Origin: Lichtheimia corymbifera B2541 | Taxonomy: Eukaryota; Mucoromycota; Mucoromycetes; Mucorales; Lichtheimiaceae | Length of the DNA stretch: 64,000 nucleotides | Assembly: GCA_000697475.1 (NCBI GenBank) | Contig: JNEU01000762.1 | Coordinates: forward strand, 1-64,000 | Direction: 5' to 3' | Shown here: piece after piece, positions 1 to 64,000 of the stretch | Numbering within the stretch: the first letter of the stretch is position 1 | Layout of the letters: every line of letters starts with the position of its first letter | The notes under the pieces: generated by a model | Database searches by the model: none | What the model was told of the DNA's origin: nothing | The model's input: the letters and a program-made list of their open reading frames with translations, nothing else | Translations under genes and position numbers: made by a program

Positions 1-190
1 TAAATTGCTTTCGAGTTCTTTCCCCCTCCCTCAATCCCTGCCTACCACCATTGATTCATTTGTATCATCATATACAACTATATATAGGAAACGAGAACAA
101 AGAGATTATATTTATTTCTGATATATTAAGTTGTGAGAGCAAAGAACTTGTACATATCTCATTTTTTCGTTTTTGGATGGTGTGTAAACA

Positions 191-2013
191 TTAGAAATCC
201 TTGACAGCTTGGACCTTTTTCTTGATCCACTCCACCACACCAATGGTAGATAAATGACCAGTGACAGGGCCATATACAGCTTTTTTGAATGGAATGCCAT
301 CACGTGCCACCACCCAGCAATCATATGCGGTGTCAGTGTTCCGTACATTGATGGGCTCTCCTTCTTTGCGTTCACGCGGCATGTTCAATTTCCCAGGAAA
401 CTCCAACGTTTGGTCCCATGCTACGTCCTCTTGTATCATGGCCACTGTATCATCAATTACGGGACCCATGGCCTTCATGTTGAAAATCTTGTTTACAACA
501 TCCCGAGACACTTCTTGGAAACGTTTCTCAAATTCAGGGATACCAAACAAGCGAACCGATAGTGGAGATTTGTCTGCCATGGTGGCAAATTCGGCCATGT
601 TGCCTGTCAACATCTTTTCCATCTTGTATTGGGTGTTCCCTAATGCCCGATTCGTATCCGAAGGAATATAGATCATCCTCTTTGTTTCTGGTTCTTGATA
701 CAAAAAGTAATTGTTAACATTGACCCAAAAGCCATCTGAAAAACCAAGGTAGAATTCGGCCACCATGCTACCATGATAAAAGATTTGTTGAATACTCAAG
801 TGTGATTTCTTGTAGTAGCTTTAGCTCACTTACTTGCGAATAAATCCTTCTACGTCAAAACGCTTTACCCATAATTTTGCATCATTTGGTGCATCATGTA
901 TGAACTTGGTAAAATCAATGAGAGGTCCATAGCCCAGTTTTTGTCCAACAGGCTCTTCCTTGATGCGATATTGGCCATCCTCATACATGGCATCATTGCC
1001 ATCATAGTAACTGAGATCAGACTTGTGATTATCATGTTCATCCGATTGAGGTGTACGGCGAGCTCCTTGGTACAAAGGACCATGTTGGTATTGCTTGTTG
1101 CCATCAGCAAACTCCTCACTTAACCAAGATGGCTTGTAATGCTCAATCAACCCATAGATACCCAGAGGCCTGTCATTGAAGAATACTCTGTATATAGGTG
1201 TTGAGTAAGCAGTGCTGTATAGTTTTGTGTATTTCTCTCACCTTGCAAAGGATGAATAAGTGGTGGCGACTCCCATTGATACCAAGGTTTTGTATGCGAG
1301 GTCTTCACGGATATATGCAGGATCAGTGGAACCAAGTGCTCGCAACTTGAGTCTTGTAAACCCATAAAGATCCCCCTGATTTAGCTTTAGGTTATAGGAG
1401 AGCTTAGGGTATCTCCGAGCATTTCGACCGCCAATCTTGATTCTCACTTGACTAAGGGTCTTTGTATCATCCACCCTTAATTATATCGTGTTAGCTTTGT
1501 TGGATTATACCATGAACATGGATCATACCTAATATAAGTCAGATTGGTCGTCACCGTGATCTCTTCTTTGACATTTTCATGCATGTTGTCAAGTTCGTTT
1601 TGATCAGCGGTAAAATGAAAAGTGGGGATTTGGTCGATAGGATGTAGATCGCTTCGGATTCGATGGATATAGGGCATAGGTGAATAAAGCTGGGGCAATT
1701 GACGTACACGCTTGGTATTCCATGTGATGTTGAAAAACTCGTTCATTGACTCCTCGGTTGGCTTCCGCTCGAATGATTCTCGGTCAGTAATCTCGTCACC
1801 ATCATTCATCTTGACATAATAGTATCCCTTTTTTGCTTTAGGTCCTGTGCCGCTGTGCAAAATGGAAGAGGATGTTGGGGTGAGAGGCAGCGGATCGTTG
1901 CCGTCAATCACGACACCCATATTTCCAGGAGATATAACGCTATATCGCACTTGGCCATGGACAACAGAAATGAGAGCCAGCGAAAAAAGGTATACTAAAG
2001 GCATGGACATCAT
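191..2013 (-). CDS. CotH kinase-family secreted protein (spore-coat CotH-like)
   Basis: Four exons (1529-2013, 1242-1475, 834-1187, 191-794) join in frame to 558 residues. The start is the ATG at 2013, because it opens directly into a hydrophobic signal peptide (MMSMPLVYLFSLALISVVHG). The mature part has the CotH-family layout: an N-terminal beta-rich segment with a GVVIDGND stretch, a central RIKIGGRNARRYPK / KLRALGSTDP core like the family's substrate-fold region, then FNDRPLGIYGLIEH and a C-terminal part with several aromatic motifs. CotH proteins are atypical protein kinases. In Mucorales they form multigene families of surface proteins, some of which act in host-cell binding; which role this copy has cannot be told. 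No GPI-anchor tail is evident after the final VKDF. Intron borders are canonical. It is the only CotH copy I saw in the window. Confidence 0.85.
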
Positions 2014-3340
2014 CAATACATTGTCGAGAAAAACACCGCAATAGGGTACTCACACAATAGCATGGAGCCAAAAAGATGTGGAATGGAAAGAGCTGGAAGA
2101 TAAACTGGATCGTCGTGTTATGCTGCTGTAGTACGGGAGGTGTCCCATTATAAGACATGTAGGAGGCTTCAAGGGGTTCGAATCGTTCTTTCATCATAGT
2201 CACTGCAGGACATGCGCAGTACATTTTGGCGTTTTAGAACTTTTTTCGCCCCGTACCCACCATAGTTACCCCCTTATGCTTCGTGGCAACCGCCTAAACC
2301 ATCCCCACATACATAAATATGGTTACGGAGAACGAATCGTATTTGTGTGCTGAAGGTACCATTCTTAAGAAGCCATCAATTCCTATGTTGCTGGATGTCG
2401 TGCACTCCAGGAAAGCTTTGTGTAAATGAATCCACTTGGATACCATAGTAACGGACCTCCTAAACTATTTATCCCGAGGCCAACTGCTATACTGCTCCTC
2501 CTTACGTTTCTCATATGTATCAGGTGTTAATGTTGGATATGTAATCTCCCAACAAAGTGAGCCAATACAAGAGTTCCCTTTTTGGTGAACGGTTAAAAGG
2601 ATGTTATGTGTGGTCATGCATGAAGAAATAAGGGGTGGCGTGGACCATAAAGATAAAAACAATGAAATACTCCAGGGCAGCATGGTGGTTTATTGTACAC
2701 TCGATCACACAAAATCAGCATTACGTTTATAGTGATGCTCATTGAAAGTGCCCTTTTTCCTCAACAACAAAGAGCGAAATCCCATTCCGATCATGCGTAA
2801 TTAAATTTATGTACGGTCATCTTCATACTTCCAACATGGGAATCATAACATTCCAAGTCATTCGCACCGAAGCCATATACTGCTATGTGGGGAATTGTAT
2901 CTACACCATTTGATTCATTATGACGATGATGGTACATGATACTTAGCTATATGGGTTCAATCTTTGTGCCAGCACACGACATCCATAAGAAGGAGAAGGG
3001 ATGAGTATTTTGAGTCTTCTTTCACTCCAAATTGCTACGCATACATTCAACTCAAATACTTGACTAGTATGTAAATGTCACTGGTTTCTTCCACCACCAT
3101 AACCGTATAGCATAGAGACAAGATTTATCTTTCGAGAATACTGTACGCCTGCAACATCGAGGTTCATTCCCCCTTGCAATCTAGAACCAACCAAGTGATC
3201 CACATCTTGCACATATAAACTGATAGCTCAGCACTCAAAATATTATGTTGGATCCAATTTTCATTCAATAAAAAAAGTCGAAGAATAGCATAGAGTAATG
3301 TGGGCGTTTCTCAAGTGAATATGTAAGGGAACAGAATTGC
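2014..3340. other. Intergenic region, no gene supported
   Basis: This 1.3-kb stretch separates the CotH gene from the 4-kb palindrome. It holds only short open frames without homology or codon bias. One (2465-2683, minus, 72 codons) begins with a hydrophobic stretch but has nothing else to support it. I see no RNA gene. Confidence 0.5.
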
Positions 3341-3493
3341 ATTGAATGAAAGAGGCAACAAGGATAACTGTGTCATTGTATTCTGGGTTGCTGCCGCCGT
3401 AAACATCTTCATCCATAATTGGAAAATACGGTAGTTGCTGCGTGATTTGACTTGAGCATCCCAATACCATACATGCTTGTAAAGCTCCTTTCG

Positions 3494-5046
3494 TCAATGC
3501 CATCCCAATCCATCACCATCCTCAGCCATATCCACGTGATATGATCCATCCTTCCTGCTGACAACGTGCCAAGTAATCCAACCAACATTCCAGGATCTCT
3601 TATCTCTGCTCTTCATTGCCTCCATCCATAACCATTGCAAGTCCAATATTGCTGCTGATACCCTTCCTTCCCCATTCAAGTGTTGGTATCTTTCTTGACT
3701 ATTTTCTATCGCGGCTCAACCAGGTGAATATTGCTTGTACTGCAGGATACTTAAAAGGTTGATATGGTGTATCATTCAAAGGAGTCCATGTGTATTAAGC
3801 AAGTTGCAACACGTAAATAAAGCGGCTGCTATAGAAAGACTATATGCTGTCCACGTGCAAAGGCTGGAACACAAGTTGCTGCAAGTAGCTTGAGATAATG
3901 GAGTAAAGACCGTGCTAATAGCAACTGCTGGTACGTTTGGTCGCGGCAGAGAAGTGTGCAAGAGCGTGTGTTGTAGTAGAATGACAAGGCTGTGAACGCT
4001 GTTCGAGACAATGGAGTAAAGACCTTGCTAATGGCAACTGCTGGAATGAATGCTGTTACGTTGATTGTGGTGGAGGATTGTACAAAAGAAGGTGGTGTGT
4101 CAAGAAACGCGGGTGTTGTAGTGGGGGTGCACACGCCCATGCACTTGCCATTCAGTCAAAGACAAGCGGGTCAAGACATTCGTAGCATTGACACGGTGAA
4201 TTGAAGAAGGACAATCGCTCGTAGGTGGTGGTTGTAGTTGAATGCACCAACAGTTGAGAATGGGAGGAGGAAGAGGGAAGAGGCTGAGAGTGGAAGAAGT
4301 GGAAATTAAATAGATCAGGCACCGTCCCGACAGATTCATGCACACTATAAATTAATCCATAACCTTGATTGCCTCTCTCGAACCTCAAACTTTCACACAA
4401 TATGCTCTAGAACATGCTGATCAACTTTGTATTAATAAAGAAGTCATGCTTCATTTGAAAATTTCGAAAGGTAGAGCATAATGTGGGATTGACTATAACG
4501 CATGAAAATTGGGAAAGCGCCGGATTTATGAAAAAGTCATTTAGTATGTGGTTTCTTGGGATTCCCCATCTCGCACTTGAAACTTGGTCAGAAGGTTCTC
4601 TGGGACATGTTGATCAACTCCATTCATTTAAAAACCGCATGGTTCATTATGACCATTTTGAATGCCGGCCAGCCCAAAAGTAGGATAAAGTAGGGTCGGC
4701 GCTCCTGTTCCCCGAGACTGCCTACCTCGAACCTGAAACTTCCACACAACACCCTTTCGACCACGCCGAGCAATTTCGTTCCCATAAAGACCCCAGAGTT
4801 CATTATGAAAACATTGAATGTAGGAGAGACGACAAATGGATGGTAACGTAAATAGGGTGTACGGTCGTGCGCGCCGATATTGCTGGTGGGGACGTCGAAA
4901 CTTGGTCAGGAGGTGCTCTCGGTCATGCTGATCAATATCGTTCTCATAAAGCCTCTACACATCACTATGGAGATTTGGAGAAACAGGCACCTTTATGTTT
5001 TACATATGCTGTAACCATGATGCTATATGAAAGGTGGCCTTTGTTC
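3494..5046 (+). repeat. Left arm of 4-kb palindrome
   Basis: Near-identical inverted partner of 5653-7205. The outer part (about 3780-4290) is related to the inverted repeats flanking the KH-like gene at 55.4-55.6 and 58.3-58.6 kb. Its inner part consists of degenerate tandem units. Confidence 0.85.
4370..4990 (+). repeat. Degenerate tandem repeat, units of about 155-200 bp (mirrored in the right arm)
   Basis: A pattern recurs beginning near 4375, 4575, 4730 and 4890. It reads CGAAACTT..., then CATGCTGATCAA, then a TTCATAAA-like stretch, then a TTCATTATGA-like stretch. The spacing is about 155-200 bp. Diverged further units lie in the centre at about 5200-5290 and 5440-5500. The right arm carries the same series in reverse. 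The units are too diverged to be a recent satellite. Confidence 0.65.
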
Positions 5047-5716
5047 ATTGTCAAGTAGGTAGACCCTGATAGAGCCGAAGATGCAGACGGACTTCTTTGT
5101 GCAACACAGCTCATTTGCATGAGTACTTCCCAATGAACAAAGACCACTCTCCATATAGCATCACGCTTACAGCGTATGTAAAACATAAAGGTGCCTGTAT
5201 CTCTAAATCTTACAATGAAAAGCGGGGTCTTTAATAGAACAAAGTTGCTCGTCGGGTTGAAGCGAACCTTGTGTAGAAGTTTCACGATCGTCGTGGCCAT
5301 TCTCAGATTCACCCAATGTCACCACCAGCCAAACTTGAAAAAAAATTCAAGAGGTCGACCCACGATCCACTTTGGCTGGTGGTGACATTGCGAAATCTAG
5401 GATCGACGAGCCTGATCGTGAAACTTGCACCCAAGGTGCGCTTCACCCCGCCGCGCAACTTTGTTCGATTGAAGGCCCCACGTTTCATTGTAAGGTTTAG
5501 AGATACAGGCACCTTTATGTTTTACATATGCTGTAAGCGTGAGGCTATATGATAAGTGGTCTTTGTTCATTGTCAAGTAGGTAGACTCCGATAGAGCCGA
5601 AGATGCAGACGGACTTTGTGCAACACAGCTCATTTGCATGATACTTCCCAATGAACAAAGGCCACCTTTCATATAGCATCATGGTTACAGCATATGTAAA
5701 ACATAAAGGTGCCTGT
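4985..5716. repeat. Two nested hairpins at the centre of the palindrome
   Basis: Hairpin 1 has stems at about 4985-5045 and 5133-5203. Hairpin 2 has stems at about 5500-5570 and 5646-5716. All four stems carry the same AGGCACCTTTATG...TTTGTTCATTG segment or its complement. The loops (about 5050-5130 and 5573-5645) are copies in the same orientation rather than mirrored. The axis itself (about 5314-5390) is a smaller perfect stem, CAATGTCACCACCAGCCAAA, with a spacer of about 37 bp. Confidence 0.75.
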
Positions 5717-7205
5717 TTCTCCAAATCTCCATAGTGATGTGTAGAGGCTTTATGAGAACGATATTGATCAGCATGACCGAGAGCACCTCCTGACCAAGTT
5801 TCGACGTCCCCACCAGCAATATCGGCGCGCACGACCGTACACCCTATTTACGTTACCATCCATTTGTCGTCTCTCCTACATTCAATGTTTTCATAATGAA
5901 CTCTGGGGTCTTTATGGGAACGAAATTGCTCGGCGTGGTCGAAAGGGTGTTGTGTGGAAGTTTCAGGTTCGAGGTAGGCAGTCTCGGGGAACAGGAGCGC
6001 CGACCCTACTTTATCCTACTTTTGGGCTGGCCGGCATTCAAAATGGTCATAATGAACCATGCGGTTTTTAAATGAATGGAGTTGATCAACATGTCCCAGA
6101 GAACCTTCTGACCAAGTTTCAAGTGCGAGATGGGGAATCCCAAGAAACCACATACTAAATGACTTTTTCATAAATCCGGCGCTTTCCCAATTTTCATGCG
6201 TTATAGTCAATCCCACATTATGCTCTACCTTTCGAAATTTTCAAATGAAGCATGACTTCTTTATTAATACAAAGTTGATCAGCATGTCTAGAGCATATTG
6301 TGTGAAAGTTTGAGGTTCGAGAGAGGCAATCAAGGTTATGGATTAATTTATAGTGTGCATGAATCTGTCGGGACGGTGCCTGATCTATTTAATTTCCACT
6401 TCTTCCACTCTCAGCCTCTTCCCTCTTCCTCCTCCCATTCTCAACTGTTGGTGCATTCAACTACAACCACCACCTACGAGCGATTGTCCTTCTTCAATTC
6501 ACCGTGTCAATGCTACGAATGTCTTGACCCGCTTGTCTTTGACTGAATGGCAAGTGCATGGGCGTGTGCACCCCCACTACAACACCCGCGTTTCTTGACA
6601 CACCACCTTCTTTTGTACAATCCTCCACCACAATCAACGTAACAGCATTCATTCCAGCAGTTGCCATTAGCAAGGTCTTTACTCCATTGTCTCGAACAGC
6701 GTTCACAGCCTTGTCATTCTACTACAACACACGCTCTTGCACACTTCTCTGCCGCGACCAAACGTACCAGCAGTTGCTATTAGCACGGTCTTTACTCCAT
6801 TATCTCAAGCTACTTGCAGCAACTTGTGTTCCAGCCTTTGCACGTGGACAGCATATAGTCTTTCTATAGCAGCCGCTTTATTTACGTGTTGCAACTTGCT
6901 TAATACACATGGACTCCTTTGAATGATACACCATATCAACCTTTTAAGTATCCTGCAGTACAAGCAATATTCACCTGGTTGAGCCGCGATAGAAAATAGT
7001 CAAGAAAGATACCAACACTTGAATGGGGAAGGAAGGGTATCAGCAGCAATATTGGACTTGCAATGGTTATGGATGGAGGCAATGAAGAGCAGAGATAAGA
7101 GATCCTGGAATGTTGGTTGGATTACTTGGCACGTTGTCAGCAGGAAGGATGGATCATATCACGTGGATACGGCTGAGGATGGTGATGGATTGGGATGGTA
7201 TTGGC
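5653..7205 (-). repeat. Right arm of 4-kb palindrome
   Basis: Reverse complement of 3494-5046 with very few differences. One difference is near 7190-7205, where TATTGGCGAG replaces the left arm's ATGACGAAAG equivalent. Identity falls off outside this point, which marks the edge of the homogenised segment. Confidence 0.85.
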
Positions 7206-7360
7206 GAGAGGGCTTATATCTTTGACGAGAGGCGGTTTGTCGCCATGGATGATATTGGAATATTGGAGTCAAGACACACATAGTAACTAGTTGCAATCAT
7301 GGATGAAGATCTTGATGACGGTAGCAACGAAGGATACAATGATACAATAATGGTGTTCAC

Positions 7361-9565
7361 TGAAATTATGTCATCCACATGATTGGTTTCTGGAATGGAG
7401 AATGAGGATGGAAATTTGAAAGCTGGGAAGAGATTGGATCCATTATATCACTGTATCGAGATGTTTTTATTTCTTTTACCGCATCACATTCGTTAAAGCT
7501 TCCTTGTTCATATGCTTATAGACGATAGGCATCAGTAATTCTCAGTATTATTGTACACAGGTTTAAATAGACGCTTGTATTCAAAGATAATAAACCCATA
7601 GTAATGGTACCCAACAATAGTGCTTGTTACAAAAGCTTGGTTCATTGTCATCCTGAATCATTACGTGGTCTGACACAACGTTTTACGAGTACATACATAT
7701 GTACGTGCAAGGTCTAGAAACGCGTGGTTTACGGATATAGTGTATCGTTTGCGACATGGCACTTATAAAAGAAAGTGCTGGAGGTGCCATTTCGTTAACG
7801 ATGTGTAGCTAGCCATTATATGCATCATAGCTATAATCAATATTATACATCTGAATATACGTCATGATTTGACTATGAACTTACTGCTCAATCACATAAT
7901 CGAGAACACATTTTATGAAGGGCCTTTGGCTGCATGAGAAGCAGCTGCAGCCCAACAAATTGGAATCTTTGTCATGGCAATATGGACCCCAAGGGAGTCA
8001 TGGATACCGTTTTTACATCGGTGAAGGAAGAGGTTATATACAACGACAGTCGCACAAAGAAATGATGGCTGTGGATGAGTTATAACTTTCATTGTCAATG
8101 GTGCACGGACCATGTTGTCTTTGCCTGCATAATAGCACCACATGTAATTTGAGAACTGGAGTCGCTTATTGAGCCTATGATTGAGGAAGAAGATCCTTTA
8201 TGTCGCGTAGTATCCAGCACAGTAAACGTAAACATCGCGTCTACAGGAATGGAAAACGGCACACTGGAAGGCAACGCTGGCTAACAAGTAAAGCAAACAA
8301 GCAGTAACCTCAAGTGCGTTGCCTTGTTTCTAAGACCAATGGCAGCGTTCTTGATTCCAAAGCAACGACAATAACAAGGGCAAATCAAACACGACTTGGG
8401 TTTCCACGGCAACGCTGTAAGTATGTTTCAACATTACGCTCTTTTATTGCTTGAATCAAACGTCTAGATCTTGAACCACTATTATCTGCTTTCGCTTACA
8501 TCTCTCATTAGGACTCAACCTGGAAAGGCACCAACACGACACCCCATTTCAAAAGCTTTCTACTGATCGATCAATGTCCATAGCTCACACTCTCGCTCTC
8601 AATCGTCCAACAACACAACCACTATAGACACTTATATAGGCATACAACGTTTATACACATAGGAAAAGTAGACAAGTTATTATAAAACAATCTCTTTTTA
8701 TTGATAATAAAGCTAAACTAGCGTGTGGCTGTTAGTTTCCTTGAGCCAAAGACCCAAGTACTTACAGAGATGACCACGCGAAGGTCGCCACACAACCATC
8801 TCCTCCTCTCCACATGGGGCACCTTCGCATGTGTCAAACGAGGAAATTGCGAAGTGGGAGGGCCACTTTGCAACCAAATGAGTTTACGCACATTTTTACA
8901 GTACAGGCGATCCCCAGATCCATCACCTGTGCACCCTAGCCCCCGGACGGGCATTATCGGAAACCTAAGAAAGTAAAAAGGCGGGTACCAACATATCCAC
9001 AACAGGGTACAGTGAGCCTGCGAGGACAAAGAGAAAAAGACGCGGCTGCCCATTCTCGCCTTCATTTTATTAATTACAAGCGGCGCTTGAACTTGCCCAA
9101 TGTCATGCCTACAGTATCATGGTTACCAGTGTGTGCAACGGCTTTCACTCACACAAACATACTCAACAACCGGGCATACTTATGTCACCTACAAAAAATC
9201 ACCTTCAAGCCGCAGGTGGATTTGTTCATCAGCTGTTGATTTTCCATCACTTCGTTTCGCCAATCTCAAGGTGCTTGACCACTTTATCGGTTCGATCCAT
9301 CATCGTTACAATTCCCACGCCCCACTCACATATAAACAAGGCTGCTGTCATCAACACTATTACACGCCCTTTCTTTCTACTTGTATGCATGTCATCGTCG
9401 ATGGCCTTCGGTAAGTCTGAAGGATGGTCTTTATGTGATCTCCAAAATGAGGGTACTCATGCATTTATCTATGTAGCTCACTTCATTGATCATTGGTGCC
9501 TAATGACACTTGGCTGTTTTCCTTGATGGATCCTTTGTGGTAGGTATACCTATCATTTATAGGTA
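7361..9565. other. Intergenic region, no gene supported
   Basis: About 2.2 kb between the palindrome and the nuclease remnant. Open frames here (such as 8718-9065 minus and 9119-9526 plus) have no recognisable domain, no consistent start context and overlapping rivals on both strands. I see no RNA gene or obvious repeat. Confidence 0.45.
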
Positions 9566-9569
9566 AAAG

Positions 9570-9930
9570 GCAACCTCAATCTGATGGGAAATTGGGGACT
9601 CCTTTGTAGATGACATAAGTACACGCGCAATTAAGATATTGGACGGGACCAAAATCACTTTTCTGGGAAACAGTTATCAACAACGTGACCAAATCGAGAA
9701 AGTTGTCAAGGTAGCGGGTGCAAAGGTATATGGCAAAAGATATCCAACGGAGGGCAAGAACGACAAGTCCAAGATCGTGAATCAGCTTGACAGTGACCAT
9801 ATTGACCGAGAGCATACAATATGCATTGTGACCAATGAAGAAACATTCAAGGGGAAAAAGTCGAAGTTCAAATATGCACAAGTACGCACAATGAAGTGGC
9901 TAGTGGAGGTGCTAGCTGTGGTGGTTCAGG
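9570..9930 (+). pseudogene. Remnant D of the LAGLIDADG/zinc-finger/BRCT gene (last BRCT-like domain only)
   Basis: The frame from about 9630 reads KITFLGNSYQQRDQIEKVVK, then KIVNQLDSDHID, then TICIVTNEETF, then AQVRTMKWLVEVLA. This matches the final exon of the complete copies (QLTFIGNPY..., KVVHDLTSNEID..., TICIVTDEKTF, AQVRTMRWLIEVLA) at roughly half of residues. The match is lost after EVLA, where the complete copies continue HQREINRI and stop; here the frame runs on into unrelated sequence. A stop codon lies upstream of the domain. The piece converges on the PUT2 3' fragment at 10100-10293, the same geometry as in the complete units. It is the oldest copy by divergence. Confidence 0.75.
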
Positions 9931-10099
9931 CACTACATCTCCGACGTGCTTGGTATAGGTGTAGCTCAGATTAGATTTATGATTCTTGGCTCTATCTTTC
10001 ACTTATAAAACATTCAGAACACCTACCGAGTCTCGCGTACTCACTAACCATTATTAAAACACATGATCAATGATGATTATTTGATGTTGGTTTTCTATA

Positions 10100-10293
10100 T
10101 ACAATTATAATGGAACGGAGTTGGCAATATATAGCCACGTTTCTTTGTCATTCTACTAAAGGCAAGATGGATGCGGACATTTACACTGGTTGGAGGGTAA
10201 GCAAAGCCTTCAATAGGAACAAAGTTCTCCTTGATAGAGCGCATGGAGACGAAGCGAGTGAGCAAAGCAAAGCTACCAGCCCTGTCATTGGTA
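10100..10293 (-). pseudogene. Displaced 3' end of PUT2 (fragment 2), decayed
   Basis: On the minus strand this encodes SGTNDRAGSFALLTRFVSMR, then SIKENFVPIEGFAYP, matching the last 38 or so codons of the intact PUT2 gene. Similarity continues into the 3' untranslated region (CCGCATCCATC, TTTAGTAGAATGACAAAGAAAC, TTGTATATAGAAAA), with a short unrelated insertion. A one-base deletion in the run of C before the final codons shifts the frame and removes the normal stop. Homology begins abruptly at the codons for SGTN (equivalent to 16624), where it abuts the truncated nuclease copy A. It is therefore much shorter than fragment 1 at 21265-21987. Confidence 0.85.
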
Positions 10294-13200
10294 CCAGAGC
10301 GTTCCACCGAATTTTATTGCTTAAACAGCTTCATCAAAGCATTCAAATGTACAAATGTGAATCTCAAGTATGTATACATTATGCTATCTCATGGATCATT
10401 CATATCGTCTAATTACTGTCATTGTTTATTATAATAGCTTCTACGCTAGCCCACATCGAAAGCATGCAAAGGAACGCTTCGCCGCTGGTGACTATGGTGT
10501 TGTTGTGGTCAGGTTTTCATCACGTGAACTGGGCGAGCTATTGGACATGACGGGTTGTTATATATCACGTGTTAAGAGCGCCCACCTTGACCTTCTCGCT
10601 AAAACATTTCCTGACGACTTGCCAAATCGGAGTCTTCATATCATCCTCTTTATCTTGTCCTATTATGCAGCTGACGGGTGTTTGCTTTGGCGACCTGAAC
10701 AAGACGTGGAGAATCCAGGGCGAGTACTGGCAGGTATCAATCTAGCAGCCAGAGACAAGACAATCATTACATGGATGCAAACCGAATTGGCAAAACTGAA
10801 TGTCAAGTCCAACATCGTGGGCCAAGAGACTGATCCAGTCTACAACCTCAACATTGGCAAGAGAGAGCTGGTGCGAAACAAGGATCTATTTCTCAATGCA
10901 ATGACCCAGACTCGTGTGGCTCAAATTCCATTGCATCACAAGCTTGTTGACCTTGAGACAATGCTGACGACTGGTATTCTCCCATATGGCGACACTCCAG
11001 CAGCAAGCGACGTGTTTTTCTATGACTATTTGGGCGTGGATGGGTTGGCAGACCCACTTACAAGAGTCATTGGTCAGTAAGTATACTCATTGCTTTATTG
11101 ATATCATCAGTACTAATGTTTGCCTTGCTTAGGGATACGTGCGTATTGCGTTTGACGGCGTTGAATCAGTTCCTACTGGGTCTTGGTATGGCACCGGTCA
11201 AGAACACCCGCGAATGCCACCCAATCGACATAGCAGCCTACTTGCGATCCATGGATCCTACAAAGAATGACCTGGCCAAAAAGTATCATGACATGTGTAT
11301 GCAGAGGATTCGTGACAACATGCCCAACAATGTTGTCAATGAAAGGGTAAGCCATCCAAAGGATTTATTCAAGTGCTGGGATATTCATTTGCCAATGTTT
11401 TTAGGGACGACTGCATCGCTGTGACCTCTGCACCAAGTCATATCACATACCCGACATGCTGATAGCTCACAAAGTGAGAGAACACGGGGTAAGTAACCAG
11501 CTCATCTATGCCTGAATTGAAACTAATTCATTATGTCATCATCAGCACAAGGTAACGATCCAACATCCAACGATGTATATGATGATACTGACTGCTATTA
11601 GGGCGAGGAGTGGAAATGCGATGAATGCAGCATGATACTATCTACAAAGACTTCTCTACGGCTGCATAAATTCAATATCCATGTAAGTGCTATCTCCAGT
11701 GATCGCATTGTTTCATGTTCTAATAGCTTTTATGTAGTCCGGGGAGGTCACATGTGAAGAATGCAACAGATCATTTGAAAACTATCGAGTTTATTTCGCC
11801 CATAAAGTCGTCTTCCACCAAGTAAGTAATATATCGCAATCAATTTGGACCAAGAACTAAATCGCGTGGCTATGTCTAGTGTCAAGAAATTGAGTGCCCT
11901 TGGGCGGATTGCAATGAGAGATTTACAACAAAGAAGCGCTTTTACCGCCACATACATAATCACAACTGCGTAAGTATGTCTACGTATATCTTGGTGCTGC
12001 TTATTAACATCATTGGTTCATACATAGGCACAAAACAAGCTGGCATGCCCAGTGGAAGGATGTCCTCGGCTGTTTGCTCGTCCCGACCATCTGCGAGAAC
12101 ACGTAAATACCATACACAAGGTAGTATCTATTTGCAGAATTACATATCAAGGCCTTATTTTCTTACTGGATGATATATTACGATGCATATAGAAGGAGGT
12201 CATTCCTTGTCGGGTTGATGGCTGCCCTAAGACATTTTTGAGCAAAGGACAAGAATACACCCACCATCAACGTATGCACGTAGTAAGTACTTGATGACTC
12301 TATCCATAGGTATGTTGCTAATAGTGGTGTGAATAGAGACGACATCATTGTACTTACCCCGATTGTGAGGCATCTTTTGGCAAGCCTTCAGATTTACAAC
12401 GACACGTCCTGTGCAACCATGAAAACCCGGATTTTTCGGATGTTTTGATTGAGGAGGAGGCTTCAAGCATAGAACTGCAAGAGCTAGTGGATCAGTTGGT
12501 TACCGGCAGTTCGAAAAATGGGAAAAGAACAGCGGCAGCGGCTGAATTGTCATCTCCTACCAATGTTGTCAAGAAGAAAATTGGCGCCATGGATCAAATC
12601 CTGACCCAGTCTCATGCAAGCGCTGATAACATACCAAGAATCGCGTTCTCCAATGTACCGATGGTAAGGTTACTCGCGATCTAGTTACCATTTTTTCGTA
12701 TTGCTAACGTTTCCTTTATCACAGCATGACCAGCTGGTATTCGTTGAGATGCTCAGGAACTCTCCATTGCATGCCACCGTAATTCTTGACAAGTCCAATA
12801 TCGAAGAAGCAACCCATATTATCACCTATGTCGAGGATCCATCAACAATGCGCACGCCATCATTCCTTTATGCCATCAATGACAGCAAGATGCACATTGT
12901 AAACGCAAATTGTAAGTCGTATCATGTAACCAATTGACTGTTTATTGATCCAACAATGTTATAGGGATTGCTGATAGCATAGCCAATGGCAGATGGATGG
13001 ATGAAGAGCCCTATAGGACAGCTATGCCACGCAAAAATGTAAGTATCAATGAAAGAGCGCGGATGATCATCACTTCGGCTAATATATATCTTCAAGGTTT
13101 TACAAGGCATCCAATTGACCTTTATTGGTAATCCGTACCTTTTGCGGTGTGTGATTGAGCGAGTATCAAAGGTTTCTGGAGCGAATATCTGGGGGAAAAG

Positions 13201-13405
13201 ACCTGCATGGCAAAGTAGACTGGACGCATCCAAGATCGTACAGGATTTGACAAGCAACGAGATTGATCCCAACATCACCATTTGTATTGTCACTGACGAG
13301 AAGACGTTTGTTCACAAGAAATCCAAGCTCAAGAATGCCCAAGTTCGCACAATGAGATGGCTGATTGAAGTTCTTGCTCACCAACGAGAGATAAATAGAA
13401 TTTGA
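10288..13405 (+). pseudogene. Copy A of LAGLIDADG/zinc-finger/BRCT nuclease gene, 5'-truncated
   Basis: Homology to copy B begins at RSTEF (10288) and continues through every later exon: 10438-11076, 11133-11346, 11405-11488, 6-nt microexon 11546-11551, 11602-11682, 11738-11821, 11880-11969, 12028-12120, 12193-12282, 12337-12663, 12725-12911, 12965-13038 and 13097-13405. Exon lengths equal those of copy B. The frame is open to the stop. The second LAGLIDADG-like motif (ILSYYAADG), seven C2H2 fingers and both BRCT-like domains are intact. Exon 1 and most of exon 2, with the first motif (FLGFFCGDG in copy B), are missing; PUT2 fragment 2 lies there instead, in opposite orientation. An in-frame ATG at 10243 inside antisense PUT2 sequence could give a chimeric start. 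Intron sequences are also similar to copy B, so the copies separated recently. Confidence 0.85.
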
Positions 13406-14830
13406 TTACGTTACATTGGATTGAATAAAAAATATTAGAGAATAGCAATAAAAAGTATTACCCTTATTCCTTCATGATGCTTTGTGTGCGAGCATATCGC
13501 GTTTCTCACAACTCACTTTCTCCGCTCCACCCCATCGGTTTGACAAAAAGGATCGGCTCCGCACATCTGGATTTGGTGTCGTCACACGAAAAAGGGCTCC
13601 ACAAGTGCAACCGACCTCTCAACAAAGCGTGCGATAGCAAATCCCTTAAAATGGCTTCTTGTACGCTGTCAGACAACCATTAGTCCTTTCCAGATCAGTG
13701 CATTGTTTCTCTTTTTCTCTACTTGTACTCATTACACACATTCACACCAATCACATTCAAAGGCAAAAGGTGCCACCAAGCCAACAACCACAGATTAGGT
13801 TTTGTATATCGTCAATCTTGTAACCACGAGTGAAGCCACGCGCTCTCAAATAATGCAGTTTGGATGGTGACAGTAACAACAGCAATATCAGCAGCAGGAA
13901 TAATGATATCAACAGCCGTAAAAACAGGATTTGAAGGACGTGATAAGGGATCCACGTAATACCAGCCTTATCGCACGAACGCCCATCATCACAGCAACAT
14001 GATGATGGTCAACCCGCTATCGCTTGTCAACGATTACAATCGGTTGGTATTCCGAGATATCTAGCTTTTTGCTACAATCAGATTTATTTCACATGTGGCA
14101 GTGCAGTTACGATTCTCGAGATCCAGAACCAAAAAACCACGAGGACACTTGTTGGGATGAGCACGAGAGCATTTGTTGCATATAGCCAAGAAGGAATGCA
14201 TGATTGGGATCTTTAGGGCATACGCTGTTTTCACTTTTTTTTTTCAGTAATAAAGATCATCCCTTTTTATCTTACGCTCTCATTTTTCTGCCATGGATCA
14301 TTATGTCATGCCATCCTTTTTCGTGGGTGCACGCGTTTTCCCGGAAGCATTTTAAAAGTCCACGTATGCAGAAACAAATGTGGAGAGGTCGGGATGGCTT
14401 AATAGTAACCGCGGAAAGGGTCCCAAGATGAAGGCTACATACACCCCTTTTACCTCATCATGTGGATGTGTTTGGGATGTTGTACGAGAGTGAAAGAATA
14501 TAGAAACATTTGAACCTATTGAACCAGTGAGAATCGAGATGAATAGTATACAAAAGGAACGTGTTGGATTGTGTTGCATTCCCTGTATGTGGGGGTGAAT
14601 CTCATCGGCCACAGGTCCACGCTGTAAGTTTCAGATCGGAAACTCTAATTCACTCGTTAAGCGAGATCCCGCTGCCCGTAATCGGCCGACACGCTATAGA
14701 TCTCAGCAACTCTATTCCCATAAAGTTTCGATCCGAGATCGTTTGATTGGTCCACAAGCATTGCTAACACAAACGGGCTTTGGTTTTTTGTTTGACAGCC
14801 TTCTTTCGATTTCCCTCCCCCATCCCCTTT
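13406..14830. other. Intergenic region upstream of PUT2
   Basis: About 1.4 kb between the 3' end of copy A and the PUT2 promoter. No PUT2 3'-end sequence is found here, although the element model would predict one next to copy A, so the partner has been lost. Open frames are short and unsupported. Confidence 0.5.
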
Positions 14831-14836
14831 TCAACA

Positions 14837-14843
14837 TATAAAA
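14837..14843 (+). promoter_or_regulatory. TATA box of PUT2
   Basis: TATAAAA lies about 60 bp before the PUT2 ATG at 14903, in a T- and C-rich leader. Confidence 0.6.
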
Positions 14844-14902
14844 GGACCATCCCATTAGCTTTCCAACTTTTTTTCTTCTTTTTCATCATCAACTTTCCAG
14901 CA

Positions 14903-16740
14903 ATGGCTTACACTCAAACTCCCTCGCTCGCTCAATTCAAGCTCCCTGTTATCGAAAATGAGCCTATGGTATGTATATCAGGGCATGTGTGTGTATATAT
15001 ACGCGTGAATGTATATACACGTAATGCATGTTTGTTTACTCAGCATGACACTCATTCCCATTTTTTTCTCTTGTAGCTCAACTATGCTCCTGGTTCCCCT
15101 GAGCGTCAAAAGCTTGAAGCTGCTCTCGAGGAGATGCGTGCTCAAGGTCCCTATGAGGTCCCTGTTGTGATCAACGGTGAAAAGATCTACACTGGCAAGA
15201 CCAACAAGCAACTCAACCCCTCTGACAAGAGCGTTCTTTGCACCTACCATGAAGCTGATGCTGCTTTGACCCAAAAGGCTATTGATGGTACCCTTGCTGC
15301 TAAGGCTGCTTGGGAATCTCTTCCTTTCAACGACCGTCTTGCTGTCTTCCTTAAGGCTGCTGACTTGCTTTCCTCCAAGTACAGGTATGTATTGAAATCA
15401 TGGTGAAGGATGGAATAAAAAATGGGATGGCATGTACTTATATATATCTTGACTATAGATACAAGATGATGGCTGCTACCATGTTGGGTCAAGGCAAGAA
15501 CGCTTGGCAAGCTGAGATTGATGCTGCTGCCGAGTTGTGCGATTTCTTCCGTTTCAACTGCAAGTACGCTGAAGAGTTGTATCAACAACAACCTCCCAAG
15601 AATGCTCCTGGTGTCTGGAACCGTGTTGAATTCCGTGCCCTTCCTGGTTACACCTTGGCTATCACTCCCTTCAACTTCACTGCCATTGCTGGTAACTTGC
15701 CTGGTGCTCCCGCTTTGATGGGTAACGTTGTTGTGTGGAAGCCATCTCCTTCTGCTGTCTACTCCAACTACCTTGTTTACCAATTGCTCGAGGAAGCTGG
15801 TCTCCCCGCTGGTGTCATTCAATTCGTTCCAGGTCCTGCTGAGGAAATTTGTGCTACCGCTCTTGCTAGCCCAGACTTCTCTTGCCTTCACTTCACTGGC
15901 TCCACTCACGTTTTCCGTAAGTTGTGGAAGGATATCGGTAACAACATCGACAACTACAAGAGTTATCCTCGTATTGTTGGAGAAACTGGTGGCAAGAACT
16001 ATCATCTGCTTTCCACGGATCTCGATGCCTCTGGTGTCCGTCATGCTGCCCTCCAAACTATCCGTGGTGCTTTTGAGTTCCAAGGCCAAAAGTGCTCTGC
16101 TACCTCTCGTTGCTATGTCCCTGAGAGCAAGTTTGAAGAGTTCAGGGGTCACCTTCTTGCTGAGCATGCTAAGATCACTCAAGGTCCTGTTCAAGAATTC
16201 CAACACTTTATGGGTCCTGTGATCAACCAATTTGCCTTTGATAAGATCAAGTCTTACATTGACTATGCTGCCAACGATGCTGAGTGCGAAATCCTTGCTG
16301 GTGGCAAGTACGATGACTCCAAGGGTTACTACATTGAACCTACCATCATCCTTACCAAGAACAAGTTCACCAAGACCATGGTTGAGGAAATCTTCGGTCC
16401 TGTTATTACCATCTATGTCTACGAGGATGCTGAATTTGAGGAAACTTGCAAGTTGATTGGTGAGACCACCCAATATGCTCTTACTGGTGCTGTCTTTGCC
16501 AAGGAACGTCACAACGTTGTCAAGGCATCCAACTTGCTTCGCAACACCGCTGGTAACTTTTACATCAACGACAAGTCTACTGGTGCTGTTGTTGGTCAAC
16601 AACCCTTCGGTGGTGCTCACGCTTCTGGTACCAACGACAAGGCTGGTAGCTTTGCTTTGCTCACTCGCTTCGTTTCCATGCGCTCCATCAAGGAAAACTT
16701 TGTTCCTATTGAAGGCTTTGCTTACCCCTCCAACCAGTAA
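14903..16740 (+). CDS. PUT2: Delta-1-pyrroline-5-carboxylate dehydrogenase (proline catabolism)
   Basis: Three exons (14903-14968, 15077-15384, 15459-16740) give 551 residues, the usual family length. The enzyme oxidises pyrroline-5-carboxylate/glutamate semialdehyde to glutamate with NAD, the second step of proline breakdown, normally in mitochondria. Visible aldehyde dehydrogenase features are the FNFTAIAGNLPGAPALMGN cofactor segment, the HFTGST loop, the catalytic-region motif GETGGKN, the catalytic cysteine in GQKCSATSR, EEIFGPV, and the C-terminal QPFGGAHASGTNDKAG. Both introns lie in the 5' half; the 3' half from 16018 is one open exon. That 3' part, with about 100 bp of untranslated region, recurs at 21265-21987 and partly at 10100-10293. 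By the homing model the present 3' end was supplied by the adjacent element. The gene converges on nuclease B, 280 bp away. The start is the first ATG after the TATA box. Confidence 0.95.
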
Positions 16741-19700
16741 ATATCCGCATCCATCATGCTTTAGTAGAATGACAAAGAAACAGCTTTATCCCATATGATT
16801 GTATATAGAAAATCAAAATAAAACCATTAGCATTCATCATTTATACTTGCCGTTTTTATTCATTTGCTTATAGCATGTGAGGGTGCGCGTATCTTTTATA
16901 ATATGTGGAAGGAAAGGCTAATTGAAAAACTGGGTAGCACCTCTGGTCAGGAATAATCGTAATCTTCTTTTATTGCTTATCTCTAATACTATGGGTTCGA
17001 ACTACTAATATAAATGAAATCAAATTCTGTTGATCTCCCGTTGATGGGCAAGAACTTCAATCAGCCATCTCATTGTACGAACTTGGGCATTCTTGAGCTT
17101 TGGTTTCTTATGAACAAATGTCTTCTCGTCGGTGACAATACAAATGGTGATGTTGGGATCAATCTCGTTGCTTGTCAAATCGTGTACGACCTTGGATGTG
17201 TTTAGTCTACTTTGCCATGCAGGTCTCTTTCCCCAGATATGCGCTCCAGAAACTTTTGAAGCTCGCTCAATCGCATTTCGCAAAGGATACGGATTACCAA
17301 TAAAGGTCAATTGGATGTCTTGTAAGACCTTGAAGACATATATATTAGCCAAACGCACTAATCCTCTGATCATCATGAATACTTACATCTTTGCGTGGTG
17401 TTGCTGCCTTGTAGGGCTCTTCATCCATCCATCTGCAGTTGACTATGCTATCAGCAATCCCTGTAACATTGTTAGACTATTGAGAAGTCAATCGGTGACA
17501 CGATAATACTTACAATGTGTGTTTACGATGTGCATTGTGCTGTCGTTGATGGCATAAAGGAATGATGGTGTGCGCATTGTTGATGGATCCTCAATGTAGG
17601 TGACCACATGGGTTGCTTCTTCAATATAGGACTTGTCAAGGATTATGGTGGCATTCAATGGAGAGTTCTTGATCATCCCAACAAATACTAGCTGATCATG
17701 CTGCGATAAAGAAGAATGTTAGCGGTATGAAAATTGTAAGTAGTTCGAAAGTAATCTTACCACCGGTACGTTGGAGAATACAATTCTTGGTACGTTGTCA
17801 CCACTTGCATGATTCTGTGTCAGGAGTTGATCCATGGCGCCAACTTTCTTCTTGGCAGCATTGGTAGAAGATGGCAATCCGGCTTCTGTCGCTGTTCTTT
17901 TCCCACTCTTCGAATCGTTGGTAGCCAATTGATCCACTAGCTCTTGTAGGTCCTTGCTTGAGGCCTCCTCCTCGACCAAAACATCTGATAGATCTGGGTT
18001 TTCGTGGTTGCACAAGACGTGCCGTTGCAGATCTGAAGGCTTGCCAAAAGATGCCTCACAACCGGGATGAGTGCAGTGATGTCGTTTCTATTCACATCGC
18101 CCATTAATAGCATATTCCGAGAAATCCACCAGGCACTTACCACATGCATCCGTTGATAATGGGTGTATTCTTGTCCTTGACTGTAAAAAGTGGCATCACA
18201 ACCATCGACCCGACAAGGTACTTCTTCTCTCTAAATGAATCATACGTATCGTATAATGAGAAAATAAGGCGTGGTATGCAATTCTGCAAGTAGATACTAC
18301 CTTGTGGATGCTGTCAACATGGTCCCTTAGATGATCGTGACGAAGAAATAACCGGGTGCATCCCTCAATTGGACATTGCAACTTGTTTTCGGCCTGGGTA
18401 TGAATGAATGGTGTTAATAAACAATGCTGGAAGATACAGGAACTACTTACACAATTGTGATTGTGCACATGGCGGTAAAACCTTTTCTTCGTTGTAAACG
18501 TCTTATCACAATGCTCCCAAGGGCACATGATTTCTTCACACTAGATGTATACGCGCAATTTAGTTCATAATCCAAATCGACTGGGGCATATACTTACTTT
18601 GTGCGTTACGACCTTGTGGGAGTAATAAGTGCGGTAGTTCTCGAAGGTTTCATTACATTGCTCACAAGGAATTTCACCGGACTACACACATTTGTTAAAA
18701 CATGCATGAATGCGATCAGTGGAAATAGAACTTACATGAAGGTTGAACTTATGCAGCCGTAACGTAGTCTTTGTTGATAACACCATTTCGCATTCATCGC
18801 ATTTCCACTCCTCCCCCTAAGTGCAGTCAGTATCATCATACATCATTGGATGTTGGATCGTTACCTTGTGCTAATGGTAATATGATGAATTAGTTTCATT
18901 TCAGACATAGATGAGCTGGTTACTTACCCCGTGTTCTCTCACTTTGTGGGCTATCAACATGTCGGGCCTGTGATATGACTTGGTGCAAAGGTCACAGCGA
19001 TGCAGTCGTCCCTAAAACATTGGCAGATGAATATCCCAGCACTTGAATAAATCCTTTGGATGGCTTACCTTTTCATTGACAACATTGTTGGGCATGTTGT
19101 CACGAATCCTCTTCATACACATGTCGTGATACTTTTTGGCCAGGTGGTTCTTTCTGGGGTTGACTGATCGCAAGTAGGCTGCTATCTTGACTGGGTGACA
19201 TTCGCGGGTGTTCTTGACCGGTGCCATACCAAGACCCAGTAGGAAATGATTCAACGCCGTCAAACGCAATACGCACGTATCCCTGAGCAAGGCAAACATT
19301 AGCATTGATGATATGGGTAAAGCAGTGAATATACTTACTGTCCAACCACTCTTGTAAGTGGGTCTATCAATCCATCGACTCCCAGATAATCATAGAATGA
19401 AACATCGCTTGCTGCTGGAGTGTCGCAATATGGGATTATGCCAGTCTTCAATATTGTCTCGAGATCAATAAGCTTGTCATGCAATGGAATTTGAGCCATA
19501 CAGGTCTTTCCAATTGCAGCGAGAAATAAGTCCTTGTGTCGCACCAGCTCCCTCTTGCCAATGTTGAGGTTGTAGACCGGATCAGTCTCTTGGCCCACGA
19601 TGTTGGACTTGACATTCAGTTTCGCCAATTCGGTTTGCATCCATATAAGCATTGTCTTGTCTCTGGCAGCTAGATTGATACCTGCCAGTACTCGCCCTGG

Positions 19701-21264
19701 ATTCTCCACGTCTTGTTCAGGTCGCCAAAGCAAACACCCATCAGCTGCATAATACCATAAGATAAAGAGGATGATATGAAGACCCCGATTTGGCAAGTCG
19801 TCGGGAAATGTTATGGCGAGAAGGTCAAAATCGGCGTTCTTGATGCGGGATGAGGAACAGCCCGTCATATCCAATAGCTCACCCAATTCACGGGAACTGA
19901 ATTCGATCGTAACAACGCCGTAATCACCAGCAGCGTAGCGCTCCTTTACTTCCTCTTGAGGAGGGTGTGGATAGAATCTGTAAAAAATCAAGTAAACAAT
20001 AAGAATTAAGAAATTCCAGTTGACATACTACGTACTTGAGGTTCCTGTTTGTGCATTTAAGAGATTTGATGAAAGTATCCAACCAATAAAACTCTGTCGA
20101 ACGCTGTACAATGCCTCGTTTGTGTTTACAGTTGCAACCATCACCACAAAAGAAGCCCAAGAAACATGATCGATGGACGCTTAGCTTGTCATTCAATATA
20201 CCGATCAACGTGAGGGAATCAGTGGGTGCTTTATGCACTGTGGTGTGCATCATTTGCATGTCGTTTTGGGGTGTGTACGATGTGGTATGTGAGAGCGTAG
20301 GTCTTGTAGTCAGGTACGATCTTTTTGGACGTTTTCTAGCTGTGAGCGTCGGTACATGGGGTACAGGAGGCGTGTTAATATCATGCTGGTCATCGCAAAC
20401 CATATCTTCATCATGGTGGTCGATGTAGTATTCGTCATCGCATATCATGTCCTCATCACTGGGGTCGATGTATTCGTCATCATAGGCCATATCTTCATCC
20501 CCGTAGTCGTTCAATGTGTCAACGCAGGTCATGTCTTCATCATTGTCATGGATGAATTCGTTTCCACATGCCATATTTTGTTCATACAGCGTCGTCTGCT
20601 CAGCACTATCGTCAGTAGCTGTGCTTTCGAATATCATCTTATCGATATCATGCTTAGACGATATTTCGAGCTCGTATTCATCGTACATAGCGTTCACGTC
20701 ATCGTATTCATCATCATCGTCTGATCCATCATCCTCCAGCAATATTTCATCGTAGAACAGAGGGTCGTTTTCCTTTGGTGGGTTGGAACCTATATTATAT
20801 ACGTATCATCGTTATTCATGCACGCTTCTAACATGATGAGCTTTTACATACAAGGCGATTTTTGGGTAGTACTACACCATTCCATCTTGTCATGAATGGA
20901 GTTGAAAGTCGAAAAAAAAGATGAAGGAAATGGTGGTGTGGTGATATTTTATCATTATCACAATACAATGTACCTCATCATGTGATCGTATCAATGGCCA
21001 TTGTCACCATTGTCGAATATACAGAGGAGGGAGCTCCATTCATCTTTATGATCGAATCTGTAACAAAGAGCCTTTGTTCTAACGAAAAAAAGAAGGTCCC
21101 TGCTGCTTCCATTCAGACTGACATCGCCATATATTTGCCGGTCCCAAAACACATGTTGTTTTAATGCACTGCAAATCGGCAACTATATAAATGCATACAC
21201 GTAAAGAATGGAAGGTGTATTCAAGAGTCAAATAATAACATAGTAAAGATATAAAATATGAAAA
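16018..21264. mobile_element. Putative homing element, unit B: PUT2 3' end plus nuclease gene (WHO-like organisation)
   Basis: Position 16018 in PUT2 and position 21265 in the displaced copy begin the same sequence (GATCTCGATGCC). Every following position up to the stop codon (16740 and 21987) keeps the offset of 5,247 bp. The repeat unit is therefore 5,247 bp: 723 bp of PUT2 3' coding sequence, its 3' untranslated region, the convergent nuclease B gene and about 380 bp of nuclease upstream sequence. WHO elements of Torulaspora and Lachancea home into FBA1 and replace its 3' end in the same manner. The present assignment by analogy is inference. Confidence 0.75.
17020..20885 (-). CDS. Nuclease copy B: LAGLIDADG-like, seven C2H2 zinc fingers and tandem BRCT-like domains
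   Basis: Fifteen exons (20852-20885, 20036-20789, 19339-19977, 19069-19282, 18928-19011, 6-nt microexon 18865-18870, 18736-18816, 18598-18681, 18451-18540, 18301-18393, 18141-18230, 17761-18087, 17514-17700, 17387-17460, 17020-17328) join in frame to 1,021 residues. Residues 1-150 are acidic with DEDMxCDDE-type repeats. LAGLIDADG-like helices are FLGFFCGDG (221-229) and ILWYYAADG (335-343), each keeping the DG pair whose aspartate binds catalytic metal in this family. The second is followed by NLAARDKT...WMQTELAKLNVKSN...YNLNIG, which resembles the family's core. Seven C2H2 fingers occupy about 550-760, nearly one exon each. BRCT-like domains fill about 810-1021 (tryptophans in W-IADSIV and RWLIEVL). 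Likely a site-specific nuclease acting on PUT2; fingers would aid DNA recognition. Nuclease assignment rests on motifs; finger and BRCT calls are firmer. This is the only copy with all parts. Confidence 0.8.
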
Positions 21265-21987
21265 GATCTCGATGCCTCTGGTGTCCGTCATGCTGCTCTT
21301 CAAACCATTCGTGGCGCTTTCGAATTCCAAGGTCAAAAGTGCTCTGCCTGCAGCCGTGTTTATACGCCAAAGAGCAAGTATGAGGAGTTCAAGGGCTATC
21401 TTCTTGCTGAACATGCCAAGATCTCTCAAGGAGCTGTTCAAGAGTTCAACCACTTCATGGGTCCTGTGATCAACCAATTTGCCTTTGACAAGATCAAGTC
21501 CTACATTGATTATGCTGCATCCAGCGATGACTGCAAGATTATTGCTGGTGGCAAGTATGATGACTCCAAGGGTTACTTCATCGAGCCTACCATCATTGAG
21601 ACCACCAACCCCCACACCAAGACCATGGTTGAGGAAATCTTTGGTCCTGTGGTGACTATGTATGCATACGATGATGACAAGGTGGAGGAAACCGCCAAGT
21701 TGATTGGTGAGACCACCCAATATGCTCTCACTGGCGCTGTCTTTGCTAAGGAACGTAACAACGTCGTCAAGGCATCCAACTTGCTCCGTAACACCGCTGG
21801 TAACTTTTACATCAACGACAAGTGTACTGGTGCCGTTGTTGGTCAACAACCCTTCGGTGGTGCTCACGCTTCTGGTACCAACGACAAGGCTGGTAGCTTT
21901 GCTTTGCTCACTCGCTTCGTCTCCATGCGCTCTGTCAAGGAAAACTTTGTTCCTATTGAAGGCTTTGCTTACCCCTCCAACCAGTAA
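21265..21987 (+). pseudogene. Displaced 3' end of PUT2 (fragment 1), frame still open
   Basis: 241 codons aligned without net gaps to 16018-16740, with no stop until the native one. It contains the catalytic cysteine motif (GQKCSACSR) but has no start, cofactor-binding half or promoter, so it cannot make an enzyme. Divergence is uneven: the first 32 bp are identical to the intact gene, the next 450 bp differ often (SRVYTPKSKYEEFKGY against SRCYVPESKFEEFRGH), and the last 150 bp plus about 100 bp of 3' untranslated region are almost identical. Just before it, AAATATGAAAA replaces the PUT2 sequence CTTTCCACG, which marks a sharp junction. It is convergent with nuclease C, 242 bp away. Confidence 0.9.
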
Positions 21988-22229
21988 ATATCCGCATCCA
22001 TCATGCTTTAGTAGAATGACAAAGAAACAGCTTTATCCCATATGATTGTATATAGAAAATCAAAATAAAACCATTAGCATTTATCATCTATACTTGTCAT
22101 GTTCGTTTGATTGTTTATAGGATGTCTAAATAGGATGACCCAGCCGCTTTACTTTGCAAATGATTATGGTGTGAAAGCGAACGATTTATTGCTATTCTCT
22201 AATCTCCTATTCGATCCAATGTAATGTAA

Positions 22230-25200
22230 TCAAATCCTATTTATCTCTCGTTGATGAGCAAGAACTTCAATCAGCCACTTGACCGTGCGAACTTGGACAT
22301 TTTTGGACTCCTGGACAAAGGCCTCCTCCTCGTCGGTGACAATGCAAACGGTGATGTTGGGGTCAATGTTGTTGCTCGTCAAGTCTTGAATTATCTTGGA
22401 TGTGTCTATTCCACCTTGCGATGGTGGGCTTTGGGCCAAGATATATGCTCCAGAAACCTTTGATGCTCGCTCAATCGCATGCCTTAGAGGGTACGGATTA
22501 CCAATAAAGGTCAATTGGATACCTTGTAAAACCTTAAAAATATATGTATTAGCCAAAGTGCATGATCATCCGCGCTCTTTCATTGATACTTACATTTTTG
22601 CGTGGCATAGCTGTCTTGTAGGGCTCTTCATCCATCCATTTGCAATTCATGATGCTATCAGCAATCCCTATAATATTGATCAGTACACAGCACATTTACT
22701 CCATCAGGCCACTACTTACACTTTCCACTTACAATGTGCATCTTGCTGTCATTGATGGCATAAAGGAACGATGGCGTGCGCATTGTTGATGGATCCTCGA
22801 CATAGGTGATAATATGGGTTGCTTCTTCGATATTGGACTTGTCAAGAATTACGGTGGCATGCAATGGAGAGTTCTTGATCATCTCGATGAATACCAGCTG
22901 GACATGCTACGATAAAGGAAATGTTAGCAATACGAAAAAATGGTAACTTGATCGAGAGTAATCTTACCATCGGTACGTTGGAGAATGCAATTCTTGGTAT
23001 GTTATCAGGACCTGCATGAGACTGGGTCAGGATTTGATCCATGGCGCCAATTTTCTTCTTGACAGCGTTGGTAGGAGATGACAATTCAGCCGCTGCTGCT
23101 GTTCTTTTCCCATTTCTCGAACCCCCAGTAACCAATTGATCCACTAGCACTTGTAAGTCTTTGCTTGAAGCCTCCTCCTCGACCAAAACATCTGAAAGAT
23201 CCGGGTTTTTGCGATTGCATAAGGTGTGTCGTTGTATATCAGAAGGCTTGCCAAAAGATGCTTCACAACCAGAATGAGGTGAATGGTGTGGTTGCTTTCC
23301 ATCCTATCGCAATGTCATTAATAACCTATCTTCCGATGATTTCATATAAGTACTTACTTCGTCCATACGTTGGTCATGGATGGATTCCTGCTGTTGGCTG
23401 TAAAAGGTGGCATCACAATCCTCCCACTCATACTAGAAATATCCATGTCAATTAGTTCATGTTGCAAGCTGATTGGGATATACTTCTTACTTGATGCATG
23501 ACGGCCTTGTGGGCGTAGTAAGCGTGGTGGTTCTCGAAGGTTTCATTGCACGATTCGCAAGTTTGTTCCTCAGACTACGTATAAGTTGTCAGAACTTGGA
23601 TTATTACCATCACCGAAAATAGTACTTACATGAAGGATGAATTTGTGTAATCCCAACGTGGTCTTTGTTGATAACACCATGCCACACTGATTGCATTTGC
23701 ACTCCTCCTCACCCTAATTCAAGTCAGCATCTTCATATAGATTCTTGGGTGTTGAAACATTACCTTCTCCTAGCAACGAGATAGGGTGGGTTAGTTTCAA
23801 GCCAGATGTGTAATCCTTGGTTGACTTACCTCGTGCTCCTCCACGTTATGTGCTATCAGTATGTCGTGTGTCTGGTATGGTTTAGCGCACAGGTCACAAG
23901 GATGGAAACCCTCCTGAATAAAAGGTGCCGAATGAATCTCTTGGTATTTGGATACAACAAGTCCCTGCTTTACCTTTCCATTGACAATGTTGTCACCAAT
24001 CCTCTTCATACACATGTCAAGATACTTTTTGGCCAGGTCATTCTTTGTGGGATCCATGGATCGCAAGTAGGCTGCTATGTCGATTGGGTGGCATTCGCGG
24101 GTGTTCTTGACCGGTGACATACCAAGACCCAGTAGGAACTGATTCAATGCCGTCAAACGCAATACGCACGTATCCCTAAGCAAGGCAAACATTAGTATTG
24201 ATGATATCAATAAAGCAATGAGTATACTTACTGTCCAATGACCCTTGTAAGTGGGTCCTTCAATCCATCCACGCCCAAATAGTCGTAGAAAGACATGTCA
24301 GTTGCTGCTGGAGTGTCGCCATATGGAGTAATCCCAGTCGTCAGCATTGTCTCGAGATCAACGAGCTTGTGGTGCAAAGGAATCCGAGCCATACGCGTGT
24401 TGTCCATTGCATTGAGAAACAGGCCCTTGTGTCGCACCAGCTCCTTTTTTCCAATGGTGAGGTTATAGACTGGATCAGCCTCTTGACCGGTAATGTTGGA
24501 CTTGACATTCAGTGTCGCCAATTCGGTTTGCATCCAAGTAAGGATTGTCTTGTCTCTGGCTGCCAGATTGACTCCTCCAAGTAGCAATTGTTCAGGTCCA
24601 TAAAGCTGACACCCATTAGCTGCATAAAACGACAGGATAAAGAGGATGAGATGGAGGTCCCGATACGGTAAATTGGCGGGGAATATTTTGCCGAGAAGAT
24701 AAGCATTGCTCGCCCTGCTGGATAAACAGCCTGCCAACTCCAATCGCTCGCCCAATTCACGTGATGAAAACATGGCCGTAACAACACCAAGATCGCCAAT
24801 GTCCTTTGCATGATTCCCGCTTGGATACGTGTGGAAGCTATAAAGCAATGATTAGTCAATGATTTGGAGTATTCACAGTATAGCATAATAAAGATATACA
24901 TACTTGAGATCCATGTTTGTACATTTGAGTGCTTTGATGAAACGGCTTAACCAATGAAACTCGGTGGATGGCTGTACAATGACTTGCTTCTCTTTATAGT
25001 TGTAACCATCGCCACAAAAAAAGCCCAAGAAACATGATCGATGCACGCTTTGCCTGTCCTTCAATATACCAATCAATGTGAGCGAATCGTCGGATGCCCT
25101 TTGCACTGTGGTATGTATCATTTGCTGGTCCGTTTGCTGTGTGAATAGTGGGGTACTTGATATGGACAGTTTTGCCCTCATGGCTGATTTAAGGCGATTC

Positions 25201-25607
25201 TTAGCTGCATTAACGGCTACTTGTGATATGCGAGGAGGCTTCATGTCAACGCTTTGATCATTGCTGGGTTCGATGATGTATTCGTCGTCGCTGATCATAT
25301 TTTCATCACTGTTGTAAACATACTCGCTGACCATGTCTTCATCTTCACTGCTTTTGATGGAATTGTCATCACAGGCCATATCTTCACCACTGTTGTCGAG
25401 ATCAACATGTTCGCTGATCATGTCTTCATCAACGTCCTCCCCTTCCTCCTCTTGTATCATTTCATTGTCGTACAAAAGATCGTCATCTTCCTCTCTTAAA
25501 TTGGGAGCTACATATGTAATGATTCTCGTTATTTCATACTGTACACTGCTGCTTAACATTGGGAGTTTTCACGTACATGGTATTGATTGGGGTGTGCACG
25601 CTGCCAT
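22230..25607 (-). CDS. Nuclease copy C: LAGLIDADG-like/zinc-finger/BRCT protein with altered active site and fewer fingers
   Basis: Thirteen exons (25577-25607, 24904-25507, 24232-24837, 23974-24175, 23830-23913, microexon 23764-23769, 23630-23713, 23491-23574, 23358-23432, 22968-23303, 22720-22906, 22594-22667, 22230-22532) join in frame to 891 residues. The first motif FLGFFCGDG (170-178) is intact. In the second, the aspartate is replaced by asparagine (ILSFYAANG, N286), which would be expected to impair cleavage. Fingers 1-3 keep their cysteine and histidine ligands. The exons for fingers 4 and 5 are absent. Finger 6 has lost its first cysteine (EWEDCDATF), and finger 7 has lost a cysteine and its last histidine (CNRKNPD). 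Both BRCT-like domains remain. The acidic N-terminus differs strongly from copy B. Position farther from PUT2 and the decay both suggest an older insertion. It may still bind DNA. Confidence 0.8.
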
Positions 25608-26180
25608 CGTGTGGGGTGGTGAAAAGTAGTCGAAGAATGATGAAGTAAATGGTATTTTATATCACAGCATACTACAATGAAATGCTCAATGTGTAGAATA
25701 CGCAGAGGGGTCCATTCACCTTTTTGAGCCTCTTGTAAATAAAAACTTCAACAAACAGCCAAAAAGGGATATCTCTGGTACTAACAACATGGAATGTCTT
25801 TGCTTCTTTCACTCATAACACTAGTAGGCGTTGCCTTCTACTGTATACATGCTGCGTCACAAGGCAATATACGTTTAATCAACGCATCGTAGCTTGATAG
25901 TTATTACTCAAATGTGTATGGATAACGAGGAATGAAAGGTGTTATCCCAAGGTCAGGGAAGATGTTATGATATTATACAATGAACGCAAGGAACAATGAA
26001 ATTATTATTGCTGATGAAGGCCTGTGACATATTTTGAGAGCAGAAAGGGGCATGAATTTGAAGCGTAGAACCTTGGATGATTAAACATGGCCAAGAAAAA
26101 AGACAACCCATCTATAGCCCACAAAGATCATCAACTCATCCATCATTTAACTAACACTCGGGATAATGGCAAAAGTCGTT
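25608..26180. other. Upstream region of nuclease C and right end of the array
   Basis: The first 180 bp resemble the region upstream of nuclease B (GAATA-CGCAGAGG, CCATTCA-CTTT, CTTGTAA blocks). Similarity fades by about 25790. No further PUT2 3' end follows, so an older displaced fragment has been lost or was never here. Confidence 0.55.
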
Positions 26181-26181
26181 T

Positions 26182-26649
26182 TTACTTGTTGACAATATGG
26201 CGATTTGGTGCTAAGCAAGCTTCTTCTACATCGGGTACTACGAGCACTTGGATACCATTGTCCTTGAGTTGTTGAATACCAGTGCATTGGACCAAATTGG
26301 GTGGTTCACGTACGCCCATAACAACACGTGCCACCTTTGCTTCGATCAATCGGTCTGTACAAGGACGGTTGCCTGATAAACGCGTCGAACAAGGCTCCAT
26401 GGTTGTGTACATTGTGGCTCCCTTGGCAACACTGGGATCGTCAAGTTTCAAGAGTGCGCATTCTTCTGCATGGGTGTTGCCGGGAATCTCTCGTGAAAAA
26501 CCGGTCGTCAATAGTTGTCCATTGCTGTCGACAAGAGCTGCACCGACGCAGTATGCTTTTTCCACTGGAATAGAACGATTGGCTTGTTCAATGGCGATTG
26601 ACATGTATTTTGCATCGGTTGGATCGTGAGTATATTGCGTGAGAGACAT
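26182..26649 (-). CDS. RIB2: RibD/RIB2-type pyrimidine deaminase (riboflavin pathway)
   Basis: A single open frame encodes 155 residues from the ATG at 26649 (MSLTQYTHD). The frame stays open upstream to 26757, but that extension looks unlike the family. Zinc-dependent deaminase motifs are visible: THAEECAL, with the histidine ligand and catalytic glutamate, and the two-cysteine motif EPCSTRLSGNRPC. The SREIPGNTHAEE context is typical of the diaminohydroxyphosphoribosylaminopyrimidine deaminase of riboflavin synthesis. The protein lacks the N-terminal pseudouridine-synthase-like half of yeast Rib2, so a stand-alone deaminase is the safest description. The symbol is by similarity only. Confidence 0.75.
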   Translation of the reverse strand: MSLTQYTHDPTDAKYMSIAIEQANRSIPVEKAYCVGAALVDSNGQLLTTGFSREIPGNTHAEECALLKLDDPSVAKGATMYTTMEPCSTRLSGNRPCTDRLIEAKVARVVMGVREPPNLVQCTGIQQLKDNGIQVLVVPDVEEACLAPNRHIVNK

Positions 26650-27201
26650 GGTGGATATAAAAGCTGAAATGGAAAGCTCAGGCTGCTGTGAAAGAAATAC
26701 GGGCATTGGCGATCTTCCTGGAATGTACCACCCTAGACTACACAAGGAGCATTGCATGAATACACATTTCTGGACAGGTTGTCAGCTGCAATTATCTTGC
26801 TCCAAATGAAAGGATCTCGCATTTCAGGTACGTACAACCCGGCATGCATTCAATTACACAAGATATATGCTTTCTGTATTCTTTCTCTAAAAATATATTC
26901 ATTATTGTTGTAGTTCTGGATCATTTGCAGTAAAGGACCTAGATCGGATGTTGATCGACCCGTGTCTGGAATCCAGCGTCAAACGAGTGGGCAAGAAGAA
27001 GTATGTTTCGAATGATATCATGTTACACCCGCTCCCAATGGTTCCTGCTCAATATATCATTCATCATTGTTATCTCCTTCACTTTAGTGCATCATTCATT
27101 GCTCTACTACACATACATTGTAGCTAGCTGCCCTTTTTCTCTCTCTCTCTTTCTTCTCTTTCTTTCCTCCTGTTTTCGTCCAATTCTATTTCTTATTAAA
27201 A
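26650..27201. promoter_or_regulatory. Divergent promoter region of deaminase and Sel1-like gene
   Basis: About 550 bp between divergent starts. The last 80 bp before 27202 are a C/T-rich tract (CTCTCTCTCTCTTTCTTCTC), as seen before several genes of this window. Confidence 0.45.
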
Positions 27202-28627
27202 ATGTCATCATCCAAAGCAAACGGAAACGAGGGAGGATCATCATTGGTCATACCCAATCGTTCAACATCCTTACATATTAAGCACCATCAACAGCAACTT
27301 TCATCGGCAACGCTTCAAGTGCCCAGCACCCATCATGATGTTCGTCCTGGATGGACTTTACTACGCACCCATTCCGCAAAAAGCCTTGATGTAAGCATGC
27401 TTATTGTCAATGACAATGCACATTTATAGATCAGCACTAAAAATATCTCTATTATCCAATAGACATTACTCTCCGATCTAGATCGCCAGCGTGAACAGGC
27501 AAGTATATCATCATCTCCACGTTGGTGGTTATATCATCATCACCAAGGCTTACAAGAGGTACATCCATAGTGTGAAAAACAAGATGAAGGAAAAACTAAA
27601 AAGGCGTCATCTGTGCACAAGCTGAGTACGTGTTGCTGATCTACAGCAGGCATGATGATAAAATGCTCAATGTTTTGATGACGATTATAGGCCAAACATT
27701 GCCAAAGATCTTTTCAAGGAATTCAATGGCCCAATACTATAATCGAGCAAAGAACGCATCGATGCGTGGCAAACGACCTCCATTACCAACCGATGCATCT
27801 TCCCAGAAACCTGGTACTTGTACGACCAAGCAATATAACCATGATGGCACACATCAGGAAAGAAAAAAAGTGGAGCATCGAAACAACAATGGTCCCTACC
27901 ACGTGGAACCGGCATCACTGCTGTTACCACCATCAAGTCGAATTCATCGAGCAGATTCCCGTGTACAGATCCATCAAGCCACCATCCATGTACAACCATC
28001 GACCGCGTCTATTGAATTGGTCTCCCATCACCAGGGCGACTTGCAACAAGGCTTGGACTATTTCGAAAAACGAGACATGATCCATGCGACTACAGCATTT
28101 AAGCATGCTTCTGACAGCCAAGTACCAGTGGGAATGTTATTATATGGCTTAGCATTGTATCACGGATGGGTATGTAAAGAAAAGACTCTAGTACATTGTA
28201 GGCTGATCATGCATTTCATTTTTGGGATATACACACAGGGGTGTGAAGCATGTATGCCACGTGGTGTAAAGCATGTGCAGCAAGCCATTGAATATCATGT
28301 CGACATCAAGTGTCTCACCTCCACGAGTACTATCATGCGTGCCAAGATTGCCATGGCTATGCAAGCGTTGGGTATTCTTTTCCGAGCTGGTGGGGGTCAA
28401 GTAAGTCATAGGCAAATTATATATTTATTGATGGCTCATCAACAGTACTGCTATAGTTTTCTAAACAAATGGATACTGCAAACGCATTGTTCAGGATGGC
28501 TCAACAACTTGATCCCACACAGGATACTCCTCGTCGTCGTCGTCGTAACATTCGTCAGAGCTTGGGTAGTAGTAGTGCGTGTCGTGGCGATAGTCATTAT
28601 CCTATTACTCGTCGCATGAGTATATGA
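27202..28627 (+). CDS. Sel1-like repeat protein
   Basis: Five exons (27202-27390, 27463-27558, 27627-28169, 28239-28400, 28457-28627) give an in-frame protein of about 386 residues. The N-terminal 200 or so residues are low-complexity, rich in Ser, His, Gln and Arg. Then follow helical repeat signatures of the Sel1/TPR type: GLDYFEKRDMIHATTAFKHA, GMLLYGLALYHGWGCEACMP, MAMQALGILFRAGGG and NALFRMAQQLDPTQD. Such proteins are scaffolds, for example in chitin synthase regulation or ER quality control; which applies here is not visible. The acceptor chosen for exon 3 (27627) is the one that keeps phase. Rival frames in exon 3 were rejected because they lack the repeats. Confidence 0.65.
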
Positions 28628-28839
28628 AAAGAATAAACCCGTGTGTGTTACCAACAATCTTCATTCGACCATAATGGAGGGGCTTGAAGATACATTGCCT
28701 GGGATAATAGTTGCTTTATCAGTATAGAATGGACAATCATATATAGGAGAAGAAGAACAAGAAGGGTGGGAGAGAGAATAACTACAACTAGGATGCAAAG
28801 GAGGCACGTTATCAAAAAGAGATGATGGTGGGATATCAT

Positions 28840-29988
28840 TCAAGTATGGCTATTAGGAGCTGCACCTGCAACTTCGTCGACTTTGAGTTGTCCACTGCGA
28901 ACGCTTTGACTCAATTTTTGTGCAGCTGTCATTTTCCGTTTGCTGATCTTGGCCTTCTTTTGAGGACGCACCACAGACACAGGAACAGGTGCATTATGCA
29001 CAAGGAACGTTGAAACACTACCCATCAATAACCTTTTACAAGAAAAATAAGCTACGAAGCGTTGTAATGGGCGATCGAATCCATCCTATCTTACCCTTTA
29101 AAGGCACCCTTCTCTCTTGAGCCACAGACGACCATGGTCAGCGGTGTATTGCAAATCTAAAACATATCATTAGGGTCTCAACCAATAGGGTGATAAAAGC
29201 ACATACCAAATCCAACAAGGTCTCTTTTGTTTGCCCTGCGATGGAATAGATTGTGATCTTGATATTGAATAATAACATTTCTCCCAACTTGGTGCGCACT
29301 TGAGATATCAGAGCCTTCGATTTACGATCAAGCTATATTCCAAAAGGGATCAGCCATTGTGGGTGTACATTGTTGCAATGATGCTTACCTCTTGCCAAAG
29401 ACGGTATTTCTCATCTTCATCCATATCATCCACATCATCTTCAATATTGACCACAGCAGCGACATGGATTTCATCGCCATCCCGTAGCATTGTTCCCATG
29501 GCCCAATTCATTGCATAAGTGCTTTCTTCGCCAAAATCGCATGCCATCAGATACTTTCTTGACTTGGTGACGGGTCGATTTGGAGAAGTGCCATAACTAA
29601 AGTTGACGACGATGCGATCGGGTTCTGTCACAGTCATGGGTGGATCTGAAAAGACGAGTTCTGGAGGACGTGCAGCAGCTGATATGGACTTTTTGCGAGC
29701 TGGCATATGTTGGTCGTCGTCTAGTAGGATTTGTCGGTTGCGTTCAGTGATACGAAACAACTCAGGGTCGCGTAACTCCAAGTCGTCCTCATAATAGTCG
29801 TCGTCGTCCGAGTAATGTGGATACATGCCGGCCTCTACCAAGTCATCGTCGGATGAATCATCGTCGTCACCACTAATCTTGTTGGGGTCTCGTTTAGCGA
29901 CAATGACAGCTTCTTTGACTCGTCGATCCTCTTCAGTGTCACGATTCAGTTCTTCAATTTCTTGGGCAAGGAGTGCATCAAGGTCCAT
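28840..29988 (-). CDS. Universal stress protein family, with acidic N-terminal extension
   Basis: Four exons (29389-29988, 29207-29332, 29095-29156, 28840-29032) encode 326 residues. The first 100 or so are highly acidic (DDDDSSDDD, YSDDDDYYEDD). The USP domain starts near residue 145 with KYLMACDFGEESTYAMNWA, and ends with the nucleotide-binding pattern G-x2-G-x9-GS (GSREKGAFKGLLMGSVSTF), followed by VSVVRP. A basic tail (KKAKISKRKM) closes the protein. USP domains bind ATP or act in stress responses; the pattern predicts an ATP-binding member. Acidic extensions occur in other fungal USP proteins. A short upstream region separates it from the divergent Yippee gene. Confidence 0.88.
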
Positions 29989-30489
29989 TGCTGTTGACTG
30001 TTGTGTGTGTACGAGGAATAAGGACCAGTAGAATGGGAGAGAAAAGGTGTGAGCCTAAATAAAATCACACGCGCATATACACACCCACCCACCCACACCA
30101 CCCCACATCCCACATCACCCACATATATCTATATCTATATAGAATGAAGATATAAAAGGAGGAGGTTTATGATATCAACTTACGCGTGGATTGGAAGGTG
30201 TTTGAAAGCTGACCTTCATATTGAATGAATGCGGATACTTTTAAGCAGATGCAGACACAGACACTTCTCACAGGTACAATGGAGAGAGAAAGGGAAAGTA
30301 AGATTGTTTAGCAGGAGAATGACCTTTCCTTTCTGGGAGATGCGGGTGCTCATTGGGTTGGCAAATGAATGTTTTCGGCCATGTCCTGCCTGATTCTTTC
30401 TTCTTTTCTCCTCCCCCTTTTCTCTTATCGTAGCAGTCTTTTTCTTCTTTGTCTAAAGTCCTTGCTTTCATATCTATATATATCCTCTT
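29989..30489. promoter_or_regulatory. Divergent promoter between USP and Yippee genes
   Basis: 500 bp containing CA-rich simple sequence (CACACCCACCCACCCACACC near 30078) and a stretch of TATATCTATATCTATATAG at about 30123-30141. The last 100 bp before the Yippee ATG are T- and C-rich. Confidence 0.45.
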
Positions 30490-31130
30490 ATGGGTCTCAA
30501 ATACAGATTGTTTCTTGAAGGCAATACCATCTATGGTTGCATTAATTGTAAAACACACCTTTCCACAAGCGACGCTATTCTCTCAAGGGTACATACATAC
30601 AACCAACTACAACCATCATCATCACCCTATTAACTCTAACCCCATGGCTCTTTTTTTATAGCAATTTCAAGGGCAACATGGGCAAGCTTATCTCTTTGAC
30701 CGTGTGTGAGTATATACACATGATATGCGAAGAAAAGAAAAAAGCTCATATGCAATGAAGGGTGAATATTATCGAAGGCGTAGCCGAAGAACGAGAAATG
30801 GTAACGGGTATTCACACCGTCAAGGATATATCATGCATCAGGTGCAATACTACGCTGGGTTGGATTTATGTAAGTTCCGTTCACACAACCATGTACACAC
30901 ACACACACACACACTTGTTCTCCGCCCATCATCATCATCATCGTCATTTTCTCGGATCACCCACCCACACACACACACACACATAAACCCCTTGCTTTTC
31001 CCGGTTTCTCCTCCTCCTTGATAAATAACGCATCATTTTGGGATAGATTCGAGCACATAGCGCTGAAAACAAGTACAAAGAAGGAAAATGTATTCTAGAA
31101 CGGAAATTGCTTGTGAACAATGTATGCTGA
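30490..31130 (+). CDS. Yippee-like zinc-binding protein
   Basis: Four exons (30490-30588, 30662-30705, 30761-30869, 31047-31130) give 111 residues, typical for the family. Both zinc-binding CxxC pairs are present: CINC in exon 1 and CIRC in exon 3. The family core reads QFQGQHGQAYLFDRVVNIIEG, then TGIHTVKDISC, then TTLGWIY, then NKYKEGKCILERK. Yippee proteins adopt a fold related to cereblon's CULT domain. In fungi the homologue Moh1 is linked to survival in stationary phase; the biochemical role is unsettled. The start at 30490 is the ATG just before KYRLFLEGN. A CA repeat lies in the third intron (about 30896-30981). Confidence 0.92.
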
Positions 31131-31227
31131 TTGCGTGATAACGACACTATGCTATACGGCCTGCATGGCAACGATCATCACCGAGCAATGATATTATGTG
31201 TATATAACCCCCTAGTCCGGCGACTCT

Positions 31228-31347
31228 CTACCACGAATTTGCTTGTTCGACTTCATCCAGTTTCTTTGCGTGCTTATTGACGAGTTCCATGAGACTATCA
31301 ATATTCATCTTGTCTGTTTCCAAGCCCATCTTCTTGCCATCACCTAT

Positions 31348-31380
<33 letters not shown>

Positions 31381-31691
31381 ACGATGTTAGCGTATCCCTT
31401 TTGGATTAAACTTGTTTTGCTTGCATGATACATTACGATAGACGACATCGATACGTGATGGTGCTTTTGCATCCTGAAGGAATTGTGTGCTGATTTTTAT
31501 TGCCGGGTTGATTTTACGGGTTTCATCTGTGTTGACACGGTTCAAGAATAGCCTACAATACAACAATATCAGGGTCAGGTTGCATAGCAACGGTGCTGTT
31601 GTTGGAGGAATGATACACACCTTGAAGCTTTGGAAGCCTTGTTGAATGGTGCCAATGCGACCTTGATTTCGGTAATTTGCTTGACGAGCAT
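31228..31691 (-). CDS. Mitochondrial large-subunit ribosomal protein mL53
   Basis: Three exons (31621-31691, 31437-31552, 31228-31343) give 100 residues. The sequence begins MLVKQITEIKVALAPFNKAS and continues ASRLFLNRVNTDETR, FLQDAKAPSRIDVVY and DGKKMGLETDKMN. This matches the mL53 (yeast Mrpl44) family: a small thioredoxin-like protein of the mitochondrial 54S subunit, with a hydrophobic beta strand followed by an ARLFL-like motif. The length is in the family range. It is divergently placed next to OLA1, with only 250 bp between the two starts. Confidence 0.8.
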
Positions 31692-31944
31692 GGTTGTGTT
31701 AATGTTGGAATCGGGAAACAGGCGGTGACAAAAAGAGAAACGAGGGTGGTGGAGAGAGACACACAGAAAAAGGTTGCCGTCACAAGACCGACTCGCTAAA
31801 ATTTGATGTTTTTCTGTTGGCGGCGGATATAGGGAACGACACTCTTTTTTTTTTCCTCTCCTCCTAGTCATTCACTTGAGGTACGCCTATTGTTGACACA
31901 CGATCGACCCATGAGAGACATCTATTGACATGTAGTTCATAGTC

Positions 31945-33310
31945 ATGCCACCAAAGAAAGCCGTCAAAGAAGAAAAGCTCTTGCTTGGTCGTCCTTCCAA
32001 CAACTTGAAGATCGGTGTCGTCGGCCTTCCAAACGTTGGCAAGTCGACCTTTTTCAACGCCTTGACAAAGTCCTCAGCAGCTGCAGAGAACTATCCTTTC
32101 TGTACCATCGGTATGACAGCACTCTATTCACAACTCACTCGGCATCATTTGCGATCCGAGTAGCCCAACATATACACACTCACTCACCGACACTATCGAT
32201 TTGGATTTGGCATCATAGATCCCGAAGAGTCACGTGTCGCCGTGCCTGATGAACGCTTTGACTGGCTTTGCCAACACTACAAGCCTGCCAAGGAAATCCC
32301 TGCCTTTGTATGTTTATTGGTAAAAGAAGGGGCCCTTCATGATCTAACACCTTTTTTTATTCTAGTTGACTGTCATTGATATTGCTGGTTTGGTCAAGGG
32401 TGCTGCTAGTGGTGCTGGTCTTGGTAACGCTTTCTTGTCTCACATCAAGGCTGTCGATGCCATCTACCACGTCGTTCGTGCTTTCGATGAGCCTGATGTC
32501 ACTCACGTCGAAGGTGATCTTGATCCCGTCCGTGATATGGAGATTATCCACGAAGAATTGCGTTTGAAGGATGAGGAATTCTTGGCAAAGAACGTCAATG
32601 AACTCTCTGGTAGCGTCAAGCGCTTGGGCCATGGTGGTAATGCTGCTGATAAGGCCAAGAAGGAAGAATTTGCCGTCATCGAAAAGGTCTACGAATTTGT
32701 CAAGAGCGGCAAAGAAGTTCGTCACGGTACCTGGACCAACAAGGAGATTGAAATCATCAACACCCTTCATCTTATCACCGCCAAGCCTGTCATTTACCTT
32801 GCCAACGTCAGTGAAAAGGATTACTTGCGCAAGAAGAACAAATGGTTGCCCAAGATCAAGGCCTGGATCGATGAGCACTCCCCTGGTGATCTTATGATTG
32901 CTTACTCTGGTGCTTTCGAGTTGAACATGTCTCTCATTGAATCTGAGGAGGAAAAGGAAAAGACCCTCAAGGAACTTGGTGCTCGTTCCATGTTGCCCAA
33001 GATCATTGTCGCCGGTTACAGCGCTTTGCAACTCATCTACTACTTCACTGGTGGTCCTGATGAAGTACGTGCCTGGACTATCCGTCGTTTGACTAAGGCT
33101 CCACAGGCTGCAGGTGTCATTCACTCCGATTTCGAACGTGGTTTCATCATGGCCGAAGTCATGAAGTACAACGATTTGAAGGAATTAGGTAGTGAATCCG
33201 CTGTCAAGGCTAATGGCAAGTACATGCAAAAGGGTAAGGAGTATGTTGTTGAGGATGGCGACATCATCTACTTCAAGTTCAACGTCACTGCCTCTGGCAA
33301 GAAGAAATAG
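31945..33310 (+). CDS. OLA1: Obg-like ATPase 1 (YchF/OLA1 family)
   Basis: Three exons (31945-32110, 32219-32307, 32366-33310) encode 399 residues, the normal length. P-loop GLPNVGKST lies at residues 27-35 and switch-[14 protein letters not shown] follows the second intron. The G4 position reads NVSE instead of NKxD, the change that gives this family its preference for ATP over GTP. A C-terminal TGS domain starts near [13 protein letters not shown] and ends with the [12 protein letters not shown] strand. OLA1 is a conserved cytosolic ATPase associated with ribosomes, translation and stress responses. Codon use is strongly biased (highly expressed gene), which also opens a long antisense frame that I do not annotate. 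Confidence 0.97.
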
Positions 33311-35752
33311 ACTGCTTTATCCCCCCTCCTCCTCCCATTTTCTTGTACCTTGCATATCGCTCTTCCTTTATTCCGCCAATCTTATTTCATCTCATGTCTA
33401 CATTCAATAAACAATGAAGTCTCACAGGATGAGGCTTGTAGAATGGATATAGAACATCCGATTGTTATGACCTTTTGTTTTCGCCGAGGATTGAGTAAGA
33501 TTTGCACCGTCGATCAACGGATACTACTAACGACACCATAATACAACGTTCATGTGCTGCAAGGTACAAACGATCGACAACAAGGAAAGGAAGGAAAACG
33601 CCGAAAGGCATGTGCTCCTTATTCACTATGCAGCTACGGAATGGAGCCGAACCAGGTCCTCGGAAAGTAGCCATTTGTTTATGATGTGCTGGGCGCTAAA
33701 AAGCGGCAGTACTTGTGTCTCCTCCATTTTAAATCACCTCTCTTTCCTGTCAATTTGAGGCAAAAAATGTTTCAAGAAGATCATCAAAGTGCGATCCATC
33801 AAAAATGGGGATGGATTCGTTTCCACCATGCGTGCGAATACTAAAACTGACAACTAGCAAAACAACAACAGTTGATGATTGATATAGGCAAATGAAACGA
33901 CCTCGTGTGTGTGTGTGTGTGTGTGCATCCTGTTACATAAATGCAAAAAGTGAGATATGATATGCGTACACAATTTCGTCAGGTTTACGTACACGCATGT
34001 ATGGTTTGGCGTCACTTTGCCTTTAATCGCGCGATAGCAAAGCCTTCATGCATGCATCCAACTTCATCTTGAGGCCAAAAGGGTTGGGATTTTTTACCTT
34101 TTTCTTTAGCGAATTGCTTGAGCAATGTATCATGCAAGTATATCCCGCTATCCGATAGTCTTTGTTGGAATGCATCAGTAATACAATTTGATTATCATAA
34201 TCATCTGCTGGGGTTATGCCGGAGGAACATCGTTGCATGCATATTGCGTTTGCTGGTTGACAGTATTGTTTTTATCCACTACATATGTCAGGAGAAATTG
34301 AAAAAGTTACAATGAGTGGACGTGTGGGCGGACATCACATTGTTGTCGTCAGATTATCATGCAGCATATGATAGATGAAAGCCCATCAATGCATGTTGTG
34401 CCTAACAAAACGATAAAGCAGAGTAAACTGAAAAAGAGGTGGGGGCTGGGGAAGAGAGAGGAGAAGAAAAAACGCACGGGCCTTTAACTACATAGAGAGT
34501 GTTCTCGAAAAGCAACTTTGAACAACAATATGCGCGTGTACCCTGTTTCGAGAAGCCTCTTCACCCCCTTCTTTGGTCTCTTTCAGAATTTACCCCCTTG
34601 CTTCTAGATCTTCCAACACGCTGCATTTGGTATATGCATAAAGGCACTTTGAGGATCACTTTACGCGCAGCTGTCATTATTACCTTTTGGATTCGGCATC
34701 ATACACGCACACGCTTTTGGGCGTCAAGGAGTTGTGAGTGTGTGTGTGCATGAATATGGAATGCAGCATGGGAAAGGAAATAAAAGTGAGCATCGATTTA
34801 ACCAATCGATCTGCATTAAACTCATTCTATTTGGTCCAAAGAAACGGGTTACGGCAAGCTTTGCTCTGCTGTTCCGCTTGTTTGATATAAACAAAACATA
34901 ACCCAAAGGCGGATCGATCCATCACTTTGGCTAAATAAGGTGCTTCGCCCGAATCAGCGGGGAGGGTGTGTAGCCTTTCATGGTGAGCATAGTATCATGG
35001 CTGCAACACTGACATGCTATGTATATGCTTCACTTACACTACCACTCTGTTTGCTGTGTGTTTTCCCTTTTTAAGTTTCAACGAGAGGATGATCACATTG
35101 TAAGCTCCCAAAAGTCAGTTTCATAAGCGTACAACTGTTTCAACATGATGTACGCGCTCACACGCATCACGGTCGGCACATTCACATAACGTTTGACATA
35201 TCCTTTGTGCTGTCATCATGTCATCCAACAGATTGACGGGAGCCTACTACTACATCATGGTGTAGTAACCATGTTTCTGAAATGTAAAAGCTGCAGTTTT
35301 GGATAATTTAATCTTGTTCCCCCTTAATCTCAAATTATGCATGATGCAATCAATGGCTTAAACGGCCTCACTCATATTGCTGGAAAGCAAATCGACCTTG
35401 TATTTATTGGATGAGCCGTGAACGTAAAATTGTCGTGTGGTACATATAATTATAGTGACCCTGATATTAAACATACATGTTGACATATGAAAATCGGTAC
35501 TGGTTGCAAAGAATGGAATGGCTGGAAGGAGCAGGGACGTGAGGTGGAAATAATGCAAATATAAAGGTGTCGTACTACTAATATTGTGAAGCAATAACCC
35601 ATGTTGTAGTTCCTATCACTTTTTCTGCGCATGGAAACGAGTGTCAGTGTTGTTGGATGTTGCGTGTTTTTTCTCTCCCACCAAAAATAGGCGAATTGCT
35701 GTATACGTGAATGTGTGTGCGTGTGTGTATATATGCAGGCCACTAGAGGGTG
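33311..35752. other. Intergenic region, no gene supported
   Basis: 2.4 kb after OLA1. It holds a TG repeat (about 33905-33925) and short, unsupported frames. One at 34023-34238 (minus, 71 codons) could be an exon end, but no partner exon or domain is visible. Confidence 0.4.
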
Positions 35753-36595
35753 TTACGGATGTTGCGTTTGATAAAGGCTAATATCTCTGGTCCCCCACGA
35801 CAAGCCCTTTCGGGTGCGAAAATGACGTCCTCGTGCATCAGAACGGATGAATGCCCTGAGACAGCATGGACACACATATGGCTTGATGCCTGTATGTACG
35901 CGTGTATGACGCTCCAAATCATGGCGTCGTGCAAATGTACGTAAGCAATAGCCACATTCATGGGACTTTACGCCCCCGCCACCAACGGTAGTACTAGTGC
36001 TGCTGCTGCTGCTGCTGCTACCGCTGCTGCTTGTGGAATGACGTCGTAAATGTGGTCGTTTCGCATTGCACTTGTCACTCGTAATATTGCTTGCATCAAT
36101 GGATGATGGCGGTGATATCGTTGGGGATGTGAAGCGTCGATGGGTAAAAACACCATCACCTTCTTGTTTTTGTTTTCCTAATGACAATGTTGTCTCGCTG
36201 GTGCTTATACGAGTGGTAGATATCATCATCATGCCAGCAGGGTTATCATCATCACCAGTGTTACTACAGCTGCTCGTGGGGAAAGGGGCATTGATCATGT
36301 GGAATTTGGTATCATCATCACCATTGGCGTGCATCTTTTCAGCACCACAGGGTGACCATAAGGTTGTCATTGTATCTGGCGTTTGGGGGTCAAGCCATCG
36401 TGTAGTAGACTCGCTTGGCATTTGAGACATTTTTGTGGTCGTGTCATAATACGGCTCCGATGCCATAGAGTAAATTGATGTCGATAAAGGCAATGGCTGA
36501 TCCATATCAGAGATAATAGGATGATGGATCCATCGTAGAGAAGAGGGTTGGTGTTGTTGGTGAGCTGATTGAAAAGGAGTAGGGGCATCCACCAT
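35753..36595 (-). CDS. C2H2 zinc-finger transcription factor-like protein
   Basis: A single exon of 280 residues. The start is the ATG at 36595 (MVDAPTPFQ); the upstream extension is hydrophobic and unlike the rest. Residues 1-210 are low-complexity and rich in Ser, Thr, Pro and Met, with a serine run near 205 encoded by a trinucleotide repeat. Two adjacent fingers lie at the C-terminus. The first is canonical: CGYCLRTFARRHDLERHTRVH. The linker TGIKPY is a normal TGEKP-type linker. The second is CPCCLRAFIRSDARGRHFRT, which has one histidine but no histidine at the fourth ligand position. Two-finger C-terminal proteins of this type are common regulators in fungi; targets are unknown. Confidence 0.8.
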   Translation of the reverse strand: MVDAPTPFQSAHQQHQPSSLRWIHHPIISDMDQPLPLSTSIYSMASEPYYDTTTKMSQMPSESTTRWLDPQTPDTMTTLWSPCGAEKMHANGDDDTKFHMINAPFPTSSCSNTGDDDNPAGMMMISTTRISTSETTLSLGKQKQEGDGVFTHRRFTSPTISPPSSIDASNITSDKCNAKRPHLRRHSTSSSGSSSSSSSTSTTVGGGGVKSHECGYCLRTFARRHDLERHTRVHTGIKPYVCPCCLRAFIRSDARGRHFRTRKGLSWGTRDISLYQTQHP

Positions 36596-37199
36596 ATCGA
36601 TAAGCAAATAGCTTTTGTTGACTGTGGAAATGACGACAGAAATTGAAAGAGCACAAGAGAGAAAAGAAAGGTGTGGATAAGACAGTGGGCGGAGGCAAAA
36701 GTGAGAGAATAAAAGAGGCGGTGGTTTATATATTATTACAATATCCATGCAAATCAAAATACAAGTATATCTTAAGATCTACCAGGTCCAATAAGCTCTT
36801 TGCCATGCAGAATAATGCCATTTCACTAAACCTAGTATGTATGTTCGATTTATATATACAAAAACACGTGAGATGACCGTACGCACAAATGGATGACACG
36901 CTAAGAATTTTGATTATGAGTTGATGAGTGGTCTTTGATATTGCTCCCACACAACACCAAAGGCTACAACAATATGTGTGTGTGGTCAGGGGTAAGGAAA
37001 AGGGACCTGTCGTATGACAGCAACATACACAACCCTCCTCTTTGGCATTGTTTGACTACATTCCTTCATTTGGATTTCCATCCCGAGGCCTGTGGTCGTC
37101 TCGATAAACATAATTATTTCAGTACAAGTTTCATCATGATGATCGATCGGATCGCACACACACGTTCTTGATATCGTTTTTATTCCTCATATGTCAAGA
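36596..37199. other. Intergenic region
   Basis: 600 bp between the zinc-finger gene start and the oligopeptidase stop. Purine-rich near 36640-36720, which is the antisense of a pyrimidine-rich leader of the zinc-finger gene. No gene seen. Confidence 0.45.
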
Positions 37200-40106
37200 T
37201 TATACAGTTAACAAGCCAGTATGGCGTAGTAAAGCACGGACATCTACATCTTCACGACCTCTAAACTGCTTCCACACTTCTTTGGGAGGAGTGCCACCCC
37301 CAAGCGCCAAGACAGTGTCGCGATAGCGTGATCCAATTTCAGCAATAGCTTGCTTTCCACCCTTTGCACCAGCCTCCTCAAATGCTGCGTATGCATCGGC
37401 AGAGTATGTTTCTGACCACTTGTAGCTATAAACAAGAGCACATTGGATATAAGCACATTGATCTTTTTCTCCTGCGTTCTATTTTTTCTCCATTCACATA
37501 GCCTATAACCCACCTGTAGTAGCCAGCACTATAAGCACCACCAAAGATGTGCATAAAACTGCAAAGGAATCGATCCTCCGGCAAACGTGGTATCAATGTA
37601 GTTTCGCGTGCAATATCGGCATCAATGTCAAACACGGTAGGCTCATCAGCAGACTGAGGCGGCTTGAAGCTCGAATGCAGGGTCATGTCCACTTTGGAGA
37701 AATGAAGCTATCATCACAATCGTCAATATGTATATGCGTGTGTGAGAGACAGTTGATGTGCAGTGTAAATCATTCTATCCTTACCTGACGCAACATCGCC
37801 ATACCACTTAGGAACTCACGATTCTTGACAAGTGCATCAATCATATCCTTTGGCATAGGGTTGCCTGTTTTGTAATGACCCGATAAACGCTCAAGCCATT
37901 CAGGTTCACTGCAAAAGTTCTCCATAAACTGTGATGCGACCTACGACAATGTATGTGTGAGAGAATGATTTTTTTAACTCATCCTTTTCCTACCTCGACG
38001 AAATCCCACTCGATACCATTGACACCGGATGCATCTGGGTAGTCCACTCGGGTCATCATCTTGATAACAAGGGTAAGTCAGTGATCCAAATAAAAGGGGA
38101 CTGTATCAAGGATAAGCTCACATGTTGTAGACAATGACCAAATTCATGGAACAAGGTCTCTACGTCTCGGAATTTCATCAAGGAAGGTTCTTGTGGGGAA
38201 CGGGGCGACGGCTGATTACAGATCAAGTATGCTAAAGCCACGAGGAAACCATGATGTGTCAATAAACGATTCAACCAAGAACAGGAACAAAGAATACGTT
38301 ACCAACAGGTAAAGTGACCTCGCCATTCGAGTGCTTGGTTCGAGTGGTGACAGTGTCCATCCATGCACCGCTTCTCTTTTCCGAAGGTCTGGAATAAAAG
38401 TCGCCATAAAAGTAGGCCTTCACCTTCCCGTTTTCGGATACCTTGAAAACCTTGACATCCTCATGCCAACGGGTGATTCCCAAATTGGTCATCTCATCAG
38501 GGGCCAGTTCCTGTACTTGAATACCCAGCACCTCATTCGCCACGTCGAATAATCCTTGTAACACCTTGGGGAATGCAAAGTACTCGGAAATGGTCTCTTC
38601 GTCAAACTTGAATAAAGCCTTGCGATATTGTTCAGAGACATAGCCCGTGTCCCATGGTGCAAGAGGACCTTTTTGTTGCAAAGTCTCAGCAGCAAATTGT
38701 TCCAATGCCTTGACTTCGTCGCGTGCACGTGCAATGGACGACGTAAACAAACTGTCCAAGAGTTGTTCGGCTGTTGACACGCTCTCTGCCATCTTGACTG
38801 AAAGGGATAATTCCGCATGCGACTTGTAACCTAACAACTCGGCCTTCTTTTGTCGCAAATCGAGAATCTCATTGATCACTGGCTCATTGTTCAACTCTGC
38901 AGTCGAGGCCTTGGTAATATTGGCTCGATATACCTAAGCAACCATGCGTCAGTTTACTGTTTGTTTGTTGTCTTTTCCCCCTCTTTCTCGCTCTCTCCTT
39001 TGTCCTTTGTTACCTCCTCACGAAGGGCACGGTTGCTGCAATTCATCATGAATGGACCATAAATGGGATAATCCAATGTAATACAGTAGCCATCTTCGCC
39101 AAGTCGTTCACCATTGGCTTTAAGAGTAGCCAAAAACGCATCGGAGCATCCTTCCAATTCAGCCTTATCTTTGACCACACGCTTGTAAGCCTTGGTACCA
39201 TCCAGCACATTATTGTTGAAAGTGAGTGATAGTTGTGACAGACGCTCTGAGATTTCATTGAACTGCTTCTTCTCGGGGGAATTCTCTGGAAGACCGATGC
39301 CTGCATTCTTCATACTACGAATCGCCTTGTCGACAATACGTTGTTGGACCTTGTCAAGCTTATTCCATTCACCGGATGATCTCAAGGCGTTAAGGGCGTT
39401 GTACTTTGGAACGGATTGATTCATCAAAAGACCGAGTTTCACCACTTGGGGCTAAGATAGCATCCATGAGTATAATGGTGGCGGCCACGTGGACGGATGA
39501 ACATGAGGATCAGCCTACCTGGATCTTTTCAAGAGATTCACGCAATTCAGGGGAGTTTTTGACGCCATTCAAATGCGAGAGAATGCCATAAGCCCGACCC
39601 AATTCATCCTCAAGAGCAGATACTATATTACTCAACTATGAATACCCTCACATTTTCATCATCTTGACATAGGATACTTTACATTTTCCAATCGTTCCAT
39701 CCCATGTAGGTTCGAATTGTTTCTCGAGTTGAAGGAATTCATCACGCACCGAGTTGATAAGTTGCTCAAAAGCAGGTACTGCCACCTCGGGTTTGCACTG
39801 GGAGAGCAAGGTCTCAAAGTCTGGAAACAGCTTCCACTGCACAAAAGGAGATTTTTTGTATGGCTTGATATCTTGAGTCACTGTAGCAAGAGAACGCGAT
39901 CGTGGAAGCCATTGCATGGCACCGGCACGGGACAAGGTCGAGTTAACAACGCCAGGAGCAGTAGTAGCAGTAGCTTTGTGACGAAGGTGAGTTGTCATTG
40001 TTCTTGTAGAAGACAAGGTGCGTCGATTAGAGCTGACATTGGGAGTAGAACGACGTGCTGATGCAACCCAACGAGCGATCGGATGTCGATTGACTGATCG
40101 GTACAT
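37200..40106 (-). CDS. Mitochondrial-type M3A oligopeptidase (oligopeptidase A/thimet family)
   Basis: A multi-exon gene of about ten exons. The start at 40106 opens a basic, Arg- and Ser-rich leader (MYRSVNRHPIARW), typical of mitochondrial targeting. Downstream exons show M3 signatures: FEQLINSVRDEFLQLEKQFE, NSPEKKQFNEISERLSQLS, the RWHEDVKVFKV segment, the YFYGDFYSRPSEKRSGAWMD segment and the zinc site LFHEFGHCLQH, then DASGVNGIEWDFVE and the FGGAYSAGYYRYKWS substrate-binding region. The last exon ends at a TAA at 37200-37202. The enzyme is a zinc metallopeptidase cleaving short peptides, such as cleaved targeting sequences in organelles. Exon borders in the 5' third (39450-39690) were not fixed exactly. 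It is an oligopeptidase A-like rather than a Prd1-like sequence by the RWHEDVKV block; that choice is tentative. Confidence 0.88.
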
Positions 40107-40899
40107 GGTGGAGGAGTGGAGAAAGGTTGAGTTGCTGGGCAACGGCTGTGAATGTTTTCTTTCATCACCGCATAGCAAGGGCCGACATAGATACGTTAAT
40201 GCTTGAACGACTTGTAATGCATCACACTCTGTAGAATGATTATGCTGTGTTATATTCGAAATAAAGCACAATTAGCTTGATGATAAGCTACCATCCTCTT
40301 TCTCATGTCAATTTCTTCTTTCAGCTTTCAAATGAACATACGATAATGCATTCTTCAGGCACCAGTCCATGAACAATCAACGCACGTGATCTTTTATCTT
40401 ACACATTGCACAAATACAAGCCCTGAAACTATCTTCTCTGAAGCAATTCGATGAGAATTGACATGTATAATTGATACACACGCAAATCTTATAGGATGTT
40501 GATGATACATGAAAGGCATGTTATGTACAAGTCAATCGATCCAGGGAGCGACGCCCCTTCGGTTATGGTATAATATAGCCTTACTATGGAGCAAGAAGAA
40601 GAGAAACCATCCTTGACCTATCACAATGAGTCACCCTCCTGTAACATTTCAGGCTAAAACGATAGTTTATTACACATTATACATACGTCTTTGTTGTAGA
40701 CTTGTAACCAGTAACAAGGACATATTTGTTCCACCAAATCCATTCGCCTGGATCCAATTAACTCTTATCTCTCTTTTTACAATTCTCTTTTGGCTTTATC
40801 ACTTTCTCAGATCCAGCCCCTCTTCCTCTACTCTCTCTCTCTCTCTCTTCTTTCTTCCCCGCACTTTTTTTTTCTTATCATACTGGCTTCTCGGTGATC
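40107..40899. promoter_or_regulatory. Divergent promoter region
   Basis: 790 bp between divergent genes. The 80 bp before 40899 are a CT repeat and pyrimidine tract (CTCTCTCTCTCTCTCTCTTC at about 40831) with a run of T at about 40866-40875. No gene seen. Confidence 0.4.
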
Positions 40900-41424
40900 A
40901 TGGAAACGCAATCGGTCTGGCGACGCGGTCATTTTCTCTTTGATGTACATAGTGGTGGACACCCATTTACCAATTCGTCAGGCACAGGTGAACGGGTTTC
41001 TCCTGATCTGCCCATGCCCACCACTAGTCAAGGTTGCACTGCCATGACAACGACACTTGCTCTTGATCACGGACTGATATACCACAACCCGACATTGCCA
41101 TTGGAATCGGTCAGCTCTCCCACGACGATACGACGACCTTTTGTTCGCTTTCCACCTTTCCAAAGTCACTATGATCATGGTTTGCCTATGTATCAAGGCG
41201 GCGATTTTGATTCGTTCTTTGCAGATAAGGAGAGAGAACAACCTGTATTTGGTGGTGAACATAACGAAGTATTCCGCATTTGCCCATCATCAATACATAA
41301 AACAACAACGACAACGACGACGAATAGTGATCCTCATCATTATCGACTCAAGACCCCTGAAAAAAGGGAATCGTCAACTGACTCATCGGATGATGATTAC
41401 AGCCACAAACGACCCAAGATCTAG
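40900..41424 (+). CDS. Hypothetical low-complexity protein
   Basis: One open frame of 174 residues from the ATG at 40900 (METQSVWRRGHFLFD). No domain is recognised. The sequence is rich in Ser, Thr, Pro and His, with an octathreonine-like run (KTTTTTTTNS) encoded by ACA/ACG repeats, and a basic C-terminal KRPKI preceded by an acidic patch (SSDDDYSHKRPKI), which could be a nuclear localisation signal. The pyrimidine-rich leader supports a real promoter. Trinucleotide repeats continue after the stop (CAACAACAAC at about 41456 and CAGCAGCAGCAGCAAC at about 41518). Confidence 0.55.
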   Translation: METQSVWRRGHFLFDVHSGGHPFTNSSGTGERVSPDLPMPTTSQGCTAMTTTLALDHGLIYHNPTLPLESVSSPTTIRRPFVRFPPFQSHYDHGLPMYQGGDFDSFFADKEREQPVFGGEHNEVFRICPSSIHKTTTTTTTNSDPHHYRLKTPEKRESSTDSSDDDYSHKRPKI

Positions 41425-43388
41425 AACGGACATTTGGAAGAATTCGACATCATACAACAACAACAACAACAACAACATTATACTTCATCCACCCCATTGA
41501 CTATACTACAAGGAGAGCAGCAGCAGCAGCAACATCCTCCATCATCGACATCATGACCCAATGCATCAAAGGGAGATGGGCGTTTGAATTTGAGAAGCAA
41601 CAGGAGACGAAATCCTCCTTTCCCCGCCTGTTAATGATGATCGTAGGATCCAAACAACTACATTTTACCTCTTATTGTATATTTTCTTTCCCATTTCATT
41701 GACTTATTACTCGCTCAATCATATCCCACCTTGGAGCATAGAAGGATCCACTTTTTTCTTTTAATACAAATGTGTTATTTATATCGACATGTGATGCATG
41801 TTGATTGATAATCAACAGAGATGGATGGCTGCGGTTGGTGAATTGTCTCTACGATGAGGGTTGCACAGCTTCTTACTTGTTCAGGATATGTATAAACTGA
41901 AGGTCCATAACCAGTCTATTGCATACGTCACCTACGCCATCGTGGCGTCGACGGTAAATCATACTAGTGCTTCTTTTTGTCATCGTCGGATGATTACATG
42001 CCGATTCTTAATGTGTGTGTCTCTCTCTCTTTTTCTACCGGGAAAAACTTGTAATCTGCGGGTAATATTGATTGGGTGAGAACATCTGATTTCACATGAT
42101 GAATTATAATTCTGCGCACGCACCAACAACAATCTGTTTTGCATAAATACGCCCATAGTTTGCTTATATTACCTTACCATGATCCTGGGATATTGAACTT
42201 TCCACCTGCTGTTGTCTTTGATTGCGGTTTGGGAAATGGTGTGATTCTCTAGTCTTGTGAAACTTAGCCAGTGGCTATTTCAGGGTCTCTCGCCACCACG
42301 TTGTTTTAAGGTACTTTCCAGTATCACCATCTGCGATACGTAATTTACATGCTAGCAACACACCCAGCATTTGCTTATCCAGTGATTGAGAATCACTTGA
42401 CGCCTGTATATTAACATGATGGCAAGTCCTGAATATCCAAGACATCTCCCTGGATAATAGCTGCAAAGCTAACATCATGTCTTGATCAGATTCCAAAACA
42501 TACTGCTAAGCCTACATGATGACCTGTGTTCCACCCAACCTGAAGAATGGCTCTTTTCAAATGAACGAGCATGTATAAAGCAACAGCTCACATACCCAAG
42601 CTTATCGACAACCATATCTTCGACGATTTATACCACCACCTTGCAATCCCATATCCTGGATTTAAAAATGCCCCACTCTTTTGTCAAGAAGAAATATACA
42701 AGTGGATTAGCACAATGGTTTATGTATGTGCTCAAAATATCAGCATAAGAATTGTGACGTACTTCATACATGGAGAAGATGCCGGTTGTTCACCGAAACC
42801 AAGCTGCAGATTTTGTTGAATTCTAACTATACATGCATTTACATTATAATTCAGTGATTCAATTCACACACGCAGTTGATGAAAGAAGCAAGCGACGAGT
42901 ACTTGGGTTGGTTTGGGGCATGCAAGAGGATTGTGCGCTCCTGTATATGTCAGGAGAAGTATGAATAGCAACAGCCCTTCTATTATTGGAGCAGAATGAC
43001 AGGGGATATTGTTGTTGCTGTATACCCATCATCATCGTGATCATGATCATGTTCTTATGTTGCATCAAAAGGAGGGAGGGGAAATGAGACATACTTTTTA
43101 TTCTTCCAATAAGAACAAAGGAAGCATCGATTGTTTCAATGGAAAGATCCAATTATAATAATGCTATTGTAGGATCCGAAACAAGATAAAGCATAACGGG
43201 GTAAGCCAAGGAATCAAGAGGGTGGGGAATATCCAGTCGGAATGAGTGTTGCTGTGCGGTGCGTGCGTATCTCCAGCTGGCTTGGTCGGCGGGCGGAGTA
43301 GAGTGATGCTTTTGCCAAGAACTGAGGATGACTCTCCTTGTCGCTTTTCGCAATACTTGGTCTTTTTCTCTCTTTCCTGCAGAATATC
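41425..43388. other. Intergenic region upstream of PacC/Rim101 gene
   Basis: About 2 kb. Includes trinucleotide repeats just after 41450, a CT tract near 42022, and two overlapping open frames at 42482-42819 that have no recognisable domain. Long upstream regions are common before regulators. Confidence 0.45.
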
Positions 43389-45478
43389 ATGGAAACTGAA
43401 GTACTTACTTGCCGTTGGCAAAACTGTGACAAGACATACCTGGATCCAGAACTACTTTACAGCCACTTGACAAACGACCATGTTGGACGAAAGTCGACCG
43501 GCAACCTTTGCTTGACTTGCCACTGGGAGAACTGCGACGTTACAGTAATCAAGCGAGACCACATTACGAGCCATCTTCGAGTCCATGTTCCTCTAAAGCC
43601 ACACCATTGCAACGTAACTATCAACATTGGCGTTATTAGATGAGTAGCTAACCCAATGATGCTCTCCTTGTAGTTTTGTCCAAAGTCGTTCAAGCGTCCA
43701 CAGGATCTCAAGAAGCACGAAAAGATCCACAGCGAGGAACACATGGCTTCATTACGAAGTCATCAGACACGAGGCAACATTGCACAACCACTTACACCAC
43801 CTCGTCAGCCAGGCATGGATTTGGCTCTTTCGCCAGCTTCGTCTTCATCCGAGCCACAGTTACATCATTCACCAGCATCACGCACACCCGCATCACCGCC
43901 CCAGAGCACATATTCTGAAGGTAACTGGTGTTGGGCGCAGTGTATTTGTATCAACATTATACTGATATGTTATATCTATTTCTGTAACAATAGACAGCGG
44001 TTTGCATCCTTCTCCTTACACTGATGCTTACGACAACTTTGGCCCCAATATTAAGCAACAACAGCCTACATTTGCTACACCCGATCAAATGATCACCGAT
44101 CTTATCTTCCCCGAAGACACCGAGATGAAGGCAGAGTACAATCAAGGTAAACAACGCTATTTGCATGAATCATCGTAAAATGTATCTCATTTGAGCATTT
44201 ATAGACTTTGCCAATCGTTTGTGTATGTTGGAGAATGCACTCAATACTGGATCAGTCAGCCCTCAAGACATGAATATCAACATTGCCGATGAACAAGAGC
44301 TTGCCAATGTCAATGCATGGCTCGCACGATTGACTGGCAGTATCCCCGACAATTATGTGCAACAACAACAGCAGCAGCCAGTCGTACAAGATCAACAAAA
44401 GATGATGTATGATTCAATGTACGGCAATCCAACCACAACAGCATCATCATTTGCATCCACGCCAACTACATATCAACAGACTTCATCTTATGATCCAAGT
44501 ATGATGCTCCAGTCTTTTACTGATCCTACTGCACAACCCATGCATCAGCCACAGCAACCACAACAACAACAGCCTCTACAAGATGCAAACATGTTGTATC
44601 CATCAGCAGAGCAAGACTTGTATGTTCGATCGCACCCTATTCCTCAGCAATCGAATTCAGTACCTCCCATGGATGACGTTGCATACATGAATGGAGGATT
44701 CGACAATATGATGTCAATGGATTATGGAGCACAAGCAATGTCTCTTGGATATTCACCATCACCTATGGATGCAACTGCCGGCAACATTGGAATGACTACC
44801 GGATTCCGACACCATTATACCGCTGTTCCTGACGTCACCATGAATGGCTTCACTCCTGATATTCGCACAGCTACCAATTTCACAAGTGCCAACAGCAAAT
44901 CCAAGCGTAATGCTGCCAAGACACCATCCGATGGTGCACAGGTGGAAAAGGATGAAACCAAGGAGAATATCAAGCCTACCAAAGCTAAGGCAGTTACATA
45001 TGAAGACAAGAAGAATGTGGCAACGTTGTTCAATGTCTTTACCAGTATCGGTGAACCAGGCAAACCAAGTACCACTAGCAAACCAGCCAAGAGTAGCAGT
45101 GAGAAAGAATCCACCAAGGATGCATCATCATCATCATCATCATCAGAAAACTCCAAGCAAAAGAAGGAGGAGGATGAGGAAAAGAGCAAGGCTTCTTCTC
45201 CTGTCAAAAAGGATGTAGTCGACTTACTGGTGAGCGACTTGTCTGAATTGGACATCAAGGAAAAGAGTAAACCTATCGAGGAGCCAAGTCGGAAAGCAGC
45301 AGCATCGTCATCATCAACGCTTTATCCAAGCAGCAATTCCCTTCCAACAGCAGAACGTCATCGTTTATTGTTAAATCAAATCAGGCAATGGGTGAATGAC
45401 AGCTATGCAATGAAATCCAAGACCAAGGCACCTACAACTCCCTCTTATAATAAGACATCATCCGTTTCAGTACAATAA
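43389..45478 (+). CDS. pH-response zinc-finger transcription factor PacC/Rim101
   Basis: Four exons (43389-43613, 43674-43920, 43994-44146, 44205-45478) encode 632 residues. Three C2H2 fingers fill residues 8 to about 100: [40 protein letters not shown] and [20 protein letters not shown]. This order and the first two fingers with C-x4-C spacing are diagnostic for PacC/Rim101, which in other fungi is activated by C-terminal proteolysis at alkaline pH. The rest is disordered, with glutamine-rich stretches ([19 protein letters not shown]), serine runs and acidic/basic tracts. Near the end are LNQIRQWVN and a short Ser-rich tail. The processing site cannot be located by eye. Intron 1 splits finger 3 exactly after CN. 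Confidence 0.92.
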
Positions 45479-45939
45479 GTCCACCCACTCATCATCCCAC
45501 ACATTTCTCTGTTTTATACTTTTCTCGCACGCCTATCATGCATATCTCTCTCGCTCTCTTCTTTACTCGCACTCACAGTTTTTTCCTCCCCCACTTTGAA
45601 TCGTTTTCCTTTTTTTTCCTTTTTGTTTGATCACTCTTTACCCAAATGAAGCTTCATATCTTATTACAATATAACTTAAAAGTGTTGTAAAGTGAGTGAG
45701 TGTGGGTGTGTGTATGTTGTGGAGGGACTCGCACGTGAAATGGCATTGCACATGGTCCATCGGTCATCTTCTTTTAATCCATTCTGGGAGATTGAGCTTT
45801 ACATAACGTAGCTTTCAAAGTGCTTGCTTCGGATACTGAATGACTGGGGGCACATGTGATTTGTTGCAGCAATATAAAAACGCCAGGACCGCTCATTTCT
45901 CCATTCCTCTTCCCCACTTTAACACCCCAACCAACTCAA
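45479..45939. promoter_or_regulatory. Terminator of PacC gene and promoter of FAT1-like gene
   Basis: 460 bp in a tandem arrangement. It has T-rich tracts at 45575-45625 and a TG repeat at about 45693-45712. No gene seen. Confidence 0.4.
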
Positions 45940-48676
45940 ATGGACCCAGGTACATAGATACCTTATCCATGCAAATGCACATTCTCATATCTAACATGTC
46001 ATGTTCTCCTAATAGATTCCCTCCTCACAATCGCTAGTGCCGGTCTTGGCGGCCTTCTTGGCAGCATGTACTTGGATTCACGTCTTTTACTCGGCAGAGA
46101 TTTTCATCAAATTCGGTCCGGTGCCGCTGCACAAATTTAGTAAGCATCATCATCTTATGTCATACTCTTATATCAACCACCACCAGAATACTCATACACA
46201 AAATGATCATCATAGTCATCGTTTATGGACATGGCAAGATAAATTGCATCTCTATTATCGGTTCCAAGCTAAGGCTAAGGCTCATCCCAACCGCGTCTTT
46301 GTCGTGTTTGAAGGCAAACCTTACACATACAAGCAACTCGAAAAAGGTAAGACAACGACGACACTTTTTACATTTCAAATGATATGTGTTACTAAAATCC
46401 CCGCTTTTAGCATCCAACCGTTTGGTAAGATTAAATTGCCCTGATGAGATTTGACATTTCGTTTTTCTGATAACCCTCACCACCTCTTCCAGAGTCATTG
46501 GTTGTTGGCCCACAATGTCAAGCGGAAAGGTAAAAAAGACAAATCCATCCATCCCATTGGGAGCGAGCAAGGAAACTAACTATGCATGCAATAGATATTG
46601 TTTGCATGATGCACCAGAACCATCCCACTTTTTATATCACATGGTTGGCAATTCTAAAGATTGGCGCAACCCCTGCACTGATCAACACCAATTTGGCTGA
46701 GGATTCCCTGTTGCATTGTATCAAGGTGGCCGATTCATCCATGCTCTTGTTTGACCCTGTCTACGAGAAACAAGTTGCTACCATCTCCGATAAATTAGCT
46801 CAGAATGGCGTCTCGCTTTGGGCTTATGGTGAATCCACCGAGAATGACGAGTTGCCACCTTTGGCGATTGCACCCACCCTCACACCAAGCGTTCTTGCTC
46901 AGCATAGTGACCGCGATACCGACGATGCTTTGCTCAAGGGTATCGGTAATTCCGATCCTGCCATGTTGATTTACACCAGGTAACGACCGTGTGATGTGAT
47001 GATAGGATAAGAGCAGGGAAAAAAGAGAAACTCATGCAATCTATTAGTGGTACAACCGGTATGCCCAAGGCAGCTGTAAGCCAACATGCTCGTGTTGACT
47101 GTAAGTAGGCAACGAAATGTTACGTGTCATGTCGCTAAATGCTTCCATCCGCTAGTTGGCGGTTTGATGTATTCGGGTGTTACTGGTCTCAGGGCTGATG
47201 ATCGCGTGTATTGTGTCCTTCCCTTGTATCACAGCTCAGGCAGTAAGTTGATGATCATTCAGCAATGGGGTTTCTTTTTTACTCATCCATCAAAATAGTT
47301 ATCGTTACGACAGCTGTCGCTTTGCAGGCAGGTGCTACCATTGTCTTGGGTCGTAAATTCTCTGCTAGTCGCTTCTGGGATGATTGTACCAAATACAATG
47401 TCACAGCATTTACCGTATGTCGATCGACAATGACGTACATGTGTCGATTTCATTGTTAACAGGAATGCTTATTTTTAGTACATTGGTGAATTCTGCCGCT
47501 ATCTGCTTAGCCAACCTCCACATCCACATGAAAGAAACCACAAGGTGCGTCTTGTCTATGGCAATGGCATGCGTCCTGATGTGTGGAACCGGTTCAGAGA
47601 CAGGTGATTTATTTTTTTTCCAAAGCATACGTTGATAAGGGTTGCTTATGAATCCTCTTTTTTACAGATTTGGTATCCCCGAGATTTGTGAATTTTATGC
47701 CGCCACTGAAGGTACCTGTTAACTTTTGGCAAGACATCCATTGTTTGCTCATAGCATGCATCCTTGTAGCTCCTACGACCTTGTTTAATCCCAACAAGGG
47801 CCATTTTGGTTCTGGATCGGTTGGTCATCGAGGCTATCTCTTCCGTGCCATTCGTCGTGAGCTCAAGTTGATCAAGATTGATCCCATCTCTGAAGAACCT
47901 GTTCGCGGACCAGATGGCTTTTGTGTTGTGGTAGGTATCCATGCATGCCATCATCCATAAGCGAGGGTGACGCTAACCTTTTTCATTATTTTTTATCAGA
48001 GCGACTATGGTGAACAAGGAGAATTGCTTGTCCGCATTGATAATGCTGATGCTTTGGGCTTTGATGGCTACTATAAGAACGAAGGTGCCACGAAAAAGAA
48101 GATCCTTACCAATGTTTTGGAAAAGGGTGATGCCTACTTCCGCAGTGGTGATCTCTTGCAAATGGATCGTGATGGTTTCTACTTTTTCGGTGATCGTGTT
48201 GGTGACACTTTCCGCTGGAAGGTAATATCTATCATCATCATCATGAAATCAAAACCTGTTGATTGACATGTACATTTCAATAGTCTGAAAATGTTGCTAC
48301 AACCGAAGTAGCACACGCAGTGGGTCTCTACCCTGTGCTCGCTGAAGCCAATGTTTATGGTACCTTGGTTCCACACCATGATGGCCGTGCTGGTATGGCT
48401 GCTGTGGTAGTCAAGGAGGGCGAGACTCTTGATTTCAAGGACTTTTACGCTTATTTGAAACGCAAGCTTCCCAAATACGCTATCCCATTGTTTATTCGAT
48501 TTGTACCTTCCATGGAGCTCACTGGCACCTTTAAGCAACAAAAGGTTCAATTCCGTAACCAAGGCATTGACCTTGATAAGATCGACGATCCCGTCTTTTG
48601 GTTGCGAGGCGACACTTATGTCCCATTCAAGCGAGAGGATTATCAAAGCATCTTGGATGGCAAAGTTAGTCTATAG
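45940..48676 (+). CDS. FAT1: FAT1-type fatty-acid transport protein / very-long-chain acyl-CoA synthetase
   Basis: A highly split gene with more than ten exons. The first codes only MDP plus one base (45940-45949), then 46016-46139, 46216-46346, a 14-bp exon 46411-46424, 46493-46529, 46595-46979, 47048-47100 and further exons to the TAG at 48674-48676. An N-terminal membrane-type segment ([17 protein letters not shown]) precedes the enzyme. The AMP-binding motif [12 protein letters not shown] is split by an intron. The family signature [20 protein letters not shown] lies near 48187-48310 and distinguishes FATP/FAT1 from other acyl-CoA synthetases. The role is activation and import of long and very long fatty acids at the plasma membrane or peroxisome. 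The start is the ATG whose short exon keeps phase with exon 2. Confidence 0.9.
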
Positions 48677-49101
48677 ATTTGTATCTTTATTCCTAGAATC
48701 AAACACCTATAACCTGTACACCTATAAATCCAATCCCACCAAAACCGATCATCCCTTTTAAAAACCACCATTGTCATCCCCAATAAAACCAGAAGTATAT
48801 ATGCACTGATATCCCAACCCATAGCATCACCCTTCATTACTAGTCATAGCCCTTGCTATATACATGGCATCTCAATTTGATGTTCTCTCAAAAGACGCTT
48901 TCAACGTATCCATAGATATACAAGCAGTAAATCGAATCCATTTCTCGCGCGTTGTGAACCATAGACTCCACACGTCATACGTCATTGACAAGCTGAGGAT
49001 GCATTTTCAAAGGAAGAGAGAGCGAGCAGCCATTTGCTTTAATGTGATCGAAAAAAGTAGGGGTTGATGAATAAAAATCAAACGAAAGGTTGCTGTACAA
49101 G
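48677..49101. other. Intergenic region between convergent genes
   Basis: 425 bp. A 67-codon frame at 48864-49067 (plus) is present but unsupported. Confidence 0.4.
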
Positions 49102-49626
49102 TTAACGACGAATGGGTGGACGTCCACGGAAACCACCACGGCCTCTGCCTCGTGCTAAAAGAAAAACGCGCGATTCATATCATACATTAGTAACCATATC
49201 CAACACTTGTCTTCGCATCCGTACCTTGGGCACGAGCCACAGTTGCCCGCCCTCGTCCTAAACCGATACCACGACCCTTGAGAGCACCAGGTCCAACTTG
49301 CTTAAACATGGGTGCATTCTTGAGCATATCGGGCACGATGAAGAAGCGTACAGTAGATCCACGAATGTATACTTGATCGAGCTGGGAAACACGTCCATCG
49401 CGTGCAGTAACCGTGATTTCTCTAAGCTGAATGTTCATATTGTCCTCGGCTATACAACAAACCACCATACGCTTTTAGATTTCCATTGCAGATTGCACGT
49501 TTCAAAAGATGCTCTCTTACCAGCGAGTAACTTGCCACGGTACAATTGACCCGTCTTCAACTCCAAAGTGATAATATGACCTTGTGCTTCATGAAGCAGT
49601 TTGATGGGGACACCGATCGTGGACAT
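49102..49626 (-). CDS. SMD3: Small nuclear ribonucleoprotein Sm D3
   Basis: Three exons (49521-49626, 49225-49449, 49102-49154) encode 127 residues. Sm1 motif: [15 protein letters not shown], then EDNMNIQL. Sm2 motif: [20 protein letters not shown]. The C-terminus is Arg-Gly rich ([30 protein letters not shown]), a usual site of arginine methylation in Sm D3. The protein belongs to the heptameric ring on spliceosomal snRNAs. The start at 49626 opens with [17 protein letters not shown] as in orthologues. Confidence 0.95.
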
Positions 49627-49719
49627 GTTTGTAGTGTGATGTACAGCAAGAAAAACAGCGTCAAGTAGCTCTGGATGCTCTTAGGTCGATGATGCCAGCT
49701 TAGTGACTGCACGTTTGCA

Positions 49720-49875
49720 CCCCACCTGGTGTACCCTACCTGTCTTAAAACTCAAGTGGCGCACCCTACCTCTTGGTTTTTTTTTTCTTGCACCCACCAC
49801 ACCACACCACACTACATCACACCACACCATATCGTACACCCTACCATGGCGTACACCCTACCAGCAATGTAGGCA
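49720..49875 (+). promoter_or_regulatory. CACCCTACC/TACCCTACC motif cluster upstream of Sm D3
   Basis: The motif (N)ACCCTACC occurs at about 49730 (TGTACCCTACCTG), 49753 (GCACCCTACCTC), 49834 (GTACACCCTACCATGG) and 49853 (GTACACCCTACCAG). A CACCACACCACACC tract lies between. The motif resembles the telobox-like elements found in promoters of ribosome and RNP genes; that role is inferred. Confidence 0.45.
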
Positions 49876-50235
49876 ATGTCCCAATCAACGTATAGCATCG
49901 CTTCCCTGTAGAATTACGTTTTGAATCTGCAACCCACTTTGAAGGCTGGCTTATACTGCTTGGGAGTTTTGGTCATCGACTTTATGATACTACTCATTTA
50001 TTTGAACATGTTATATGCTAGTGTCTAAAGATAAGTATATTGTTGGAGGGATTCTATGGAAAAAAGGATACAGGCTAAAAATTGGTTAAATCTAGGACCT
50101 CTTCGATATCAGAGTTGTCAGAATCATATTGGGAATCTTCTGAAGGGACAGAAATGGGATCTTCTGTGACGCTACCAATCACATCAATCGCATTATAAAT
50201 GAATATAGATTAGCCAATTCTGAATCTTTGTAAAT
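49876..50235. other. Intergenic region
   Basis: 360 bp between the motif cluster and the OTU-like frame. No gene seen; a short frame fragment on the minus strand (acidic, about 50090-50210) may be a lost continuation of the OTU-like gene. Confidence 0.35.
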
Positions 50236-50703
50236 TTAACGGCGCATATAAAAAAAGCGCTGAATAAACACAATATACACAGGATCTTCTGTGATCATTG
50301 GTAAGCCTTGGTGAGGTGTATGAGTGCGCTCTAATTCCAACCAAAAATGAGGGTACCATGAATCTTGCGACATATCATGAGTGACATATTTAGGTCTGTA
50401 GGGCTCAACGTCTGGCCAAGGAAAGGATACATTTTCACGGATTTTCACCAAAATGAAATGGCTATTCATCAGCTGCAATACAAATGGATGGACCCAGTTG
50501 GCTTGTGATGGTGGAGTGCGGTACGGCAAAAACAAATGGGTGCCTTTTTTCGAGTACATTGCAATTGGCCGCTTAAATGTATCAGCAGCAATCTTCGTAC
50601 AATCCCGGGTAAGGAACCATTGGCCTAAGGGTCGCTTCAAGATTGCCTTGATTCTTTTCTCCTTGACATCATCATAACGACCTTCGTCATTGTATATAGT
50701 CAC
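50236..50703 (-). CDS. OTU-like cysteine protease fragment
   Basis: An open frame of 155 residues. The order GQWFLTRDCTKIAADTFKRP, IAMYS, THLFLPYRTPP, PFVLQLMNSHFILVKI resembles the C-terminal half of OTU-type domains: a Trp-containing helix, a PI strand, then the NSHF segment carrying the catalytic histidine. The catalytic DGNC-type cysteine motif of the N-terminal half is not present, so this is either a 5'-truncated gene or an exon of a longer one. OTU domains of this kind are often associated with transposons in fungi. Accessory surroundings support a mobile origin. Confidence 0.45.
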   Translation of the reverse strand: MTIYNDEGRYDDVKEKRIKAILKRPLGQWFLTRDCTKIAADTFKRPIAMYSKKGTHLFLPYRTPPSQANWVHPFVLQLMNSHFILVKIRENVSFPWPDVEPYRPKYVTHDMSQDSWYPHFWLELERTHTPHQGLPMITEDPVYIVFIQRFFYMRR

Positions 50704-51085
50704 TGCCAGTGCACGTAAACCACAATTACCATACCGTCTTTAACTATTATTCATTGTCGTAATCTGAGGATCTATCCCACCATCTCATTCACACTCAGCC
50801 TGATTGCATCATCACATCTATATACACACGCGTATTCACCCCTAAATAAACTTGGTCTTTCTTTCTCTTATTGAGTCTCACGGACACTTACTACTACCAG
50901 TTTTCTCTCTCTCGCTTTACAGCTCACATACACACATACACACACACACACTCATCTTTTATCTCCATATATCACATTCATAATGGCAAATAGCTGCAAC
51001 CAGAAAAATTCATCCATAATCATCCTTAGTAAGAAGGTATTGTATGCATTAGTCACAAAGACGAAGTTATATCTTTATTTTAACT
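50704..51085. other. Intergenic region
   Basis: 380 bp with a CA repeat at about 50932-50950. No gene seen. Confidence 0.4.
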
Positions 51086-52749
51086 TCAAATATTGTCAGC
51101 TAATCCCCTAAATCGATTTCCTAGTTTCTGTCGAGCATACTTTAGAGTTTCAGCAGTGGGGGTATCAACGTGGAAGTTCCCAGTAACAGTCATTACAGCG
51201 AGAGGTCCAGCATGGTAGTCAACAAAATAACGCAAACCATCATTGTCTAAAATACCGAGTAATCGAGATCCTTCGGACGACAAAACGAGTGTGACCAACG
51301 GTAACCTTGCTAGAGCAAGAAACATAGGTAATGTAACTTGCAGAGGAGACATGTGCACTTCAATGTGTTGTAAAACAGTAGCGCTCGAAAACAATTGCAG
51401 TAACAATAAACCATGTACTCGCCAAGATAGTATATCGATGCGCCTAAGATGAGGGATTCTTGCAATGGAAGACACCTTAGCGCTATCATTCATTCTGATC
51501 TGGTTTTCAAGTGGAATGGGTGCGATTGATAGTGCAATGCTTTGTAGCGATGGATGCTGTTGGGCCATGTCATGTAGTTGATTGAAAATATCTGTCGACA
51601 ACGACACCTCAGACAAGTATAAGTGGAGTGATGTCAGATGCTGAAATGATCCCAGAGATGATATGTACGCCTCCACCTCGGCCACCCCCAAAGCTAAACC
51701 GATTGAATTCAATGAATGCCGATTCTGATAAAAAATATCCCATGGATGGTCGTTTGGCATGAGGTCACCATAACAATGCAGCAAAGACAAGTGTTTGAGA
51801 TTGTTCTGATCAATAAAACGACCTGCATCGGTGACATCGATGTCCAGTGCTCGTAAAGAAATGGTGTTGCTGACTGGTTGCCGATCATCGATGTCATTGC
51901 AAAATAGAGTAACAGGATGAAAGTTGTAAGGCAAATAACACAGGTGTTGAAGATTAGGGCACCGTTCATCCAATATAGCTCTGCTTCGGGCCTTGTCCCC
52001 TTTGTTGCGTACACCTAGAAACTTGAGGCGTACGCAGCTGAGTAGGATGTGCTCCAGGTCGATGATAGTGATTTCATATTCCCTTACGTCCAAGTATTGC
52101 AAATTGTTACAGCTGGATGACTGAGCAAGTGTGAGCCGTAAATCGGAGCATATGGATGGCGGAACATGTGTGGTGAATTGACCATTGGACAAGGCGATGG
52201 ATTCTGTACATCCATTCATACTCAAATAAGCAATAGTTGGAGAATGGCGAAGGATACTTTGGACGTCGAATGCTGTTGTTACCGGAATACGCATGCCGGG
52301 TGAGATCTTCAAATGAGAGAGTTTTGGTAACTTCCCCAAATGCATTCCTAAGTCCGTTTCGATGTCGCTGTACTCGAGACCTGTGTTTTTTATCATCACC
52401 GTTATTACTACGAAGATACAAGTAGCTATCATAGCATCCACTTACATAACGTTGATACATTGGGAAAGAATGGTAGAATAAGTGATTCAATCACAGAATC
52501 AGTCTCCGAGTGATAAGCATAATTTTTAAGGACCATAGAGCGGACATAGGCGCCAACTCGTGCCATAGATCTTGCGTATCCCCGGTAGTCTCTTCTCCCA
52601 TTTAGAACAATGTAGCCAGGAAAATCAGTTACATAATATAGAACTGAATTATGCCATTGTCGAGAAACAAGCATGCATTGAAGAACGTCGAAGAATGACA
52701 AAAGCGCAAAGATTTGTAGAAGCACCTCAAAAGGGAGTACATCGATCAT
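51086..52749 (-). CDS. F-box/leucine-rich-repeat protein
   Basis: Two exons (52446-52749 and 51086-52380) encode 532 residues. An F-box opens the protein (MIDVLPFEVLLQIFALLSFF, then VLQCMLVSRQWHNSVLYYV). Degenerate leucine-rich repeats follow (LPKLSHLKISPGM, LQYLDVREYEITIIDLEHIL, NLKHLSLLHCYGDL, FQHLTSLHLYLSEVSL, LRRIDILSWRVHGLLLLQLF). F-box/LRR proteins are substrate adaptors of SCF ubiquitin ligases; the substrate is unknown. These genes form large, fast-evolving families in Mucoromycota. The start is the methionine directly before the F-box, rather than an upstream in-frame one at 52803. Confidence 0.8.
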
Positions 52750-52864
52750 GTTGTAGTAAACAAAAAGTGTCGTTGTTGAGTAATTGGATAAGATGATGGG
52801 CAAGTAAAAAGGATTGGTCTTTTATAATGAAAGAAACATTGGTAAGATCCATGCATCTTTTGAT

Positions 52865-53245
52865 CACTACTATAACGTAGCAATTTTATCAATGGCTACT
52901 CTATCACTTAGCAATTTTATCAATGGCTACTTTATCACTTAGCGGTGCAATGCAATGGTGATCCCACCCGGTCCTTTGATCCGTGCAAGAGTATAACAAC
53001 TTTATCAATGGATACAACTCTATCACTTAAACAGGGATTACCAAAAAAGAGATAATACCTGCAATGTTGGAAAATTGACGTGTACACATCTGAAAGGGAC
53101 CTGATGAGATCACCGTTGCATTGCACCATTATTAGGTGATAGAGTTTATCCATTGATAAAGTTGCTGTACTCTTGCACGGATCAAAGGACCGGGTGGGAT
53201 CACCATTGCATTGCACCGCTAAGTGATAAAGTAGCCATTGATATG
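52865..53245. repeat. Minisatellite arranged as a small inverted repeat
   Basis: One block (about 52905-53030) reads TTTATCAATGG...TGCAATGCAATGGTGATCCC...CCGGTCCTTTGATCCGTGCA. It reappears as the reverse complement at about 53138-53245, with a spacer of about 108 bp. Two short extra units lie at the left edge (ATTTTATCAATGGCTACT, twice, from about 52879). The same sequence family occurs at 63560-63870. Confidence 0.8.
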
Positions 53246-53855
53246 CCATGTATGGTTGTTGAGTAATCGTAGACGAGGTGAGAGCAATACTCGAAGTAGG
53301 GTGCTTATTCAGAGAAGGAACCAGGAAACTAAGATTGGATAGTAGCCAGGGATATAGCCAAACACGAGCTGAGTCTGGTTGATAAGGGGTACATTTGATA
53401 TTCATGGACACGATCACAAGATCAACTACACTTGACGTTCTCGATTCATCAGGCGGCAATTTCTTTATAGTGATCCGCGGTTGAAAATAAAGAAATTGGG
53501 GAATGAAATACACATCCAGCAGGTAAATCCCTGCCATCACAGTAAACGTTTTCGTCTCTGCTCAATGCGCACATTGGTGTTTCAATACAATACGATTGAG
53601 AGGTCAACATACATATGTAGCAGTTTAAATGTTTGACATCAATGCTTTGGATCAATAATCACTTCCGTTTCTTTGCTTTCATTATTTATCAGCGCGCGTG
53701 ATGTTGTGTATTAGTGATTGACAAGTATTCAATAGGTGTGTAGAGTAACCCCTTTTTATTCACCCTTGACCTATCATTGACAGCAACAGATAAGTATAAA
53801 AAGTTGGGGTTAAAGAGGGAGTACATATCCTAATCTTCTCGTTCAATTCGCAAAC

Positions 53856-54062
53856 ATGCCCTTTTTCGCAAGCAAAGCATACATGCCTACTATCCAAGGT
53901 GAATTCGAACGCCTTATGCAAATCGAAAGATCCAAAATCAAACGAGGCCTTACAAATGAAGAGGAAAGGGCCCTTATGGACCAAGCAAGGGCAAGAGTCA
54001 TAAGAGAAATGAACGCAAGGTTGACGAAAGACGTCTCCGGGTCATGGGATGGTCACAAATAA
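53856..54062 (+). CDS. Small hypothetical protein, 68 residues
   Basis: One exon starting MPFFASKAYMPTIQGEFERL and continuing with charged, helical sequence (TNEEERALMDQARARVIREM). A TATA box lies 60 bp upstream (53795-53802) in the usual position, with an A/T-rich 3' end and AATAAA-like signals after the stop. No domain is recognised. The promoter and helix-rich composition make it more credible than most short frames here. Confidence 0.5.
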   Translation: MPFFASKAYMPTIQGEFERLMQIERSKIKRGLTNEEERALMDQARARVIREMNARLTKDVSGSWDGHK

Positions 54063-54554
54063 AAAACTTTATCAAATAAAATGATATCATGTTGACATTT
54101 CAATCAAGCTATATTGAAACTTGAAGGGTAGTAGATGTATTACACTGAGATATTACGGTATAGAAGGGATAGATAGAAGGATAAAAAGCATGTTGAGAAT
54201 AAATATACTACATTCAAGATATTAAAGATGCTGTTTCCAGCTACAACTACAACATGTCTTATATAGGTTTCTAGGGTGGTTGTGTGGCGATGCTATATAG
54301 AGATGGCGTTTACATATGAAGATGTTGGGGATACACGAGATGAAGGGGCACGTTTTTGTGTAATGAACCTTGAGTGTGTATGTGTATACAGTGTCCTCTC
54401 GCGGGATAAGTGTGGCCGCTGTGATACAAAGGCTTGTCATCTTGTATTCGGGGTGTATTGATACTTGAAATACGACAAAGGTCACTCCAGGATGAGTTTG
54501 TTCTAGTTGACAGTAGCAGAGAGTGGCCATTGACGCCAATTATGAGAGACGTTT
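54063..54554. other. Intergenic region
   Basis: 490 bp between the small gene and the left inverted repeat. No gene seen. Confidence 0.4.
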
Positions 54555-55660
54555 AGCATTAAAAGATGCATTTCGATGCGTTGACTATTTCTGGAATACT
54601 AACCATGCCATGTTTTATTGTGCAATCTTTAAGTATAAGTACGAGTGATCTCGTTAACGATGGAAGCGTGATTGGTAGCACATGTATGCAGAGTGAATGT
54701 CTCTTTTTATTGATGACAACATCGAGCATAATAGCAAAAGAATGCTTCGGAATGGATTGAATTAAAAAAAAAAGCTGATGCTTAGCTGTTGTTGGATCAT
54801 AATTATCATGGTAAAGTGTAAATGACACACACAACCTTTTGCGATACGTGAGGATCATGCATTTTATTTACGTGTATCTATTATTGCCAATCATGAATAT
54901 GAAGGAAGATGATGGTTGGTGTTTGAGCGGATGGTATGTTTGGGGTGTAGTAATTGAATGGCCTCAGCGTACAAATTGGTTCATGCAACTCGACCTTCTC
55001 CTACATCGAAATGTGCTATAGAACCACTGTTGTCCTACTCGTATGTAGCTTGATACACTTTTATTATTGGATGTCGCTTACTTATTTATCTTCCTAAATG
55101 CAATCATCACCATGACCTATTTGTGCAGCAACCTGTCAAGGATGTGTTTGTGTAACGACCACGTGCCATTTTACTCAGCTCTCCATCTTTCTGTTATTGC
55201 AGCCGGTACTATCCACTAAGAGAAAGCAACTCCATCACGCCCTCTTTAAGCTTTTTGTCTCTTCCTGTTCCATTCAAGTACAACTACCACCTACAAACTA
55301 TTGTCCTGCTTCAACCTCGTCATGTCAATCCTAGAACGATTGCATTGATCTGACCCTCTTTGATTGAATGGCAACTTCATGGCACGAACATATCCGTCTT
55401 TTCACTATACTGCAACACACGCTCTTGTACATCCTTCTACCACAAGCAAACGTAATAGCAGCTGTCTTTACTCCATTGTCTTCAAGTTATTTGCAGCAAC
55501 ATGTATTTTAAGTGAACAGCAGATAGTTATAGTATAGAAGCAATTTATTTACATGTAGCAACTTGCTTCAATACAAACAAGTTCCTGAGATCATGGAGGG
55601 AATTGGGTATTTTGGGCTCGGATAATGAAGGGTCAAGATAGTGGTTGACAATGGTCGGAG
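54555..55660 (+). repeat. Left long inverted repeat flanking the KH-like gene
   Basis: About 1.1 kb that pairs as reverse complement with 58215-58865 (inner part) and with about 60150-60690 (outer part). Example: left GACCACGTGCCATTTTACTC (about 55160) against right GAGTAAAATGACACGTGGTC (about 58679). Similarity is clear but imperfect. The right copy is split by a 1.3-kb segment. Confidence 0.8.
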
Positions 55661-56127
55661 CGGAAGGGCGTATATCAACAACGATCATATAATTGGTCTT
55701 TTCAACCAACATATCGGATAGTTATGGTGGATGGATGTAATCTAGTGCAGTCGAATGATTAGAAATCCTAGAATAGTGATCGTGGACACACATACGTGTC
55801 ATGAATCGAATTCCTGAAAAAGGATATAATATAGAAGCTTTTGTACTTGGTCTTTGTAGGATATGCACGTGTATATATAGACATGTTGAAAATGCTCAAT
55901 AATAAACAAAAGGGGTGAAGTATATCCCAAGTTGGGGTGAGCGCACCTTGAAACGTTTGACTCTCTTTCTTTATACCCCACAAAACGAATTATTATATCC
56001 ATGTACAACCGCAAAGTGAGTTATATTGATTTATTGACAACTAAAAGCAAGCAAAGGAGAAATGGGAGTATGGATGACGAGGAGGAGAAAAGCAAAGCAA
56101 CGAGCTGGTGAGGGGATGCTAGGATGA

Positions 56128-58113
56128 TTACATGAGGGTGTTCCAATATTGGGTTACCTCTGAGGAAAGAATGGACGATATCTTTTGGGCCATGTTCATG
56201 ATCTTTTGAGCGCTTTCAGTCTCTGTTGCCAAAAAGTCACGTGGAGTCCAACAGGGATCTTGACCAATCTCAAGGCCGGGGTTGTCAGCAAAGCGGTCAG
56301 TCCATTCTTCACGGTGAGCTGATACCTTGTAGAGGACGCGATTAGGTTCTCGATTCGATAAGTCAAAATGGAGCTCTTGTCGCATTTCAGAGATCCTCAT
56401 GGACTCCAAGTCCCAAATCTCGTCTTGAATGATTTCAATGATCCATTTTCCTTCGTATTCGTACTGCCATTTGGTCTTTTGTGTGACGAACATGGGGATA
56501 TAATCGCGTGATCTGAGGGGTAGATCCATGCGGCCTGTGGTCTTACTCAAGCGAAGGCTGTCAACGAATTTGCCATGTGGAGAATCCATATTGTGAGAAA
56601 GACGACGTGCGGTTTGCAGCTCAAGATCCCACGAGTATGCAGATTCCAAATCAGCGCAGTTGACAGTGATACGATCATGACAATCAGTCAACGTATTCCA
56701 TAATGCAACACGGTGCTCATTGGTGAAAAGGCAAATAGTGGTCGTAAGTGTCATGTTGTCATCGTTAGGTGGTGATGTTGGTGCTGATGCTTCACGACGT
56801 GATCGATGGCTGGGAGGACTTTGCTTGGCAGTGAACGTGAGATATTGTTTGGCCTCAATGACAAAGGATGTTTGAGGGGAGCCATAGAATTCAGTCGCAT
56901 GTTGATTCATGTATTCAAAGAGGCCTCGCATGTCATGCTCCGTACGACCAACACATGGAGCTAATTCCATATGGAACTCTGGATTGTTAAATGTCTCCAA
57001 TGCAAGCTTGTCCACTTGGATCGTGTCGTCAATGCGGGGATAGTTGATCAAACACATTTGACCAAAGCGAAGCTTCATGCGGATCTGCCAATCAAACAAG
57101 CGAATGTTCTCCAATCCATGCTCCAATGCATGTCGTATCTTTTCCGCATTTTCATCATCCATATCTTGAAGACTCTCGAGAAGATTACTATTGGTATCTT
57201 CTTCCTCTGTTGCTGATGATGTGAAGCTGGTAATGGGAGCATCCAAATTGGCCAAGTTGGTGGAATCTTCGTAAGTGTTGATGCTGATTGGTTCTAAGAG
57301 TCGATGATATGACAACATCATTTGCTGAGCGCTTCCAGTAGCATATCGGTAGGTGACAAATCCTTTAGGCAGCCTGCGATACTTGACAAGCATATAGTTG
57401 CGTGGTTGCTTCATCAGATGCAATACGGCTCGATAAGGGCGATGGAGACGGGCATTGAGCGAATACCAATTTCGTATACGAGTGCGTGCCATGATGACAC
57501 GATCCTTTTCTTGACCTGCGATGTGTATGATGTTGTCATTGTTGGTGTCAACATACACCCAACATTTGCAGCTTGCACGGATCTGATCGAGAAAGGCGTC
57601 ACGGGTATCCAACAGCTTTGTCAAAGGCACCTCATCATTTCGGGGTTCCGCGGTATCATTGTAAGGTTGTGGAGCATCTGGATAGCCTTGATAGATTTGT
57701 TGTGCGGCTTGTTGGGCTGCTTTACGATCAACACGTCGTTTCTCCCATGTTTTCACCTTGCGTTCTGGTTTGCTCCACTTTTCGGTGCGTCGTCGATTGG
57801 GTTCTGCTTTCTCGTCGAGTCGCTCCACGATTTGATGCAGATGCTGTTTGGCCCGGTTCACGCTTGCTTTCTCACCCCAAATATCCACTTGGTACATGCT
57901 TGCATTATATTTCAAAGAAGCGCCAGTGTCCTGTCGAAATTCGTCAAGCATAGAGTGCTTTTCACCCAACACATCAGTCAAAGAATGATCGGGAGGCAAT
58001 ATATAGCAATCCATATGCATTTGATCAGGCATAATGGTAGGATCACGCAATGACTCTTCTTGTTCATTGTCGTCATAAGGAACTTGGGATGCGTTGGAAG
58101 GTACAATAGACAT
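56128..58113 (-). CDS. KH-like domain protein of unknown function
   Basis: A single-exon gene of 661 residues. Near residues 40-100 is a KH-like stretch (DVLGEKHSMLDEFRQDTGAS, YQVDIWGEKASVNRAKQHLHQ), where GEKH occupies the place of the GxxG loop. A lysine/arginine-rich linker follows (RRTEKWSKPERKVKTWEKRR). A second KH-like segment may be present at about 165-220 (LDTRDAFLDQIRASCKCWVY, IIHIAGQEKDRVIMARTRIR). The remaining 400 residues hold no recognised domain. It could be RNA-binding, similar in layout to fungal KH/SLS1-type proteins; I am not sure. It lies wholly between the arms of a long inverted repeat, so it could be cargo of a mobile element. It is intron-free, unlike most neighbours. 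Confidence 0.65.
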   Translation of the reverse strand: MSIVPSNASQVPYDDNEQEESLRDPTIMPDQMHMDCYILPPDHSLTDVLGEKHSMLDEFRQDTGASLKYNASMYQVDIWGEKASVNRAKQHLHQIVERLDEKAEPNRRRTEKWSKPERKVKTWEKRRVDRKAAQQAAQQIYQGYPDAPQPYNDTAEPRNDEVPLTKLLDTRDAFLDQIRASCKCWVYVDTNNDNIIHIAGQEKDRVIMARTRIRNWYSLNARLHRPYRAVLHLMKQPRNYMLVKYRRLPKGFVTYRYATGSAQQMMLSYHRLLEPISINTYEDSTNLANLDAPITSFTSSATEEEDTNSNLLESLQDMDDENAEKIRHALEHGLENIRLFDWQIRMKLRFGQMCLINYPRIDDTIQVDKLALETFNNPEFHMELAPCVGRTEHDMRGLFEYMNQHATEFYGSPQTSFVIEAKQYLTFTAKQSPPSHRSRREASAPTSPPNDDNMTLTTTICLFTNEHRVALWNTLTDCHDRITVNCADLESAYSWDLELQTARRLSHNMDSPHGKFVDSLRLSKTTGRMDLPLRSRDYIPMFVTQKTKWQYEYEGKWIIEIIQDEIWDLESMRISEMRQELHFDLSNREPNRVLYKVSAHREEWTDRFADNPGLEIGQDPCWTPRDFLATETESAQKIMNMAQKISSILSSEVTQYWNTLM

Positions 58114-58214
58114 TTTGAGGTAAGAGAGAGAGAAAGAGAGATAAAGAAAAGGTAGGACATGACCACAGAATCGATTTTATACTCATTATACACCCTTCCG
58201 ATCCGACCGTTGTC

Positions 58215-58865
58215 AACCATTTTCTTGGCCCTTCATCATCCGAACCCAACATACCCAATTCCCCAATGATCTCAGGAACCTGTTTGTATTGAAGTTGTTA
58301 CATGTAAATAAAGCTGCTTCTATAATACGGCTATCTGCTGTTCACGTAAAACACGTGTTGTTGCAAATAACTTGACGATAATAGAGTAAATAATGCCGCT
58401 ATTACGTTTGCTTGTGGTAGAAGGATGCACAAGATCGTGTGTTGCAGTACAGTGAAAAGACGGATATGTTCATGCCATGAGTCGCCATTCGGTCAAAGAG
58501 GGTCAGATCAAGGCAATCGTAGGATGGACATGACGGGGTTGAAGCAGGACAATCGTTTGCAGATGGTAGTTGTACTTGAATGGAGCAGGAAGAGACAAAA
58601 AAACTTAAAGATGGCGTGATGGAGTTGCTTTCTCCTAGTGGATGGTGTCGGCTGCATTAACGGAAAGATGGAGAGCTGAGTAAAATGACACGTGGTCGTT
58701 ACACAACACGTCTTTGACAGGTTGCTGCACAAATAGGTCATGGTGATGGTTGGCCTTTAGGAAGGTACACAAGTAAACAGCATCCTCCAACAATAAAAGT
58801 GTGTATAGTATGGCAATAACAGCTCCACATCACATTTGGATGTACGTAGGAGAAACCAATTTGTA
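58215..58865 (-). repeat. Right long inverted repeat, inner part
   Basis: Reverse-complement partner of about 55005-55660. Its segment 58290-58600 is also related to 3780-4290 of the 4-kb palindrome (shared blocks GTAAATAAAGC-GCT, ACGTTTGCTTG/ACGTTTGGTCG and the GAAG-AGGACAATCG block). Confidence 0.8.
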
Positions 58866-59131
58866 TATGTATGTACGTAAACCACCTAGCCAGCAGTAAT
58901 CATCTCAGTCGAGGCACCACTTTAACTTTTCCTCTCAAGGTAATCCCACTCCTCCTTATTGTATCACAAAAGGCATCTACAGTACTTGTTGCATGGCCGA
59001 TAACCGAACCACTTTTATTATCCAATCTTCGAAGCAATATTATGTATCTAATCCGCAAGCTACTAAGCTACAATCTTTTACTTCATCATATAGCTTTCTA
59101 GCTACTTTGGCCACCACCACCATCATCATCA

Positions 59132-59507
59132 TCATCGTCGTCGTCGTCCGTCATCATTCGTCTTCGTAATCGTACTCGTACTCACACCAGGCAAACAGTC
59201 CTCAAACTCATCCTCCTCGTCACCTTCAATATCAAAGGCACGCAAGTAGAAAAGAATGGGATCATTATGGTCATTGTTGTGGATATGGTGGTCGTCATTG
59301 TTGTGGATATGGTGGTCGTCATTGTTGTGAACGGAATGATCATCGTAATCGTCATTGCTGTCAATGTCGTAATCATCGTAATCGTGGTCTCTACAAATAG
59401 AAAACAGCCGAGTTAGAGAAATCTCTGCACGAATCACGCAAGGCCAGTTCGGTCCATGACAAGAAAGGAATCACTTACGCAGAATCTAGGCTCATAGTTG
59501 TTCTCAT
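59132..59507 (-). CDS. Hypothetical acidic, Asp/His-repeat protein (or 3' exons of a longer gene)
   Basis: Two exons (59479-59507 and 59132-59390) join in frame to 95 residues from an ATG at 59507. The protein is acidic with an Asp/His/Asn repeat encoded by a tandem repeat of about 24 bp (HNNDDHHI, twice), followed by DPILFYLRAFDIEGDEEDEF and a basic end (RRRR). No domain is recognised. Another frame upstream (59504-59791, minus) could be an earlier exon. It lies inside the 1.3-kb segment that interrupts the right inverted repeat. Confidence 0.35.
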
Positions 59508-60149
59508 TTCATCCGCTCCAAAGAAAGAATGATCCCCAACATTTCCGCCTCATGAAAGAAATCCTCCAATGGGAAGAACGAGTCTATAACGAGAGGAGCA
59601 CCGGTGTCAACGCATTCACGGCCAGACTGTTGCAAACACCTTTTTGTCTCAACACGGGTAACATGCTCTTCCAAAAACCCATCGTCGTCGACCACTTGAT
59701 ACAAGATGCGAGTCAAACCCAAAGAGATGATGATGCACCAGTTGCACTGCCTGACCAAAAGAAGCCTATAAAATTCATTATTAGCACACATATAGAATAA
59801 ACGCCTTTTTCATTGTTTGTTCCATTGCACTTGCCTTTTCCATATACATAAAGACCCGTTGCTGCTGGTTACTAGAAAATGAAAACCATGGTGTACCGTA
59901 GTTGAGCCGAAACAAACGCCAAACGAGCCAACGTCTTGAAACCAAACTTGCTATCTATACAAGCAAACACGTCAATGGAACCAGTTCGACTGCAACATTG
60001 GGGCTTTGAATGTACCTGTTGACACCAAGCATAGAGCGGGAATAGCAACGAACAAGAGGCAGCAACGATATCGCCATGGCAACCACGCTCATTCCTCAGC
60101 GCTTGGACACGCTTGACAATGCCTGTTCAGAACTACATTAGTACCTCAC

Positions 60150-60690
60150 AACCAACAACAGCCCTCTTTTATAATACATTACCTTGATCGGGATGTCGTG
60201 GATGGCATAAAGGCAGAGGAGGGATAAAAAGGAAAAGAAGCGTTGTCTCACGTCGTGGAGCTGCCGTCCCAATTTTAAATCCCACTCAATTACCCTTCCC
60301 ACACACCAATCACTATCATCTTCCTTCATCTTCATGATAGACAATAATAGGTACACGTAAATGAAATGAATGATCCTCACGTACAGCAAAATGTTGTGTG
60401 TCATTTTACAATTTACATGATAATGATTATCCAAAAACAGCCATTGCCTTTACAACTCACCATGCATCAGCCTTTTTTTACTCAATCCATTTCGATGCAT
60501 GCTTGATGTTGTCCTTATCCCCAAAAAAAGAAGTCTTTCACTTTACATACATGTACCCATCACCACGCTCCTTTCGATAAAAAGATCACTCGTATCAATA
60601 TATAATTAAAGATTGGACAATCAAACATGGCGTGATTAACATACCAGAAATGGTCAACAACGCATCCAAAAGCATCTTGTAATGCTAAAA
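60150..60690 (-). repeat. Right long inverted repeat, outer part
   Basis: Reverse-complement partner of about 54555-55000. Shared blocks include the AATCCATTTCGATGCAT region, GATCACTCGTA, AATCAAACATGGCGTGATTA and GATGATCCTCACGTA. It is separated from the inner part (58215-58865) by a 1.3-kb insertion absent from the left arm. Confidence 0.75.
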
Positions 60691-63078
60691 GCCTTTCAGG
60701 CTTAACGTCGATGGTCATCCTCTACTGCAGTCAACTAGAATAAAATCATCCTGGGATGACCTTCCTCCGAGACGTGATGTCCAACAGTTTTACGTCTCAC
60801 GCTTCATCCACTTTCAAACAAGATACTTTCGGATGCAGTGATCGTTTTTGGGTTATTGACCATATCATGGTCAACTTGAAAAAAAGTGCCACGCTGGCTA
60901 TCATAGGCTGACCTTGCTATAGGCGTATACGGGAAAAAATATATAATGCACTCTCCCTTAATAGGATCGATCTTCAACTCGCACGATAGTTTGTATTCAT
61001 TGCCCTGTCACGTATTAAACTCTTTCAGCAAGGATATCAAACAACTATATAATTAAAAAAATAGGCATCACGTATTGAGTTATGGAGTTAGCTGCTTTCT
61101 CACAAAAAATGCATCAACATTACACAAAACACTGGAATCTTCCAAGGACATCTGCATTGTTGTTGTCGCGTACACTTCTTTACTGTTGATGAAGCCACAT
61201 GATCGTAATCCTTTCCAACACATTCCTTTTAACATTTACATGCGATGCATGGTCACAACTTTCCAGTATTTTCGATTCCCTTTGTTTCCCGGTAGACTAC
61301 CATACACATAAATAATATGACTACAGCATGATTAACCACCGGTTTCGATCCTTCGGGCATGCATTGTGCAAAGGCAAATGGGTGGATGAGAGGTGGCATT
61401 TGATCCGTGCAATACCGTGAAAAGATAATGGGATGTACCAATTACTCACAATGATAGCATCAGCCATTATGGGCAAGTGGAGACAATAGATAGATGGCCA
61501 CAACACACCTTTTCACACGTTGTGAAAACGATAGGGGATGTGTGGATGGTGGTGGGTGAGTGGACGAATGACACATGATCATGCCCTACAAGTAATTGAA
61601 GCCGATAAAATATCCAAAGGAATACCAAGCATGCGTTCCTGAGATCAACGAATCACTTTTTCTTAAAAGCGTCCTTTCGATCCATCTTTAATTACAAGAA
61701 GGTATACAATGGGCATGACTTTGAGAGCAAACTAACTACTCCAATGGGGAAGATAAATCGATATGAGACAAAGATGACTGATTGGACGTGAGGTGGTACT
61801 TGATAGGGTGGATATGCATACAAAAGATGATGGTTGTAACTGCCGTGTAACTGACTATAAGATGATAGGGGGTGGGTAGATGAGTGGATGGTGGGTGGTG
61901 CCACGATCTTCCTTATGCGCATGGTAACGTAAGCCCCGACAAACTAAAAATCCTCCCCCTTTCTCCACTCACGACACAAACAGCTCTTTTTATTACTTTA
62001 CTCGCTTGGCTTTATCGCTTCACCAATTCAACGATTCATCGACGACGACGACGATGTAAAACACGACTCCATTTACAATGAGCAGACATGCTTCGTACAC
62101 GCCTATCTCTTTTCGCAGTTTTCCCACTGTTTTTGTACCAAGGCTACACGTAAGACAACACCACTTTGAATAGCTACGCTTTTATTGACTACCCTATTCT
62201 ACTTCTTGGTTACCATTGCTATTGAGCTACTTGAAAATGACCAGCAGCAGCAAAGAGATGGATCAACAACCTTCGCGTTTTCGGTGGTAGAATAGACACA
62301 GACAAATAGGCTGCACAACAACAATAAAGTGGGAGACGTTTTTCAGTACACGAGTACGTTGGTCATATCAGCAGCGAATAATCGCGACCTATTCATTATA
62401 TAACGTGAACGAGAAATCGAAGGCAAGGATACAGACGCGTAGGCTGAAAGGATAAAGGCAAATGAGTACGACAACAAGAAGATGGTATTATTGCTTTACT
62501 GGAGGAGCGTTTGGAGAAATGGATGGGTTATTATGGTCGTACAATTGAATCCTTGGCTTTAACTTTGGAGAGAGTATGAGCATCTATATCAGGGGACACC
62601 TTTTTTTCTTTCAACAAAACGGGTCAATTCAATGGCTGCACGTCTTTTCACATGCAACACTTTTATAACCAACTAAAGCGATGAACGATAGTGGGTGGGT
62701 GTGGGTGTGGCGGTGAGTGGTGGTGGTGGGTGGTGGGTGGTACAATGAGCTCTTCCATCCAATGAACTATTACTTTCCCCATGGTTATACATTGATCTTG
62801 CAGCCAACAATCCTATTCATGCTTTTCCCCAATGCATTCTTTTGCCCCTAATGATAACCCTTTCCACATAAAATCGATGTTTATGAGCGAAGCGAGCAGT
62901 TGAAAGACTCTTCAAGTTACATTTATGTAGCCCCAACACACGTGTTGTTTCTTAAAGATATGAGCTTTTTGTAAGGCCATTGCCGCATACAATAGTGTTA
63001 AGCCCTACCACAGAAAATCGGCGTTTAGCGAGCGAAACGACCCAGTTGGAGTGCTAGTTATTTATTAAAAGAAAATAA
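60691..63078. other. Intergenic region, no gene supported
   Basis: 2.4 kb with only short rival frames. Noteworthy are a G-rich run (GTGGTGGTGGGTGGTGGGTGGT, from about 62719, and GTGGGTGGGTGTGGGTGTGG at about 62692) and a 57-bp degenerate direct repeat (62856-62915 and 63000-63055). Confidence 0.4.
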
Positions 63079-63300
63079 CTAATCCTGGGTTAGGATGCGG
63101 ACTTGTTCTTGTTCAATGGCCATCTTGACCGCGATCCGCCGTATGGTCCTTTTATGTGCTTGTAGGTCGCGGAACCCAATCAAGCGGAGTACTTCAAAAT
63201 CGATGTTTGTAATGTAGCCTGCCTTGACCAACTGTACGGCCTGCTTGTATAGAATGTAAAAATCGTTATTTTGATCGAGAGTAGAGGTGTAGTTTGGCAT
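63079..63300 (-). CDS. Small hypothetical protein, 73 residues
   Basis: One exon starting at the ATG at 63300 (MPNYTSTLDQNND). It is helical and ends in a basic region (DLQAHKRTIRRIAVKMAIEQ) and VRILTQD. A TATA-like TTATATAAAC lies about 65 bp upstream (plus strand 63361-63370). No domain is recognised. Confidence 0.45.
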   Translation of the reverse strand: MPNYTSTLDQNNDFYILYKQAVQLVKAGYITNIDFEVLRLIGFRDLQAHKRTIRRIAVKMAIEQEQVRILTQD

Positions 63301-63559
63301 TATAGTGTTAAGAACGATATAAGTAAAGGTAAAAGTTAATGCAGGTAAAGAGTTTTGGACGTTTATATAAGGGAGAGTTTTTATCATTGATGAATGCATG
63401 TGTCCATCGTAGCTTAGAAATCACGTTACTTTGAAATTTGAAGCAAGCATCCACGGAAAGCAGTTACAAATGCTTACATTTGGGATGTAGAAAATGGTGT
63501 CATGAGCGAAGGGACCAAAATAGCAGCCTTTCTTATTTGCACGCGTTGATTTTCCAACA

Positions 63560-63870
63560 TTGTATTACTCTCATTTGATTGATATAGTAGCCGTTGATAA
63601 AATTGATGGTTTATCGCACGGACCAAATGACAAAGTGGCATCATTGTATTACCCTCATTTGATTGATATAGTAGCCATTGATAAAATTGATGGTTTATCG
63701 CACGGACCAAAGGACAGAGTGCCATCTTTGCATTGCACTATTTTAGGGTGGTAATGTAGCCACTGATAAAATTGATGGTTTATCACACGGACCAAAGGAC
63801 AGATTGCCATCTTTGCATTGCACTATTGTAGGGTGGTAGTGTAGCCACTGATACAGTGGGCCCTGTTTTT
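63560..63870 (+). repeat. Tandem minisatellite, unit of about 90-100 bp
   Basis: Three to four units reading GTAGCC-TTGATAAAATTGATGG, then TTTATCGCACGGACCAAA, GACA, then ATCTTTGCATTGCACTA and TAGGGTGGTA. Units differ by a few bases. The same family lies at 52865-53245. Confidence 0.85.
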
Positions 63871-64000
63871 CCACCCCAAGAGGAAGGCTGATTGTCCTGA
63901 AATTACCCGGGGATGGAAAAAAAGATGGTGACACATGTAAATGCTTATATGATTGATTGCATGATAAATGATGTATGTAGGAAAAATGTGTTGATCGTCG

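What the first reader, a model, noticed from the sequence alone, without database searches (positions are those of the whole stretch)
14903..25607. WHO-like homing element array at a proline-catabolism gene, apparently undescribed in this fungal group
A functional PUT2 gene is followed by [nuclease B, convergent], [open 3' fragment of PUT2], [nuclease C, convergent]. In yeast WHO elements (Coughlan et al. 2020) a LAGLIDADG-type endonuclease related to HO homes into FBA1 and replaces its 3' end, leaving functional target, nuclease, displaced 3' fragments and older nucleases in this same order. Here the target is different, the host is probably Mucoromycota, and the nuclease has a different architecture. 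The sequence shows the layout; homing is inference.
Basis: partly seen in the sequence, partly recalled or inferred. Interest (0 to 1): 0.96.

Follow-up and report, generated by a model that had tools for sequence, protein, structure and literature searches.

The report
Selfish nuclease array replacing gene ends
In a zygomycete fungus, copies of a probable DNA-cutting protein sit between a working metabolic gene and a cast-off copy of that gene's tail, and the same pattern recurs at other genes, which suggests a selfish element that spreads by swapping the ends of genes.

Summary
PUT2 (14903-16740, +) is followed by intact convergent nuclease gene B (20885-17020), an open PUT2 3' fragment starting at the codon equivalent to 16018 (21265-21987) and nuclease C (25559-22233). 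An inverted set (nuclease A, PUT2 tail, relic D) lies upstream. B (1021 aa) has two LAGLIDADG-like motifs, seven C2H2 fingers and a BRCA1-like tandem BRCT. C is identical (896/896 aa) to a Lichtheimia corymbifera protein. Elsewhere in this genome, diverged relatives lie between an aldo/keto reductase gene and its 3' fragment, between a permease gene and its 3' fragment, and beside glutamate synthase sequences. On the PUT2 3' part the displaced end groups with Radiomyces and a paralogue (99/99); the 5' data reject such groupings. Best explanation: a WHO-like, 3'-end-replacing homing element family with a different, apparently undescribed nuclease. Not shown: cleavage, mobility, empty alleles. 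Against: the present PUT2 3' end mostly tracks its 5' half, and a plain-duplication topology is not rejected (p 0.31). It is not filed as WHO/HO: no intein domain was found and the fingers are of another type.

The parts
14903..16740 (+). functional-looking PUT2 (delta-1-pyrroline-5-carboxylate dehydrogenase), 551 aa, 3 exons
16018..16834 (+). part of PUT2 (codons 312-551 plus 3' UTR) that is repeated in the displaced fragment; 16018 is the predicted homing boundary, upstream of FEFQGQKCSA (catalytic-Cys role recalled)
   Evidence: last base difference in the coding part at 16687, identical from there to about 16834
17020..20885 (-). nuclease gene B, 15 exons, 1021 aa, open throughout; convergent with PUT2
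20138..20164 (-). LAGLIDADG-like motif 1 of B (FLGFFCGDG), approximate coordinates
19737..19766 (-). LAGLIDADG-like motif 2 of B (FILWYYAADG), approximate coordinates
18000..19011 (-). exons with seven C2H2 finger-pattern matches of B (residues 553-751), approximate
17020..17800 (-). exons with the tandem BRCT region of B (about residues 825-1021), approximate
21265..21987 (+). displaced PUT2 3' fragment, 240 open codons and stop; its 3' UTR is similar to about 22081
22233..25559 (-). nuclease gene C, 11 exons, 896 aa, identical to P0002 of L. corymbifera; motif 2 AANG, 3 finger-pattern matches
10291..13402 (+). nuclease gene A (inverted set), open, lacks the part matching B residues 1-237 including motif 1
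10063..10307 (-). PUT2 3' tail (35 to 39 codons plus UTR) joined to the truncated start of A
9636..9917 (+). relic D: last BRCT part of a further nuclease copy, 51% identical to B and 56% to A

Best explanation
This is an array of selfish homing elements that work like yeast WHO elements. The nuclease (LAGLIDADG core for cutting, C2H2 fingers for extra site recognition, tandem BRCT perhaps to engage break-repair factors) cuts an allele of PUT2 near codons 312-345 that lacks the element. Repair from the element-bearing chromosome copies in the donor's PUT2 3' end plus the nuclease gene. The recipient's own 3' end is pushed downstream as an open but start-less fragment, which serves as the second homology arm. 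PUT2 stays functional but chimeric, with a 3' end that its own nuclease no longer cuts. Repetition stacks units, youngest next to the gene (B intact, C with an altered active-site motif, A and D truncated and inverted). Related nucleases with diverged cores have done the same at an aldo/keto reductase and a permease gene, and probably at glutamate synthase. Shown by sequence: layout, open nuclease, domain make-up, recurrence at other genes, old divergence of the displaced end under constraint, discordant groupings from 5' and 3' data. Inferred: cutting, its site, homing in zygotes, resistance by sequence difference, the role of BRCT.
For: Layout gene-nuclease-3' fragment at three unrelated genes: PUT2, aldo/keto reductase at C202 and Xan_ur permease at C326; a nuclease beside a GLT1 relic at C309 and a degraded one after a GLT1 3' end at C122. 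Of 4 loci whose nuclease keeps both motif regions, 3 have gene, nuclease and own 3' fragment in this order; the fourth (C309) follows a GLT1 relic. Nuclease: LAGLIDADG_3 at E up to 1 in 6 of 7 family cores, best 1.5e-5; I-DmoI E 0.0094. C202 is open over 666 codons from the core through the fingers. Nucleases kept under constraint: dN/dS A-B 0.21, B-C 0.30, A-C 0.30. Displaced PUT2 end: dS 0.415, dN/dS 0.21, differences 22/18/57 at codon positions 1/2/3, so it diverged largely as part of working genes. 5' data reject {PUT2, L. ornata, Radiomyces, C70} (p 0.0004) and {Radiomyces, C70} (p 0.013), whereas the 3' tree unites the former four with the fragment (92/96) and unites fragment, Radiomyces and C70 (99/99). 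Reductase: a tract of about 390 bp with 85-98% identity to the C414 paralogue ends 73 bp inside the start of the displaced stretch. In L. ornata the nuclease and PUT2 proteins are both listed with a contig of 1,339,498 bases.
Against: No empty allele, no cleavage data, no expression data. The present PUT2 3' end (codons 312-455) keeps the phylogenetic place of the 5' part; only the fragment is odd there. AU does not reject {PUT2, L. ornata, fragment} on the whole 3' part (p 0.31) nor {C70, P0026, P0028} (p 0.24); on codons 312-455 the former has p 0.07. Clades were named after trees were seen. Among 115 outside PUT2 proteins the present 3' end is closer in 90, tied in 5, and the fragment closer in 20. 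L. ornata has nearly the same PUT2 3' end (99.2%), but the search with B gave only one L. ornata protein, a C-like one. The LAGLIDADG match is weak by sequence; B alone reaches LAGLIDADG_3 at E 0.014, below the curated cut-off, and NCBIfam gives nothing relevant. The C326 nuclease is degenerate. Relic loci C330 and C398 (16 kb read each) show no duplicated gene segment that I recognised.
Confidence: 0.78

Rival explanations
1. Unequal crossing-over or segmental duplication: PUT2 happened to lie next to a nuclease-like gene and the unit [PUT2 3' end + gene] was duplicated in tandem, without nuclease-driven homing.
For: Units B and C are collinear; the last 147 bp or so of the two PUT2 3' ends are identical; AU does not reject the matching topology on the whole 3' part (p 0.31); a genome paper on this species describes many tandem duplications (PMC4133162, passages seen).
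Against: At C202 a single nuclease lies between gene and fragment, with no second copy found in the 18 kb compared; the same layout with diverged nucleases at unrelated genes; the fragment diverged under constraint to dS 0.415; the fragment groups with Radiomyces and a paralogue (99/99).
Confidence: 0.13
2. A general mobile element that inserts at many sites and carries captured gene ends, like WHO10 in Torulaspora globosa, rather than an element that homes to allelic sites.
For: Relatives at several genes and relic copies without an identified fragment; WHO10 precedent (PMC7282813 section 12).
Against: At PUT2 four nuclease copies (A-D) and three PUT2 3' ends, counting the gene's own, lie at one gene; at C174, C202 and C326 the fragment belongs to the neighbouring gene itself.
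Confidence: 0.06
3. Not a nuclease element but a zinc-finger/BRCT regulatory or repair gene family amplified by chance near metabolic genes.
For: C2H2 and BRCT parts are better supported by sequence than the LAGLIDADG core.
Against: Two motif copies with Asp-Gly in B, C202 and C309, LAGLIDADG_3 in 6 of 7 cores at E up to 1, best 1.5e-5, and repeated association with 3' gene fragments.
Confidence: 0.03

Closest known systems
WHO elements of Torulaspora and Lachancea (target FBA1; Coughlan et al. 2020, PMC7282813; abstract and sections 6, 10, 11, 12, 13 read)
   Same: Order functional gene, nuclease gene, displaced 3' fragment, older nuclease; clusters; free-standing nuclease gene that may be opposite in orientation to the target; target stays intact; discordant 5' and 3' histories; some members at other genes
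   Different: Target PUT2 and others instead of FBA1; no intein (Hint) domain found; seven C2H2 fingers instead of GATA-like CXXC motifs; tandem BRCT; intron-rich gene; host in Mucoromycota; target genes each with a strongly diverged nuclease
HO endonuclease and VDE intein (features taken from PMC7282813)
   Same: LAGLIDADG-type core; HO also has a zinc-finger part
   Different: No Hint region found; the PDB profile search gave I-DmoI and no intein entry (PI-SceI being in the PDB is recalled); not inserted in a host protein
Intron-encoded LAGLIDADG homing endonucleases such as I-DmoI (its intron origin recalled)
   Same: Weak profile similarity around motif 2
   Different: Here a nuclear, free-standing, multi-domain gene beside its target, not inside an intron of it

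Membership tests
WHO/HO family | intein-like (Hint) region around the LAGLIDADG core | tested here: not met
   No Hint or intein family in Pfam and NCBIfam scans of B and of 7 cores
WHO/HO family | zinc-finger part with 3-5 CXXC (GATA-like) motifs | tested here: not met
   Seven C2H2 finger-pattern matches and Pfam C2H2 hits instead
WHO/HO family | monophyly of the nuclease with WHO, HO and VDE | tested here: inconclusive
   PDB profile search gave I-DmoI as the one endonuclease hit; WHO/HO sequences were not at hand; the structure job failed
WHO-type (3'-end-replacing) homing element | functional target gene, nuclease gene, duplicated 3' fragment of the target in this order | tested here: met
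   PUT2, reductase and permease loci
WHO-type (3'-end-replacing) homing element | 5' and 3' parts of the target gene with discordant histories | tested here: inconclusive
   Groupings seen on the 3' part (99/99 and 92/96) are rejected by the 5' data (p 0.013 and 0.0004), which concerns fragment, C70 and Radiomyces; the present PUT2 3' end in codons 312-455 is not discordant
WHO-type (3'-end-replacing) homing element | allele-specific cleavage of the target by the nuclease | not testable with these tools
   needs an assay
WHO-type (3'-end-replacing) homing element | presence/absence polymorphism among strains | not testable with these tools
   no DNA of other Lichtheimia genomes was reachable
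LAGLIDADG endonuclease | two LAGLIDADG-like motifs with an acidic residue before the last Gly | tested here: met
   B: CGDG and AADG; C202: TADG and DGDG; C309: CGDG and VADG; not in C (AANG) nor C326; LAGLIDADG_3 at E up to 1 in 6 of 7 cores, best 1.5e-5, B itself below cut-off
tandem BRCT protein | profile similarity over both BRCT repeats | tested here: met
   BRCA1 BRCT pair 3pxe E 9.1e-7 over profile 41-198; Pfam BRCT at E up to 1 in 4 of 5 members, best 1.2e-5

The most novel reading that the evidence does not exclude
A separately evolved class of 3'-end-replacing homing elements in Mucoromycota whose nuclease fuses a LAGLIDADG cutter, a C2H2 array that can be re-tuned to new genes, and a BRCA1-like tandem BRCT that recruits or steers the host's break-repair machinery toward copying the element. 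It would have colonised several nitrogen-metabolism genes (PUT2, GLT1, a purine-type permease) besides a reductase, and moved gene ends between paralogues and between genera (Radiomyces, Lichtheimia).
Probability: 0.4. Interest if true: 0.93.

Novelty: new variant of a known kind. Interest (0 to 1): 0.86.

Why it matters
[quoted passage not shown] The same layout with an apparently different nuclease in a distant fungal phylum would mean that replacing a gene's 3' end is a recurrent way for selfish nucleases to live beside conserved genes. It would let the origin of HO-like systems be studied by comparison, offer a natural nuclease with C2H2 targeting and a repair-linked tail, and give a reason for partial gene copies and chimeric genes in these genomes.

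Tried and rejected
Nuclease C as a frameshifted pseudogene: rejected, P0002 splices from the window without a break. Present PUT2 3' end as the foreign part: not supported, codons 312-455 keep the 5' placement. Kinship with inteins/HO by sequence: no hit. GLT1 as a full fourth case: only partial, because C309 holds a GLT1 relic with stops and C122 a degraded nuclease about 1.5 kb after GLT1. C216, C273, C330 and C398 relics: no target gene recognised by eye in the stretches read. A search with a six-row nuclease alignment gave 11 proteins (8000 best-sharing candidates scored, so a capped list): 4 of Lichtheimia, 1 piece of the window itself, 2 from unnamed contigs and 4 other C2H2 proteins. 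The neutral simulation is weak evidence: 25% (48 changes) or 8% (97 changes) of neutral copies would keep no stop. Literature: searches of the held library list no paper that by title and abstract start describes such elements in Mucorales; one search held 62 and held 19 papers, of which 20 and 6 were listed; subscription journals and preprints are not held. A first explicit join of C202 exons had one base missing and was corrected.
Full report
What is there. The window is contig C174:1-64000 of a 34.98-Mb genome. No tool named the organism; nuclease C is identical over 896 of 896 residues to a predicted protein of Lichtheimia corymbifera JMRC:FSU:9682, while nuclease A matches another protein of that strain at 478 of 484 compared residues, so the window is L. 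corymbifera or very near, perhaps another strain. PUT2 is intact, 551 aa; its third exon matches TIGR01236 above cut-off. Downstream follow nuclease gene B, convergent, 15 exons, 1021 aa without a stop; an open 240-codon 3' fragment of PUT2 beginning exactly at the equivalent of 16018; and nuclease gene C. Upstream and inverted lie nuclease A, which lacks the part matching B's first 237 residues, a PUT2 tail and a nuclease C-terminal relic D, in the same unit order.

The nuclease. B has an acidic N-terminus (seen in the sequence), two motifs FLGFFCGDG and FILWYYAADG, seven C2H2 finger-pattern matches at 553-751 (Pfam C2H2 hits) and a C-terminal region. Of seven family cores scanned one by one, 6 match Pfam LAGLIDADG_3 at E up to 1, best 1.5e-5, B itself at 0.014, below the curated cut-off. 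Against the PDB the profile of these cores finds I-DmoI at E 0.0094 and no other endonuclease. A profile of five C-termini finds the BRCA1 tandem BRCT (best E 9.1e-7, spanning both repeats), and Pfam BRCT matches 4 of 5 members at E up to 1, best 1.2e-5. Pfam and NCBIfam show no intein domain in B. dN/dS between A and B is 0.21, B and C 0.30, A and C 0.30. C has AANG in motif 2 and 3 finger-pattern matches and may no longer cut (role of the residue recalled).

Other target genes. Searching the genome with exons of B, C202, C309 and C326 gave relatives at about 34%, 31% and lower identity as well as short relics. At C202 an aldo/keto reductase gene (Pfam hits in two of four pieces tried, and in one of two fragment pieces) is followed by a nuclease and then by a 3' fragment of the reductase; the repeat spans about 102746-101936 and 97369-96610 and crosses the stop codon. 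This nuclease is open over 666 codons from the core through the fingers with 11 GT-AG introns; its BRCT part was read from the frames. At C326 a permease gene (Xan_ur_permease in one of three pieces tried; the purine-type assignment is recalled) is followed by a degenerate nuclease and then a 3' fragment of the permease that lacks one base of the reading frame. At C309 a nuclease with both motifs follows a glutamate synthase relic with stops, and at C122 a degraded relative lies about 1.5 kb after a GLT1 3' end, while the 96% identical GLT1 copy on C324 shows no nuclease in the roughly 3 kb read after it. So of four loci whose nuclease keeps both motif regions (C174, C202, C309, C326), three show gene, nuclease and own 3' fragment. 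At C202 only one nuclease was found, which a tandem duplication of a [3' end + nuclease] unit does not explain. Relic loci C330 and C398 (16 kb each) show no such fragment that I recognised, and C216 and C273 were seen in about 3 kb each.

History of the gene ends. Between the present PUT2 3' part and the fragment dS is 0.415 and dN/dS 0.21; differences fall 22, 18 and 57 on codon positions 1, 2, 3, so the fragment diverged largely under constraint. The last coding difference is at 16687; beyond it the two copies are identical to about 16834. I aligned 116 of the 120 PUT2 relatives listed (four under 500 residues were dropped; 7791 proteins passed the threshold and 120 were listed) with PUT2, the paralogue C70 and the fragment, and built trees from 33 of those 116 plus the own rows. 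On the 5' part PUT2 sits with Zychaea, Circinella minor, Dichotomocladium and Syncephalastrum, C70 with Circinella umbellata and Fennellomyces (93/87), Radiomyces elsewhere. On the 3' part the fragment, C70 and Radiomyces form a clade (99/99); Radiomyces is 85.0% identical to the fragment and 78.8% to the present 3' end. The 5' data reject {Radiomyces, C70} (p 0.013), {PUT2, L. ornata, Radiomyces} (p 0.0039) and {PUT2, L. ornata, Radiomyces, C70} (p 0.0004). Results the other way: the 3' data do not reject {PUT2, L. ornata, fragment} (p 0.31), {C70, P0026, P0028} (p 0.24) or the latter with P0031 and P0037 (p 0.23); on codons 312-455, before the near-identical end, the first has p 0.07, and there the present PUT2 3' end keeps the company of the 5' part; on codons 456-551 PUT2 and fragment are together but without support (47/26). 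Among 115 outside proteins the present 3' end is closer in 90, tied in 5, and the fragment closer in 20. All clades were named after seeing a tree.

A recombination mark at the predicted site. The reductase gene at C202 is 85-98% identical, per 60-column window, to its uninterrupted paralogue on C414 over about 390 bp (103060 to 102673); upstream windows are 38-80%, and downstream ones mostly 60-83% with one of 88%. The tract ends 73 bp inside the start of the displaced stretch (102746). This fits repair of a break near the fragment boundary; it is a single case, found after looking, and could be an unrelated conversion.

Mechanism. I hold WHO-like homing most likely (0.78): cut in an element-free allele, repair from the element chromosome, import of donor 3' end and nuclease, displacement of the old end. 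The layout, the open nuclease, its domains, recurrence and discordant groupings are shown; cutting, site, mobility, resistance and BRCT role are inferred. It works like a WHO element; it is not filed as a WHO/HO member because two defining features were tested and not met. The comparison rests on PMC7282813 (abstract and sections 6, 10, 11, 12, 13).

Novelty. Searches of the held library for homing endonuclease with Mucorales (8 papers), Lichtheimia with homing (5), homing endonuclease with BRCT (16), LAGLIDADG with BRCT (2) and WHO terms (62 holding four of five terms, 20 listed; 2 since 2020 holding three of five) list, apart from the yeast WHO paper and its commentary, none that by title and abstract start describes such an element. 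The L. corymbifera genome paper has no occurrence of homing, LAGLIDADG or endonuclease in its main text (passages). Protein searches found close nuclease relatives in Lichtheimia and in unnamed contigs only, within capped candidate lists.

Noticed in passing
3369-7346: A repeat of about 4 kb that is its own reverse complement (93%), with relatives near the C398, C326 and C70 loci; looks like a fold-back type repeat.
   Followed up: no
own genome C414:225030-225649, C49:9112-9399, C408:108295-108450: Further partial glutamate synthase matches, some with stops, which may be displaced or dead gene ends.
   Followed up: no
L. ornata proteins P0003 and P0010: Nuclease and PUT2 are both listed with a contig of 1,339,498 bases, so the linkage may be conserved in that species; the P0003 motifs read CGGG and AANG.
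   Followed up: partly
Radiomyces spectabilis PUT2 (P0013), codons about 342-461: This stretch resembles the displaced Lichtheimia fragment more than the present Lichtheimia PUT2 end, as if a gene end had moved between genera.
   Followed up: partly
43398-43736: Weak similarity to the nuclease's zinc fingers, probably an ordinary C2H2 gene.
   Followed up: no
targets PUT2, GLT1, permease (window and own genome C309, C122, C326): Three of the four apparent targets belong to nitrogen metabolism (roles recalled), which may say something about when homing occurs.
   Followed up: no
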